DNA from: Cryomorphaceae bacterium | GTDB lineage: Bacteria; Bacteroidota; Bacteroidia; Flavobacteriales; Schleiferiaceae | Assembly: GCA_017858515.1 (NCBI GenBank) | Contig: JAFMBM010000007.1 | Span: 17,962-81,961, forward strand | Reading direction: 5' to 3' | Length of the DNA stretch: 64,000 nucleotides | Part shown: piece by piece, positions 1 through 64,000 of the stretch | How the letters are laid out: each line of letters begins with the position of its first letter | Position numbering within the stretch: the first letter of the stretch is position 1 | The notes under the pieces: generated by a model | Told to the model about the DNA's origin: nothing | The model's database searches: none | What the model saw: only the letters and a program-made list of their open reading frames with translations | Position numbers and translations under genes: made by a program

Positions 1-386
1 TAAGCAGTCTACTTCTATTCATGGCTTCAAAAAAAATAAGCTCTACTTCATCAAATGAAGCCGCTCCTTATCTTTTTCTGGCTCTGTTATGTGGAATAGG
101 ATTTTTGTATTTGCAAGTAAGGGGTTGGTCTGAACTGAAAGAATCGGGAGTATTTTTTACGGGAGAAGGAAGCTTTACCGCTGGCTCATGGGTTTATGCC
201 ATAACTTTTTTTCACCTACTCCATTTAACAGCTGGACTTATAGTGCTGATTATTACGAGTTTTAGAGCTAATCTGAACAAATATTCATCAGATCGGAGAC
301 TTGGATTCGACTTAGCCGCACAATTTTGGCACTTCTTAGGTGTAGTTTGGATCGGTTTATTCCTTTTTTTGCTATTTATTCGTTAA
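1..386 (+). CDS. Cytochrome c oxidase subunit III-like (heme-copper oxidase), 5' end outside the window
   Basis: C-terminal CoxIII pattern GSWVYAITFFHLLHLTAGLI...FWHFLGVVWIGLFLFL. Frame stays open upstream of the ATG at 21, so the gene probably starts before the window. Confidence 0.85.
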   Translation, partial: SSLLLFMASKKISSTSSNEAAPYLFLALLCGIGFLYLQVRGWSELKESGVFFTGEGSFTAGSWVYAITFFHLLHLTAGLIVLIITSFRANLNKYSSDRRLGFDLAAQFWHFLGVVWIGLFLFLLFIR

Positions 387-416
387 ACTTGCGCCTGCAA
401 TTATAAAGTATTCCAA

Positions 417-1334
417 ATGGCTCAAGAAGCAGCAATGGGAGCTCCGGAGGGAAAACTCTGGGGCGGTGGCAGACAGCCACTTGGCGCTAGTTATGGCAAG
501 TTAATGATGTGGTTTTTCCTCCTCAGTGACGCCTTAACTTTCTCTGGTTTTTTAACGGCATATGGCCTTATGCGCTTTAAATATGTCGAAACTTGGCCTG
601 TAGCAGAAGATGTTTTCACACATTTTCCTTTCATTCATGGCGATCAACCACTGTTGTATGTTGCCTTAATGACTTTCATTCTTATCATGTCTTCAGTAAC
701 CATGGTATTGGCAGTAAATGCCGGCCATGAAAACAATAAGAAGAGCGTTATTTGGTGGATGTTCTTAACTATTATTGGTGGTTTTATATTCTTAGGCTCT
801 CAGGCTTGGGAATGGTATCATTTCATCTCTGGCGACAAAGGAGCGGTTCAGGTTGCAGATGGAAGGGTATTGTACATAGGCGATGAAGCCGGCACCCAAA
901 TAACCCTTACAGACCTGGTTCATGGTCCGAGTGCTGGAGCGCATGGACATCATGAAAAATTTAATAGCGAGCAAATACAAACTGCCTTCAAGCAAGGAGA
1001 TTATGTTTTACTTGTTCCTGGGAAGGCCAAAGAAGCCATTCCTCACTCAACGGCTGTTAAGATGCTTGAAAAAGCAGAAGTAGTACAAGGCGCGAATATG
1101 GTGCGCAACGAATATGGCAACAACCTATTTGCAAACTTCTTCTTCTTCATAACCGGTTTCCACGGTTTCCACGTATTCTCTGGAGTAATCATCAACATCA
1201 TCATTTTCATCAATGTAATTATGGGCACCTATGCCCGTAGAGGTCATTATGATATGGTTGAAAAAGTGGGTCTTTATTGGCACTTTGTAGACCTCGTATG
1301 GGTATTTGTATTCACCTTCTTTTACCTCGTATAA
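417..1334 (+). CDS. Cytochrome c oxidase subunit III, with large insertion between TM segments
   Basis: FFFFITGFHGFHVFSGVIINIII...GLYWHFVDLVWVFVFTFFYLV; follows another subunit III gene and precedes subunit IV. Confidence 0.9.
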   Translation: MAQEAAMGAPEGKLWGGGRQPLGASYGKLMMWFFLLSDALTFSGFLTAYGLMRFKYVETWPVAEDVFTHFPFIHGDQPLLYVALMTFILIMSSVTMVLAVNAGHENNKKSVIWWMFLTIIGGFIFLGSQAWEWYHFISGDKGAVQVADGRVLYIGDEAGTQITLTDLVHGPSAGAHGHHEKFNSEQIQTAFKQGDYVLLVPGKAKEAIPHSTAVKMLEKAEVVQGANMVRNEYGNNLFANFFFFITGFHGFHVFSGVIINIIIFINVIMGTYARRGHYDMVEKVGLYWHFVDLVWVFVFTFFYLV

Positions 1335-1346
1335 TTCAAAGAAATT

Positions 1347-1703
1347 ATGGCATCAACACATCATCAAATAGGAGAAAGCGAGCATCACGAAGGGCCCGCA
1401 GGTACACGTTGGATCTGGTTGGTTTTTTGGCTCCTCTTAGCCATCACCGGTATAGAAGTAGCGCTGGGTATCATTAAACCTGGCATTTTAATGAAATCCT
1501 TTATAGGTACTACCTATTTGAATATTCTCTTCATCCTTCTTACCCTTGTAAAGGCGTATTACATCGTTGCGTACTTTATGCACTTGAAATTCGAAAGAAA
1601 AGGAATGATCTACACCATTGTCTTACCTATGGTAATTCTTATTCCCTACTTGTTATTTATTGTACTTACTGAAGGTTTTTACATCAACAATATGTTGCAG
1701 TAG
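1347..1703 (+). CDS. Cytochrome c oxidase subunit IV family protein
   Basis: Small protein with 3 predicted TM segments, LVKAYYIVAYFMHLKFERK motif; gene order. Confidence 0.85.
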   Translation: MASTHHQIGESEHHEGPAGTRWIWLVFWLLLAITGIEVALGIIKPGILMKSFIGTTYLNILFILLTLVKAYYIVAYFMHLKFERKGMIYTIVLPMVILIPYLLFIVLTEGFYINNMLQ

Positions 1704-1716
1704 TTGTTAAACTAAT

Positions 1717-2496
1717 ATGTACAATCGCTTATTTAAATGGGCAGTCTTAGTTAGCTTACTATTGCTGCCCTTTTTTGTTTACTTCGTTTTTGTTTACAGC
1801 GCAGAAGAGAACTTCTTTCAGCCTTTGGCCTATGTGGGTCCTTCTGAAATAAAAAAGGTTGAGAGCCTTGAGGGCGTCCGCTACGACACCATTCCCTACA
1901 CCATTGAAGATTGGGAATTCACCAACCAACTCAACCGTTCTATTCATTCTGATTCGTTAAGGGGAAAAATTTATCTCGCTAGCTTCTTCTTTAGTAGATG
2001 TCCGAGTATTTGTCCTAGTATGAATTTTCAAATCAGACAGTTTCAAGAGCGCTTTGGAGGCTTTGATCAATTTAGAATTCTGTCTTTCACTGTTGATCCT
2101 GCAAACGACTCAGTAGGTGTTTTAAAAAATTATGCTCGTAGAATGAATGCCAACAACGGACTTTGGTATTTCTTAACCGGCGACCGAGATAGCCTTTACC
2201 GAACCGCTAGTCACTATCTGCAAAGTGCGCAAGAAGATTCTACCGCAGAAGGGGGCTTTTTACATACAGAACAAGTAGTATTGGTAGATTGGAAAGGCCA
2301 TATACGCAGTAGAATAGACGACAATGGCAATTTAGTAGGGTCGTATAATGCACTGGATGCCGTTGAAATGAAAGATTTGAGCTCTGACTTGAAGGTGCTG
2401 ATAGCAGAATATGAAAGAGAGAGGTCGAGGGAGGAGTACAAAGCAGAAAAAGAAGCGAAAAAATCCAAAAAAAAAAATAAATGGACATTCAACTAA
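1717..2496 (+). CDS. SCO1/SenC family copper chaperone
   Basis: FFFSRCPSICPSMNFQIRQFQ (CxxxC) and TVDPANDSVGVLKNYA; located in the cox operon. Confidence 0.9.
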   Translation: MYNRLFKWAVLVSLLLLPFFVYFVFVYSAEENFFQPLAYVGPSEIKKVESLEGVRYDTIPYTIEDWEFTNQLNRSIHSDSLRGKIYLASFFFSRCPSICPSMNFQIRQFQERFGGFDQFRILSFTVDPANDSVGVLKNYARRMNANNGLWYFLTGDRDSLYRTASHYLQSAQEDSTAEGGFLHTEQVVLVDWKGHIRSRIDDNGNLVGSYNALDAVEMKDLSSDLKVLIAEYERERSREEYKAEKEAKKSKKKNKWTFN

Positions 2497-3026
2497 GCAA
2501 AAACGATAAGCGCTTTATTCCCATTATTTTTAGTCTTTCTGTGATTATTCCACTGGCGGTATTAGCACTTATGCTCATGCCAGAGAATTGGAGAATAGAA
2601 ACTGGAATTGAGAATCATATTTTCCCGCTTTTTCATGCTGTAATCAATGGTACCACGGCTGTACTTCTTGTCTTAGGACTTGTGTTTGTGAAGAATAAAA
2701 AAATTGCCTTGCATAGGGCTTCTATGGTTACTGCTCTCCTTTTAAGCAGCGTCTTTTTAGTTTCCTATGTCATTTCTAAATTGAGTCATGCACCCATTCC
2801 TTTTGGTGGAGAGGGTTTTATTCGACCTATTTACTTCTTTGTGTTAATTTCTCATATTCTATTGAGCGTTGCGGTGCTACCCTTGGCCCTACTCAGTGTG
2901 TACAGAGCTTTCACTCAAGAGTATGAAAAGCACAAGAAATTGGTTCGATTTACCTTTCCAATCTGGCTTTATGTTGCAGTAACAGGGGTTTTGGTTTACC
3001 TTTTTATGGCCCCTTATTATGTTTAA
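2481..3026 (+). CDS. DUF420 membrane protein (CtaM-like)
   Basis: Polytopic protein, FPLFHAVINGTTAVLLVLG...HRASMVTALLLSSVFLVSY...HILLSVAVLPLALLSVYRA; SCO neighbour. Confidence 0.85.
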   Translation: MDIQLSKNDKRFIPIIFSLSVIIPLAVLALMLMPENWRIETGIENHIFPLFHAVINGTTAVLLVLGLVFVKNKKIALHRASMVTALLLSSVFLVSYVISKLSHAPIPFGGEGFIRPIYFFVLISHILLSVAVLPLALLSVYRAFTQEYEKHKKLVRFTFPIWLYVAVTGVLVYLFMAPYYV

Positions 3027-3270
3027 TTCGTTAAAATTTCGTTTATTTTCTAGCCTCATCGCTCTTCTTTTCCCTCTCTTTTCATGGGCTCAGTGCAGTA
3101 TGTGTAAGGCGGTTGCAGAGAGCTCGAGAGAAGGCGGAAGCCCTATTGCTGAGGGACTTAATGACGGAATCCTGTACTTAATGGCATTCCCTTATATCTT
3201 AATGTTGATTGTTGGAATAGCTTGGTACCGACACTCAAAAAAATTGAAGGCAGAAGCCATCCACCCCTAA
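3019..3270 (+). CDS. Conserved small membrane protein (signal peptide, CSMCKA motif)
   Basis: ORF overlaps the previous gene by 8 bp; signal peptide, WAQCSMCKAVAES, C-terminal TM segment. Confidence 0.7.
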   Translation: MFNSLKFRLFSSLIALLFPLFSWAQCSMCKAVAESSREGGSPIAEGLNDGILYLMAFPYILMLIVGIAWYRHSKKLKAEAIHP

Positions 3271-3291
3271 AGGCAATAGCATTAGTTATAT

Positions 3292-4740
3292 TTGCTCAAA
3301 GCCAATGCTATAGCTATGCGCAGCTCATTCAAGACAACCGCCCTACTTCTTTTTTTTTCAGTAAGTCTCATTGCTCAAAACAACTCCAATTGGTCTCTAC
3401 AAGCTTGTATTGACACCGCTTTAAAGAACAATGTTCAGATAAAGCAGAGCAAGCTTCAAACCCAAATTGCCGAGAATTCGATCGATGTTGGAGTGGCCAG
3501 ACTTTTCCCAACCGTAAGTGGATCGGCGGGTTACAACTGGAGTTTCGGATTAAACATCGACCCAGTAACCAATATTCCTAGCCGAGATCAAAGGCAGACC
3601 AATAGTCTATCCCTTTCGGCCCAATGGGTTTTATTCGATGGAAATCGGAACTTCAACACCCTCGCCCAAAATAGAATTGATCACGCCTCTAGTCTTTATC
3701 GCTTGGAGGATATGAAAAACAATACCTCCTTGAATGTGGCTTCACAGTACATTCAAATTCTTCTAAACAGGGAGATACTTAAAATTGCGGAGGATCAACT
3801 GAAAACTACGGAACTTCAGGTTAAGCGTATGACTGATTTAGTAAATGCTGGATCTCAACCTGCGGGTAGTCTGTACGACCTTCAAGCCCAGCAAGCCCGA
3901 GACAATCAATCGATGATTGCGGCCAAAAACAATCTGCGCGTTTCCAAACTTCAACTTACTCAGACCATTCAGATTCCATTCAAAGAAGACTTTGATATTG
4001 TAGAGTATCAGGGAATTATGCCAAACGGCTCTGTTTTGAGCATGGGTTCTGAAAACATTTATAACTCAGCTTTAGAAAACCAGCCCAGTATATCGGCGGC
4101 GGAACTTGATGTTCAAAGCGCCGAAAAGCAAGTGGCACTGGCGAAGGGCGGTTTTTTTCCTACGCTTTCCTTATTTGGCTCTATCGGAACCAATTATTCA
4201 GATCAGATTAGAGACTTAAGCCTTTCTCCAAGAGATCCTAGTTTAATTGGTATTACCTCCGCGGGCGATGATGTCTTCGATTTTGGCGGAGTAAACTTCA
4301 GTCAGGGAGATATCAAATCACTAGGTCAACAATACAACGACAACCTCAACCAATTCGTTGGTTTTAGCCTTAGCATTCCCATTTGGACTGGCATGCAATT
4401 GAAAAATGGTGTTCGAAGTGCTCAGATTGGAAAGGAAAATGCCCATCTAGAATTGCTCAACAATCAAAATACGCTGCGCCAAACCATTGAACGCGCTTAT
4501 GCCGATGCATCTGCAGCCTACGAAACCTATGCTGCCTCTGAGGCAAGTGTGAAGGCGAGTGAGGAATCTTTCAACTATGCCAAAGTGCGTTACGAAAGTG
4601 GTACCATAAACCAATTCGACTACGAGAATGCTCGCAACAGCCTGAGTCGTGCTCAAGCCCAGCTCGCCCAATCGAGATTCGATTATATTTTCAGAATTAA
4701 AACCTTAGAATTTTACCTTAGCGGTAGCATTCAACCCTAA
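3292..4740 (+). CDS. TolC family outer membrane efflux protein
   Basis: WSLQACIDTALKNNVQIKQSKL...YESGTINQFDYENARNSLSRAQAQLAQSRFDYIFRIKTLEFY. Confidence 0.93.
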   Translation: MLKANAIAMRSSFKTTALLLFFSVSLIAQNNSNWSLQACIDTALKNNVQIKQSKLQTQIAENSIDVGVARLFPTVSGSAGYNWSFGLNIDPVTNIPSRDQRQTNSLSLSAQWVLFDGNRNFNTLAQNRIDHASSLYRLEDMKNNTSLNVASQYIQILLNREILKIAEDQLKTTELQVKRMTDLVNAGSQPAGSLYDLQAQQARDNQSMIAAKNNLRVSKLQLTQTIQIPFKEDFDIVEYQGIMPNGSVLSMGSENIYNSALENQPSISAAELDVQSAEKQVALAKGGFFPTLSLFGSIGTNYSDQIRDLSLSPRDPSLIGITSAGDDVFDFGGVNFSQGDIKSLGQQYNDNLNQFVGFSLSIPIWTGMQLKNGVRSAQIGKENAHLELLNNQNTLRQTIERAYADASAAYETYAASEASVKASEESFNYAKVRYESGTINQFDYENARNSLSRAQAQLAQSRFDYIFRIKTLEFYLSGSIQP

Positions 4741-4748
4741 AGAACACC

Positions 4749-6041
4749 ATGAGTCGTACTCTCAAAATTGGCCTCTTTTCTGCCGTTCTACTTATTATTC
4801 TTTTATTCGTTGCCAAGAAACAAGGTTGGATCGGATCGAACAACAAAGGCGAAACGGTTACCACAGAAAAGGTGAAGCGCGCAACAATCAGCGAATTAGT
4901 CTCCGCTAGTGGAAAAATTCAGCCCGAATTGGAGATTAAAATCTCCTCCGAAGTTAGTGGCGAAATAATCGACTTGGCCGTTTTAGAAGGTCAAACGGTT
5001 AAAAAAGGCGACTTACTGGCTAAAATAAATCCAGATATATACATTGCCTCGGTAAACCGGGTTGATGCAGCCGTGAGTTCTTCCAGGGCGGCTTTAGCTT
5101 CTACTGAAGCGCAACTTGTTGAAGTAGAAAAAATTTACAATCGCTCGGTTGATTTAAAAAAGAAAGGCGCCATATCTCAACAAGAATTTGATGCGGCCCA
5201 ACGTAGTTTGGAAGTAACTAAACTCTCAGTAGAATCGGCTCGCTTCCAACTTAAAAGCTCTGAAGCCAATGCAAAAGAAGCAAGAGACAACCTCAATAGA
5301 ACCACTCTTTTTGCCCCAACCGATGGCACTATATCACTTTTAAATGTAGAGAAAGGCGAACGCGTAGTCGGAACGGCTCAAATGACGGGAACTGAACTCA
5401 TGCGCGTGTCAAACCTGCAAGCTATGGAGGTTTTGGTGGAAGTAAATGAGAACGACATTGTTCGGGTTTCTTTAGGAGATACAGCTACTATTGAGGTGGA
5501 TGCTTTCCAAGATCAAAAATTTAAAGGGGTGGTTACCCAGATTGCCAATTCTGCAAAACTGATGGGTACTAGTGTAGATCAAGTGACCAACTTTGAAGTG
5601 AAAATCCGAATTTTACCCTCGAGCTATACCAATTTAAGCGATGAAACTGGCCGCTCTCCTTTTCGCCCTGGAATGACTGCGTCCGTAGACATTCAAACAG
5701 AAAGAAAGGTAAATATTCTAACCGTTCCCATTCAAGCTGTAAATCTCAGAAGCGATACTAGTAATGTAAAGCTATCGTATCGGGAGCGGAAGGAGAGGAA
5801 AGAAAGTCGCGCCGCTTCAGACCAAAAGGAGAATGAAGAGTATGAAGTAGTTTTTGCAGTAATAGACGGAAAAGCAAAGCTTATAGTAGTAAAGACGGGC
5901 ATTCAAGACGATCAGAATATTGAATTGCTTTTGGGACCTGAAGAAGGAACTGAAATTATCACTGGACCCTATTCACTCTTGAGCAAGGACCTCAACAGTG
6001 GTGATGCGGTTACGGTTAAATCGAAAGAGGAAGAAGAATAG
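4749..6041 (+). CDS. HlyD/RND-type efflux periplasmic adaptor subunit
   Basis: SGKIQPELEIKISSEVSGEIIDLAVLEGQTVKKGDLLAKINPD; coiled-coil and ATIEVDAFQDQKFKGVVTQIA; adjacent TolC. Confidence 0.93.
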   Translation: MSRTLKIGLFSAVLLIILLFVAKKQGWIGSNNKGETVTTEKVKRATISELVSASGKIQPELEIKISSEVSGEIIDLAVLEGQTVKKGDLLAKINPDIYIASVNRVDAAVSSSRAALASTEAQLVEVEKIYNRSVDLKKKGAISQQEFDAAQRSLEVTKLSVESARFQLKSSEANAKEARDNLNRTTLFAPTDGTISLLNVEKGERVVGTAQMTGTELMRVSNLQAMEVLVEVNENDIVRVSLGDTATIEVDAFQDQKFKGVVTQIANSAKLMGTSVDQVTNFEVKIRILPSSYTNLSDETGRSPFRPGMTASVDIQTERKVNILTVPIQAVNLRSDTSNVKLSYRERKERKESRAASDQKENEEYEVVFAVIDGKAKLIVVKTGIQDDQNIELLLGPEEGTEIITGPYSLLSKDLNSGDAVTVKSKEEEE

Positions 6042-6054
6042 CCTTCATGAAGTG

Positions 6055-6750
6055 GTGAATCGCCTTCCTACCTTACTACTCATTGAATCTTCGACTCGAA
6101 GTTGCTCGGTGGCCTTAAGCCGTGGCAATGAGATAATATTTGAACTCAATGAGGCCTCCGATCAGTTTATTCATGCAGAAAAACTGCATTTACTCGTGCA
6201 GGAAAGCTTAGTTTTTCTAGAGAAAGAGATGGAAAGCTCTCCTTGGCTCGATGCCGTTGCAGTTGGAGCCGGACCAGGCAGTTATACAGGTCTTCGAATT
6301 GGCTTATCGGTTGCGAAAGGATTGTGTTTTGGCTTGGGAATTCCGCTCATTGGCATTTCCAGTTTGGAAGTATTATTTCATTCGTTCAAAACACTAGACC
6401 CCCTTTTATTTGAATCTCAGAAGGTTTTTTGGCCAATGATTGATGCTCGCCGAATGGAGGTCTATACCATGGGAATGAATGCCCGTGCGGAAATAGAATC
6501 TCCCTTACAAGCCATGATTTTAGATGAAGAACTTCCATTTAAAAAAGGCATTTGCTTTGGCGATGGTGCGGAAAAAGCCAGTGAATTTCTCGAAGCGAGA
6601 GGTTTTCAAGTGGCTAAGGAAATTTTGCCTATCGCAAAAGGACTTTTAACTCCTGCCCTCCTTCGTTTTAATCAGGGTACTTTTGAAGATGCTGCCCTTT
6701 ACGAACCAGACTATCTAAAAGAATTTCAAGCACTAAAGAAGAAAATTTAG
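6055..6750 (+). CDS. tsaB: tRNA N6-adenosine threonylcarbamoyltransferase subunit TsaB
   Basis: LLIESSTRSCSVALSRG...VAVGAGPGSYTGLRIGLSVAKGLCFGLGIPLIGISSLE. Start chosen at an in-frame GTG; the ORF track start (5998) overlaps the upstream gene. Confidence 0.9.
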   Translation: MNRLPTLLLIESSTRSCSVALSRGNEIIFELNEASDQFIHAEKLHLLVQESLVFLEKEMESSPWLDAVAVGAGPGSYTGLRIGLSVAKGLCFGLGIPLIGISSLEVLFHSFKTLDPLLFESQKVFWPMIDARRMEVYTMGMNARAEIESPLQAMILDEELPFKKGICFGDGAEKASEFLEARGFQVAKEILPIAKGLLTPALLRFNQGTFEDAALYEPDYLKEFQALKKKI

Positions 6751-6798
6751 AGCCCAATTCTTGTTGATTGCAGAACGCCTTCATAAACCCTTGGCCTT

Positions 6799-9700
6799 CT
6801 AATTCAGCACAATACGTTTTGATTCTCGTCCGAGCGAAGTACTGTTTTCAAGAATATAAACCCCTCTAGGTAAATAGGCTACCGCTATTTCAACTTCAGA
6901 ATCAGACGATATCAACTGTTCGTAGACTACACGCGATTGCATATCTATCAATCTCAACAATCCATCCTCCGCTGATCGCACGCGTAGAAAGTCTTTTGCT
7001 GGATTGGGATAAAGAGAGAATTCGAACGAAGGGGTAGTTGCATCAAACTTTAAACTACTTACACTCACATTTGTACAGAAAACATCTGTGTTTCCGCAGC
7101 TGTCTATTGCCGTTAAACAAACAGTATAACTTCCTGAATTAGAATAGATGTGCTGAAATTGGGCATTGTTTTGGTTGGATGTGCTTCCATCTCCGAAATC
7201 CCAAGTGTACTGTTGAGCCGCGCTAGAGCTATTGGTAAATTGAATTTGTAAACCCTGTGATAGTGAGCTGAAATTGGCTTGTGCACTTGTTTTATTGAAG
7301 GTTTTAATCGAACTGCTAACGGGGGCTCCATTGGTTGGATAAAAGAGAGCTTGATAGTCACCCGCCCCTTGGGTTTGATACCTTATTTGAGGGGACGACA
7401 TGGCCCATTTAATAATACGGTGATTGTTGTTATCGGCAATAAATAAACCTTCGGAAGTACAATCCATTCCAGTAGGGAATTTCAAATCATTCACCCCGCT
7501 GCCACTGACACCACCAGCCACTAGTTTGCCTTGAAGTGCAGAAGGACACCATTTTACAATTCTATGATTGTTTTGGTCGACCACAAAAACAGCATCACTT
7601 GCATCTACTTCTACATGATAGGGATTGTTGAGATAGGCTAATCCCGATCCACTTCCTATACTGCCTGCCACTTGAATTCCAGCATTCGATAGAGTAGACC
7701 ACTTCATAATGCGATGATTAGCTCGGTCAGCAACATAGACACATCCATTAGGACCAACCGCTACATCGCTCGGACTGTTCAATTGATTTGCTAGACTTCC
7801 TTGACCGTTATTTCCAGCCACAACAGTTGCCGCTGCTTGCCCAATTTCCCACTTCAATACCCTGTGATTTCCTTCATCTGCTATGTACAAAGCATTTCCA
7901 ACCAACTCAATACCCGCTGATTTATTGAATTGATCTAGTCCACTTCCTTGCCCATTTCCACCTGCCACCAGAACTCCTTGGCTCGCGCCAGGAGCCCATT
8001 TTACAATACTATTGTGATTCCGATCAGAAACATACACATTTCCATTGTTGTCGATGGCAATACCTCTCGGATCGCGCAATTGGTGAAGGCCTGTGCCTGA
8101 ACCGTTTCCGCCAGCAACAACCACTCCCTGTGAAGCATTGGCATCCCAACGAACTACCCTATTGTTTCCTCTATCCACAACATAAGCGCTGCCATTGTAT
8201 ACTTCTACTTCTTGAGGAAAGCGGAGTTGATTCAATTGGCCCCCTTGTCCTGTAGAACCCGCTATTTGTACACCATTGCTGGCTGCACTGGCTTTATAGG
8301 TTCCAATCCATTGGAGGTCTTTAAACAATTCCACTGAGTCAAGCTCTTCGGCGAGAAAACCTTGAACACTAATGTTAGTCTCCTTACAATCCATGCTCTG
8401 AGATAAAACGATATCGACCACAACGGGAGGCGGTGCAGGAAAAGTTACATCTATACTTTGGCAGTTGCTGGATAGATTCCCACAGGCATCTAGAACATCC
8501 AGACAAACAAAATAGGTTCCTTCAGAAGAATACGAATGAGTAGGGGAAGCTGAGCTAGCTGTTGTACCGTCCCCGAAATTCCAAAGAAAACTAGCCGCAT
8601 AGGTAGAGGTCTCTGTGAATTGGAAATCATTAAATGATTGGGTATAGGTAAATCCAGTGGTTGGAAGCGGATTCAATACAAAGTTCACTGTATTGGTGAA
8701 AAGTTCAGCGCCTCCTTCTAAAATCACCTTAGCCGAGTAGATTCCTGAGCCGTTGCTGGTTAATTGAAGTGAAGGCGAAGAAGCGCCCCACTGCACTATT
8801 CTGTGATTGGCATGATCTGCAATTACAATGGCACCTTGTGCATTGCGATATAGACCTGATGGAAAGCTGAGCTGATTGCTTTGAGCACCATTACCATTTC
8901 CTCCCGCCACAATTACACCTTCGGTAGCACCAGGAGCCCAAAGACTTACACGGTGATTGTTGCGCTCGATAATATATAGATTGCCTGCTGCGTCTATTTC
9001 AATGTCTTTGGGCTCGCTTAACTGATTGAGGTTTGTTCCTGTACCATTTCCCCCAGCCACTAGCACTCCAGAAGTAGCATCTGGAGCCCATTTCATCACC
9101 CTGGCATTCTTTCTATCTAAAACAAAAATATTAAAGGCCGCATCTACCGCAACGGATACAGGTTGCTGAAATTTATCATTTGAAGATCCGCCGCCATTGC
9201 CACCTGCAACCACAACTCCTTGAGTTGCTCCTACATCCCATCGCATTACTCTTTGGTTCTTCTTGTCTGCTACATACACTCTTCCCAAGGCATCTACGGT
9301 CAATCCTTCTGGCTGATAAAACTGATGTAGACCATTTCCAATTCCGTTTCCTCCTGCCACAACTACACCCTGACTAGCGCCTTGATCCCAACGCAATACT
9401 CTGTGGTTATTGCGATCGGCAATATAGATACTTCCATTGGCGTCGATTGCCAATCCATAGGCATTCCTAAACTGATCGAGTCCTGGTCCAGATCCATTTA
9501 AGCCAGCGTAAATGATTCCTTCACTTGCCCCAGGCTCCCACTTCATGATTCGATTGTTGTTGCGATCCATTACATAGGTATTACCCAAAGGGTCTTGAAC
9601 CGCATCGTATGGATAGCGTAACTGAGAAAGCTGACCTCCTTGTCCATTTCCTCCCGCGAGTATGGCACCATTCGGAAGACTAACGGCGGTGCTAGTATAG

Positions 9701-9888
9701 ATGAGTTGTCCGTCTTTAAACCACTCTACGGCGGAAATAGATGCTGCCGCACTCATCTGAACACTCATCAACTCATTCTGACAAGAAGCCGTTTGGGCTA
9801 TGTTTAGCGTAGCCGAAGTTACTTGCGAACGGACGGAAAGGCTAAAGGCAAAACTTAGAACAAAGAGGAAAAAAGAGGATCTATTCAT
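6799..9888 (-). CDS. Secreted NHL-repeat/PKD-domain protein with T9SS C-terminal sorting domain
   Basis: Repeated NHRVxKWxPGASQGVVVAGGNG units in two blocks, each followed by a PKD-like FxFGDGxTxS...HxYxxxGxYxVCL domain; C-terminal FSLYPNPAKDFLRV. Confidence 0.9.
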   Translation of the reverse strand: MNRSSFFLFVLSFAFSLSVRSQVTSATLNIAQTASCQNELMSVQMSAAASISAVEWFKDGQLIYTSTAVSLPNGAILAGGNGQGGQLSQLRYPYDAVQDPLGNTYVMDRNNNRIMKWEPGASEGIIYAGLNGSGPGLDQFRNAYGLAIDANGSIYIADRNNHRVLRWDQGASQGVVVAGGNGIGNGLHQFYQPEGLTVDALGRVYVADKKNQRVMRWDVGATQGVVVAGGNGGGSSNDKFQQPVSVAVDAAFNIFVLDRKNARVMKWAPDATSGVLVAGGNGTGTNLNQLSEPKDIEIDAAGNLYIIERNNHRVSLWAPGATEGVIVAGGNGNGAQSNQLSFPSGLYRNAQGAIVIADHANHRIVQWGASSPSLQLTSNGSGIYSAKVILEGGAELFTNTVNFVLNPLPTTGFTYTQSFNDFQFTETSTYAASFLWNFGDGTTASSASPTHSYSSEGTYFVCLDVLDACGNLSSNCQSIDVTFPAPPPVVVDIVLSQSMDCKETNISVQGFLAEELDSVELFKDLQWIGTYKASAASNGVQIAGSTGQGGQLNQLRFPQEVEVYNGSAYVVDRGNNRVVRWDANASQGVVVAGGNGSGTGLHQLRDPRGIAIDNNGNVYVSDRNHNSIVKWAPGASQGVLVAGGNGQGSGLDQFNKSAGIELVGNALYIADEGNHRVLKWEIGQAAATVVAGNNGQGSLANQLNSPSDVAVGPNGCVYVADRANHRIMKWSTLSNAGIQVAGSIGSGSGLAYLNNPYHVEVDASDAVFVVDQNNHRIVKWCPSALQGKLVAGGVSGSGVNDLKFPTGMDCTSEGLFIADNNNHRIIKWAMSSPQIRYQTQGAGDYQALFYPTNGAPVSSSIKTFNKTSAQANFSSLSQGLQIQFTNSSSAAQQYTWDFGDGSTSNQNNAQFQHIYSNSGSYTVCLTAIDSCGNTDVFCTNVSVSSLKFDATTPSFEFSLYPNPAKDFLRVRSAEDGLLRLIDMQSRVVYEQLISSDSEVEIAVAYLPRGVYILENSTSLGRESKRIVLN

Positions 9889-10324
9889 AACCGGTTTTCA
9901 ATGACTGTATTACCTAGTAGTCAAAGGAAGTGCCTAGCCATTTATCCAAAGTCCAATTATCCCTACTCAAACCACTGAAAAACAAATGATTGAGATTAAT
10001 TCAAATTCGTATTAATACTGAATGAACATAAATAAAGTTCTATTCAACATTACTCATTCACAGTAACTTACTGAATTTATCAATCGAATATATTTCAACA
10101 CAATTAGAATGAATTATCCCTACAAAATACCTTCAAATGCAGGATAAGGTGGTTTAAAACTATTCATTTTTTGTAGGGAATGTCAGCTTTTTATTTTTAA
10201 GTCTACCGAAACAATCCCTCATTGAAAAGCACAAAGCAGCACTTTTTCCCATTATGGGAGTGAATTGTTTCATTTTGAGAGAGTTTTTTTGGGAATTCCA
10301 TCCCTCTAAATCTCCTAACAACCG

Positions 10325-12091
10325 CTAAGCCTCAGCCTCTATCTTATTAAATTGCATCTCATACAAACGGTGGTAGGCACCCTCTTTCTGAATGAGTTCA
10401 GCGTGATTGCCTTCCTCGATAATCTGACCGTGATCCATTACAAGAATACGGTCTGCCTTCTGAATAGTGGCCAGTCTATGTGCAATAATGATTGAGGTTC
10501 TGCCTTCGGTCAATTTATCTATGGCTTTTTGAATAAGCAATTCTGTATGCGTATCAATTGACGAAGTTGCCTCGTCGAGAATAAGAACGGAAGGCTTGCT
10601 CACATAAGCTCTCAAGAATGCCAACAATTGCCGTTGTCCGGAAGAAAGACTTCCACCCCTCTCTCCTACTCTAAACTCCCAAGATCCTGGCAGTTTATCC
10701 AAGAGTGTGTCCACGCCAATCAGTCGCGCCGCTTGGTTCAACTCCTCTATTGGAATGGGACTTCCAAGGGTAACATTCTCTTTTATCGTATCTGAAAACA
10801 AGAAGACATCTTGCAATACGAGAGCCATCTGACTCCGCAGTCCTTCTAAAGTATAATCGCGAACATCTACCCCATCGAGCAAAATCTGTCCTTTTTGAAT
10901 ATCATAAAAACGATTCACCAAATTGATAATCGTAGATTTTCCTGCTCCTGTAGTTCCCACAATAGCAAGGGTTTCCCCTTGTTTTATCTTCAAGCTTAAG
11001 CCCTTGAGTATCCATTCATTGGGCAAGTATGAAAACCAAACGTCTTTGAACTCTATTTCACCCCTAATTTCGGTAGGATTCAACTCGCCATGGTCTTGAA
11101 TTTTCTCTTCCTGATCGAGTAATTTCAGCACCCTTTCAGAGGCAACCATTCCCATTTGCAAGGTGTTAAAGCGGTCTGCCAGTTGACGTAAAGGCCTAAA
11201 CAGCATATTAATAAAGATGAGTATAGCTGTTAAATCTCCAAAAGTAACTTGGCCTCCAATAGCCGCTGAAATACCTCCATACCAAACTGCAAGACCAATA
11301 GATACAGCAGACAAGACCTCGATAATAGGAAGGAAAATAGAAAAATACCAGATAGAGCGGATGTTGGCATCCATATGGGACTTATTAATTGCTTTAAAGC
11401 GGATGAGTTCAGCGTCTTCGCGATGAAAAGCTTGAACGATCATCATTCCACTCAAATGTTCTTGAACGAAAGCATTCAATCTCGCTACCTGATTGCGCAC
11501 ATCTTGGAAAGTAACTTTGATGGCTCTTTGAAACCAGCGTGTTGCGAAATACAACAAGGGAACAACAGATAAACTAATGAGAACCAATTTCCAATCGAAG
11601 AAATAGAACATGGCTCCTATCATCACCGCAATCTTGAAAAGATCTCCAAAGATCACGAGCAAACCCTCTGCAAAAATATCAGCTATGGTTTCGATATCTG
11701 AAACGGCTCGGGTAACTAAGGTTCCAATGGGAGTTTTATCGAAAAAGGACAGGCGCAGCTTTATGAGTTTCTCGAATAGCAGCACTCGAATATCGCGTAT
11801 CACACTTTGGCCTAGATAATTGGCAGAATAAATAAAGGCAAACTGCAAAATGGTTTCCACCAAAAGGAGAAAGACCATGAGCAAGGTGTAATTCAGCAGA
11901 CCCGCTGCGTCAGGAATCATTACAAAATGATCGATGGTGTATTTAATCAATATGGGTCTCGTGGTTCCTACCGCACCCAGAAGAATAGTTAGTAAAATAC
12001 CTCCATAAAAAAGCTTTTTATAGGGTTTTGTATAGGCTAACACCCGTCTCAATAGCTTGAGATCAAAGGCCTTTCCACTTACTTCAGACAT
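10325..12091 (-). CDS. ABC transporter, fused permease/ATPase (MsbA/MdlB-like exporter)
   Basis: Walker A GTTGAGKST, signature SLSSGQRQLLAFLRA, Walker B VLILDEATSSID, N-terminal six-TM domain. Confidence 0.95.
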   Translation of the reverse strand: MSEVSGKAFDLKLLRRVLAYTKPYKKLFYGGILLTILLGAVGTTRPILIKYTIDHFVMIPDAAGLLNYTLLMVFLLLVETILQFAFIYSANYLGQSVIRDIRVLLFEKLIKLRLSFFDKTPIGTLVTRAVSDIETIADIFAEGLLVIFGDLFKIAVMIGAMFYFFDWKLVLISLSVVPLLYFATRWFQRAIKVTFQDVRNQVARLNAFVQEHLSGMMIVQAFHREDAELIRFKAINKSHMDANIRSIWYFSIFLPIIEVLSAVSIGLAVWYGGISAAIGGQVTFGDLTAILIFINMLFRPLRQLADRFNTLQMGMVASERVLKLLDQEEKIQDHGELNPTEIRGEIEFKDVWFSYLPNEWILKGLSLKIKQGETLAIVGTTGAGKSTIINLVNRFYDIQKGQILLDGVDVRDYTLEGLRSQMALVLQDVFLFSDTIKENVTLGSPIPIEELNQAARLIGVDTLLDKLPGSWEFRVGERGGSLSSGQRQLLAFLRAYVSKPSVLILDEATSSIDTHTELLIQKAIDKLTEGRTSIIIAHRLATIQKADRILVMDHGQIIEEGNHAELIQKEGAYHRLYEMQFNKIEAEA

Positions 12092-12840
12092 GCTGTAATT
12101 TCTTTAGGGTATCCTATTTCTGTGAGATACAGTCCATGCGCAGGTGCTGATTCACCCGCCTTCCGCCTATCTCCTGATTTAATAATCTCTTCAAACTGAA
12201 CTAAACTAAGCTTTCCTTCTCCCACCTCTAACATAGTTCCAACGATAGCCCGCACCATATTTCGAAGGAAGCGATTGGCTCGTACAGTATAAATACTGCC
12301 GTTTTGGAAGTGATTCCATTCCGACTTCATTAGTTCACATCGATGATTGTTAGCACCATCGTTGGAACGAGTAAAGGCACTGAACTCCGAATAAGCCAGA
12401 AGAATCTGTGCCGCCTTTTCCATACTTTGAAAATTCAAACTTCTTCTAAAATGAAAACTTCTTTTTTCCTTAAACGGATCTTTATGGTAATGCAAATGAT
12501 ATTCATATTCTCTATAGGTTGCACTAAACCTAGCATGCGCATTTTCTGGCACAGGATAAAGCCCGTAAAAAGAAATATTTTCCGGTAAAAAGGCATTGAG
12601 ACGATGTTTTATATCTCCACAATCAAACTCAACGGAACTATCAAAATGTGCAAACATCTGCTTGGCATGCACTCCAGTATCGGTCCTTCCCGCACCAAGA
12701 AGTTCTGTACTTTCGCCCAACAAAAGACTTAAAGCTTTCTCGATTTCTTGTTGCACCGAAATAGCATTGGCTTGTTTCTGCCAGCCGTGATAGGCTGTTC
12801 CATTGTAGGCAAAGGAGAGAAAATAGCGCTTCTGAGTCAA
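12079..12840 (-). CDS. truA: tRNA pseudouridine(38-40) synthase TruA
   Basis: YFLSFAYNGTAYHGWQKQANAISVQQEIEKALS...GAGRTDTGVHAKQMFAHFD...NRFLRNMVRAIVGTMLEVG. Confidence 0.95.
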   Translation of the reverse strand: MTQKRYFLSFAYNGTAYHGWQKQANAISVQQEIEKALSLLLGESTELLGAGRTDTGVHAKQMFAHFDSSVEFDCGDIKHRLNAFLPENISFYGLYPVPENAHARFSATYREYEYHLHYHKDPFKEKRSFHFRRSLNFQSMEKAAQILLAYSEFSAFTRSNDGANNHRCELMKSEWNHFQNGSIYTVRANRFLRNMVRAIVGTMLEVGEGKLSLVQFEEIIKSGDRRKAGESAPAHGLYLTEIGYPKEITACLK

Positions 12841-12874
12841 TTTTGTTGTTTAAACATGCAAATGTACTAATACC

Positions 12875-13366
12875 ATGCGGGTACTTCTTCTTTCCGACAC
12901 GCATTCTTTTCTGGATGAAACCATTCTAAAACATGCTTCGGAAGCTGATGAAGTATGGCATGCGGGCGATATAGGCAATCCTTCGGTTACAGATGAGTTG
13001 GCAAAGGTATCAGTACTTCGGGCGGTATATGGAAATATTGATGGTGGGATACTGCGTAAAGAATTCCCTGAAATAGCCCTTTTTGATGCCGATGGATTAA
13101 GGGTAATGATTAAGCATATTGGTGGATACCCTGGGCGATATGCTCCCGGTGTTCGCGATCAGATTAAAAGGGCACGTCCGGGTCTCTTTATTGCCGGTCA
13201 TTCTCATATTCTCAAAGTGCAGCGCGACCCATCCTTGGGTCATCTTTTTATGAATTCTGGGGCTGCAGGAAAACATGGCTTTCACAAAGTTCGCACCTTG
13301 TTGCGATTTGAAATAATACTAGGACAGATTCAAAAGCTAGATGTTATCGAGCTTTTTCCACGATAG
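12875..13366 (+). CDS. YfcE/MJ0936-type metallophosphoesterase
   Basis: LLLSDTHSFLDE...VWHAGDIGN...AVYGNID...FIAGHSHIL. Confidence 0.92.
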   Translation: MRVLLLSDTHSFLDETILKHASEADEVWHAGDIGNPSVTDELAKVSVLRAVYGNIDGGILRKEFPEIALFDADGLRVMIKHIGGYPGRYAPGVRDQIKRARPGLFIAGHSHILKVQRDPSLGHLFMNSGAAGKHGFHKVRTLLRFEIILGQIQKLDVIELFPR

Positions 13367-13371
13367 AAAAA

Positions 13372-13764
13372 CTAACGAATTCGGTTCGAACTGTTCACCA
13401 ATTCCTCGTCTTTTTTAATGTTCTTATTGGCCAGCGATGTAAATACAACCACCAAAAGAGGCATCACCAATGCAAAACCGGGAGCTACACCTCCTTTTAT
13501 TATGTAGAAATAACAAAACAATCCGAAGGTGAAAAAACCGAGTAGAATGGTCCATCTTCCAATAGCCAATTGGGCTCTTCGCTTCTTAAAATTGAACAAA
13601 TTAGCCAAACTAATTCCACCTAACAATCCGCTTAGCAATTGGGAAAGAGGAATTTCAGATAGCTCAATGATTTCAGGTTTAACACTCAATTGAGAGAAGA
13701 AATAGCTTGCTAAAACAGCGGCAAAGGCCAAGAAGAAATAGAACGTTTGTATGCGTTGAATCAT
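13372..13764 (-). CDS. DUF4293-like membrane protein
   Basis: MIQRIQTFYFFLAFAAVLASYFF start is typical of the family; 4 TM segments. Internal ATG preferred over the longer ORF start at 13911. Confidence 0.75.
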   Translation of the reverse strand: MIQRIQTFYFFLAFAAVLASYFFSQLSVKPEIIELSEIPLSQLLSGLLGGISLANLFNFKKRRAQLAIGRWTILLGFFTFGLFCYFYIIKGGVAPGFALVMPLLVVVFTSLANKNIKKDEELVNSSNRIR

Positions 13765-13911
13765 AATAAGAATTTGAGGGTCTAAAGTTAGAGTGTACAA
13801 AGATTCAATGAAAATTGTATTATTGCGCACCGAAGCGGGAGTTAAACCCAACTCCTTTTCAAAGCTTCTCATTTCTACGTATACAACTATTTTCAATTTA
13901 CTTTCTTTCAT

Positions 13912-15822
13912 ATGCTTGATCTTGATGCCCTTAAGGGTAAAAAGCTACCTGAATTACAATCCCTAGCCGAGCAATTAGAGATTCCAAAAGCGCGCTATAT
14001 GCGCAAACAAGAGCTTCTCGAATCCATCGCGGCCCAATCATCTTCCCCCTCTGTGGCTACCGACAATGCAGAAAAAAGCATTGAAAAAGTAAAAGAGAGC
14101 CCTGTAAAAGCTGAAGCACTTCCAACCCAGACAGATGCCGTTTCGAACGAATCAGTTGAGGAAAGAACTTCCGGAAAAAGAACACGCTTGGATAAAATCC
14201 CAAGACCTTATCCCAAAAAAGGCGATCAAGGACCTTCGAATGCTGCCACAACGGAAAATGCCAATAGGGCCGAAGTATCGGAAGAAAAGCTAGACGAGAG
14301 AAGAAATGAGAATCGCAGCGCCCCAATTGGGAGAAACAATCCACTTCCAGCCAACGACACCGCAAATACACAAACCGCCAAAAGCGAAGGGGATTTCAAG
14401 AGAGATCGGACGAAAACTTTCAGCAACGAGCGTCGCGAAAAAACCGACCGATTTGAAAGAACTGACAGAGTAGTTAGACCCGAAAGAACTGACAGAATAG
14501 ATAGACCTGAAAGAACTGACAGAGTAGATAGAACTGAAAGAACTGACAGAGCAGATAGACCTGAAAGAACCGACAGACCTGAAAGACAAGAAAGAACCGA
14601 CAGAGCAGACAGACCTGAAAGAGGAGATAGACCCGATCGCAGAGATAATCGCAACGATAGAAACCGAGGTGAACAAGCCATTCACAAACAAGACCCAACG
14701 ATAGAATTCGACGGAATTGTAGAAAGCGAAGGAGTGTTGGAGATAATGCCAGATGGCTACGGCTTCTTGCGCTCTTCAGACTACAACTACTTAAATTCTC
14801 CCGATGATGTATACATCCCACAGCATCAGATTAAAAATCTTGGATTAAAAACAGGCGATACCGTTAAGGGAATGGTTCGTCCTCCTAGAGAAGGTGAAAA
14901 ATATTTCCCCTTAGTGAAGGTGAATGAGATCAACGGAAGAGAGCCCAATTTCGTGAGAGATCGCGTTTCTTTCGAACACCTTACTCCTTTATTTCCAGAA
15001 GAAAAATTCGATATTACTTCTAAAGAAAGTACCCTCAGTACACGTATAATTGACCTCTTCTCTCCTATTGGAAAAGGACAAAGAGGTATGATCGTGGCCC
15101 AGCCTAAAACGGGTAAAACAACTTTGCTTAAGGAAGTTGCCAATGCCATCGCTGCCAATCATCCGGAGGCTTACTTAATCATCCTTCTAATCGATGAACG
15201 TCCTGAAGAGGTAACCGATATGGTTCGAAATGTGAATGCAGAGGTAATTGCCTCCACCTTCGACGAACCAGCCGAGCGCCATGTAAAGGTGGCCAATATT
15301 GTGCTTGAAAAAGCCAAGAGAATGGTGGAATGTGGCCACGATGTGGTTATCCTCCTCGACTCAATAACCCGACTTGCACGTGCATACAATACGGTATCAC
15401 CCGCCTCTGGAAAAGTTCTTTCTGGTGGAGTAGATGCCAATGCCTTGCACAAACCCAAGCGTTTCTTCGGAGCCGCTAGGAATATAGAAAACGGGGGGTC
15501 TTTGACCATCCTCGCTACGGCTTTGATTGATACTGGATCGAAGATGGATGAAGTAATCTTTGAAGAATTCAAAGGAACGGGCAATATGGAAATGCAGCTC
15601 GACCGCAAGATTTCCAATCGCCGTATTTACCCAGCTCTCGATTTGCTTTCTTCGGGTACACGCAAGGAAGACTTACTCCTTGATCGCGATACCCTTCAAA
15701 GAATGTGGATTTTACGTCGCCATTTGGCCGATATGAATCCTGTGGAAGCCATGGAGTTCATGAATTCAAGAATGGCTCAAACACGAGACAATGTGGAGTT
15801 CTTAATTTCGATGAACGGATAA
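13912..15822 (+). CDS. rho: Transcription termination factor Rho with long R/E/D-rich N-terminal insertion
   Basis: Rho_N ([18 protein letters not shown]), [70 protein letters not shown]. Confidence 0.97.
14449..14640 (+). repeat. Tandem approx. 27-bp in-frame repeats inside rho encoding ERTDRxDRP units
   Basis: GAAAGAACTGACAGAGTAGATAGACCT-type units repeated with variants; translation [54 protein letters not shown]. Confidence 0.9.
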
Positions 15823-15869
15823 TCGTTTACTCATAAATTGAGTAGCAGAAAGACTTCCTTTGCAGCAGT

Positions 15870-17078
15870 ATGCTCAAGGGTCTAAAGCGTTTTTCAAACT
15901 TTTATGTCGATAGCTATCGCGGCTTGTCGATGAATTCTTGGATGCTTGCACTCACCGCATTGATCAATCGCAGTGGAAGCATGATTTTGCCCTTTATGGG
16001 ATTGTATCTGAAGGAATCTGAAGCCTTCGACTTAAGTCAAGTGGGTATTTTACTTGCTTTGTATGGAATTGGCTCTGCTTTCGGATCGCTTTTAGGCGGA
16101 ATGCTCACCGACAAACTCGGTGCCTTTTGGGTGCAGTTTTATAGCTTGAGTTTAGGTGGATTGGGTTTCATTGTCCTTTCCTTTGTGCATGGATTTTATG
16201 GCGTAGCTGCAGCTATAGTTCTGGTTAGCACCTTGGCAGAAAGCCTTCGTCCGGCCAATATGTCTGCCATAGCGCAGTATGCGAAGCCCGAAAATATTAC
16301 CAGAGCCATTAGCTTAAACCGAATGGCGATTAATTTAGGTTTTAGCATTGGACCGGCGATTGGCGGCGTATTGGCCTTATATAACTACAAGTATATTTTT
16401 TGGTTCGATGGCGCAACGTGTATATTGGCATCGGGCATGTTCTTTCTCTATTTCCACAAACAAGAAGCGCGTTCTATTCCCAAGCCCAAAACCGCTCCCA
16501 TTAAGGATTTAGTGAATGTGCTAAAAGACAAAGTGTACAGACGCTTTATTCTCTACGCCATGATGTATGCCATCTTGTTCTTCCAGATTTTCAACTCTAT
16601 ACCTCTATACCTGCGCGGACCAGGACAAGCGAACGAGTCGATTATTGGATTGCTTTTCGCCATAAACGGTGGATTGGTTTTTCTCTTAGAAATGCCCTTA
16701 GTAAGCTTAATGGAAAAGAAAGTGGGCACTACAAAAAGCATATCAATAGGCTTCGCATTGGTTGGACTCGGATTGGCTTCCTTGCTCCTTCCACCTCAGC
16801 TCAGCGTTTTCATACTCTGCTTTGTGCTCTTGAGTATCAGTGAAATCTTAGCCCTGCCCTTCTTGGTGAGCAAAGCCGCCTCCTTTACCACTTCAGAAAA
16901 CCGTGGGCGGTATATGGGAGTCTATGCGTTGGGCTTTTCCATCAGTCATATTCTCGCCCCCTCTATTTCACTCAACCTGATTGAATTCAGCAGCTTTGAA
17001 TGGCTTTGGATAGTGCTTTCTTTCTCCGGCTTAGCCCTCGCTTGCTTACCCCTTTTCAAAAAGGAGTCTTCGACTTAA
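15870..17078 (+). CDS. MFS transporter
   Basis: 12-TM protein; GSAFGSLLGGMLTDKLGAFWV, NLGFSIGPAIGGVLA motifs. Confidence 0.9.
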   Translation: MLKGLKRFSNFYVDSYRGLSMNSWMLALTALINRSGSMILPFMGLYLKESEAFDLSQVGILLALYGIGSAFGSLLGGMLTDKLGAFWVQFYSLSLGGLGFIVLSFVHGFYGVAAAIVLVSTLAESLRPANMSAIAQYAKPENITRAISLNRMAINLGFSIGPAIGGVLALYNYKYIFWFDGATCILASGMFFLYFHKQEARSIPKPKTAPIKDLVNVLKDKVYRRFILYAMMYAILFFQIFNSIPLYLRGPGQANESIIGLLFAINGGLVFLLEMPLVSLMEKKVGTTKSISIGFALVGLGLASLLLPPQLSVFILCFVLLSISEILALPFLVSKAASFTTSENRGRYMGVYALGFSISHILAPSISLNLIEFSSFEWLWIVLSFSGLALACLPLFKKESST

Positions 17079-17276
17079 GAGAATCTTACTGAGAGTAAAA
17101 AAGACGATCGATCGCAGTTTTTCATGACTTCATTCTCTATTTTAGTTGGATGGGATTTAACACTTAATAAAAAAACTCTTCAAATATAATTTAGTGTAAA
17201 TGACTCTTTTTCATACAATTGAATTCACACTTCCCATCTAGATTCATTCGCCTTAACAAACCTTTGATGCTTTTTT

Positions 17277-17582
17277 AACGTAAAGGCTACTGTTCTATTT
17301 CTTACAAATCATTCTATATATGTACCAGCCATCCATCCAATTTACATCCCAAATGGCCACAGCGAATTAAAAGGCGACAAACTCTATGTTTACTATAGTT
17401 CTTTGCCAGAAGGCAATACTCAGCTCGAAATCTCACTACTAGCGCGCTATGCAGGCAGATTTACACTAAATCCATTGCGGGCAGAATTAATGTATTTCCC
17501 CGAACTAAACGGAAACTCCAAAATAACTAAAGTGGATGTGAATGAGCAAGCTGAATCTGGAGTCTTTCCCCTCAAATTTTGA
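17277..17582 (+). pseudogene. Orphan C-terminal remnant resembling the last (MG10-like) domain of alpha-2-macroglobulin family proteins
   Basis: Frame reads ...IYIPNGHSELKGDKLYVYYSSLPEGNTQLEISLLARYAGRFTLNPLRAELMYFPELNGNSKITKVDVNE...* with no start; RYAGRFxLxPLRAELMYxPE resembles the C-terminal motif of bacterial A2M proteins. Confidence 0.5.
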
Positions 17583-17711
17583 AATAAACACCTAAATTAA
17601 AACAGAACTTAATAAAGCAGTAGCCCAATCAAATATGGCTTATCCTGAAAAGAAGCCGCCAAATTAAAAGGAAATCCCTAAATTCGCACGAGAATAACAA
17701 AATTTTTAACC

Positions 17712-18416
17712 ATGCGAAACAAAATTATTCTAGGCGCGCTGCTGATGGCAGGAATGCTGCGGGCTCAGGAAAATCCACCTGCTACAACTCAAGATCCTTT
17801 TCCTTATGAAAAATTCTTACACAAGCATTCAATTGCCGTCCACGGTGGACTTATTGGGTATGGACTTGAGTATGCGTATAATGTAAACAAGAATCTAAAT
17901 GTTCGTTTAGGCGCCAATTACTTTACCCTTTCGGGAGTAAGCATTCCCTACACCTTAGATGAGCGCGATGTAGATATTTTAATGGGTGCAGATGCACTGG
18001 ATATTGATCTTTTGCTAGAATATCTACCCTTCGACCGTAGTTCTTTTAAGCTAGTGGGAGGTCTCGTTTATATCAACAACACCGGGGGCGATGCCACTAT
18101 TATGTTGAAAGATGGATTGAGCTATGGCGAGATTCCTTTACAACCTGAAGATGTGGGCGAGATTGGAATACAAATGCAATACGCTGGATTGGCTCCGTAT
18201 GTAGGACTTGGTTTTGGACGTGCCGTTCCAAAAGGTCGAGTAGGTTTTGCCATTGAGCTCGGAGGATATTATGTAGGCTCTCCCGATGTTACGCTAACGG
18301 CTACCGAACTCTTCGAACCTACTGCAAATGAAACCGAAGAGGCAAAATTAGAGGAGGCGCTCTCTTCTCTACAATGGTTGCCCAATTTGAAATTTAAACT
18401 CGCTGTAAGACTCTAA
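17712..18416 (+). CDS. Outer-membrane beta-barrel-like protein
   Basis: Signal peptide; GGLIGYGLEYAYNVNKNLNVRLGANYF, YAGLAPYVGLGFGRAV, C-terminal LKFKLAVRL. Confidence 0.7.
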   Translation: MRNKIILGALLMAGMLRAQENPPATTQDPFPYEKFLHKHSIAVHGGLIGYGLEYAYNVNKNLNVRLGANYFTLSGVSIPYTLDERDVDILMGADALDIDLLLEYLPFDRSSFKLVGGLVYINNTGGDATIMLKDGLSYGEIPLQPEDVGEIGIQMQYAGLAPYVGLGFGRAVPKGRVGFAIELGGYYVGSPDVTLTATELFEPTANETEEAKLEEALSSLQWLPNLKFKLAVRL

Positions 18417-18426
18417 ATCTATCCCA

Positions 18427-20265
18427 ATGAAAAAATTAATATTCCCCGCTGTATTGGCAGCCCTGAGCTTTATCTTAATCCAATCTTGCCGTCCAGATCA
18501 GGTTACTGGTGGATTGGACAACTTTCAACTAAGTATAAACACAGACATCTTCAATTACCGCATAAAAGTGGATATAGTAGATGCAGCTGGCAATGCCATT
18601 CCTGATGCAGAAATATCCATTGATGGTGAAGACGCCAATAAGATTTACAATGAATTGGGACAAAAAGATTTTTATGTAGGACCCTCTGGATCTCTTTCCC
18701 TTGTCATTAACCCTTACGAAGAACCACTAGCAGGCGATACGACAAAATTTACAATCATTGTAAGTGCAGCAGGATACATTCCTGGAGCGTCTTACATTGA
18801 GGTTGCCAATGGCGACTTTGAGCCCACCTATCGAATTGAGTTGCTACCTGAAAATGGAAGCACAAAATATGGTGATATAGAGTCTTATTCCCTCGGCCTA
18901 ACCAATGGAGCGGTTGCAAATACGGCGATCTACAATAAATCCGGAAACTCTAGCCTGCGTGTAGTAGCCAAAACAGCTATATTCGATTCAGTTTATTATG
19001 ACAATAAATTGAACACCATCATCATTCCACAAGGTATGCGCTTTACCTATCTAGAAGAAGTGGTTACCACTGGAACTAGAGTGAGTCCGGTCTATGCTCC
19101 CGTTGCAACTGACTTTATTGATTCTATTGAAATCAATGGTAGTTGGAGATACTTTACCAGCGCTAATCTGGGTGAGCTTATAGGATATGACACCACCACC
19201 TTTGAGTATATCAGAAGGGTTCCGCGTGACTATACAGGAACGAATATGAAAGTACGCGCCTATTATTTCGACCAAGGAATATTCAATCCAACTCGAGTAA
19301 TCCGAGGAAGTGAATCAAGTAGAACGGTGCAAACCATTTCGAAAGAAGAAGTTCCAGTGAATAGAGCGGTTCTTGAGCCGGCTACTTTAAAAATGCTGAG
19401 CTGGGTATCGTATGAAGGAACGATTGATGGGAATTCTGTTACCCTTCAACCCGTTCAAACGCAAAGCAGCTTCATTACGTACAGTCTTCAGATCGACCCC
19501 AACTTTATTCATCCTGTCACTTCGATGCCCATTGCTGCAGGCGACAGCCTAGAGGGACTTCCATATTATCGTGTCGATAGAGGAAAGTTCAAAACAAAAA
19601 AAATGGTGGTAGTTCAAACTCCCAATGGTCAACTTAGAGTGCAGTCTACCAATTACAATGCAGGTATTGTAAAGTGGTTGCGTTTTGAATGGCCTTATGA
19701 TTTTAATTTAAGTATTCCTGAAATTCAAAGTGTTCCAGATATCAACAATGTGTATTACTACGGATATATTGACCTTGGAAGTTATGGATGGAGCTTCTAT
19801 ACTTATGGGCGTAAAGACGCATGGCAAAGAAGATACTTTGGCAAATTGGTTTCAACTAGTCCTATTTCTGCCAATGCTGGTGTGGGCATTAATGTGTATT
19901 ACTGGAATAAACTTATTGCGGATAAATTCTATCCTGGTGGGAACTTTACTCAGCAAATTGTAGACGAGTCTGATTTTAATCAATTACCTCCCGTTACTAA
20001 TTTTAAGGTGGAAGTAGTTTGCACTAAAAACGATAGCATTCGTATAAATCCAACGGTGGATGCTTATACGGAAGTAGGTGGCTATGCTCAAACTATTCGT
20101 ATGAGAAATGGGCGCTGGGCTACGAGAGGAGTTGAATTAAATGACCCTATTGACATTAGCATTCAATTTAGAGACTTCAAGTTCGACACTCTCTTTACCG
20201 TAACTCAATCTGAAAACTTAATTCGTTATTACGCTCAATCCAACGACGATGTTTGTGCGTTTTAA
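18427..20265 (+). CDS. Lipoprotein of unknown function
   Basis: MKKLIFPAVLAALSFILIQSCRPDQ lipobox; carboxypeptidase-regulatory-like N-terminal segment; 10 bp after the previous gene. Confidence 0.8.
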   Translation: MKKLIFPAVLAALSFILIQSCRPDQVTGGLDNFQLSINTDIFNYRIKVDIVDAAGNAIPDAEISIDGEDANKIYNELGQKDFYVGPSGSLSLVINPYEEPLAGDTTKFTIIVSAAGYIPGASYIEVANGDFEPTYRIELLPENGSTKYGDIESYSLGLTNGAVANTAIYNKSGNSSLRVVAKTAIFDSVYYDNKLNTIIIPQGMRFTYLEEVVTTGTRVSPVYAPVATDFIDSIEINGSWRYFTSANLGELIGYDTTTFEYIRRVPRDYTGTNMKVRAYYFDQGIFNPTRVIRGSESSRTVQTISKEEVPVNRAVLEPATLKMLSWVSYEGTIDGNSVTLQPVQTQSSFITYSLQIDPNFIHPVTSMPIAAGDSLEGLPYYRVDRGKFKTKKMVVVQTPNGQLRVQSTNYNAGIVKWLRFEWPYDFNLSIPEIQSVPDINNVYYYGYIDLGSYGWSFYTYGRKDAWQRRYFGKLVSTSPISANAGVGINVYYWNKLIADKFYPGGNFTQQIVDESDFNQLPPVTNFKVEVVCTKNDSIRINPTVDAYTEVGGYAQTIRMRNGRWATRGVELNDPIDISIQFRDFKFDTLFTVTQSENLIRYYAQSNDDVCAF

Positions 20266-20282
20266 GTTCTAATCACCCAAAT

Positions 20283-20316
20283 GAAAAAGCTACTCCTTCG
20301 AGTAGCTTTTTTTTTG
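20283..20316 (+). terminator. Intrinsic terminator
   Basis: AAAAGCTACTCcttcGAGTAGCTTTTTTTTT stem-loop with T-tract just after the 20265 stop. Confidence 0.9.
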
Positions 20317-20477
20317 CAGTTTCTAATCTGGCAATCAATGGCTTCACAAATATTTTCATTCGGTTTACATTGTTTTACATTCAAAATAGACTTATTAAAA
20401 TTGCTTTTCAGACATTTCCCAAAGAATGCAAAAGCACTATGAATGCTATGCAGAAAACATTTCAAAACTCTAATCCT

Positions 20478-21398
20478 ATGTTTAAAGTCAATCTCCATTT
20501 TTCGGCTCTGTTGATCTCCTCTCTCTTGATTACCTCTTGCAATCAAAGCAAGGCTTTAGAAAAAGAAGTAGAAACAACAGCAGCTGAAAAAGAAATTCCA
20601 GCAGCAAAAAGAACCAAGAAACCGCACAACTACGGAGGATGGTATTGTCCCGATAATTTCATCCGATTTCCGCCTATGGATATTGCTGAACTCAACTCAT
20701 TATCCGTTATCTCAGATCGCTTACCAACGGAAGAAGAGACCCGAAGCGGTCAATCGCTCATGTATTTTGATGCTTTAGAACATCCCTTCGCCATGCCGCT
20801 GAACATTCCTTTGCCGAGAGTGGCCAGAATGTATACGGAATACAATAAATTGACTGAGCTAGTGATTGTTATTCAAGCCGTTGTGATTGATAACGATACT
20901 ATAGTTGGATTTAGATACCCCAATGGTGGAAATGGTTCTGCTCGAATAAATGAGGTAGATTTTCTGAATGAGTCAGAGGTGGCCGATTTGGGTTCCAATC
21001 CATTTGTCTATATCAAAACCGAATTAAAAGCATCCAAACAAGAAATATGGAAAGGCATTTGTCAGACTGCTTTTGCAAAGAAGCTCGGCAAGAAATTCAA
21101 CAATAAAGCCCTCTTTGAATCGGAATGGAACGATCGAACCAGCACCGACTTGCTGTATGAATCTGAAAATGTAGTAGCAAGGGGTGTGCTAGCCTCGCTC
21201 TGGGGGAATCTTTATCTGCAAATAGACTACGATTCAAGCGGATTTCACTACTCAGAGAAAATATTGGTTATCGACAATGAGGAAAAAAATACATGCGAAC
21301 TTTTTCTCGTAACAGGTCCATATCCGCAAGGAATGGATAAAGAACAAAAGCGCTGGAATGCATGGATGGATGAAGTAAAAAAGACATCTCTCCGCTAA
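20478..21398 (+). CDS. Lipoprotein of unknown function
   Basis: In-frame ATG at 20478 gives MFKVNLHFSALLISSLLITSCNQSK lipobox; the ORF-track start at 20253 overlaps the upstream gene and terminator. Confidence 0.7.
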   Translation: MFKVNLHFSALLISSLLITSCNQSKALEKEVETTAAEKEIPAAKRTKKPHNYGGWYCPDNFIRFPPMDIAELNSLSVISDRLPTEEETRSGQSLMYFDALEHPFAMPLNIPLPRVARMYTEYNKLTELVIVIQAVVIDNDTIVGFRYPNGGNGSARINEVDFLNESEVADLGSNPFVYIKTELKASKQEIWKGICQTAFAKKLGKKFNNKALFESEWNDRTSTDLLYESENVVARGVLASLWGNLYLQIDYDSSGFHYSEKILVIDNEEKNTCELFLVTGPYPQGMDKEQKRWNAWMDEVKKTSLR

Positions 21399-21579
21399 CT
21401 CAAAGGACACAAATTGCGAACAGAGCCAAACTGACAACGGACTCAAATGCAAGCTTCTAGACTCAGTGTATTGAGTGATATGAAATACTATTCTGTTATT
21501 AAGGGCGTGATTAAGTCTTTTATTCTATGATCACGAAATAGTACAAAGACATTGTACGCCAAATAAATCACTCGTTCAC

Positions 21580-21723
21580 CAGCTGACATCCTTTGATTGG
21601 GCTATTAAAAGCTTAGTCCACAATAAAGCCGATTTTGGCATTTTAGAAGGGTTCTTGAGTGAGCTCTTTTAGCAAGATAGTGTTATTGAAGATGAACATG
21701 ATTGCTATTTAAACAAATTCTAA
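21580..21723 (+). pseudogene. Relic of Rpn-family (PD-(D/E)XK) recombination-promoting nuclease/putative transposase
   Basis: Translation QLTSFDWAIKSLVHNKADFGILEGFLSELF*QDSVIEDEHD matches the N-terminal FDWAIKxLLRxKAxFxILEGFLSELL pattern of the family; no ORF survives. Confidence 0.6.
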
Positions 21724-22073
21724 ACACAGAGTTTAGTTATGATGTAATGCATTGAAATAAGACAGAAGTGCACTATGTATGAAGATTCGTATTCTAGGGA
21801 TTGAATCTGTCTCAGATGCACAGAACACAGCGTTCTTTTTGCACAGGCCTTAGCCACTTTTTTAAGATGACATCCTTCATGTCTTGGAATAAAGGACTTT
21901 GATCGCTAACGATCCGCTAGAACGGGCTGTTCTCCGTTTCCAACTCAAAAAGGCGAGCAAGCTCCTATTCGCTTATATTGGATTGAACTAAAGACGTTCT
22001 AAAAGGTTTGGACTTACAACTTAAATAGAAAGTCGGCCTTCCCTATTGGCCAATACTGATTGCTTCTAAATCC

Positions 22074-22652
22074 ATGATTAAAACAGAAAACTTCGATAAA
22101 GTTGAAATTACGTCTGCAGAGGCTCTAAGGGAATGGCTCAATGAAAATCATACTAGCGCTTACAGTGTATGGCTTGTGACTTATAAAAAAAGTGCTGCAG
22201 ACAAATATGTCTCTCGGTGGGACGTCTTGGATGAGCTTATTTGTTTTGGTTGGATAGATGGAATACGAAGGCAGCTCGATGAAGACCGAACAATGCAACT
22301 GATCTCACCAAGAAAAACCCAGCATTGGGCGAACTCCTATAAGGAACGAGCGGCGGTACTCATTGCTGAAAATAGAATGCACTCAGCAGGATATAAATCC
22401 ATCGAAATCGCCAAATCCAATGGATTATGGAATTTTATGGATGATGTTGACCAACTAATTATTCCAGAAGATTTGCTCAAGGCCCTCCGTCAACATACAG
22501 AAGCTTTGGCCTTTTTCAATTCAATCAATAACTCCAGTAAACGTTTTGTTCTTCGCTGGATAAAACTTGCCAAAACTCAAAAAACCAGAACGCAAAGAAT
22601 AGAACAGCTGGTTGAACTATCCGCGAAGGGTGAAAAGCTCCCTGGTAGTTAA
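22074..22652 (+). CDS. YdeI/OmpD-associated family protein
   Basis: SAEALREWLNENHTSAYSVWLVTYKK...VLDELICFGWIDGIRRQLDEDRTMQLISPRKTQHWANSYKERAAVLI. Confidence 0.85.
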   Translation: MIKTENFDKVEITSAEALREWLNENHTSAYSVWLVTYKKSAADKYVSRWDVLDELICFGWIDGIRRQLDEDRTMQLISPRKTQHWANSYKERAAVLIAENRMHSAGYKSIEIAKSNGLWNFMDDVDQLIIPEDLLKALRQHTEALAFFNSINNSSKRFVLRWIKLAKTQKTRTQRIEQLVELSAKGEKLPGS

Positions 22653-22813
22653 GAGGCCAACTTCTTCTAATTTGCATCTCCTGTCTGTGAGAAAAATTAC
22701 AGTATCAGATAATACTAGCAACCCAGTGTATTCAATGCTCTTTGCTTCCATAACTTAGAAATTAGACGCTGAAATTCCTTAGACCCAAGATCCATCCACC
22801 TAAAAACGCATCT

Positions 22814-24049
22814 TCATTCTAGCGATCGAATGTAATTCAACTCAACATCCCTTGTTGCGGGCGGAAGAATTACAAAATCGCGCTGATTCATTATTTCCAA
22901 AAGAGCAGTGTAAACAAAAATGCCCTCTTCTTCTGTCCATTTTTTTAAAGCCCGTAAGTCTATGATTGTCCATTCAGAAACATATCCTTGCTGAAAAAAG
23001 GGATTCCGCTCTTTCAGCCAAACCGAGCCTCCTTCCGAATTGTCGAAATAGCCATTGGGCTCTTCTTCATCAACATAATACCGAAACATAAAATAGAGAT
23101 TCAGATCTTTCGCTTTGGTAGCCTTTGCAAGGTCTGAAACCTGCTGACCTATGTCTTCAATGCCCAAAGGTGAGAGGCCTCTTAGGGTATGAAAGGCGCC
23201 CATTTTGATCAAGACCTTTGAATTTGGAATGTAGAATTCCTTCAATTTAGATCGCATTAAATTCCCTCGCATGGCGAAGCTTTTCCCTCTATCTTTTCCA
23301 TTCATTTCATAAATTGAAATACTCATATTGATGTCGCTAATTATTTGTTTTATTCTGGGATTAGCAGTATCTAAGGAATTAAAAAAAGACTGAACCTCAA
23401 CGGATTCTCTGAAGACTTGAAAGAAAGGAGGCGCTGCGTCTTTGCGGCTTAAAGCATACTGCTCAAGCAGAAAATCAACCGCTATAGCATGCAATGCTTT
23501 GCTTTTGTGATTCGAATTCAACGACACTAATTCGTCGAAAAGGAGTGGGTACGAATAAAAATGTTCTTGATCTATTCCACAAAAAATCATTTTGTGTTTC
23601 AAGGCCGTTTCTATGAATTGAGCATCTTCTACTCCTGAACAAAAAGGAACCGGAATGCCTTGTAAACGCTTATATTCTTTGGATAAAAAGGCGGAAATGC
23701 CCCTTTCTACATCCGAAGCTGCTTGCGCCTCTCTGAGAAGGATTTGTAGACTGGTATTCCCATTCTCGGTTATAAAATGCCGGAAGCCAAAGTCATGTAG
23801 AATAGGTATAAGGCAAGATGTGAAAATAGATATATCGGCGTTTTCATGGGTCTCACCCAAGAGAACAAACCGAGCATCTTCACATTCTTCCAATAAAGTC
23901 TTCGCACCTGCACCCTTCATTTGAAAGTTTTCGATGGTGAAATGCTGCGTAAAGCCACTCACATTTTCAGTGGTCAGAGTATCTTGAGCGGATACCTCCA
24001 GTACGGCGTAACACAATAGATATAAAAACCTAAATTCCTTTGCTATCAT
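22814..24049 (-). CDS. Secreted protein with erythromycin-esterase/ChaN-like motif
   Basis: Signal peptide; ARFVLLGETHENADI and FRHFITENGNTSLQILLREA; VLIKMGAFHTLRG. Confidence 0.55.
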   Translation of the reverse strand: MIAKEFRFLYLLCYAVLEVSAQDTLTTENVSGFTQHFTIENFQMKGAGAKTLLEECEDARFVLLGETHENADISIFTSCLIPILHDFGFRHFITENGNTSLQILLREAQAASDVERGISAFLSKEYKRLQGIPVPFCSGVEDAQFIETALKHKMIFCGIDQEHFYSYPLLFDELVSLNSNHKSKALHAIAVDFLLEQYALSRKDAAPPFFQVFRESVEVQSFFNSLDTANPRIKQIISDINMSISIYEMNGKDRGKSFAMRGNLMRSKLKEFYIPNSKVLIKMGAFHTLRGLSPLGIEDIGQQVSDLAKATKAKDLNLYFMFRYYVDEEEPNGYFDNSEGGSVWLKERNPFFQQGYVSEWTIIDLRALKKWTEEEGIFVYTALLEIMNQRDFVILPPATRDVELNYIRSLE

Positions 24050-24079
24050 ATGGCTCTATTCTTTCGGTTCAAACTCGTA

Positions 24080-24865
24080 CTACTCATCTGTGCTGACGTT
24101 TTCATTCTTTCTAAAAAGCTTCTGAATCGAGTTCCATGCCCTGCGGTAAAAAGGAGCTCTTTCATATATCGCAAATTCAATAATCTCTGCTTCCCCAAGC
24201 ATACGAACATCAAGTACTCTATTTGATCCATCCAAGGAGTTAGCCCTCTCTATTTCCACCTCAACTGGCTCATATCCAAAGTATACATAGCGCAAATACA
24301 ATTTTTCGTTTGTAGAAATCCATTCACTCAAATCAATACTATAATAACCATCTACATCTGCCGAAGCGCCTTTTTCCTTTCCTTTTACTATTGCATTCGC
24401 AAAGGGCAATGCATTTCCCTCTAAGTCGGTTATCCTGCCTGAAATAACCAAACTTTCTTCTTTTGACTTCGCCGAGTCTCGGCTCTGCACAGCCTCTTTC
24501 TCATTAAAATGGGTATCTTTTACTCGCTCTTCTATGGTGATCGGGACCTTCTGCTCTTGTGCGTCCACCTCTAAGCTTAAAACACTTAAAACTCCGAAGT
24601 ACAGCGATGCCAAGCGGTTCTTTTTCTGCTTCACCCCATCCCTTCTTTTGGGTTCTAAAAGCTGATCTTCTCTATACAGTCCGCATACTTTACGCTCTGA
24701 AAAAAGATGTGCCCGGGCAATTTCCGCATCGCTGGTATTTCGAAAATCCAAAATGGTATTGTTGCACTTCGTACAAAGTCGACCTCTTTCCAATTGAGGC
24801 ATCTCTTCCCAGGCCTGAGGGCATCGCCTCAGTTTAGACAGATTTACCTTGTTTGGTTTGCTCAC
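24080..24865 (-). CDS. Carboxypeptidase-regulatory-like domain protein
   Basis: VISGRITDLEGNALPFANAIVKGKEKGASADVDGYYSIDLS; N-terminal LCTKCNNTILDFRNTSDAEIA segment. Confidence 0.75.
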   Translation of the reverse strand: MSKPNKVNLSKLRRCPQAWEEMPQLERGRLCTKCNNTILDFRNTSDAEIARAHLFSERKVCGLYREDQLLEPKRRDGVKQKKNRLASLYFGVLSVLSLEVDAQEQKVPITIEERVKDTHFNEKEAVQSRDSAKSKEESLVISGRITDLEGNALPFANAIVKGKEKGASADVDGYYSIDLSEWISTNEKLYLRYVYFGYEPVEVEIERANSLDGSNRVLDVRMLGEAEIIEFAIYERAPFYRRAWNSIQKLFRKNENVSTDE

Positions 24866-25114
24866 TCAATGCTGTTTTTAACGATTCTAAACTAAGACTA
24901 AAAAGTGCCCTATGCAAAGTGCGATAAAGTTGGATCGATAAAGGCATCCATCTTATAAGTCGTTCTCCTATTTGTGAATTGCGGAACAAAACAAACGAGG
25001 ACATGTGGACATTGTCTTGGAAATATCAAAAGCATTCGAAATGGCATTTTTTTGGTGGATGGAATGCAGCTCCACTTAAGAAGTTTTCGAAACAAAAGCG
25101 ACTTTAGGCTAGAC

Positions 25115-25690
25115 TCAATCTTCTGTAAGGCAAAGATGTACTACTTGAAAATCGTCTTCTTCCTTTCCGAACCAAACCACCGCAAATTCTCCTTCAATGG
25201 CTAGGCCCATGGCATTCCACTTCACCTTTTTCCAAACACCCATATTCTCGATTACCTGTCTATGTCCCTTGCTACTTTTCCAACCTTCTAAAGCGCTTTC
25301 CGGACTCATATCTACCGATTGATAATAGGCAATTTCAAAGCCATCACCAACATAATCCGTTAGTTCTCTAGGTTTATTCCACATACATTCTGCACTTTGG
25401 TTATCGCCAGTGTAACAGCATCCCTTCCAACTTCCTTTCTTCGACCAGCTGTGCAAATTGCAGCGGTTGTTCTGAGGACTGTTTTCAGCTAAATCGTAAA
25501 TATGGGTGCGCGCCACCTTCATCAAATTGCCTGAAAGAGCAATAGGTGGAAGTTTCAGACCTGCTCGATGCGCATTGATCAATTCTGCCAATTTAAATTC
25601 AGCCCTGCTGAGGCATAAGCTGTCGTTATCCGGTTGGGCAAAGCCGAAGCTAGCCAATAAGAGTGCTAGGAAGAGAAGTAGTTTGCGCAT
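25115..25690 (-). CDS. CAP (CRISP/PR-1/SCP) domain secreted protein
   Basis: KLAELINAHRAGLKLPPIALSGNLMKVARTH...GWKSSKGHRQVIENMGVWKKVKWNAMGLAIEGEFAVVWFG; signal peptide. Confidence 0.8.
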   Translation of the reverse strand: MRKLLLFLALLLASFGFAQPDNDSLCLSRAEFKLAELINAHRAGLKLPPIALSGNLMKVARTHIYDLAENSPQNNRCNLHSWSKKGSWKGCCYTGDNQSAECMWNKPRELTDYVGDGFEIAYYQSVDMSPESALEGWKSSKGHRQVIENMGVWKKVKWNAMGLAIEGEFAVVWFGKEEDDFQVVHLCLTED

Positions 25691-25825
25691 TGCTTATGAA
25701 CGACAGAAAATAGATCTTGGTGTCTTAGAGTGCTTAAGTGAATTTAGAAAGAGTACCAACGATTTTTTCGAATCCCAAAAAGAATCAAGCACAAAGGATC
25801 TGACAATCTATTTCAAGCTCTTGAC

Positions 25826-28800
25826 CTAAATCCTTCCTTCTACAAAATACATATCCATTTCCCCTTTTCCCTTGGCTTGAATTTTACCTCTATGTATACA
25901 AACAAATGAGTCTTTCACCCATTCATAGGTGGTTCCACTGATGTTCACTTTGCCTACTTCGCCACTGCTTTCCATGCGACTGGCTGTATTTACTGTGTCA
26001 CCCCATATATCGTATTGGAATTTTTTAAGTCCCACGATGCCTGCTACAACAGGACCTGTATGCACTCCAATACGGATTTCAAAAAAGGGAAGACCTTGTT
26101 CTATCTTTTTTGCTTTCCCTTTTTGTATCACCTCAACCATTTCCAAGGCGGCATGAAGTACATCTTGGGCATGCGTGTCATTGGAAATAGGTAAACCTCC
26201 CGCAGCCTTTTAGGAGTCTCCTATGGTTTTTATTTTCTCTATACCGTATTTTTCACAGATGCGATCGAATTCAGAAAAGCAAAAGTGCAGGTCTTTGACC
26301 AGTTCTTTCGGGCTCAACTTCTCGCTAAGGGTAGTAAAGCCTCTAAAGTCTGTAAAGAGAACCGTTACAAAGTTGATGAGCTGAGCTTCTGAACTCCCCT
26401 TTACCTTCAGTTCTTCTGCTATTTCTTCCGGCAAAATATTCAGTAGAAGATCATCTGACTTTTTCTTCTCGATAAAGAGTTCTTCTGTTCTTTCTTCTAC
26501 CGTTTTTTCCAACTTCGTCTTTTCATCCCTCAATCGTTGTTCACGCCATTTGATAATCAGAAATAGCACTGCAAAGAAAGAGACCGCGTACATCAAATAC
26601 GCCCACCAAGTGCGGTACCATGGGGGTAAGACCTTAAATGAATACGTAATTGGCTCAGACCAAACACCATTGGCTGACTGTGCTTTTATTTTAAAAGTAT
26701 AGCTTCCCTCATGGATATTACCAAAGCGAACATTGGATTGATGGGTTATAGGGTTCCAATCTTTGTCGTAGCCTTCCAGTATATATTGATACTTAACCAA
26801 AGAGGGTCTATCTGTTTCAATGGCGACAAACTCAAAGCCTATTTGGTTGTGTTCATAGGGGATTACCAGATGTATCGGCAAGGAATAAAATGGTGTAACT
26901 CCATCGAATTGAAGATTGCCAAAACGTTGCCGCATGGCCTCCCTTTCTGCTGTATTCATCTCACTTCCAAAGAGAAAAACTTCTTCTACTATATGAGCAG
27001 GAGCTCTAACGACTCCAATGGAATCAAATAGTGAAGGCTTTTCCTTTAAAGGCTCGTTTCGGGCAGAGAGCAAGTTGTGCCAAGAAATATCTTCATCCTC
27101 AATTTTAATAGATTCGATGATTAAAGTAGGTGGATCTAGATCCTTCCGCAAGGCCTCCGGGTTGAAACGAACGAGAGCTGTTTTTTGAGAGCCCGTTCCT
27201 AGCCATAGAATGCCCTTGCTATCTTGGAACAGGCAGTTTTGTCCAATATTCACCGCTTTTACAGGAAACCCATTCGAAGTGTTATAGGTTTCAATCTCCC
27301 TGAGCTGAGAAAGCGCATCGGTTGGCAAAAACAATGTGATTCCTTCATTGGTGCCTATTGCCATTCTTCCGTCCTCTAACTGAAGTACATGGCATACAAA
27401 ATTGTCTGGCAATCCGTCCTTGGTTGTAAATGTCTTAAAAAGGGAAGGGCTCTTTCCTAGAATTTCAAGTTCAGCTGCTGTGTTGCGACTGCTATCTTTT
27501 CTAGCCAAAACCGATGCTTTTGCTAGGTCAGACAACTGCTTCACTTTTTCTACTGGCGAACACTGAGTCCTTTTTCTGTACCGAACCAGAGATTGCCTAT
27601 TTTGTCTTGAAAAATCGACAAAATGGCATCGTTCGTCAAACCATGCGCGGTGGATAAGTTTATGAACGATTGTCCATCGAATCGGCTTATTCCTTGACCC
27701 AAAGTACCAAACCAAAAGTCGCCATCTCTATCTTGCTTTATGCTGTAAACATAATCGTAGGCCAATCCTTGAGCACTTGAAAAGTTGGTGAAGCTTTCGG
27801 CGCCTGAGAAGAGTGAATCAGAAGGATTGTATTTACTCAATCCTCTTCCATTGGTACCGAGCCAGAGGTTTCCAGATTTATCCTCAATCATACACATCAC
27901 ATTATTGTCACTTAATCCTTGCTCCGTTGAATAGTTTGTAATGGACTGAGCTTCATTCTTGAGTGAATTTCCTGGATTATACTTACTTAGCCCGCCTCCG
28001 AAGGTTGCAAACCAATACGCACCTAATTGGTCTTCGACAACTCCCCAAACACCATTGCTTTCAAGGCCTTGGTCTGTAGTAATAGGATTAAAACCCTTAC
28101 CATCGTAACTGCAAACGCCTCCATTCAAAGTACCGAACCAGAGTTTCCCTGATTTATCTTCCGCAATACTATATATAAAATTATCGGGCAGTCCGTGAGC
28201 AGTAGAAAAGCTTGTAAAGGCATTACCGTCGTAGCGACTTACGCCTCCTCCATCGGTACAAAACCATAGGTTTCCTGCTTTATCTACTGTAATGCTCCGA
28301 ACAAAATTGCTGGCTAAGCCTTATTCTGTTGTAAAACTTGTGAAGCGTGCTGACCCTAAAGGATTAGATAGAGAGGGGTCATAATAGCTCACACCTTCTG
28401 AAGTCCCGAACCAAAGAACTCCTTGTTTGTCTTCGGCTATACATATAACTGCATTACTTATCAAACCGTGCTCCAAGCTAAAGTTTGTAAAACTTTCTCC
28501 ATTGTAACAACTGAGTCCATTGTTTGTACCGAACCAGAGATTACCTGATCTATCTTCCAATATTTGAGACGTATAATTGTCTGGAAGCCCATCCTCTTCG
28601 TAAAAATTGGTAAAGGTTTTGCCATCATAACAACTCACACCTTCATCAGTACCAAACCAGAGTTTCCCTGTTTTATCCTCCAAAATGCTAATCACAAAAT
28701 CTCCTGCAAGACCTTGTTCCGTAGAAAAATTCGTGAAGAGATGTTTTGCAGTCTTTTTTAGTAAATCTTTGGGGTTTAGCCTACTCACTCCACCTCCTTC

Positions 28801-29446
28801 GGTACCTATCCAAATACTCCCAGATTTATCTTGGAATAGGCTTGTTACGATAGAATGTGCCAAGCCTTGTTCTGTTGAAATAGTTGTGAAGGTTTTACCA
28901 TCATAGTAGCATACTCCCGTTCCATAGTTTCCGAACCAGAAGTTCCCTGAATGATCTTCTAATAGAACCAAAATAGCGTTGTTCGAAAGGCCATGGGAAT
29001 TGGTAAAGTTGGTAAACGACTTACCGTTGTACCTGCTCACGCCACCTCCGAAAGTACCGAACCATAGGTTTCCCGCTCTATCCATCATAGAGCTCCCTAG
29101 CGCATCTAATGCAAGACCATTTTCGCTTGTAAAGGAGCTAAAGTCTGAAAGGCCTCCGTGACCCGTAATAAATGGATTTCCTGAAGAATCTAGTCTTGCT
29201 TGGCCTTCATTGTTACGTAAAACAGCCAAATCTGTTCTTAGCTCGTTTTCAATTAAATGGTATGCGGGCGGCGGCATACTGTCTAAAACAATTCGCTGCG
29301 GTTGCAGACTATCGGGCAAGTATATTAATTTGAATTGGAGCAAGGCTATCTTGAGAAGTAGCATTGTAGGTGCTCTCGCTGTTTTGGTCTGCATTGCATG
29401 CGTACAGCAAGAGTGCTATGGTAGATAGAACCAGCCTTTTTATCAT
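25826..29446 (-). pseudogene. Disrupted lipoprotein sensor: two-component-regulator propeller repeats + Y_Y_Y domain + TM + class III adenylate/guanylate cyclase
   Basis: ORFs 28321..29394, 27550..28128, 26210..27715 and 25826..26146 are successive parts of one protein. In-frame TAA at 28321-28323 (FTTE*GLASN) and 26210-26212 (GDS*KAAGGLP), a frameshift near 27555, and a frameshift near 29335 separating a lipoprotein signal peptide (MIKRLVLSTIALLLYAC, start 29446). Confidence 0.85.
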
Positions 29447-29538
29447 AGGAGATAAAAATACTTTTAATATCGTTTAGGCGGCTATTGGATTTCTGAATTC
29501 TTCCTTTATGGAACAAAAAAAGCATACTCTATTCTCTC

Positions 29539-30780
29539 TCATTGCTTTACAAGCTTATGGGTTCTATGACATCCGTTTCGTTCAAGTCGAAGGAGATAAA
29601 CTCCTTCTACCCTATCCTCCATATCTATTTCCGTTATGCTTTGGGTAAGGGTTCCTTTCTCAATCTTTTGGCCGAAGGAATCATAGAGGCTAAAAAAGCA
29701 AGTTTCGCTTGGAATATAGCCAGGGATTTCTAAAAAGAGGAAATCTCGTAATGGGTTTGGATAAATCAGAAGTTCTTGGCAGCTGGCTGTTATTCTAATT
29801 CCCGTAGGATTGGAAGCTTTCCAGCTTTCTTTTAGACGAAGGTTTTCTTGATTAATGCCCGTTGTATAGTATACATCTATGCCGTTGCTAAAGCTCATCC
29901 CTCCCTTCCTACCAAAAGAGGGAATGGGTTCGTACTCTTCCCATAGTAGGCTGTCTCGATTGAAGCTCCACATATCGTTGTAATAATTGGCGTTGCTGTC
30001 GACACCTGCAAGAACCAGGAGTTTGTTCTCCACTGCCTGCAAAGAGGAATGCATTCTTCCAGCAGAAGGAAACTCACTCAATTCTATCCAGCTATCGGTA
30101 GCCGGATTGTATTCGTAAAGCTCATTGTGGTATTGATTGTTTTCATCCCTTCCAAAAATCAAATAGCCTTTGTTGTTGAGAGCCACTCCTGCGGCTCGAA
30201 ATCGGGATCCAAAGGCCAAATTGTTCTTTTGTTCCCAGATATTCTGTTGGATGTCATACGCCCACACTTCATCCATTGCCTCCTCCGTAGAAGTCTTTCC
30301 GCCAATTACATATGCAATGCCATTTAGAACAAAAGAAGCAGAGCCACTTCTTCCAACCGAAGGCAGAGAAGCTTGCTCAGTCCAGAGGTTTAATTCTAAA
30401 TTGTACTGCCATAAGTCGTTCAGAAATACCCCAGTTTTTACTCCACCAAACACATATCCGAAGTTGGAAGAAGAGAATCCCGCAGCATATTGCCTTTCCA
30501 TTCCACTGGGTAAAGAGGCAATGGGAGTCCATAGTAGAGTTGAAAAATCGAATGAATAAAAATCGCCTGTTTCTGTCCAGCCCGTTTCGTACCCTGTGCC
30601 GCAAAAAGCCTTATTTCCGATTACAAAGGAGAGTCCATCGTCTCGTTCAGTAGATGGAAAATCAGCAACGGATTGCCAGATTTGAGAATGGAGAGATGAA
30701 AAAGTGAAAAGCATAAAGAAAGCGACAAGCATTCTGTATTCATAGAAGTGTAAAATCTGCTTCTTAAGAAAACTATTCAT
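29539..30780 (-). CDS. Kelch-repeat secreted protein with T9SS sorting domain
   Basis: Repeated GYVFGGVKTGVFLNDLWQYN / AYVIGGKTSTEEAMDEVWAYD units; C-terminal LLIYPNPLRDFLFLEI. Confidence 0.85.
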   Translation of the reverse strand: MNSFLKKQILHFYEYRMLVAFFMLFTFSSLHSQIWQSVADFPSTERDDGLSFVIGNKAFCGTGYETGWTETGDFYSFDFSTLLWTPIASLPSGMERQYAAGFSSSNFGYVFGGVKTGVFLNDLWQYNLELNLWTEQASLPSVGRSGSASFVLNGIAYVIGGKTSTEEAMDEVWAYDIQQNIWEQKNNLAFGSRFRAAGVALNNKGYLIFGRDENNQYHNELYEYNPATDSWIELSEFPSAGRMHSSLQAVENKLLVLAGVDSNANYYNDMWSFNRDSLLWEEYEPIPSFGRKGGMSFSNGIDVYYTTGINQENLRLKESWKASNPTGIRITASCQELLIYPNPLRDFLFLEIPGYIPSETCFFSLYDSFGQKIEKGTLTQSITEIDMEDRVEGVYLLRLERNGCHRTHKLVKQ

Positions 30781-30907
30781 AGCTTTGGTTCATCTCACCC
30801 ATAAACTACAATTGGATAGATTTCGTATGCGAAGGAATTGGATTGGATTTATTGGGGAATTGCGAAGTTCTTACCCCAAAACCCGCAGAGGCACAATGCA
30901 TTGCGTT

Positions 30908-31525
30908 TTACGAGGCCTTTCGGCCACCGCGGAAATAACGCTTTTGCCAATAGGCTTCGCTTAGGTTGCTCACCATTACTCCTTTGCTGCTGCTGGTGTG
31001 CACGAAATCGCCATCTTTTAAATAGATGCCCACGTGATCAATTCGCCTGCCATTTATCCGAAAGAAAACGAAGTCTCCTTCCTGTAAGTCCTGCTTTTCT
31101 ATTGGAGTTGATTCTGCATAAATATCCTCTGCTCTGCGGCCTTGCAGTGGACTGTTATATACCTCTTCGTAAATCTTGCAAACGAGACCCGAGCAGTCTA
31201 CACCTTTCTTCGTACTCCCTCCCATTCTGTGGGGAACACCCATCCAGCTCTCAATATATTCATATAAATCTGAATTCAATTTGGTAGTTTCGCGTTCATC
31301 CTCCTCCACCTTATCTTCCGTACTATTTGGCTTCGCGTCTTCTTTATCCTTATTTGAAGACTTATTTGTCTTGCCGGCTTTGCGCTCTTCCCAGCTATAT
31401 CCCAGATTCGTAGAGCCCCTTTCTGGACTGAGCTTCTTCTTAGACGAACAAGAAAAAATGCCAAGAATAGAGACTGCTAACAGAATCTGAATTCCTATTC
31501 TGCGCATGCTCCTTATTCTTGGCAT
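30908..31525 (-). CDS. NlpC/P60 family cell-wall hydrolase lipoprotein
   Basis: MGVPHRMGGSTKKGVDCSGLVCKIYEEVY...QEGDFVFFRINGRRIDHVGIYLKDGDFVHTSSSKGVM; lipobox GIFSC. Confidence 0.92.
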   Translation of the reverse strand: MPRIRSMRRIGIQILLAVSILGIFSCSSKKKLSPERGSTNLGYSWEERKAGKTNKSSNKDKEDAKPNSTEDKVEEDERETTKLNSDLYEYIESWMGVPHRMGGSTKKGVDCSGLVCKIYEEVYNSPLQGRRAEDIYAESTPIEKQDLQEGDFVFFRINGRRIDHVGIYLKDGDFVHTSSSKGVMVSNLSEAYWQKRYFRGGRKAS

Positions 31526-31553
31526 TTTAAAAAGAGGGTATTGAAAGAGTGGA

Positions 31554-33815
31554 TTATTCCTTATTCTCTTTTTCTTTTACAAAGTTATCAAATTCAGTAG
31601 GCTCTTCCTTGATTGGCCAATAGTTGTTGCTGCGGTTGCAATCTGCAAGTTCTCTATACGGATCGATCTCAACGGCCACTACCCTTCCTTCTTTAAATCG
31701 GAATGATTTGGTGAAAGCATCTTCGTTGCCAATCCAAACCTCAGCGGGGATGCGCACCACCTTATAAGCTCCCGACTCGAAGTGAAAGCGCAAAATTACC
31801 GGCATAATTAATCCGCCTACATTCTTAATATCGAGCTCTACATAATGCCAATTATCTTGTAGCACTGCATTTTTTCGAACCGATTTAGCTTTAAGCTTAT
31901 CTTTTTTAGCCGCGTAGATAATAGAAATGGTATCGGTTGCCACCGGATCTCTTTCTATGAATGTAGACACAATAGCCGTATCGTTGCGAATACTTCCAAT
32001 GTCTCTAAAATCGCCACTATCTACTGAAAGCCAAGCTTCAGGAATAATGGGCAAAGGATTTCCACCTAAGGAATCGTAAACACGAACATCACTCAGTTCA
32101 AAATCTACATTATCAACCGTATAAAACCATCCCCTCCAGAACCAGTCGAGATCTACAGCACTGGCATCTTCCATGGTTCTAAAGAAATCGGCTGGAGTTG
32201 GGTGCTTGAATGCCCAATGCTCACAGTAGTACTTAAAGGATTTATCAAACAGCTCTCTACCCATAACAGTTTCTCTGAGGATATTCAAAGCGGTAGCAGG
32301 CTTGCCATAGGCATTGTTACCAAACTGAATGATGGATTCACTATTAGTCATGATGGGAACAATGCGCATTTTATCTCCCTTCATATAGTCAACCGTATTC
32401 TCCGCAGGACCTCTTCTTGAAGGATAGTTTCTATCCCACTCTTGCTCTGTGATGTATTGCATAAAGGTGTTCAATCCCTCATCCATCCAAGTCCATTGTC
32501 TTTCGTCTGAATTTATAATCATAGGGAAGAAGTTGTGTCCTACCTCATGAATAATAACACTAATCATTCCGTGCTTGGTACCTGCAGAATAGCTTCCATT
32601 CGCTCTAGGCCGTCCACCGTTGAAACAAATCATGGGATATTCCATTCCAATCTGGTTGGAATGAACCGAAATAGCTTTAGAGTAGGGATAGTCAATGGTG
32701 TATTTCGAATAAACCTTAATGGTGTGCGCCACAACACGTGTCGAATATCGCTCCCAAAGCGGATTACCTTCTTTGGGGTAATAGGACATTGACATCACGG
32801 TTTTTCCACTGATATCGGTAGCCATCGCATCCCAAATAAATTTTCTTGAGCTTGCAAAGGCGAAATCGCGCACATTTTTTGCTTCAAACACCCATGTTTT
32901 ACTTCCACCCGTCTTTATCTTCTCTTGCTCTACGGCCTCCTCTTGGGTAACAATAATTACAGGCTCTACAAAGCTCTTCTCGGCTTTCTTTAATCGCTCT
33001 TGTTGAGTTTTAGTTAGAACCTTTGAAGCATTTTTCAAATCGCCCGTTGCAGCCACCACATGATTATTCGGCACTTCTATAGACACTTTATAATCACCAA
33101 AGGGAAGAGTAAACTCACCGCTGCCCAAGAACTGTTTGTTCTGCCAGCCATAAACATCGTTGTATACAGCCATGCGTGGGAAGAACTGCGCAATGGTGTA
33201 GAGATAATTTCCATCTTCTTCGAAATATTCATAGCCCGATCTACCTCCAATCTGCATTCGATCGTTAATGTTGTACGACCATTCTATATGCATTACAAAC
33301 TCTTCACCTGTCTTCAACGGCTTGTCTAAATCCACTCGCAGCATGGTGTAATTAACCGTAGTATTCAACGGCTTTCCCTTTTTATCCTCTGCCTTGTGAA
33401 TCTTAAATCCACCTGGAAAGCTCGGAAACACTCTCGACATCATCCAAGATCCTTCCTCTTTTGGCAATTTCCCACTACGGGTCTTTGCGGTTAAACCCTC
33501 CTTGTCTCGAACATTCTGATCGAGTTGAATCCACAAATACCTCAATGGATCGGGGGAGTTATTGGTATAGGTAATTTGCTCCCTTCCACTAATTGTCTGC
33601 TTATTGTCATCGAGTTTTACCTCAATAATATAGTCGGCCTTTTGCTGATAATAGGCCGGACCTGGAGCTCCCGAGGCCGATCTATAGAGAGAGGGAGTAG
33701 GCAACTCCTCTTCTAATTGCTTGAATTTTAAGTGACTAGTGTTTCGATCGCTTTGTGCTTTCAGCGTACCGAAGCCAAAAATGGCTAGGCCAAGGAGTAA
33801 TAGAGTTTTCCTCAT
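31554..33815 (-). CDS. M1 family metallopeptidase (aminopeptidase N-like)
   Basis: SVIIHEVGHNFFPMIINSDERQWTWMDEGLNTFMQYITEQEW (HExxH-like HEVGH plus downstream E). Confidence 0.9.
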   Translation of the reverse strand: MRKTLLLLGLAIFGFGTLKAQSDRNTSHLKFKQLEEELPTPSLYRSASGAPGPAYYQQKADYIIEVKLDDNKQTISGREQITYTNNSPDPLRYLWIQLDQNVRDKEGLTAKTRSGKLPKEEGSWMMSRVFPSFPGGFKIHKAEDKKGKPLNTTVNYTMLRVDLDKPLKTGEEFVMHIEWSYNINDRMQIGGRSGYEYFEEDGNYLYTIAQFFPRMAVYNDVYGWQNKQFLGSGEFTLPFGDYKVSIEVPNNHVVAATGDLKNASKVLTKTQQERLKKAEKSFVEPVIIVTQEEAVEQEKIKTGGSKTWVFEAKNVRDFAFASSRKFIWDAMATDISGKTVMSMSYYPKEGNPLWERYSTRVVAHTIKVYSKYTIDYPYSKAISVHSNQIGMEYPMICFNGGRPRANGSYSAGTKHGMISVIIHEVGHNFFPMIINSDERQWTWMDEGLNTFMQYITEQEWDRNYPSRRGPAENTVDYMKGDKMRIVPIMTNSESIIQFGNNAYGKPATALNILRETVMGRELFDKSFKYYCEHWAFKHPTPADFFRTMEDASAVDLDWFWRGWFYTVDNVDFELSDVRVYDSLGGNPLPIIPEAWLSVDSGDFRDIGSIRNDTAIVSTFIERDPVATDTISIIYAAKKDKLKAKSVRKNAVLQDNWHYVELDIKNVGGLIMPVILRFHFESGAYKVVRIPAEVWIGNEDAFTKSFRFKEGRVVAVEIDPYRELADCNRSNNYWPIKEEPTEFDNFVKEKENKE

Positions 33816-33986
33816 TCAATAAAATTTATCCGTATCAAAGCTAATAGATAGAAAATTAAATCCAACTACACCTTTATAAAAGGCAACACTTGTATCGGGA
33901 AGCGGCACACCACCATTTATTTATTGAATTCTTCTATCCCTACCTTCTCTCAATAAAATCAAACAAACTCTCTGGACAGAATAATA

Positions 33987-34017
33987 TTTTTAAATCTAAC
34001 TCAGTTCGATTTAAAAA
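33987..34017. promoter_or_regulatory. 31-bp near-perfect palindrome upstream of the arginine decarboxylase-like gene
   Basis: TTTTTAAATCTAACT-C-AGTTCGATTTAAAAA; arms of 15 bp with one mismatched pair (33997/34007). Confidence 0.65.
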
Positions 34018-34073
34018 TTAACATCAATGTAACTGAGTTGGATGTACTTTTGCCACCCACAACAACTGCAATC

Positions 34074-35465
34074 ATGCGCAATAAATACATCGACTTAATA
34101 GATCAGACCTTTGTTTGGCCTCAAGAAGAATTTCAATTAGATGGCGAATCCCTTATGTGGAATGGCATCTATCTAATGGATATCATCAAGCAATACGGAA
34201 CCCCATTAAAGTTATCGTATGTGCCAAAGATTAGCCAGCAGATTCAAAAAGCGAAAATGCTATTCAATGTTGCTATGGCGAAGGCAGATTACAAAGGCAA
34301 ATACAACTACTGTTATTGCACGAAGAGTTCGCACTTCTCATTTGTGTTGGACGAAGCCCTTCGGAATGAAATTCATTTAGAAACCTCTTCCGCATTCGAC
34401 CTCAATATTATTGAGACATTAATAGAGGAAGGAAAAATTGGTAAAAAGCAATTCATAGTGTGTAATGGATTTAAACGTCCGCAATACATAGAGAACATTG
34501 CTCGAATGGTAAATAATGGCTTTGAAAATACCATACCCATTTTAGACAACAAACACGAATTGAAGCAATACGAGGAGTTGATACCGGGCAAATTAAAAAT
34601 GGGAATTCGTATTGCCGCAGAGGAAGAGCCCAAATTTGAATTCTACACCTCTCGTTTAGGCGTTGGTTACAAAGACATTGTTCCTTTCTACGAGCAGCAA
34701 TTGAGAAACCACGATCGCTTTGAGCTGAAGATGTTGCACTTCTTTATTAATACAGGCATAAACGACACGGCTTATTATTGGAGTGAATTGCTGAAATGTG
34801 TGAATGTGTATTGCGACTTAAAGAAAATCTGCCCTAGCTTAGACTCATTAAACATCGGCGGCGGATTCCCCATTAAAAACTCGCTCTCTTTTCAATATGA
34901 CTATGCCTATATGGCAGAAGAAATTATTGCACAGATAAAGGCTGTTTGCAATGAGAAAGGAATAAAGGAGCCCCATATTTTTACTGAATTCGGCAGCTAT
35001 ACTGTTGGAGAGAGTGGTGCTATTCTCTTTTCGATAATGGATCAAAAAAAGCAAAACGATAAAGAGAATTGGAACATGATAGATGGATCTTTCATGACAA
35101 CCCTTCCGGATGCATGGGCTATAAACAAGCGCTTCATGCTCTTGGCAGTAAACAATTGGAATAAAGAGTATGAAAGGGTATTACTAGGCGGACTCACCTG
35201 CGATAGCGATGATTACTACAACTCGGAGCAGCATGCCAATGCCATTTACCTGCCCAAGTTCGACTCTGAACAAACTCAATACATTGGCTTCTTTAATACT
35301 GGAGCGTATCAAGACTCCTTGGCAGGATATGGCGGAATTCAACACTGTCTATTGCCGGCGCCTAAGCACATTGTAATTGACGAAGACGACGATGGAGAGA
35401 TCCGCACCCGACTCTTTGCGAAGGAGCAGAGCTACAAGAGCATGTTGAAGATACTTGGCTATTAA
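34074..35465 (+). CDS. Arginine decarboxylase-like PLP enzyme (alanine racemase/ornithine decarboxylase fold)
   Basis: MRNKYIDLIDQTFVWPQEEF...YGTPLKLSYVPKI...KYNYCYCTKSSHFSFVLDEAL...LNIGGGFPIKNSLSFQYDY; matches the Bacteroidota SpeA-annotated family. Start moved from 34038 to the ATG at 34074. Confidence 0.8.
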   Translation: MRNKYIDLIDQTFVWPQEEFQLDGESLMWNGIYLMDIIKQYGTPLKLSYVPKISQQIQKAKMLFNVAMAKADYKGKYNYCYCTKSSHFSFVLDEALRNEIHLETSSAFDLNIIETLIEEGKIGKKQFIVCNGFKRPQYIENIARMVNNGFENTIPILDNKHELKQYEELIPGKLKMGIRIAAEEEPKFEFYTSRLGVGYKDIVPFYEQQLRNHDRFELKMLHFFINTGINDTAYYWSELLKCVNVYCDLKKICPSLDSLNIGGGFPIKNSLSFQYDYAYMAEEIIAQIKAVCNEKGIKEPHIFTEFGSYTVGESGAILFSIMDQKKQNDKENWNMIDGSFMTTLPDAWAINKRFMLLAVNNWNKEYERVLLGGLTCDSDDYYNSEQHANAIYLPKFDSEQTQYIGFFNTGAYQDSLAGYGGIQHCLLPAPKHIVIDEDDDGEIRTRLFAKEQSYKSMLKILGY

Positions 35466-36456
35466 TACCAGAAATAAAAAGAATATGAAAGGACCTGTTT
35501 CACAATTTATTGAGCATCATTATAGGCATTTTAACGCGGCTGCATTAATGGATGCTGCTAAAGGTTACGTTACCCATTTGGTAGAAGGTGGAAAGATGAT
35601 GATCACCCTCGCAGGTGCTATGAGTACTGCCGAACTTGGTGTAAGTCTCGCCGAAATGATTCGCCAAGGTAAGGTGGATATCATTTCTTGTACGGGTGCA
35701 AATTTGGAGGAAGATTTAATGAATCTCGTTGCACACAACAGCTACAAACGCGTCCCCAACTACCGCGATTTAAGTCCTGCCGAAGAAAGAGCCCTCTTAG
35801 ATGATGGCTTCAATCGTGTAACCGACACTTGCATTCCAGAAGAAGAAGCATTCCGCCGTTTGCAGAAGCATATCTACAAACTATGGAAAGATGCTCAAGA
35901 CGCTGGAAAGCGATTCTTTCCGCATGAGTATATGTACCAAATGTTGCTTTCAGGTGTTTTGGAACAGTATTACGAAATCGACCCAAAAGACAGTTGGATG
36001 TTGGCAGCAGCCGAGAAAAACCTACCTATAGTAGTTCCAGGATGGGAAGACAGCACCATGGGCAACATCTTCGCCTCCTACTGCATAAAGGGAGAACTTC
36101 AAGCCTCTACTGTTAAAAGTGGAATTGAATATATGGGCTATCTCGCCGATTGGTATGTGAAGAATAGCGAAGGAAAAGGAGTTGGATTCTTCCAAATTGG
36201 GGGAGGAATTGCGGGTGATTTTCCGATTTGCGTAGTACCCATGCTATACCAAGACATGGAAATGGAACAAATCCCCTTCTGGTCTTATTTCTGTCAAATC
36301 TCCGATAGCACAACCAGTTACGGTTCTTATTCGGGTGCAGTTCCGAATGAAAAAATCACTTGGGGAAAATTAGATATCGACACCCCAAAATTTGTCGTCG
36401 AAAGTGATGCTACTATTGTTGCTCCGCTTATTTTTGCGTGGATTCTGGGAATGTAG
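35455..36456 (+). CDS. Deoxyhypusine synthase family protein
   Basis: KMMITLAGAMSTAELGVSLAEMIRQGKVDIISCTGANLEEDLMNLVAHN...PIVVPGWEDSTMGNIFA...GKGVGFFQIGGGIAGDFPICVVPML. Confidence 0.93.
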   Translation: MAINTRNKKNMKGPVSQFIEHHYRHFNAAALMDAAKGYVTHLVEGGKMMITLAGAMSTAELGVSLAEMIRQGKVDIISCTGANLEEDLMNLVAHNSYKRVPNYRDLSPAEERALLDDGFNRVTDTCIPEEEAFRRLQKHIYKLWKDAQDAGKRFFPHEYMYQMLLSGVLEQYYEIDPKDSWMLAAAEKNLPIVVPGWEDSTMGNIFASYCIKGELQASTVKSGIEYMGYLADWYVKNSEGKGVGFFQIGGGIAGDFPICVVPMLYQDMEMEQIPFWSYFCQISDSTTSYGSYSGAVPNEKITWGKLDIDTPKFVVESDATIVAPLIFAWILGM

Positions 36457-36473
36457 ATTAGGTAATTGACCTT

Positions 36474-36773
36474 ATGGAAAAGAAAAGAGTAATCGTAGAT
36501 TACAAAAACATCACTGAGGACTTATTAAAACTCCTCACAGATACCTATCCTTATGGATATGAAGATTTTGTGGTGAGATTTAAAAACGCCAAGGGAGAGA
36601 ATGTTCAATCCATTCCTCTCGAAACCGACGACACCAAGTATTTGGTAAAAGTTGGAATTGAATTGGACAAAGTGGTTGAGGCTTTCCTCGACGACGATGA
36701 CGATGGCGATGACGATAGCGGAGAGAAAGATTTAGATGTTTCAGATTCAGAGGTAGACGATTCAGACGATTAG
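36474..36773 (+). CDS. Small conserved protein with acidic C-terminal tail
   Basis: MEKKRVIVDYKNITEDLLKLLTDTYPYGYEDFVVRFKNAKGE...DDDDDGDDDSGEKDLDVSDSEVDDSDD. Confidence 0.75.
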   Translation: MEKKRVIVDYKNITEDLLKLLTDTYPYGYEDFVVRFKNAKGENVQSIPLETDDTKYLVKVGIELDKVVEAFLDDDDDGDDDSGEKDLDVSDSEVDDSDD

Positions 36774-36806
36774 CATTGTCTTTGTCTGCCTAGCACCAAA
36801 TTCAAC

Positions 36807-36844
36807 AAAAAAGAAAACCCCAAAACTGGGGTTTTCTTTTTTTT
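36807..36844. terminator. Bidirectional intrinsic terminator between convergent genes
   Basis: AAAAAAGAAAACCCCaaaactGGGGTTTTCTTTTTTTT perfect stem with A/T tracts on both sides. Confidence 0.92.
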
Positions 36845-37292
36845 AGATGTAATACTTTACATTGAGCCATTCTGTTTCGAATTCGGCCCCCATTTTTTTG
36901 TAGAACTCAATGGCATCTCTATTCCAATCGAGCACTTGCCACATGGCATAGGCTTGCTTATTCTCTCTTGCATAGGCAATCACTCTTTCTAATAAAGCCT
37001 TACCAATTCCCTTTCCCCTATGCTCCTGCGCAACCACAAGGTCTTCTAAAAAGCTACATTCTCCTTTCCAAGTAGAAAAACGAGTATAACAAATCGCCAT
37101 TCCCACACATTCAGAATGGAGGATCGCCACCCATCCGTAACAAATCTTCTTTTCAAAAAGACATTCAGTTAAATCCACTTCCGAGATAATCACCGCCTCA
37201 GGCTCTCTTTCAAAAACAGCCAACTCCTTTATCAAGCGCAACAAAGCCACTTCATCTCCCCTTTCGATGGGACGATATTCTATTCCTTCCAT
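36843..37292 (-). CDS. GNAT acetyltransferase, spermidine/spermine N1-acetyltransferase (SSAT)-like
   Basis: FLEDLVVAQEHRGKGIGKALLERVIAYARENKQAYAMWQVLDWNRDAIEFYKKMGAEFETEW. Confidence 0.8.
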   Translation of the reverse strand: MEGIEYRPIERGDEVALLRLIKELAVFEREPEAVIISEVDLTECLFEKKICYGWVAILHSECVGMAICYTRFSTWKGECSFLEDLVVAQEHRGKGIGKALLERVIAYARENKQAYAMWQVLDWNRDAIEFYKKMGAEFETEWLNVKYYI

Positions 37293-37460
37293 ATAAAAGT
37301 CGATTGGTTTCCATTAAACAATACAGAAAAACGTCTGCAATCCTACTAAGAAAAAAGCATCCACGAGAAAATATTGAATTTAATTAAAGAAATTGAGCAA
37401 ACTGATAGTGTAAAAGGGTTGATTTTTTCGATATTTGGAAAATATCCAAACCCCCTATAA

Positions 37461-38480
37461 ATGAAACTGCCCTTAACACTTGGTGAATTCATCATTGAAA
37501 ATCAACGCGACTTCCCCTATGCTTCAGGTGAACTTTCTCAACTACTTAGTTCCTTGCGTATTGCCGCTAAGGTTGTAAATCGAGAAATCAACAAAGCGGG
37601 ATTAGCAGACATTAGAGGAGCGGCCGGGAACGATAACGTTCAAGGAGAAGCACAACAGAAATTAGACGTTTTTGCAAATGATATTTTCATTCGTTCTTTA
37701 AGAGCGCGCGGAGAAGTTTGTGGTGTTGGCTCTGAAGAAGAAGAAGACTTTATCTCTTTCAACGACCCCATTCATAATACGTCGAAATACGTAGTGCTAA
37801 TAGATCCTTTGGATGGATCCTCGAATATTGATGTCAACGTTTCGGTTGGAACCATTTTTAGTATTTACCGAAGAGTTTCAGACCCAGGCACTCCTGTACA
37901 GATGCGTGATTTTTTACAGTCTGGAAGCGAGCAGGTTGCATCAGGATATATTGTTTATGGCTCAAGTACCATGCTCGTTTACACAACTGGCAGAGGGGTG
38001 AATGGATTTACATTCGACCCAGGAATTGGAAGCTTTTATCTTTCTCACCCGAATCTCACCATTCCTAGAAGAGGGAAAATATATTCGATAAACGAAGGCA
38101 ACTATGTACATTTTCCTGAAGGGGTAAAGAAGTACATCAAGTTCTGTCAAGAGTTTAATCCAGAATCTGATCGACCTTACTCTTCCCGTTATATTGGTTC
38201 ATTAGTATCCGACTTTCACAGAAATATGTTGAAGGGTGGAATTTATATCTACCCTAAAGGAACTACAGCACCCAATGGCAAACTTCGTCTGTTGTACGAA
38301 TGCAATCCTTTGGCATTTATTGCCGAACAAGCGGGCGGAAAGGCTTCAGATGGCTATGGAAGAATTATGGAAATAGTACCGACGGATCTTCATCAAAGAG
38401 TGCCCTATTTCATTGGTTCCATTGAAATGGTAGAGGAAGCCGAAAGATTTATGAAACAGTACGCAGATCTAGTCTCTTAA
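37461..38480 (+). CDS. fbp: Class I fructose-1,6-bisphosphatase
   Basis: [13 protein letters not shown]...[27 protein letters not shown]...[27 protein letters not shown]. Confidence 0.97.
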
Positions 38481-38508
38481 TTCAGAACTACCCTTTTTTA
38501 AATTGTAG

Positions 38509-40149
<1,641 letters not shown>

Positions 40150-40155
40150 ACTATT

Positions 40156-41961
40156 GTGAAAAAAATGGATTTGAATACCATCATTGGTTTCGCCCTCATT
40201 GGCGTCATCCTTGTATGGTTTAGCTACACTCGTCCAGAACCAGAATCCCTTGGTAACAATCCCGAGACAGAAATTGCCGCAGACAGTGTAAACTCAATGG
40301 TGAACAGTGAAGCGGAGAGCTTTGAGGAATTGGAAAGCATAGATTCTGATGACTCTACTTTGTTTACCCAAAAGAATATTCAGAAATACGGTCTCTTTAA
40401 CTCTGCTGTGCAAATAGAAGCTAAAGAAGATTTATTTACTCTAGAAAACAGCAAAGTGCGCCTGATTATATCTAGCTACGGTGGTCAGCTAATTAAGGCG
40501 GAAGTAAAAGAATATCAAACCTATGATAGCCTACCACTAGAACTAATAAAATTGGCAAACAGCCAATGGAGTTACGAAATGCAAGCCGAACGTCTATATT
40601 CTACTAAGAATCTATTCTTTGTAGGAGAAAAGATAGGTAACAAGCTAAGCCTCAGTGCACCACACTCATCTGGGAAAAGCCTTAAGATTCTCTATTCTCT
40701 AGAGGAAGATAGCTATGCATTGCATTTTGAAGTAAAAGCAGAAGGATTGGGTGTTACTCAATCGGGCTTCCAATGGGATATGGATGCCTTGCGCCAAGAA
40801 TTGAACATTGAGGCAGAGAACCAACAAACTGGATTATACTTCGCCAACGAAGAAAAGAATAAAGTCGACAACCTCTCGCTTACAAGTCAAGACAGCGAAT
40901 TACACGAGGACCTGAAATGGATTGCCTTTAAGCAGCAATTCTTTAGCTCAGTATTGGTTGCTAAAGACAAATTTTCCAAGGTAGAATTGGCTTCCATTCC
41001 TTTGGAATCTGAATCTAGCACCAAGCGTATGGGCGCTCGCATGAGCAGTTCGGATGGAGAGAATTTTGTGGTCGATTGGTACTTTGTTCCCAACAAATAC
41101 AATACACTCAAGGAGTACGGCTACAATATGGATGAGCTTATTCCAATGGGCTGGGGAATCTTTGGCTGGATCAATAGAGGCGTGGTGGTAAACATCTTTA
41201 AGTGGCTAGAAAGCTATGGGATGAACTATGGAATCATCATCCTAATTATGGCATTTCTTATCAAATTAGTGCTCTTCCCTCTCACCTATAAGAGCTATTT
41301 GTCTATGGCTAAAATGCGTGTCTTAAAGCCTGAGATGGATGAATTAAACGAAAAATTCAAAGACAAAGACGCGGTAAAAAAGCAGCAGGCACTAATGGAA
41401 TTGTATCGAAAAGCAGGAGTAAATCCATTAGGTGGATGCGTTCCCGTATTACTTCAATTCCCCATACTAATTGCACTCTTCCGATTCTTCCCTTCATCTA
41501 TTGAATTAAGACAGGAAGGCTTTCTTTGGGCAAACGACCTTTCGACCTACGACTCTATTTACAATTTGCCTTTTACTATACCATTCTACGGAGATCATGT
41601 AAGCTTGTTTACCCTATTAATGACCTTGTCAACCCTGTTGTACACCTACTTCAACAATCAAATGACTCCGCAGAACAATCAGTTCCCTCAGCTGAAATAC
41701 ATGATGTACCTAATGCCTGTGGTTTTCTTAGGTGTCTTTAATAATTATGCTTCCGGCCTTAGTTATTATTACTTCATTGCCAATATGTTAACTTTTGGAC
41801 AACAGTTTGGAATTCGCTACTTTGTGAATGATGAGGCTATTCATGCAAAGCTCCAAGAGAACAAAAAGAATCCAAAAAAACAAAGCAAGTTTCAGAAGAG
41901 ACTCGAAGAAATTGCTCAAAATCAACAAGAGAGCGCAAACCGTAAAACACGCAGACAATGA
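40156..41961 (+). CDS. yidC: Membrane protein insertase YidC
   Basis: NYGIIILIMAFLIKLVLFPLTYKSYLSMAKMRVLKPEMDELNEKFKDKDAVKKQQALMELYRKAGVNPLGGCVPVLLQFPILIALFRFFPSSIELR. Confidence 0.97.
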   Translation: MKKMDLNTIIGFALIGVILVWFSYTRPEPESLGNNPETEIAADSVNSMVNSEAESFEELESIDSDDSTLFTQKNIQKYGLFNSAVQIEAKEDLFTLENSKVRLIISSYGGQLIKAEVKEYQTYDSLPLELIKLANSQWSYEMQAERLYSTKNLFFVGEKIGNKLSLSAPHSSGKSLKILYSLEEDSYALHFEVKAEGLGVTQSGFQWDMDALRQELNIEAENQQTGLYFANEEKNKVDNLSLTSQDSELHEDLKWIAFKQQFFSSVLVAKDKFSKVELASIPLESESSTKRMGARMSSSDGENFVVDWYFVPNKYNTLKEYGYNMDELIPMGWGIFGWINRGVVVNIFKWLESYGMNYGIIILIMAFLIKLVLFPLTYKSYLSMAKMRVLKPEMDELNEKFKDKDAVKKQQALMELYRKAGVNPLGGCVPVLLQFPILIALFRFFPSSIELRQEGFLWANDLSTYDSIYNLPFTIPFYGDHVSLFTLLMTLSTLLYTYFNNQMTPQNNQFPQLKYMMYLMPVVFLGVFNNYASGLSYYYFIANMLTFGQQFGIRYFVNDEAIHAKLQENKKNPKKQSKFQKRLEEIAQNQQESANRKTRRQ

Positions 41962-42422
41962 GACACTTACTTCTTCTTAGCCTAATCCTTACGCTATTTG
42001 GTTGTGGTACTAATAAGTATACCAGCCTACTAGATACAACTAAAAATCAGGTGGAAGTGAGCTTAGATCGATCTCCTTGTTATGGAACTTGTCCTGTTTA
42101 TTCTGTAAACTTCAACCTAAGTACAAAGGAGGCTACTTTTAAAGGATTAAAATTCACTCGGCTTTCGGGTGAACGAACATTTACTTTAACGAACGAAGAA
42201 GTATCGAGTATAATAGATGGATTAAAAAACTGTGAATATCTTGGCCTCTCCGACAGCTATGACGGAGCTATCTCAGACATTCCCTCTTGCACCACCGCGC
42301 TTATTATAAATGGTGAAAAATTGAAAGGTGTATACAATCGCTATGATGGACCTGATGCCTTGATCATTTTTGAGACGCATTTAGACAATATTGTAATGAC
42401 CCATCTCGGTTCAATTAAATAA
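41958..42422 (+). CDS. DUF6438-like lipoprotein
   Basis: Lipobox TLFGC; VSLDRSPCYGTCPVYSVNF motif. Confidence 0.75.
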   Translation: MRHLLLLSLILTLFGCGTNKYTSLLDTTKNQVEVSLDRSPCYGTCPVYSVNFNLSTKEATFKGLKFTRLSGERTFTLTNEEVSSIIDGLKNCEYLGLSDSYDGAISDIPSCTTALIINGEKLKGVYNRYDGPDALIIFETHLDNIVMTHLGSIK

Positions 42423-42427
42423 AAGAA

Positions 42428-42449
42428 ATGGGGCACCTAAGCGCCCCAT
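42428..42449. terminator. GC-rich hairpin between convergent genes
   Basis: ATGGGGCacctaaGCGCCCCAT; stem present, no strong T-tract. Confidence 0.5.
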
Positions 42450-42488
42450 CTTCAAACCATGAATCGGAAAACCACAACCGAGTTCATG

Positions 42489-43709
42489 CTAAGGCAGGAA
42501 AGAATATCCATGCCTAGTTTTCCAGAGAAAGTATTTCTCGAATAAAACCTTGTTTACATCTCCCAAAAGATTTGGAATCATTACAGCAAATCCTCTTGGA
42601 CGGAAAAGTTTATTGCCCAGAATAATTACTTCTTTGTTTCCTGCATCCATCACACAGATGGCTGGAATATCACCCCAAGATTTGGCCTTTAGTTTTCCTT
42701 TTCCCTTGTATACCCGAACAATATTCTCTGCTGCAATTTTAGCCGTCTCATCACTCGGATAACCTGTCTTGGGAGCAGAAAATGGAACCTTGCCAGCCTC
42801 AAAAGGCGGCTTAACATCTACCGCAATACCAGCGGCCCAAACATTCGGATAATCAGGGTGTCTATACGTATCGGCAACGGGTAAATAACCTGCTTTAGTT
42901 CCTCTTAGTGCAGGAGAATTTCGGATCATATCTACTCCTATGAAAGGAGGCATCAACATGGTAAAATCAGAGGGAAGAATCTCTCCACTATCCAATTCTA
43001 CCTCTTTCTCCCTTACCTCCTTAATGGCTGTTTCTTTGCGGAATTTAATGTTAAACATTTTAAGAAATCCTGTTAGCATTGTTTCTGCCCCAGTCATTCC
43101 ATCAATTCCAAAATGACCGATATAGGTTTCTGGAGTTACCCAAGTGAGCTCTACTTTCTTTCGAATTTTCTGACTTCTTAACCAAGCATCCATATTGAAT
43201 AAGAACTCATACGCCGCTCCCATACAACCCGCATTCTGGGTGGCACCAATTACAATTGGACCAGGATTCTTCACAAAGGCGTCTAAGTGCTTGCGTATTC
43301 GCATGGCGCCTTCCGGTGTTCCTATATAAAAACCATGCTCTTTTAATCCAGGCACAGCATTAAAATCTACCTTCGGACCTGTTGCAACCACAAGGTGGTC
43401 GTATTCAAAATCTCCTTTACTGGTATTCACTAACTGTGCATCTGGATCGACAGAAATAGCCTCAGCCATAACGAAGTTTACATTCTTCTTTCTAAAGATT
43501 TCATCTCGCCGAATGCTAATGTCTTTTACCTCTCTACGATGAAATGGAACCCATATTAAAGAGGGTATGAAAAGAAAAACAGGAGATTTATCAATCACTG
43601 TCACTTCTACTTCTTTACCCAGCTTTCTCTTTAGTTCGAGGGCCGCGGTCATTCCCGCAAAGTTTCCTCCGATTACAATGGCTTTCATGATTTTATGGCT
43701 TTGATTCAA
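42489..43709 (-). CDS. FAD-dependent pyridine nucleotide-disulfide oxidoreductase (sulfide:quinone oxidoreductase/NDH-2-like)
   Basis: MKAIVIGGNFAGMTAALELKRKLGKEVEVTVIDKSPVFLFIPSLIWV...YDHLVVATGPKVDFNAVPGL. Confidence 0.85.
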   Translation of the reverse strand: MNQSHKIMKAIVIGGNFAGMTAALELKRKLGKEVEVTVIDKSPVFLFIPSLIWVPFHRREVKDISIRRDEIFRKKNVNFVMAEAISVDPDAQLVNTSKGDFEYDHLVVATGPKVDFNAVPGLKEHGFYIGTPEGAMRIRKHLDAFVKNPGPIVIGATQNAGCMGAAYEFLFNMDAWLRSQKIRKKVELTWVTPETYIGHFGIDGMTGAETMLTGFLKMFNIKFRKETAIKEVREKEVELDSGEILPSDFTMLMPPFIGVDMIRNSPALRGTKAGYLPVADTYRHPDYPNVWAAGIAVDVKPPFEAGKVPFSAPKTGYPSDETAKIAAENIVRVYKGKGKLKAKSWGDIPAICVMDAGNKEVIILGNKLFRPRGFAVMIPNLLGDVNKVLFEKYFLWKTRHGYSFLP

Positions 43710-44035
43710 AGGTAGAATCGCTTCATTTCCATGAGGATGATGAATGTCACTTAGCTTTATGATTTTTTACAGCTTTTCAGGCGGATTGCAGCCTTCTGTG
43801 ACTAATCAGGCCTTAACTCCTTCGGTTCGTTGGGGGCTAATTAGATACTTCAATCCGTAAAAGATGATATCCCGCTAGCTTCTATCCTTCTTTTAAAATC
43901 AGGGATTGAGGCAGCAAGTTGAAAAGACTTCTATTTTTATTTGGAAGTGCCCAAGAATAAGCTGCTTATATCTTCGTTGCAAAGTTTAATTTCATCGCCA
44001 TATTATTGAGCGCCCTTCTTCCTAAACCTGATTTA

Positions 44036-47000
44036 ATGAATCGTCTGCCTAGCCTTCCGTATTTCCTGTTACTCGTATTAATCCTAAGCTTATCGAGTTG
44101 CAAAGACTCCATGCAAAAACCTGAAATGGATCCTGCCTTTGGTGAGTTTATTTCGGCCTATACTTCTGGGGTTATTTCAAGCAAAGATGCCATTCTAATT
44201 CAATTGGCAAGTCCATATCAAGGAGAATTAAAAACATCCGAAGCCCTTCCTTCCAACCTATTGACATTCAAGCCTGAAATAGAAGGACAGCTATTTTGGT
44301 TAGACGATCGAAGTTTGAAATTCGTGCCTGCTGCACCTATGCCTGCCAATGAGATCTACAATGCCAGTTTTAAACTATCGAAATTAGTTGAAACACCTTC
44401 GCACCTAGAAACCTTCCGATTTCAATTCCAAATTATCGAACAAGGATTAAGCGTTTATACCAACGGATTAGAGGTTAAAGATCTTGCCGATCTCTCGCAA
44501 ATGAAGCTAAGTGGATACATCCGCTTTTCAGACCAAATAGAATTAGAATCTATTTCAAAAGCATTTAAGGCAGAGCAAAACGGAAAGGAACTGAAAGTTA
44601 AAATTCAAAACTCCATCGACCGAAACTTTGAGTTCAGCATAGACAATATCGAGCGCGGAGAAAAGAGGAGCCAGTTGTTATTGAGTTGGAATATTGGGCT
44701 GAATCCAAAAGATTTAAAGGGAAGTGAAACCTTCGACATTCCTTCTATATCCGATTTTGAAGTCACCAAAGTTCAGGTAGAAAACGGGGCTGACCCTTTC
44801 GTGAAAATCTCTTTCTCAGATCCAATATTAGAAAGTAGTGTGGAAGGAATGATCTCGATTGAAGATACCGAAGAGCTAAAACATAGGGTTGAACTGAATT
44901 CTATCTTTATTTACCCTGGAACTCGCTTGCAGGGAGCCCGTCTGCTCACCATAAAAGGAGAAATCCAAAATATTGCGGGCAAGCCAATGGGTCAAGAATA
45001 CTCTGAATCTCTGCTTTTTGAGATAGAAAAACCCAATGTACGAATTGTAGGAGACAAAAATATCATCCCCACTCAAGACGAGGGCTTGTTATTTCCTTTC
45101 GAAGCGGTTTCACTAAAAGGAGTAGATGTTTATATAACGAAGGTTTTCTCCAATAACATCCTACAATACCTTCAAACCAACAGCAGCTATGATGATTCCT
45201 ACTACCTCAACCGAGTTGGAAGACATATTTATCGCAAGCATATCGATTTAAGAAAGGCCAATCCATCCAATCTATACACCTGGCAGCGCTACAACATCGA
45301 CCTTTCTGAGATTATCCAAGCAGATCCTGGTGCATTTTATGAAGTAGATATTCGATTTAGTAAGTCGGATGGGCTCTACAAATGTGATGAAACAGCGAAT
45401 AATCAAACGACTTTGCAAGAAACCAACGAAGGTTGGATCAGCGACGGGGACTATTTTGTAGATGATTATTGGGATGGATATGAATACGATTGGGAGGAAT
45501 ACGAAAACCCATGCAATTCTGCTTATTACAGTCCATACAAGAACAGAGCTAAAAAAATGGTGATGGCCTCCAACCTAGGAGTTACAGCCAAAATGGGTAG
45601 TGATGACAAATTGATGGTAGCGGTTACCGATCTTCTCACAGCAAAGTCGGTTTCAGGAGCAAGCGTGAAGGTGTATGACTTCCAGCAGCAACTTATAAAA
45701 GAAACTCAGACCAACAGTCAAGGCTTTGCCGAGGTGAATTGCAATCGTGAGCCCTTTGTGGTTTTAGCCAGTTCGTCTCAAGGGAAAACCTATTTAAAAG
45801 TAAACGAAGGCAATGCGCTTTCGCTTTCCAAGTTTGAAGTTTCAGGTGGAAGAGTTCAAAAGGGAATTAAAGGATATATCTACGGCGAAAGAGGCGTATG
45901 GCGACCTGGAGACTCCTTGTACTTAAGTTTTATTTTAGAAGACGAGAAGAAGATCCTGCCGTCCAATCACCCCGTGAAGATGGAAATGCGCAATCCAATG
46001 GGTCAGTTGGTTTCCAGCATTGTGAAAACATCTAGCGTAGACGGTTTTTACGATTTTAGAACGGCTACAGACAAGGAGGCTCCAACGGGCGAATACCAAC
46101 TGAATATTTCGGTTGGTAATCGGAATTATTCTAAGATGATTCGAATAGAAACCGTTAAACCAAACCGACTAAAAATCGATTTTGACTTTGGAAAAACCAT
46201 TGCAGGTTCTAATGAACTAAAAGGGACCCTTTTTGCTCAATGGCTTCATGGAGCAAAAGCCTCTAAACTCAAAGCCGATGTTGAGATGAGTCTTAGGCCC
46301 AAAAAGACTTCTTTTGAAGATTACCCCAACTACCATTTCGACAATTCCATAAAAGGAAACTATCAATCTTCTGAAATTCAAGTCTTCAAAGGCGCACTGA
46401 ATGAAGAAGGCAAGCAGCTTATCACCGTTGATATACGCGACTATAAAGAAGGAGCGCCTGGTATGCTCAAAGCATCTTTCAACACCAAAGTGTATGAGCC
46501 CGGCGGTAATTTTAGCGTAGACTTCCATTCTATCGACTATGCTCCTTACGAACGCTTCGCGGGGATGCGAATACCCGAATCGAATTTATGGGGAAATGCA
46601 CTCGAAACAGAAGTGAAGCATACGATTGAGATTGCTTCAGTTAAAGCCAGTGGAAAAGCGGGCGATGCCCGATCTCTTAAGGTTAAAGTCTATAAAATAA
46701 ATTACAGATGGTGGTATGACCGCTACGATGGAGAGGAATATAACTATCTAAATAGCAGTGACTACAATGAAATTATTTCAGAAGACATAGGCCTCACGAA
46801 CGGAAAAGGGAAGTTCCCAATGGAGATCTCAAATCAGAACTACGGCCGATATTTAATACACGTTGAAGATCCAGAAACAGGTCATTCTGCCGCGCAATTT
46901 GTCTATTTCGACTGGCCGTATTGGATGCGTGCCAACCGCCAAGACAGCGAAGCTTCAACCCTGTTGGGTATGAGCTCCGATAAAGACAACTATAAGGTAG

Positions 47001-49564
47001 GCGAAAAGCTAAAGCTCAGTTTCCCCTCACCCGACAAAGGAAGAGCTCTCGTTTGCATAGAAAATGGAACTCAAATTCTCGACAAATTCTGGGTGGATAC
47101 TCAAGCGGGTGAAACGAAAATTGAAATTCCACTCACCGGAGAAATGGCACCCAATGTTTATGCACATGTTAGCCTTATTCAACCGCATGCTCAAACAGAA
47201 AATGATAGACCCATTCGGATGTTTGGCATTATTCCCGTTTTGGTTGAAGATCCCAATACGCTGCTCAATCCAATTATAAAAACCGATGAAGTCTTCCGTC
47301 CCGAATCTGAGACTACTATTACCGTGAGTGAAGAAAAGGGTAAAGCCATGACATATACCTTGGCCATTGTAGATGAAGGGCTTCTAAGTTTAACCCGATT
47401 CAAAACCCCAGATCCTTGGAATCATTTTTACACTCGTGAAGCTCTTGGAGTGCGCACTTGGGATATGTATGATGAAGTAATTGGGGCTTTTACTTCAGGA
47501 ATGACAAAAGTTCTTGGAATTGGAGGAGACGATGAAGCAGCTGATCCTGGTAAGCAAAAAGCCATGCGTTTTAAACCCATGGTACACTATCTAGGTCCGT
47601 TCGAGTTAGCCGCAGGCAAATCGAAAAATCACAAAATTGCCATTCCAAATTACGTTGGAGCCGTTCGGGTGATGGTAGTTGCAGGTAAAAACAAAGCCTA
47701 TGGTAAAGCCCAAAAAGAGGTAGCCGTTCGCAGTCCAATTATGGTTTTGGGCACCTTGCCTAGAGTGCTTGGACCCAAAGAGAATGTGCGACTTCCTGTT
47801 AACGTCTTTGCAAATGAGGACGATGCAAAAACCGTTAACCTGAGCGTTAAAACCAATGGTTTGGTTAAGGTAGTTGGAAAGAAATCTACCCTACTTCAAT
47901 TCGATAAACCTGGAGAAAGCTTGGCTTATTTCGATTTAGCTACAGAGATGGAAATGGGAGTAGGGAAAATTACTATTGAAGCCAAAAGTGGAAATCATAG
48001 CGCCAAGTATGAAATAGAAATCGATGTGATGGCGCGCAACCCATCCCATACTGTGGTAATAGATACAGTACTAGAATCAGGAAAAAGTTGGAACCGAAGT
48101 TTCCAATATTTTGGTTTAAAAGGAAGTAACAGAGCCTTTGTGGAAGCATCTAAACTTCCAGCGATAAACCTAGAGGCACGGCTTTCTTATCTCATGGCCT
48201 ATCCACACGGATGCGTTGAACAGATTACCTCAACGGTTTTCCCTCAAATCTACTTGAACAAACTAATGGATCTTACCGCAGAACAGCGAATGGAGATCGA
48301 TCGGAACGTAAAGCATGTTCTAAACCAGTACCGTAACTATCAGATTTCATCGGGAGCATTAGCCTATTGGCCCGGATCAAATTATTCGAGCGACTGGGGT
48401 ACCAATTATGCGGGCCATTTTATGCTTGAAGCAGAAGAACTGGGTTATGCACTACCGGCTGGACTGAAATCTCAGTGGATTCAATATCAAAAGAATGCCG
48501 CTCGTCAATGGGGACGTGGTGAGGAGAAAAACCACAATTATAATCAGCGGATTCAAGCGTATCGACTGTATACTCTTGCTAAAGCAGGTAAAGCCGAATT
48601 TGGTGCAATGAATGCTCTCAAAGCTCTTTCAAACCTAGATATTTCAGCTCGTTGGATGCTCGCTCTAGCCTATATCGATGCTGGTCAGAAGGAAGTAGCT
48701 TCTAGTGTTATTAAAGAGGCAGTACGCTCGATTCCAACTTATACCGAACTTTCGTATTCCTATGGTTCGAATGTGAGGGATGAGGCATTTGTTCTTCGCG
48801 TTTTAATTGATTTAGATTTAAAAACAGATGCAGCCAAACTGGCCCAAGGCTTGGCCAAGGAGCTCGGAAGCTCTCGTTGGTATAGCACTCAAACGGTGGC
48901 TTTTAGCCTTAGTTCTCTTTCATACTATTTGGGCGAAAACTCAAAAGATCAGGGACTAAAAGTAGATTTTACGCAGAATGGAAAGAAAAAAACCATTGAA
49001 ACCGCAAAGTCTTTGGTTCAAGAAAAGCTACCGAATAAGGAGTTAAAATCATCCTTCCAACTAAAAAACAACTCAACACAGCCGATCTATGCTCGACTCC
49101 TTATTTCGGGCCGATCGGTAGAAGGACTAGAAAAAAGAATAGCCAGCAATCTTAAGATGGAAGTAAAATACCTAGACAACAATAATTCCCCTATAGACGT
49201 AACTAAGTTGAAAATGGGAACCGACTTTATTGCCGAAGTACGAATTGTAAATCCAGGGCAACGCGGACATTACAGCGAAATGGCACTCACACAAATTTTC
49301 CCTTCAGGCTGGGAAATCATGAATCCACGCATGATGGGAAATGAGAATACCGGAAATAGTCTGCCTACTTATCAAGATGTTAGAGACGATAGAGTATTGA
49401 CTTATTTCAATCTTAATTCAGGAAATTCTACGGTCTATCGCATTCGTCTAAATGCCACCTACGAGGGACGTTTCTACCTGCCAGCCGTGCACTGTTCTGC
49501 AATGTATGATGACGAGATTAACGCCCTCGAACCCGGAAAATGGGTGGAAGTTATTCAACCTTAA
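44036..49564 (+). CDS. Alpha-2-macroglobulin family lipoprotein with intact thioester motif
   Basis: MNRLPSLPYFLLLVLILSLSSCKDS lipobox; GYIYGERGVWRPGDSLYLSFILED; GVRTWDMYDEVIGAFTSGM; thioester YPHGCVEQITSTVFPQIYLN. Upstream of pbpC. Confidence 0.93.
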   Translation: MNRLPSLPYFLLLVLILSLSSCKDSMQKPEMDPAFGEFISAYTSGVISSKDAILIQLASPYQGELKTSEALPSNLLTFKPEIEGQLFWLDDRSLKFVPAAPMPANEIYNASFKLSKLVETPSHLETFRFQFQIIEQGLSVYTNGLEVKDLADLSQMKLSGYIRFSDQIELESISKAFKAEQNGKELKVKIQNSIDRNFEFSIDNIERGEKRSQLLLSWNIGLNPKDLKGSETFDIPSISDFEVTKVQVENGADPFVKISFSDPILESSVEGMISIEDTEELKHRVELNSIFIYPGTRLQGARLLTIKGEIQNIAGKPMGQEYSESLLFEIEKPNVRIVGDKNIIPTQDEGLLFPFEAVSLKGVDVYITKVFSNNILQYLQTNSSYDDSYYLNRVGRHIYRKHIDLRKANPSNLYTWQRYNIDLSEIIQADPGAFYEVDIRFSKSDGLYKCDETANNQTTLQETNEGWISDGDYFVDDYWDGYEYDWEEYENPCNSAYYSPYKNRAKKMVMASNLGVTAKMGSDDKLMVAVTDLLTAKSVSGASVKVYDFQQQLIKETQTNSQGFAEVNCNREPFVVLASSSQGKTYLKVNEGNALSLSKFEVSGGRVQKGIKGYIYGERGVWRPGDSLYLSFILEDEKKILPSNHPVKMEMRNPMGQLVSSIVKTSSVDGFYDFRTATDKEAPTGEYQLNISVGNRNYSKMIRIETVKPNRLKIDFDFGKTIAGSNELKGTLFAQWLHGAKASKLKADVEMSLRPKKTSFEDYPNYHFDNSIKGNYQSSEIQVFKGALNEEGKQLITVDIRDYKEGAPGMLKASFNTKVYEPGGNFSVDFHSIDYAPYERFAGMRIPESNLWGNALETEVKHTIEIASVKASGKAGDARSLKVKVYKINYRWWYDRYDGEEYNYLNSSDYNEIISEDIGLTNGKGKFPMEISNQNYGRYLIHVEDPETGHSAAQFVYFDWPYWMRANRQDSEASTLLGMSSDKDNYKVGEKLKLSFPSPDKGRALVCIENGTQILDKFWVDTQAGETKIEIPLTGEMAPNVYAHVSLIQPHAQTENDRPIRMFGIIPVLVEDPNTLLNPIIKTDEVFRPESETTITVSEEKGKAMTYTLAIVDEGLLSLTRFKTPDPWNHFYTREALGVRTWDMYDEVIGAFTSGMTKVLGIGGDDEAADPGKQKAMRFKPMVHYLGPFELAAGKSKNHKIAIPNYVGAVRVMVVAGKNKAYGKAQKEVAVRSPIMVLGTLPRVLGPKENVRLPVNVFANEDDAKTVNLSVKTNGLVKVVGKKSTLLQFDKPGESLAYFDLATEMEMGVGKITIEAKSGNHSAKYEIEIDVMARNPSHTVVIDTVLESGKSWNRSFQYFGLKGSNRAFVEASKLPAINLEARLSYLMAYPHGCVEQITSTVFPQIYLNKLMDLTAEQRMEIDRNVKHVLNQYRNYQISSGALAYWPGSNYSSDWGTNYAGHFMLEAEELGYALPAGLKSQWIQYQKNAARQWGRGEEKNHNYNQRIQAYRLYTLAKAGKAEFGAMNALKALSNLDISARWMLALAYIDAGQKEVASSVIKEAVRSIPTYTELSYSYGSNVRDEAFVLRVLIDLDLKTDAAKLAQGLAKELGSSRWYSTQTVAFSLSSLSYYLGENSKDQGLKVDFTQNGKKKTIETAKSLVQEKLPNKELKSSFQLKNNSTQPIYARLLISGRSVEGLEKRIASNLKMEVKYLDNNNSPIDVTKLKMGTDFIAEVRIVNPGQRGHYSEMALTQIFPSGWEIMNPRMMGNENTGNSLPTYQDVRDDRVLTYFNLNSGNSTVYRIRLNATYEGRFYLPAVHCSAMYDDEINALEPGKWVEVIQP

Positions 49565-49595
49565 GAAGAACATCCCACTCGAAGCGCAATAGACT

Positions 49596-51923
49596 GTGGT
49601 TAAAATAGCGATTGGAAAAAAATGGAAAAGGGCAATGCTTGGCGTTGCCCTTTTCAGTCTGTTGACAGCCTGGTTCTTCTGTCTTCCAGACACTCTTTTC
49701 AACACCCCATCTAGCACTGTTATTTTGGATGCCTCTGGTCAACTACTCGCAGCACAGATTGCTCCCGACGGTCAGTGGCGTTTCAACAGTGAAGATTCTG
49801 TTCCTTCTAAATTCGAGCAATGTATTTTAATCTATGAAGACCGAGATTTCTATTCGCATCTTGGCATCGACTTTAGTGCACTCGCAAGAGCCTTTTGGCA
49901 AAATATTCGAAACCAAAGCATTGTAAGTGGAGCCAGTACGATTAGCATGCAAACCATGCGAATGGCTCGGAATAAAAGAAAGCGAACCTATTGGCAGAAA
50001 TCTATCGAAATAGCTTGGGCACTTCGGGCTGAGCTCAAATACACAAAAGCTGAAATACTGAAACTCTATTGTGCAAATGCACCCTTTGGTGGAAATGTAG
50101 TTGGATTGGAAACTGCTTCATGGCGCTATTACGACAAGCCTTCCAAGGAATTGAGTTGGGCTGAAAGTGCGGCCCTAGCCGTTTTACCCAATGCTCCAGG
50201 AATGATATTCCCAGGCAGAAATCCAGCCGAATTCTTACGAAAGAGAAATTCACTTTTACTCCGTCTTCAAAAACTAGAGATCATTGACAATCAAACCTAT
50301 GAACTCGCTCTCTTAGAACCGCTTCCCTCTGCCCCTCTTCCTTTACCCATCCATTCGCATCATCTTTTATCTGAGGCAACGAAATCGCAAAATGGAAAGC
50401 TAATCCACACTAGCATACGAATCGACTATCATAAAGAAGCCAGCCGTATTGTAGAATCACGACTGCTTGAACTGAATAAAAACAAAATCTACAACGCGGC
50501 CATTCTCATTAGTAACACAGCCACTGGGGAAGTTTTGGCTTATATTGGAAACGGACTTATTTCTTCCTCTAATGGTTTGGCGAATGATATGATTCAAACA
50601 CCCAGAAGTTCGGGTTCTATTCTCAAGCCCTTCCTTTATGGTGCCATGTTGGAAAGTGCGGCCATTACTCCGCGCAGCCTTATTCCTGATATCCCTACCC
50701 AATATGCGGGATTTGCGCCCAAAAACTACGACGAAGAGTACGATGGCGTGGTGCCTGCCGAAGAAGCTTTGGCTCGTTCTTTAAATATTCCTGCCGTACA
50801 TATGCTTAAGGACTATGGAATCCCCCTCTTTCATAAAAAACTAAAAGATATCGGATTAACTACCCTTTCATTTCCGCCTTCCCATTATGGATTGAGCTTG
50901 ATACTTGGAGGTGCCGAAGTCAAGCTTTGGGATCTTGTGAATGCCTATCGCGCTATTGGTTCTAGACTATTAGTCTCAAATGAAAACCAGCTCTACTCCC
51001 ATTTGCATTATGAAGCGACTAAAGATTTGAAAACAAGTGCCTATTCCTTTTCAAAATCTGTTTCTTGGTCTATGCTGGAAGCCATGGCCTTGGTGAATAG
51101 GCCTGAGGAAAGAGCCAGCTGGGAGTTATTCGGAGGACAGCAAAAAATAGCATGGAAAACAGGTACGAGTTACGGATTTCGCGATGCTTGGGCCGTAGGT
51201 GTTAGTCCGAAATTTACAGTTGGAGTTTGGGTTGGAAATGCTAGTGGGGAAGGAAGACCCGGAATTACAGGCCTCAATGCGGCAGCCCCTATTCTATTTG
51301 ACGTATTTAATTCTCTGCCTTCTAGCGATTGGTTTAAGGCTCCAGTATCTGAACTGGCCTCAGTGGATCTCTGTGTGAATAGCGGAATGAGAGCCTCCAA
51401 AAACTGTGCGAGTATTGCAAAATATGAGATTCCAAAGGAGTGTCTCAAAACTTCCTCCTGCACTTACTGTTATGTCGAACATCTAGACCAAACTCGAAGG
51501 TTTCGAGTAAATACAAACTGTTATCCTCAAGGAGAAATAATCCATGAATCGAGGTTTGAATTGCCGCCTTTGCAAGCCTGGTTTTACAGACAAAAAACAG
51601 CTTTTTATAAAGAAAAAGCACCTTGGCATCCGAACTGTAATAACCAAACCGAAACCCAAGCCATTCAACTTATTTATCCGAGAAATCATTCCTCTATCTT
51701 CATTCCTAGAGAGCTCAACGGAGTGCAAGAAAACGTCGTTCTAAAGGCGGCTCATTTTCGAAGAGATGCCCAAATACATTGGCACTTAAACGACGAATAC
51801 CTTGGAATTACTCAAAACTTCCACCATATGGAAATACAAGTACCCGAAGGAAAATACCTGCTTACCCTAATAGATGAACTTGGACTGGAGCACGCTCAAT
51901 GGATAGTAATAAGGGAGCGGTAG
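49596..51923 (+). CDS. pbpC: Penicillin-binding protein 1C
   Basis: Glycosyltransferase IYEDRDFYSHLGIDFSALARA...SGASTISMQTMRMA; transpeptidase TPRSSGSILKPFLYG and WKTGTSYGFRDAWAVG; C-terminal BiPBP_C-like domain. Confidence 0.95.
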   Translation: MVKIAIGKKWKRAMLGVALFSLLTAWFFCLPDTLFNTPSSTVILDASGQLLAAQIAPDGQWRFNSEDSVPSKFEQCILIYEDRDFYSHLGIDFSALARAFWQNIRNQSIVSGASTISMQTMRMARNKRKRTYWQKSIEIAWALRAELKYTKAEILKLYCANAPFGGNVVGLETASWRYYDKPSKELSWAESAALAVLPNAPGMIFPGRNPAEFLRKRNSLLLRLQKLEIIDNQTYELALLEPLPSAPLPLPIHSHHLLSEATKSQNGKLIHTSIRIDYHKEASRIVESRLLELNKNKIYNAAILISNTATGEVLAYIGNGLISSSNGLANDMIQTPRSSGSILKPFLYGAMLESAAITPRSLIPDIPTQYAGFAPKNYDEEYDGVVPAEEALARSLNIPAVHMLKDYGIPLFHKKLKDIGLTTLSFPPSHYGLSLILGGAEVKLWDLVNAYRAIGSRLLVSNENQLYSHLHYEATKDLKTSAYSFSKSVSWSMLEAMALVNRPEERASWELFGGQQKIAWKTGTSYGFRDAWAVGVSPKFTVGVWVGNASGEGRPGITGLNAAAPILFDVFNSLPSSDWFKAPVSELASVDLCVNSGMRASKNCASIAKYEIPKECLKTSSCTYCYVEHLDQTRRFRVNTNCYPQGEIIHESRFELPPLQAWFYRQKTAFYKEKAPWHPNCNNQTETQAIQLIYPRNHSSIFIPRELNGVQENVVLKAAHFRRDAQIHWHLNDEYLGITQNFHHMEIQVPEGKYLLTLIDELGLEHAQWIVIRER

Positions 51924-53018
51924 CTATGGATTAGACGGCTCTATATCTTTCACACATCGGAAACCGGTATGACTCATTCCTGTGTCATACATACTTCCTT
52001 CCCTTCCGCTAGGCTTATAGTTTGAACAGTACTGTTCGCTGCAAATAAATGAACCACCTTTGATTACATGCTTCACAGCTAAAGGATCATTCGGGTCCTT
52101 CGTCTCTTTCGGACCTTTTGGATTTACCTCGGTGGTAGTATGACAGTTGTTCTCAAAATCTTCTACCTCGTAGAAATCAGAACACAACTCCCAAACATTT
52201 CCTATCATATCATACAATCCTTTCGCATTGGCCGGAAAAGATTTTACCGGAGCGGTTCCCGTAAATCCGTCAGAGCCCTGATTCTCATTGGGAAATGATC
52301 CCTGGAAATAATTCGCCAAGTATTTTCCATTCGGACTCAACTCATCGCCCCATGCAAATTCAGTATGTTCTCCAATCGGTCTGGCTGCCCTTTCCCATTC
52401 GGCCTCTGTGGGCAATCTTTTGCCCGCCCATTTCGCAAAAGCCTCCGCATCTTCATAGGCAATATGCACAACCAGATGGTTCTCCAATCCTTCTAAATCG
52501 CTATTGGGCCCTTGCGGATGCTGCCAATTGGCACCAATTACCCATCGCCACCAAACTGAATAATTGTCTAAGGGAACAGGATAAGAAGGTGGACTAAAGA
52601 CGAATGATCCCGGTTGAAGATCTTGTTCTAAAGGCTTGGGCGTTCTTGGAGCCAATTGCTTTTTCAATTCCTCCCAAACTACCGGGCGCTCCGTTACGTT
52701 CGATAGCCCGTGGCCTCTACAAAATCCCTAAATTGAGCATTGGTTACTTCGGTCTCATCCATCCAGAAACCATCAACCACTACTTCGTGAATGGGCATGG
52801 CATCGTGTGTATTACTCTGAAACTTCGCTCCCATTTTTATACTTTCCACCTTCTATATACACCATTCCTTTGGGTCAATCGGTAGGTAGGTTCGATGAAT
52901 TCTGCTCAAACGAAGAGGAATCATGTTGTGTCTTTGGCTCGGGTGGAGTGCAGGAAACATTCACTAAAAAGAGAACAAGCAAAGAAGATAATGAAGAAAT
53001 GCGGCAGAATAGATGCAT
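51924..53018 (-). pseudogene. Disrupted formylglycine-generating-enzyme (FGE/SUMF1) family lipoprotein
   Basis: ORF 51924..52667 has the C-terminal FGE fold (WAGKRLPTEAEWERAARP...GFTGTAPVKSFPANAKGLYDMIGNVWELCSD...HVIKGGSFICSEQYC) but no N-terminus. The rest is upstream in other frames: HEVVVDGFWMDETEVTNAQFRDFVEATGY, MVYIEGGKYK, and a lipoprotein signal LVLFLVNVSCTPPEP. Frameshifts near 52697 and 52834; in-frame TGA at 52875-52877. Confidence 0.85.
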
Positions 53019-53074
53019 GGAAACAATTGGAAAGTGTAGCGAACAAAACTAAAACAAAGATCTTCCATTCTTTT

Positions 53075-53090
53075 ATCGTAATATTGCAAT
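53075..53090. promoter_or_regulatory. Candidate ArsR operator
   Basis: Imperfect palindrome ATCGTAATATTGCAAT about 17 bp upstream of the arsR start. Confidence 0.4.
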
Positions 53091-53106
53091 GAATTAAAGT
53101 ATTGCC

Positions 53107-53442
53107 ATGGGCTTAACAAAAACCGATCTTTTTACGGAAAGACAGAACCAGCTCGCTAAATGGGCCAAGGTTATGGGTCATCCTGCACGAATTGCCATTA
53201 TCGACTTTCTTCTCCACACCAAAGCCTGTATTAATGGCGATCTAGTAGACGAACTAGGCTTGGCACAAGCTACCATCAGTCAGCATTTACGTGAGTTGAA
53301 GGAGGTAGGACTAATACAAGGCACCATTGAGGGAACGCGAGTAAATTATTGTATCCACACTGAAAACTGGAATGCCATGTCGGATGCTTTTCACGAACTA
53401 TTTGTGCATTCTCCTTCCGACAAGAACCGCCAATGCTGCTAA
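53107..53442 (+). CDS. ArsR family transcriptional regulator
   Basis: LAKWAKVMGHPARIAIIDFLLHTKACINGDLVDELGLAQATISQHLRELKEVGLIQGTIEGTRVNYCI. Confidence 0.92.
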   Translation: MGLTKTDLFTERQNQLAKWAKVMGHPARIAIIDFLLHTKACINGDLVDELGLAQATISQHLRELKEVGLIQGTIEGTRVNYCIHTENWNAMSDAFHELFVHSPSDKNRQCC

Positions 53443-53460
53443 TCCAATAAAACAACAATT

Positions 53461-54351
53461 ATGAAATCAACTGAAAGAGAACTAAAAGAGATTGTCCGTC
53501 AGAAGTATGCTGAAATAGCTCAAAAAGGCATAGACGAAAATGCCAGCTCATGTTGTGGCGCTACACCCAATAGCAATAAGGTCTATTCGATTATGATGGA
53601 TGATTACTCTGAACTAAAAGGCTATGCAAAAGAGGCCGACTTAGGATTGGGTTGTGGACTTCCGACTGCCTTCGCTCAGATTAAAAAGGGCGATACCGTC
53701 ATTGATTTGGGCTCCGGTGCAGGCAATGATTGCTTTGTTGCAAGGCACGAAACGGGCCCAGAAGGCAAAGTAATTGGCATAGACTTTACGCCCATTATGA
53801 TTCAAAAAGCAAGAGAAAACGCCGAACGCCTTGGCCTTCACAATGTTGAATTTCGAGAGGGCGATATTGAGCATATGCCTGTAAATGATGCCATTGCCGA
53901 CGTGGTGGTGAGCAACTGTGTTCTAAATCTAGTTCCCAATAAAAGCAATGTCTTAAAAGAAATCTTCCGTGTCTTAAAGCCAGGTGGTCACTTTAGTATT
54001 TCTGACATTGTTTTGGTTGGACAACTTCCTGAGGGCTTGAAAAACGATGCGGAAATGTATGCTGGCTGTGTGGCCGGGGCTATTCAGAAAGAAGAATACC
54101 TTCAATTCATTAGCGATACGGGTTTTGAAAACATCGCCTTACTCAAAGAAAAAACCATCCTTCTACCAGATGATTTACTTACGCACTATCTCAACGAAGA
54201 AGAAATAGCACAATTCCAAAAAGGGAATACGGGTATTTACAGTGTGAGTGTTTTTGCCCGTAAACCAGGCAATAAGCCCAAGCTAAACCTTGAGATGTTA
54301 TCGGAGGTAAAGTCTCAAAATCAATGTGCTCCTAATTCAGGCTGCTGCTAA
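53461..54351 (+). CDS. arsM: Arsenite S-adenosylmethionine methyltransferase
   Basis: SSCCGATPNSNKV...LGLGCGLPTAFAQIKKGDTVIDLGSGAGNDCFVAR...VVSNCVLNLVPNKSNVLKEIFRVLKPGGHFSISDIV; C-terminal cysteines. Confidence 0.95.
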   Translation: MKSTERELKEIVRQKYAEIAQKGIDENASSCCGATPNSNKVYSIMMDDYSELKGYAKEADLGLGCGLPTAFAQIKKGDTVIDLGSGAGNDCFVARHETGPEGKVIGIDFTPIMIQKARENAERLGLHNVEFREGDIEHMPVNDAIADVVVSNCVLNLVPNKSNVLKEIFRVLKPGGHFSISDIVLVGQLPEGLKNDAEMYAGCVAGAIQKEEYLQFISDTGFENIALLKEKTILLPDDLLTHYLNEEEIAQFQKGNTGIYSVSVFARKPGNKPKLNLEMLSEVKSQNQCAPNSGCC

Positions 54352-54357
54352 ATCTTA

Positions 54358-55098
54358 TTGCAAATGAAGAACCTAAAATGGCTTTTGATTGGCGCTATTG
54401 CTCTTTTCTCCTTCCAAATTAAAACAACTTCCACCTTTGACTTAAACCATGAAACAGTTGCTATGGAAAACAGATTGTTCGCTGAAATTGAAGACTATAT
54501 TTCTGATTTCCCATCAGACACGAGCACTATTCCTCCTGAACGCCGTCAAGTTCTTCGTGAAATTACGCGCTATGCCGAGGAGGGTCTAGAAAAGAATCAA
54601 GACGTAAAACTCACTTTCATCTGTACACACAATAGCAGAAGAAGCCATCTTGCTCAGATCTGGACTGCCGTTGCAGCCAATTACTATGGCTTGGGGGAAT
54701 CTATTTCTTCCTATTCGGGAGGAACGGAGACTACGGCTTTTAACCCAAGAGCCGTTGCAGCACTTCAAAGAGCTGGACTACAATTAAACAGCCAAGACCA
54801 TTCGACTAATCCCAGGTATTCTGTGCGTTTCTCAGAAGATGGAAATTCATTGGATTGTTTTTCAAAAAAGTACTCAGATGAGTCGAACCCACAAAGCGGT
54901 TTTGCAGCCATTTTGACTTGCTCACACGCAGATGAAAGCTGTCCGATTGTTAGCGGTGCGGAAGCTAGAATTGCCATTCCATATGTTGATCCAAAGGTAT
55001 CGGATGGTAGCCCAGAAGAAGTGTCGACCTACGATGCCCGATGCAGACAAATCGCACAAGAAATGTTCTATTGGGTAAGCAAGATTCAAAGGAAATAA
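54358..55098 (+). CDS. Low-molecular-weight phosphatase/arsenate reductase-like protein with predicted N-terminal signal/TM segment
   Basis: LTFICTHNSRRSHLAQIWTAVAANYYG...SGGTETTAFNPRAVAALQRAGL; N-terminus MKNLKWLLIGAIALFSFQIK. An alternative start without signal is at 54463. Confidence 0.85.
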   Translation: MQMKNLKWLLIGAIALFSFQIKTTSTFDLNHETVAMENRLFAEIEDYISDFPSDTSTIPPERRQVLREITRYAEEGLEKNQDVKLTFICTHNSRRSHLAQIWTAVAANYYGLGESISSYSGGTETTAFNPRAVAALQRAGLQLNSQDHSTNPRYSVRFSEDGNSLDCFSKKYSDESNPQSGFAAILTCSHADESCPIVSGAEARIAIPYVDPKVSDGSPEEVSTYDARCRQIAQEMFYWVSKIQRK

Positions 55099-55110
55099 TC
55101 TACTCAAACT

Positions 55111-55140
55111 AAAGGGGCTCTCCTTCTAAACAGCCCCTTT
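55111..55140 (+). terminator. Hairpin terminator after ars operon
   Basis: AAAGGGGCTctccttctaaacAGCCCCTTT. Confidence 0.75.
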
Positions 55141-55218
55141 ATCCTCTGCATTTGGTGCAATGAAAAAAGCGCAGAATTATTTAGATTCACCTTGAAATTG
55201 TAACCAACCGAATTCAAC

Positions 55219-57249
55219 ATGAAACCATCTGCCCTTTTGCGCATTGCACTGGTTTTTCTCCTGCTACTATTGGTATTTAACTCTGTAGCTCAGAATCGAA
55301 ACGATTCTTTGTTTCAAGCTTCGGGTGATGCATTAATAAAACAAATGTCTACCGACTTGCCCAATGCGATTAAAGCGGCAAAGGATATGGTGTTTTTTTC
55401 AGATACGGCACGTTTTGAGAAATTTATCGATGCACAGTTTAAATCGAGACAGCTTCTTGCCATTGCTTTTGGTAGGATGCAAGAATTGGATAGCGCCGAA
55501 TTCTGGAATTTGGAATGCCTGAAATGGGCCAAAGAAAACAAGGCGAACAGTTCGGTTTGGAGTACCTTATTCAATCTCGCTTCAAATAGCTATTCATGTG
55601 GATATGAACTAACAACCCAAGATTATTTGGATAGTTTATTATCCATTTCATTGAGCGAAGAAGAGGAAGCTACTTTCTTGGCACAAACAAAAATGAAGAC
55701 CTTTCAATCGAAAATCTTCAGGGAAAATGGAGAATTTGCCTTGGCTGCTGTATACGCTCAACAAGCTCTAAAGGCTTTACCTGTTTATGCTTCTAACCCG
55801 ATCAATGCACATGAAGTTCGAAAACGAATCATTACTCAACAAAAAGAAAATAGCCTAGACGCTTTGGGCTCCGCATTTAGACTACTCGGAATTCTAGACA
55901 GTTCTGAGGCTGCCTACAGTCGCGCACAAACTCAGGCTGTTTTAGGTGGATGAAAGGATTACCAACTGAGTATTGGCACAAACCAAGTTAAACTTTACAG
56001 CTCTACAAATCAATTGGGAAAGCTTAAATCTACTCTTTCTAAAATTCGTTTGATTGCACGTGAATACGGTTCGAAATCTATTTTGTTAGATTATAAACTC
56101 ACTGAATTAGACTATTTGGTTGTTTCAGGGAAAACGGCTCTTGCTCTCGATTCATTGCAAGCCTTTCTTCCTAAAGTTAACCCAGCAGAACAATCCCCAA
56201 ATTGGCTCTCTTCTTTTTAATTGCTTGCATCCAACATTTATCAAAAAAATGGGAATCTTGAATCTTCTCTCCGATACTATCAACTTCCAGACAGTGTGGA
56301 AGAATTTCTGGTTGATGAAAAGCGCAATGTTAGAGGAGAGGAATTAAGGCGGAAATTCGACTTGGTAGCGAAGGAAGCCCAGATAAAATTATTAGAGACC
56401 AATCAACAACTTCAGGAAGAGCTCATCGCAGCAGAGAAAAAACGAAGTCTCCTGTATGTGGCTCTGCTCCTTTTAAGTTTGGGTATTTCAGTCTTTATCT
56501 TTATAGCCCTTTCTCGTATTCGAAAAGAAAAGAAAGTGAGCGAACAACTCAACACCGAATTGCAAAAGTCTTTAGACTTCCAAAACACCTTGTCTACCGT
56601 TCTGTCGCACGACATTCGAAACTACAGTGGAGCACTGGAAATGGGTCCCGGTTTGGTAATGGATTTAATTGAAAACCAAGAACTAGATCAAGCAATGGTT
56701 CTTTTGAAGGAATTGGAAATAAAACTCCGCTCGCTTAATCTCAGTGTTTCCAACCTTATGCTTTGGGCGGTGCCTCAATTAAAAATGGGCGTAGCTATTC
56801 TTCAATCGGAATTGAATATTCCCAATACAATCGACTTCCATCTAAAACAATCGGAATCGCTGTTGAAAGGCTTTAAAATACAATTGAAGCAGTTTCATTC
56901 AGGAGAAGAAGTGGTTAAAATATCCAAAAATACCTTCGACGTTATTCTTCGAAACACCCTCTTCAACGCTATTAAACATAGCCAAGCCACTGAAATCGCC
57001 ATACGCACAGAACTAAAAAACAAGCAGCTTATCTTATCCATTCGCGACAATGGAAATGGACTGCCACAAGAAGTTTTAAGTCGTTTTATGGAAGGAACTT
57101 CTGCGCTGGCAAATCATTGGAAAGATACTGAGAGTGGATTCGGATTATGGATTATGCGGTACTATGCCGATCTTTCTTCCACCAAAGTTACCTATAAAAG
57201 GGAGGATACCTTTTCCAATTTCATTTTCGAATTTAGCTGTCAAGAATGA
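55219..57249 (+). pseudogene. Disrupted TPR-containing membrane histidine kinase
   Basis: ORFs 55219..55953, 56014..56220 and 56221..57249 are all in one frame, split by TGA (55951-55953) and TAA (56218-56220). H-box SHDIRNYSGALE and HATPase IRDNGNGLPQE...GFGLWIMRYYADL are in the last part. Confidence 0.85.
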
Positions 57250-57950
57250 AGGAACTCAGTGTAATCATTGTTGAAGACGACTTAATCCATCAATCCAATG
57301 CGAAGAGTCTGTGTAAAAAACTAGATCTCGAAGTTTTGGCCCTAGCCGATAATCATTACGATGCGCTGGCCCTCATTCTTCGGCATAAACCCAAGCTAAT
57401 TCTAGTAGACATTATGTTGAAAGAGGGCACAAACGGACTAGATCTAATTGCCGATGTTCGTGCACACTATCAACCTCTAGCGATTGTTACCACTAGTCAA
57501 ATTAGCAGTGAGTTCGTTTCGAAAGCAGCCCAAGCAGGAATTCAAGCTTATCTCGCAAAGCCACTTAGGCTAGAAGACCTTCAAACTTCCATCTTCTTGG
57601 CAGTTGAAAACACCAAGCTTCTGAATAAATCTTCGGATTTCATTTTACTCAAGCACGCTAGAGGAACCGATCGAGTGGCTTTAGATTCTATTGTTTACCT
57701 CTCTACCGCTGGAAATCGATACTGCGTTTATTTCTGCAACGAAAAGGAATACCGTATGCGCACGGGTTTACAAGAGGCTTTTGAAGCTTTGCCTAAGCAA
57801 GATTTCATACGCGTACACAAATCCTATGTAGTTCGACTAGACGCCATCCAAACCCTGCTGGCCTCCGACACCCTCCTTCTTAAAAACCGAACGCAAATTC
57901 CCATCGGTGAGGCTTATAAAAAAGAACTCCTAGAGCGACTTACCACCTAA
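57246..57950 (+). CDS. LytTR-family response regulator
   Basis: Receiver IIVEDDLIHQSNAK...ILVDIMLKEG..., LytTR domain VALDSIVYLSTAGNRYCVYF...QDFIRVHKSYVVRLDAI; ATGA overlap with kinase. Confidence 0.93.
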   Translation: MKELSVIIVEDDLIHQSNAKSLCKKLDLEVLALADNHYDALALILRHKPKLILVDIMLKEGTNGLDLIADVRAHYQPLAIVTTSQISSEFVSKAAQAGIQAYLAKPLRLEDLQTSIFLAVENTKLLNKSSDFILLKHARGTDRVALDSIVYLSTAGNRYCVYFCNEKEYRMRTGLQEAFEALPKQDFIRVHKSYVVRLDAIQTLLASDTLLLKNRTQIPIGEAYKKELLERLTT

Positions 57951-57951
57951 G

Positions 57952-57979
57952 TGACAATTTAGGTGCTTTCGGTGACAAT
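57952..57979 (+). promoter_or_regulatory. Two GTGACAAT direct repeats phased by 20 bp
   Basis: GTGACAATttaggtgctttcGTGACAAT-type arrangement (57952-57959 and 57972-57979), just after the LytTR gene and about 85 bp before the next gene. Confidence 0.5.
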
Positions 57980-58064
57980 CTTAAGGAATTGACTGTATAT
58001 CTGCGCTCTTTTCCATCCTACTCCTCTAAGAGTGAATACTTTCGGAATCTAAATCTAATGAACT

Positions 58065-61019
58065 ATGAAAACCATTCAACTCTTTCTATTCTCTCTACTC
58101 TTGAGTAGCACTCTTGGATTAAGAGCTCAACAACTCAAATGGGATGCGCACTTAAGTGGCCCTTCAGTAAGCACGAGCACTACAAATCACTCTAATGCTG
58201 ATCTTACCGTTACAGCTACAGCAATAGACCCTCTTGGCAACACCTATGTAGGTGGATATTTCCAAGGTGCTGTGGATATGGATCCCAGCGGTGGAACCTT
58301 TTGGCTCACCTCTACAGTAGGTTACAATGGCAATAACCACTCCGACGCATTTGTAGCAAAGTATGATCCCAATGGAGCCCTTATTTGGGCTTATGGGTTT
58401 GGTGGAAATGAAAATGAATACATCTCCGATATCGAATTAACCAGCAGCGGAGATTTAATCATACTTGGCCGCTATGGAGGCACTGTAGACTTCGATTTTG
58501 GACCCTCTGTTTCCAATCTGGTTAAACTTGGAAATAGTGAAGGATTTGTTTTGTCCATTACCTCTTCAGCTGCCTTTAACTGGGTCAAGAGAATCGGATT
58601 ATCAAACTTTGCGGGTGGTACAATTCCCGCGTGCTATGTAAACACCCATAAGCTATTCATAAAGCCCAATAATGAAATTATAGTGGCAGGTAATTGGAGC
58701 GGATTGTTCGGTTACGACAATCAAATACTCAATGCAACCAATCAATCAGGAAGTTCCGCCACCAAGAAAGATGGATTTGTTCTATTCTTGAACACAGATG
58801 GAACTCTACAACAATTTGTTTCTTTGGATGGTATTCCTGCCTCCGGTATTACGATTCCAGATATGACGTTTACAGGAATCGATGCTGATAGCAAAGGAGA
58901 CCTATATCTAAGTGGAAATTGTTCGGGCTGGTATGATTTTGCCCCAGGTACTAGCCAAACCGATATCTGGAGTTCTCAATATAATGAGGGCTTTGTCTGG
59001 AAATTAAGTGCAAATGGCAATTATAAAGCGAAATGAATTCTTAGTTATCACTACCCCTACTAGGGAGGAAGTTATATAGGTGCAAGCGAGTATACTAGTG
59101 ATCTAAAAATCGATGGAAACAAAGTTCATATTATTGGATATTTCCTAGGGGATAGCATAGATATTGATCCTTCTCCTTCTAAACATATGTTGTACAAAAG
59201 CACTAGTAATGCTGACGGCTATCTCACCGTAGTAGATACAAGTGGCAGCTTTTTATGGGGAAGTCAGTACGCTGGAAGTGGATCCCAAATCCCACGTAAG
59301 CTTCTTTTAGATGCAGAGGCTAATATCTACGTTGCGGGTACTTTTAATGGTAGTGCATTGGATCTCGATCCTGATCCTATCAATACCTTTATAGTAAACC
59401 GACCAACGGGTGCTACCAATAGCTTTATTCAGAAACTTGACAACTCGGGGCAATTTGTTTGGGGAGGCAGTATCTATAGTACTGACTATGCTTCTATTCA
59501 AGACATGTCTCTGAGCTCTGGTCCCAATCCTGTTCTTAACCTCGTTGGTTATTTTGAGACGGATGTCGACCTTGATCCTATCTACGGTGGTTCTCCTAAA
59601 ACCATGACTGGACTTACAGATGGTTTCATAACTCAACTTGAAAATGTAAATCCTGCTCCTCTAGCCGTTTCCACAGCATATTATCAATATGTTGGCGCTG
59701 ATTCTGCCTATGCAGGTGGCTCAGCGGTTTCGGAGGGCTCAAGCGCTATTCTTGCGAAAGGACTTTGCTGGAACACTGCCACGCAGCCTACTCTAGCCCA
59801 TTCTTTCTCTGTAAAGGGCACTGGTTTAGGATCTTTCAACGCTGTTCTTTCTCCTTTGCAAAGCAATACTACTTACTATTACAGAGCCTACGCATACAAC
59901 TCAAGCGACACGGCCTACGGAGATGAGTTTAGCTTTACTACTGCCTCTTCTTGCAACTTCATGAACATTAATCAGATAACCAAAATAGGAAACCCCAAAA
60001 CCTACCAAGTTCAATTCTCTACCGCCTCAGGCAGCTCTTTTGCCCTACAAACCAAACTCAGTAGCGATACGGTTTGGAATACTTCCGCAACTTGGACTAA
60101 CGCTAGTCTCAATCAGCGCAATTTCCAAGCTTTGGGTTATAATCAATCCATCGATCTTCGTTTGGGTGCTTTTGATGGTACAACTTGGACCTATGGCTGT
60201 CCTTCTAGCTTTACTTCCGACTGCAAGCCTATGAGCGTAAATGCCATTGAACTGGTGGCTCCTTTCTGCGAAAATGATTCTGCTCTTCTGAAAGCAACTT
60301 TCACGGGTGGCTATAGATCCAAATCCTTCTTATGGAATACAGGCCAAACTACTCGATTTATTTACGGTAGACAGGGAATAAACTATACTGTTGTGGTTAC
60401 CGATGAAGCAGGATGTCAAGATTCTGCAAGTGTTACGATTGCTTACTTTAATAGAGACAACACTCCCGCTGGATTCTCATTATCGAAAGACAATGCTACT
60501 ACCTTTACGGGTAGCTGGGCCATGCCTACTCTTATGCCTGGAGTAAGCCTCATTGGCTACAGAATGGCTTACCGTCAGGCCAATGTGGGTGGTCCTTGGT
60601 CATATACTCCACTGAGTCCGAACCAAACAGCTACCGTAGATTTTACGGGAAGTGGATTGCCCTCTGGCAACTATGAATTCGCCGCTTTTGCTCGTGTGAA
60701 CGACAATGGTACCCTTCTAAACAGTGGCTTTACTTGCAAAGAGCGCAAATTCTACAATGGCATTGGTGCTAAGAACGAGGGAGCTTCTATCGCTTCTTCT
60801 AGTCCTCTTGCCTATCCTAACCCTTTCAAGCATTCTATCACCATTCAAATCAATGGCGATTCTAACATTCGAATCTCAGATGCTTTAGGACGTATTATCT
60901 TAGAGACTAGCATGAATGCCGGAAGTCACGTGCTAAACACAGCCGATTGGGCCAATGGAGTCTATATATTGGAGGTAATAGGTGAAGAAAACCAAAACAT
61001 CCGCATTATTAAAGACTAA
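58065..61019 (+). pseudogene. Disrupted secreted repeat protein with T9SS C-terminal sorting domain
   Basis: ORFs 58065..59036 and 59187..61019 are in the same frame, interrupted by TGA (59034-59036) and TAG (59061-59063): NGNYKAK*ILSYHYPY*GGSYIGASEYTSDLKIDGNKVHIIGYF. C-terminal AYPNPFKHSITIQI. Confidence 0.85.
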
Positions 61020-61035
61020 GTTCTTCTAAATAGTA

Positions 61036-61070
61036 AATCCCCTTGTGAGCCAGCTCTCAAGGGGATTTTT
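61036..61070. terminator. Intrinsic terminator
   Basis: AATCCCCTTGTGAGccagCTCTCAAGGGGATTTTT. Confidence 0.85.
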
Positions 61071-61121
61071 CATTTCTATACGCCTAGGCACTCTTTGGTG
61101 CTATTGGCTATTCAACCCAAC

Positions 61122-62630
61122 TTATTCCTTAGAATCAGGGGCTTCGGCTTTGGTCTCTTCTTCCGTCTCTCCTTTTAGATAGGAAGGAAGTTTAAGTCCA
61201 GCCATATCAAACAGGTCGTTTAAGGGAGGTACCGCTTTCATCATTCCAGAAACAAAATTGGCCGTAGAGCCATTTCCATCTTGATTGTTGCCTGAATCCC
61301 AAACCGTAATCTTGTCAATTTTAATATTCTTCACCGCCTCTACTTGGGTACGAACCAATTCAGGTAATTTCTCAATTAACAGCAATTGGAAGGCTTTGGT
61401 TGGATCTCCTCCGGCAGCACTAACTACCTCCTTATATCCTTCAGCCTGCTTCGTTAGTATTTCAAACAGTCCTTTTGCCTCTGCTTCCATCTTCGCAAAA
61501 ATGGCGTCTGCCTCTCCTACGGCACTTACGCGTATTCTTTCCGCCTCAGCCTGTGCCTCAATAATGGCGCGCTGCTTGGCAATTTCTGCTGGAATTACTA
61601 TGTTGGCGATTTGGGTAGAACGCTCTCTTTCAGAACGTGCCAATTCGGCCTTTTGCTCTGCTACATAGGCTTCTTCTAATGCTCTTGCTTGCTGAACCTT
61701 TTCGGCCGTCATGGCTATCTTCAATGCTTCTGCTTCACGCTCTCTTCTCTTTGCATCTGAATTAGCAATGGCAATTTTGGCTTCATTCTCTCCCTGAATA
61801 GCTATTGCATTGGCTTCAGAGGTTTTTACTCTAGTATCTCTACTTGCCTCTGCTTTACCAATCTCTTCGTCTTTTCCCGCTAAGGCAATGCTAATTTCCC
61901 TGTCTTTTTGAGTAATAGCAATCTTAACGTCTCGGTCTCTGTGAGTCTCCGCAATTTGAGTGTCTTTTTCTCTATCTGCCAGAGCTTTTCCCGTCTCTCC
62001 AATCTTCTCTTGCTCGGCCACGCTTACTTTGGCTTCGTTTATGGCCTTGGCTGCCGCTTCTTTACCCAATGCTTCTATATAGCCCGACTCGTCGCGTATG
62101 TCCGTTACGTTTACGTTGATTAGTCTTAAGCCTATTTTCTTCAGTTCGCTGTCTACGTTTTTAGAAATGTTCTCCAAAAACTTATCTCGGTCTGAATTGA
62201 TTTCCTCAATGGTCATGGTAGCAATTACCAATCTCAGCTGTCCGAACAAAATGTCTTTTGCCAGCTCCTGAATTTGCTCAGAGCTCAGTCCCAACAAACG
62301 TTCTGCAGCCGTATTCATATTGTCGCTCTCGGTAGAGATGGCGATGGTAAACCGGCAGGGAACATCTACCCGAATATTTTGTCTGCTTAGGGCGTTTGTG
62401 AGGTTAGCTTCTATAGATAGAGGCTTTAAGTCTAAAAAAGCATAATCTTGAATTACGGGCCAGATAAAAGCTCCACCACCATGCACGCACTTGGCCGAGG
62501 TTCCACCTGTTTTACCATAAATAACTAAGATCTTATCTGAAGGGCAGCGCTTATAGCGCGAAACGAGTGCGGAGATGGTTACGAAGAGAACAATCGCCGC
62601 TACAATAACAATAATTACAGGTGACAACAT
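61122..62630 (-). CDS. Flotillin/SPFH family protein
   Basis: CPSDKILVIYGK..., ALSRQNIRVDVPCRFTIAISTE, long E/A-rich coiled coil with IAxAxRDxxxxI repeats. Confidence 0.93.
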   Translation of the reverse strand: MLSPVIIVIVAAIVLFVTISALVSRYKRCPSDKILVIYGKTGGTSAKCVHGGGAFIWPVIQDYAFLDLKPLSIEANLTNALSRQNIRVDVPCRFTIAISTESDNMNTAAERLLGLSSEQIQELAKDILFGQLRLVIATMTIEEINSDRDKFLENISKNVDSELKKIGLRLINVNVTDIRDESGYIEALGKEAAAKAINEAKVSVAEQEKIGETGKALADREKDTQIAETHRDRDVKIAITQKDREISIALAGKDEEIGKAEASRDTRVKTSEANAIAIQGENEAKIAIANSDAKRREREAEALKIAMTAEKVQQARALEEAYVAEQKAELARSERERSTQIANIVIPAEIAKQRAIIEAQAEAERIRVSAVGEADAIFAKMEAEAKGLFEILTKQAEGYKEVVSAAGGDPTKAFQLLLIEKLPELVRTQVEAVKNIKIDKITVWDSGNNQDGNGSTANFVSGMMKAVPPLNDLFDMAGLKLPSYLKGETEEETKAEAPDSKE

Positions 62631-62639
62631 ATAGATCTA

Positions 62640-63209
62640 TTAAATGGGTTCAACAACTAAAAGGGCATTACCTTCAATTCGCACTACTCTTACAATGGCA
62701 TTAGAAGGAATGGCATCCCGCTCGCTTATAGCATCTAACTCATGCATAGCACCGCGAATACTAATGGATACTTTGCCCTTGCCGCTTTTCATTCCTGGGA
62801 TCGGTAGATATACTTCGGCCGTTTTCTGAAGGGTTTCATTTAGCTTAAAACTATTGTCTTCTGCCAGTTTTTGGATTTCTCTTATTATAATGAAGAATAC
62901 AAATAGAAACGCAAGTCCTACTGCGAGAGAAAGAAGGATTAATACACTCTGACTTTCTATAGAAGAATAAAAGGATATTCCAGTCCAACTAAATCCCAAA
63001 AGAAAGTTGATCAGATTTCGTAGAGAGAAAAGCTGGAAGGGTGTATCGACTCCTTCGAGATTGCTGTCAAAATCGGCTTCCAATCCTTCGCTTGCATCTG
63101 AACCTATAAAGGTCATGAGTGTTTGGACAATAAAAATTAAACTAGTTGGAATAGCTACAATCCAAAATGTTTTAAGCAAAATGCTGTAGCTTTCGAAAGC
63201 CTCAATCAT
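62640..63209 (-). CDS. NfeD-like membrane protein with C-terminal OB-fold-like domain
   Basis: Four TM segments then GKGKVSISIRGAMHELDAISERDAIPSNAIVRVVRIEGNALLVVEPI; 9 bp upstream of flotillin. Confidence 0.75.
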   Translation of the reverse strand: MIEAFESYSILLKTFWIVAIPTSLIFIVQTLMTFIGSDASEGLEADFDSNLEGVDTPFQLFSLRNLINFLLGFSWTGISFYSSIESQSVLILLSLAVGLAFLFVFFIIIREIQKLAEDNSFKLNETLQKTAEVYLPIPGMKSGKGKVSISIRGAMHELDAISERDAIPSNAIVRVVRIEGNALLVVEPI

Positions 63210-63414
63210 TGTTTGAATTCAGATGAATTAATTAAAATACAATATAGCAAGAGAATAACAAATATGCTCCAACAATTCTCTCAAAAAACGGACTCGACAA
63301 AAAATACACAATAACTTAATCCTACTTCTAGGAAGTCTCCCTATTTTAAGAGAAAGCAACCTAGCCAACAGAGAATCTTAGGCATTTAGTTAAAGTAGAA
63401 AAAACCAAGTATGT

Positions 63415-63454
63415 TCAATAAAGTGTGTCTTAATAAATAGACACACTTTATTGA
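63415..63454. repeat. Perfect inverted repeat, 15-bp arms, 10-bp loop
   Basis: TCAATAAAGTGTGTC-ttaataaata-GACACACTTTATTGA. Confidence 0.9.
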
Positions 63455-63461
63455 GCACTTC

Positions 63462-64000
63462 CTAAAATCCTTGAATCTGCACCTCATCGCCCTGCTTACG
63501 ATGTAATCTCCAATTCAGCATTGTATTTCACCAGCGCTAGCCATCCTCCTTCCCTCTTTACTATTTCTCACTGCCTCCATGGAATTCTTCTTCTTCCAAC
63601 GGCAACTGTCCTTCCTTTCGCTCGCTGAGCTCATACTCCCATAATATGGGCTTCTTGTTCCACTTGCTCCACTCAATCTCCCTAAAGATCCATTGGTTCT
63701 CCCATTCTATTTCCTAAAGACCCCGCAGACTCTGAGGTTTATCTTGACCTTGTTGCTCGTCTTCCCATCTAATCTTCTCATCCTCCCGACCATTGTACTC
63801 AACCTCCCAGTGTTGTTTGTCCTTCTCCCAAAGCTTCTACTCTTCCTCCCGCCTATACTCCTCATTCCCTCGTTGGTTCTCTTCATCCCCCCGCCTTTGC
63901 TACTCATCCTCCCATCAAATCTCCTCATTCTCCCGCTCTCTGTACTCTGCCTCCACATTACCTTTCCTCATTCTCCTGCTTGCGGCGCTCTGCCTCCGCA
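63462..64000 (-). pseudogene. Decaying Glu/Arg-rich coiled-coil repeat gene, runs off the window end
   Basis: One minus frame reads EAEYRERENEEI*WEDE*QRRGDEENQRGNEEYRREEE*KLWEKDKQHWEVEYNGREDEKIRWEDEQQ...L*EIEWENQWIFREIEWSKWNKKPILWEYELSERKEGQLPLEEEEFHGGSEK**..., with a possible end NTMLNWRLHRKQGDEVQIQGF*. A frameshift near 63952 restores AEAERRKQENEE. Confidence 0.6.

Follow-up and report, generated by a model that had tools for sequence, protein, structure and literature searches.

Paired 17-bp palindromes at an exact 33-bp spacing precede a decarboxylase gene in many Bacteroidota and are predicted to form a single-target operator

What could be the role of a long palindrome situated just ahead of a presumed decarboxylase operon? 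A first-pass annotation of the window (the whole 64,000-nucleotide stretch of Cryomorphaceae DNA analysed here) had remarked on a 31-bp palindrome whose 15-bp arms match in all but one pair, accompanied by a second copy of its core 33 bp away, and had proposed that the two represent either a dual-site operator or a hairpin of the 5' UTR. Both elements are present as described. The palindrome, TTTTTAAATCTAACTcAGTTCGATTTAAAAA, occupies 33987-34017 and can be extended to 16-nt arms at 33986-34018, which are 94% complementary; its core returns as ATGTAACTGAGTTGGAT at 34027-34043, 33 bp downstream and ahead of the ATG at 34074. The chance expectation of the full 31-mer in the window is 0. The features of the locus are as follows:

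33987..34017, no strand: 31-bp near-perfect palindrome, composed of site I and AT-rich arms
33994..34010, no strand: predicted operator site I, 17-mer ATCTAACTCAGTTCGAT, about -62 to -46 from the predicted transcription start
34011..34026, no strand: spacer of 16 bp, constant in length and unconserved in sequence
34027..34043, no strand: predicted operator site II, 17-mer ATGTAACTGAGTTGGAT, about -29 to -13 from the predicted transcription start
34044..34051, + strand: predicted sigma-A -7 element TACTTTTG (consensus TAnnTTTG; from sequence and PMC9723704), abutting site II
34074..35465, + strand: arginine-decarboxylase-like PLP enzyme of the alanine-racemase fold, 463 aa, the presumably regulated gene
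35485..36456, + strand: deoxyhypusine-synthase (DHS)-like protein, second gene of the presumed operon
36474..36773, + strand: acidic 99-aa protein, function not assigned

The N-terminus of the decarboxylase, MRNKYIDL, is conserved, and the same start is found in relatives. Its nearest counterparts are the biosynthetic arginine decarboxylases, yet it scores well below the equivalog cut-offs. The 99-aa protein has a strongly acidic tail and matches neither Pfam nor NCBIfam; it comes after the decarboxylase and DHS-like genes in many relatives, and 37 of the loci described below have it near the decarboxylase. A connection of the operator with polyamines would follow from the identity of the regulated gene. 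In a congeneric genome (L037/L038, G001:C237), the decarboxylase match is split into two pieces that lie on separate stretches; one piece contains a TGA, and the gene looks broken or misassembled. Elsewhere in the window (53107-54348), an ArsR-like HTH protein is followed by what, judged by eye, resembles an arsenite methyltransferase gene; this arrangement is unconnected with the operator.

A scan of the host genome had been suggested together with the palindrome. At one mismatch or less, the pattern ATCNAACTNAGTTNGAT finds sites I and II only, both in the window, where the remaining matches all carry three mismatches, and in the entire 2.76-Mb host genome (92 contigs). Matches with two mismatches are about as numerous in the genome as chance would have it (24 in all versus 20 for a reversed control).

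To be meaningful, the first-pass annotation had argued, the palindrome should be conserved in close relatives. Footprinting was done on about 100 decarboxylase homologues with their upstream DNA, taken from related genomes that are mostly metagenome assemblies. The pair is kept at orthologous promoters with its exact spacing: without any alignment, it is seen at 33 bp upstream of the start codon in dozens of homologues, and of 96 non-redundant upstream regions, 47 contain it at exactly 33 bp according to a symmetrised matrix (shuffled sequences, 1/1920). As a check against over-fitting, a matrix was then trained with Flavobacteriales only. It recognized the pair in 21 of its 24 training promoters and, of the held-out promoters, mostly from Bacteroidales, in 25 of 39. 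Control windows drawn from the same loci gave 5 positives in 1920, and the 24 Flavobacteriaceae promoters gave none. The 25 held-out matches at 33 bp compare with 0 at 32 bp and 5 at 34 bp. What relatives retain is the pair of 17-mers; the AT-rich outer arms of the 31-mer are unconserved except for one flanking A/T. The consensus is of the type ATCYRASTNASTTRSAT, two 17-bp palindromes 33 bp apart from centre to centre, upstream of decarboxylase orthologues.

The pair occurs in Flavobacteriales outside Flavobacteriaceae and in Bacteroidales. In the protein tree, it is present in most of the clade that joins the family of the window with Bacteroidales, plus two further clades. At several loci that were scored negative, a candidate pair of lower strength lies 200-800 bp upstream, e.g. 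L017, L023, L026, L057, L059 and L079. Two upstream regions harbor two 33-bp pairs each, about 150 bp apart: L150 in G011 (10828-10877 and 10983-11032) and L045 (781-830 and 933-982). In L131/L015 (G016), the pair reaches the decarboxylase start codon, which its downstream site (AAGTAACTCATGCGGAA) overlaps. For the Flavobacteriaceae genes, reading the upstream DNA by eye revealed no obvious replacement motif. At nine such loci devoid of the operator, a gene of the Lrp/AsnC family lies about 3-3.5 kb downstream (in L091, at about +2.9 to +3.4 kb), and it is possible that the regulator has been replaced there.

The strongest constraint within the 17-mer falls on matrix positions 1, 2, 4-6, 8, 10, 12, 13, 16 and 17, and the matrix half-sites are of C/G, C/T, A/G, A composition. 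Many loci have outer half-sites ATCC/GGAT and inner ones AWGTA/TACWT, so that the entire 50 bp could be read there as one larger palindrome of four half-sites; in pooled counts, the difference between inner and outer half-sites is a trend and no rule. A Lentimicrobium-like locus (L058) carries three palindromes, ATTCGGGCATCCCGGAT, ATCCGGATCATCCGGAA and ATCCGGCAGCACCGGAA, at 33-bp steps about 130 to 30 bp upstream of the decarboxylase start. They are shifted, of ATCCGG type, and precede a TATATTTG box; to judge from the letters, they may be a diverged, three-site form of the operator. A third site at 33-bp steps was considered as a general feature and rejected, as it is not general among the loci.

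How many promoters does the pair mark in one genome? We used pattern searches with mismatches allowed. At three mismatches or less, the pair pattern has exactly one match in 25 of 29 motif-positive genomes, always at the decarboxylase promoter, and the reversed pattern has none in the same 29. The other four genomes have weaker pairs at the same promoter. Across 396 genomes of the phylum, the only additional pair matches are one in G383, again at the decarboxylase gene, and one inside an open reading frame. Single-site matches elsewhere in the genomes are few, mostly lie within open reading frames and look like chance. We therefore reject a wider regulon, since searches with single sites and with pairs return the decarboxylase promoter alone.

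The position of the pair relative to the promoter is less uniform. The sigma-A -7 box of Bacteroidota is TAnnTTTG, at -12 to -5 (PMC9723704). In the window, TACTTTTG adjoins site II and predicts a transcription start near 34056. A TAnnTTTG is present between site I and the ATG in 27 of 46 motif-bearing loci, against 2.1 expected, and most Bacteroidales have their predicted box just upstream of site I. Depending on lineage, the predicted box starts at about -54, -21, -15, +12, +18, +39 or +51 relative to site II. The pair is rigid inside yet floats over the predicted promoter, which is what a cooperative operator for several repressor dimers would look like; a classical activator would not tolerate it. 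With boxes at +49 to +57, the pair comes before the -33 region, where repressors sit less often; this class fits repression less well. The box positions also fall into two series with steps of about 33 bp (-54/-21/+12 and -15/+18/+51). Counted over distinct positions, this periodicity is suggestive and not significant (p about 0.06).

We consider it probable that the pair is the operator of an unlinked, cooperatively binding repressor with a single target. The dual-site operator envisaged by the first-pass annotation gains from the conservation of the pair at exactly 33 bp in orthologous promoters. According to our model, the two palindromes form one composite operator and each of them would accept one dimer. 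Spaced by three turns, the dimers would occupy one face of the helix and bind cooperatively, as a tetramer or a dimer of dimers. In the window, the predicted -7 box directly follows site II, and site I would lie just upstream of the -33 region. With protein on the pair, RNA polymerase would therefore be blocked and the decarboxylase/DHS-like operon repressed. That the protein represses rather than activates, and that it binds as a cooperative oligomer, we infer. Repression would most plausibly be relieved or reinforced by the level of polyamine or arginine, a ligand suggested by the regulated gene.

Several other explanations have to be weighed. The region is AT-rich and relatives do not keep the outer arms of the 31-mer, as might be expected of a palindrome without function that arose by chance; conservation throughout the phylum, exact spacing, validation on held-out promoters and one pair per genome leave this explanation with practically no credit. 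An RNA element of the 5' UTR, either a hairpin or a riboswitch that senses polyamines, has more in its favor. Folded as RNA, the palindrome reaches -6.3 kcal/mol (z -5.1), site I is able to pair with site II in a 95-nt fold (z -3.2), and Bacteroidales probably transcribe both sites. However, complementarity of paired positions, within a site as well as between sites I and II, does not exceed the level expected of independent halves. A selected RNA helix would show more, and half-sites that vary independently are rather what a DNA-bound dimer predicts. In addition, both sites of the window lie upstream of the predicted transcription start, the predicted -7 box of Flavobacteriales being downstream of the sites, and no match to Rfam was obtained. 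The 5' UTR hairpin of the first-pass annotation is left unsupported by these results, and we find an RNA element very improbable.

If the bound protein were instead an activator of the same gene, with two dimers needed upstream of the promoter, the lineages with predicted -7 boxes at +39 to +57 from site II would have the pair at suitable distances. Elsewhere, the pair overlaps the predicted box or, in Bacteroidales, sits between box and start codon, positions that do not allow an activator to work as usual; activation is in our opinion unlikely, though it is the most serious of the alternatives. The pair might also belong to the SOS repressors of Bacteroidetes (LexA-like proteins of the S24/HTH_3 type), in which case the polyamine operon would be damage-inducible. 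These bind CTAA-N5-TTAG (PMC8565304), and positions 3-6 and 12-15 of our 17-mer (CYAA-N5-TTRG) share this dyad geometry within the same phylum. But our motif extends further, with a main half-site other than CTAA; the exact dyad has no match in the window, so neither site is one. SOS regulons have many targets and the pair has one, the consulted part of the same source reports no fixed 33-bp pair for SOS repressors, and it describes SOS regulators as absent from Bacteroidales, where the operator is well conserved. We hold the SOS explanation to be quite unlikely, only marginally ahead of the RNA element.

Returning to the predicted repressor, the geometrically nearest system that has been described is that of the NrdR boxes, in which a single tetramer binds two palindromes of 16 bp; these are separated by 15-16 bp and have their centres an integer number of helix turns apart. 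The boxes overlap the promoters of ribonucleotide reductase genes, and their repressor has very few targets (PMC12051234). Our pair likewise has palindromes about three turns apart, here of 17 bp with a 16-bp spacer, and in most lineages it lies at or near the predicted -7 box. Unlike NrdR boxes, it has another box sequence, palindromes of odd length and a decarboxylase instead of ribonucleotide reductase as its target. NrdR itself can be excluded (TIGR00244 in 0 of 24 Bacteroidota genomes, with controls positive in 9 of 14), and for these reasons the operator is not part of an NrdR regulon.

Which protein, then, binds the pair? In 20 motif-positive genomes, no regulator gene is linked to the operon within 3-20 kb. 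We ruled out families that are absent from near-complete motif-positive genomes. Multi-site operators of Lrp/AsnC proteins have regularly phased palindromes about three turns apart before amino-acid-related genes. This resembles our pair, but PF01037 is absent from G000, from its 99% complete congener G004 and from G024. ArgR (PF01316) occurs in only 1 of 24 genomes, G383. GntR (PF00392) is missing from G005, G014, G015, G017 and G024, and PadR (PF03551) from G024 and the 100% complete G383, both of which have clear pairs. As to MocR, the part of PMC5320631 consulted contains no polyamine-decarboxylase regulon, and GntR domains are lacking in several motif-positive genomes. TetR proteins are found in 12 of 14 genomes and MarR proteins in all 14. 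Among the subset of paralogues compared, a TolC-like gene follows the shared TetR at the loci read, for MarR the largest shared group stays within one family and lies beside an acyl-CoA-dehydrogenase-like gene, and no orthologue group of either kind fits.

By analogy, HTH_3/XRE proteins would be our first choice as a candidate class. Phage-type repressors of this class, such as lambda cI, use operators of 17 bp that are symmetric about a central base and are occupied by cooperating dimers; the lambda operators are about 24 bp apart, unlike the 33 bp here. The SOS repressors discussed above carry HTH_3 as well, and the dyad they bind aligns with ours.

Having one target and no linked gene, such a regulator is hard to find by methods based on gene neighbourhood, and the literature searched contains no described regulator or motif for this decarboxylase gene of Bacteroidota. 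The conserved operator makes the prediction testable. The pair is a precise DNA bait that should fish out the predicted repressor directly, and it is present in cultured and uncultured members alike, including Alistipes, other Bacteroidales and relatives from Cryomorphaceae and Schleiferiaceae. Taken further, and much more tentatively, Bacteroidota as a whole may possess an undescribed tetrameric repressor that senses polyamines or arginine, is encoded away from its sole target and recognizes a four-half-site operator with the three-turn geometry of NrdR. If this is true, then the pair represents an NrdR-like, single-purpose feedback switch for polyamine synthesis.
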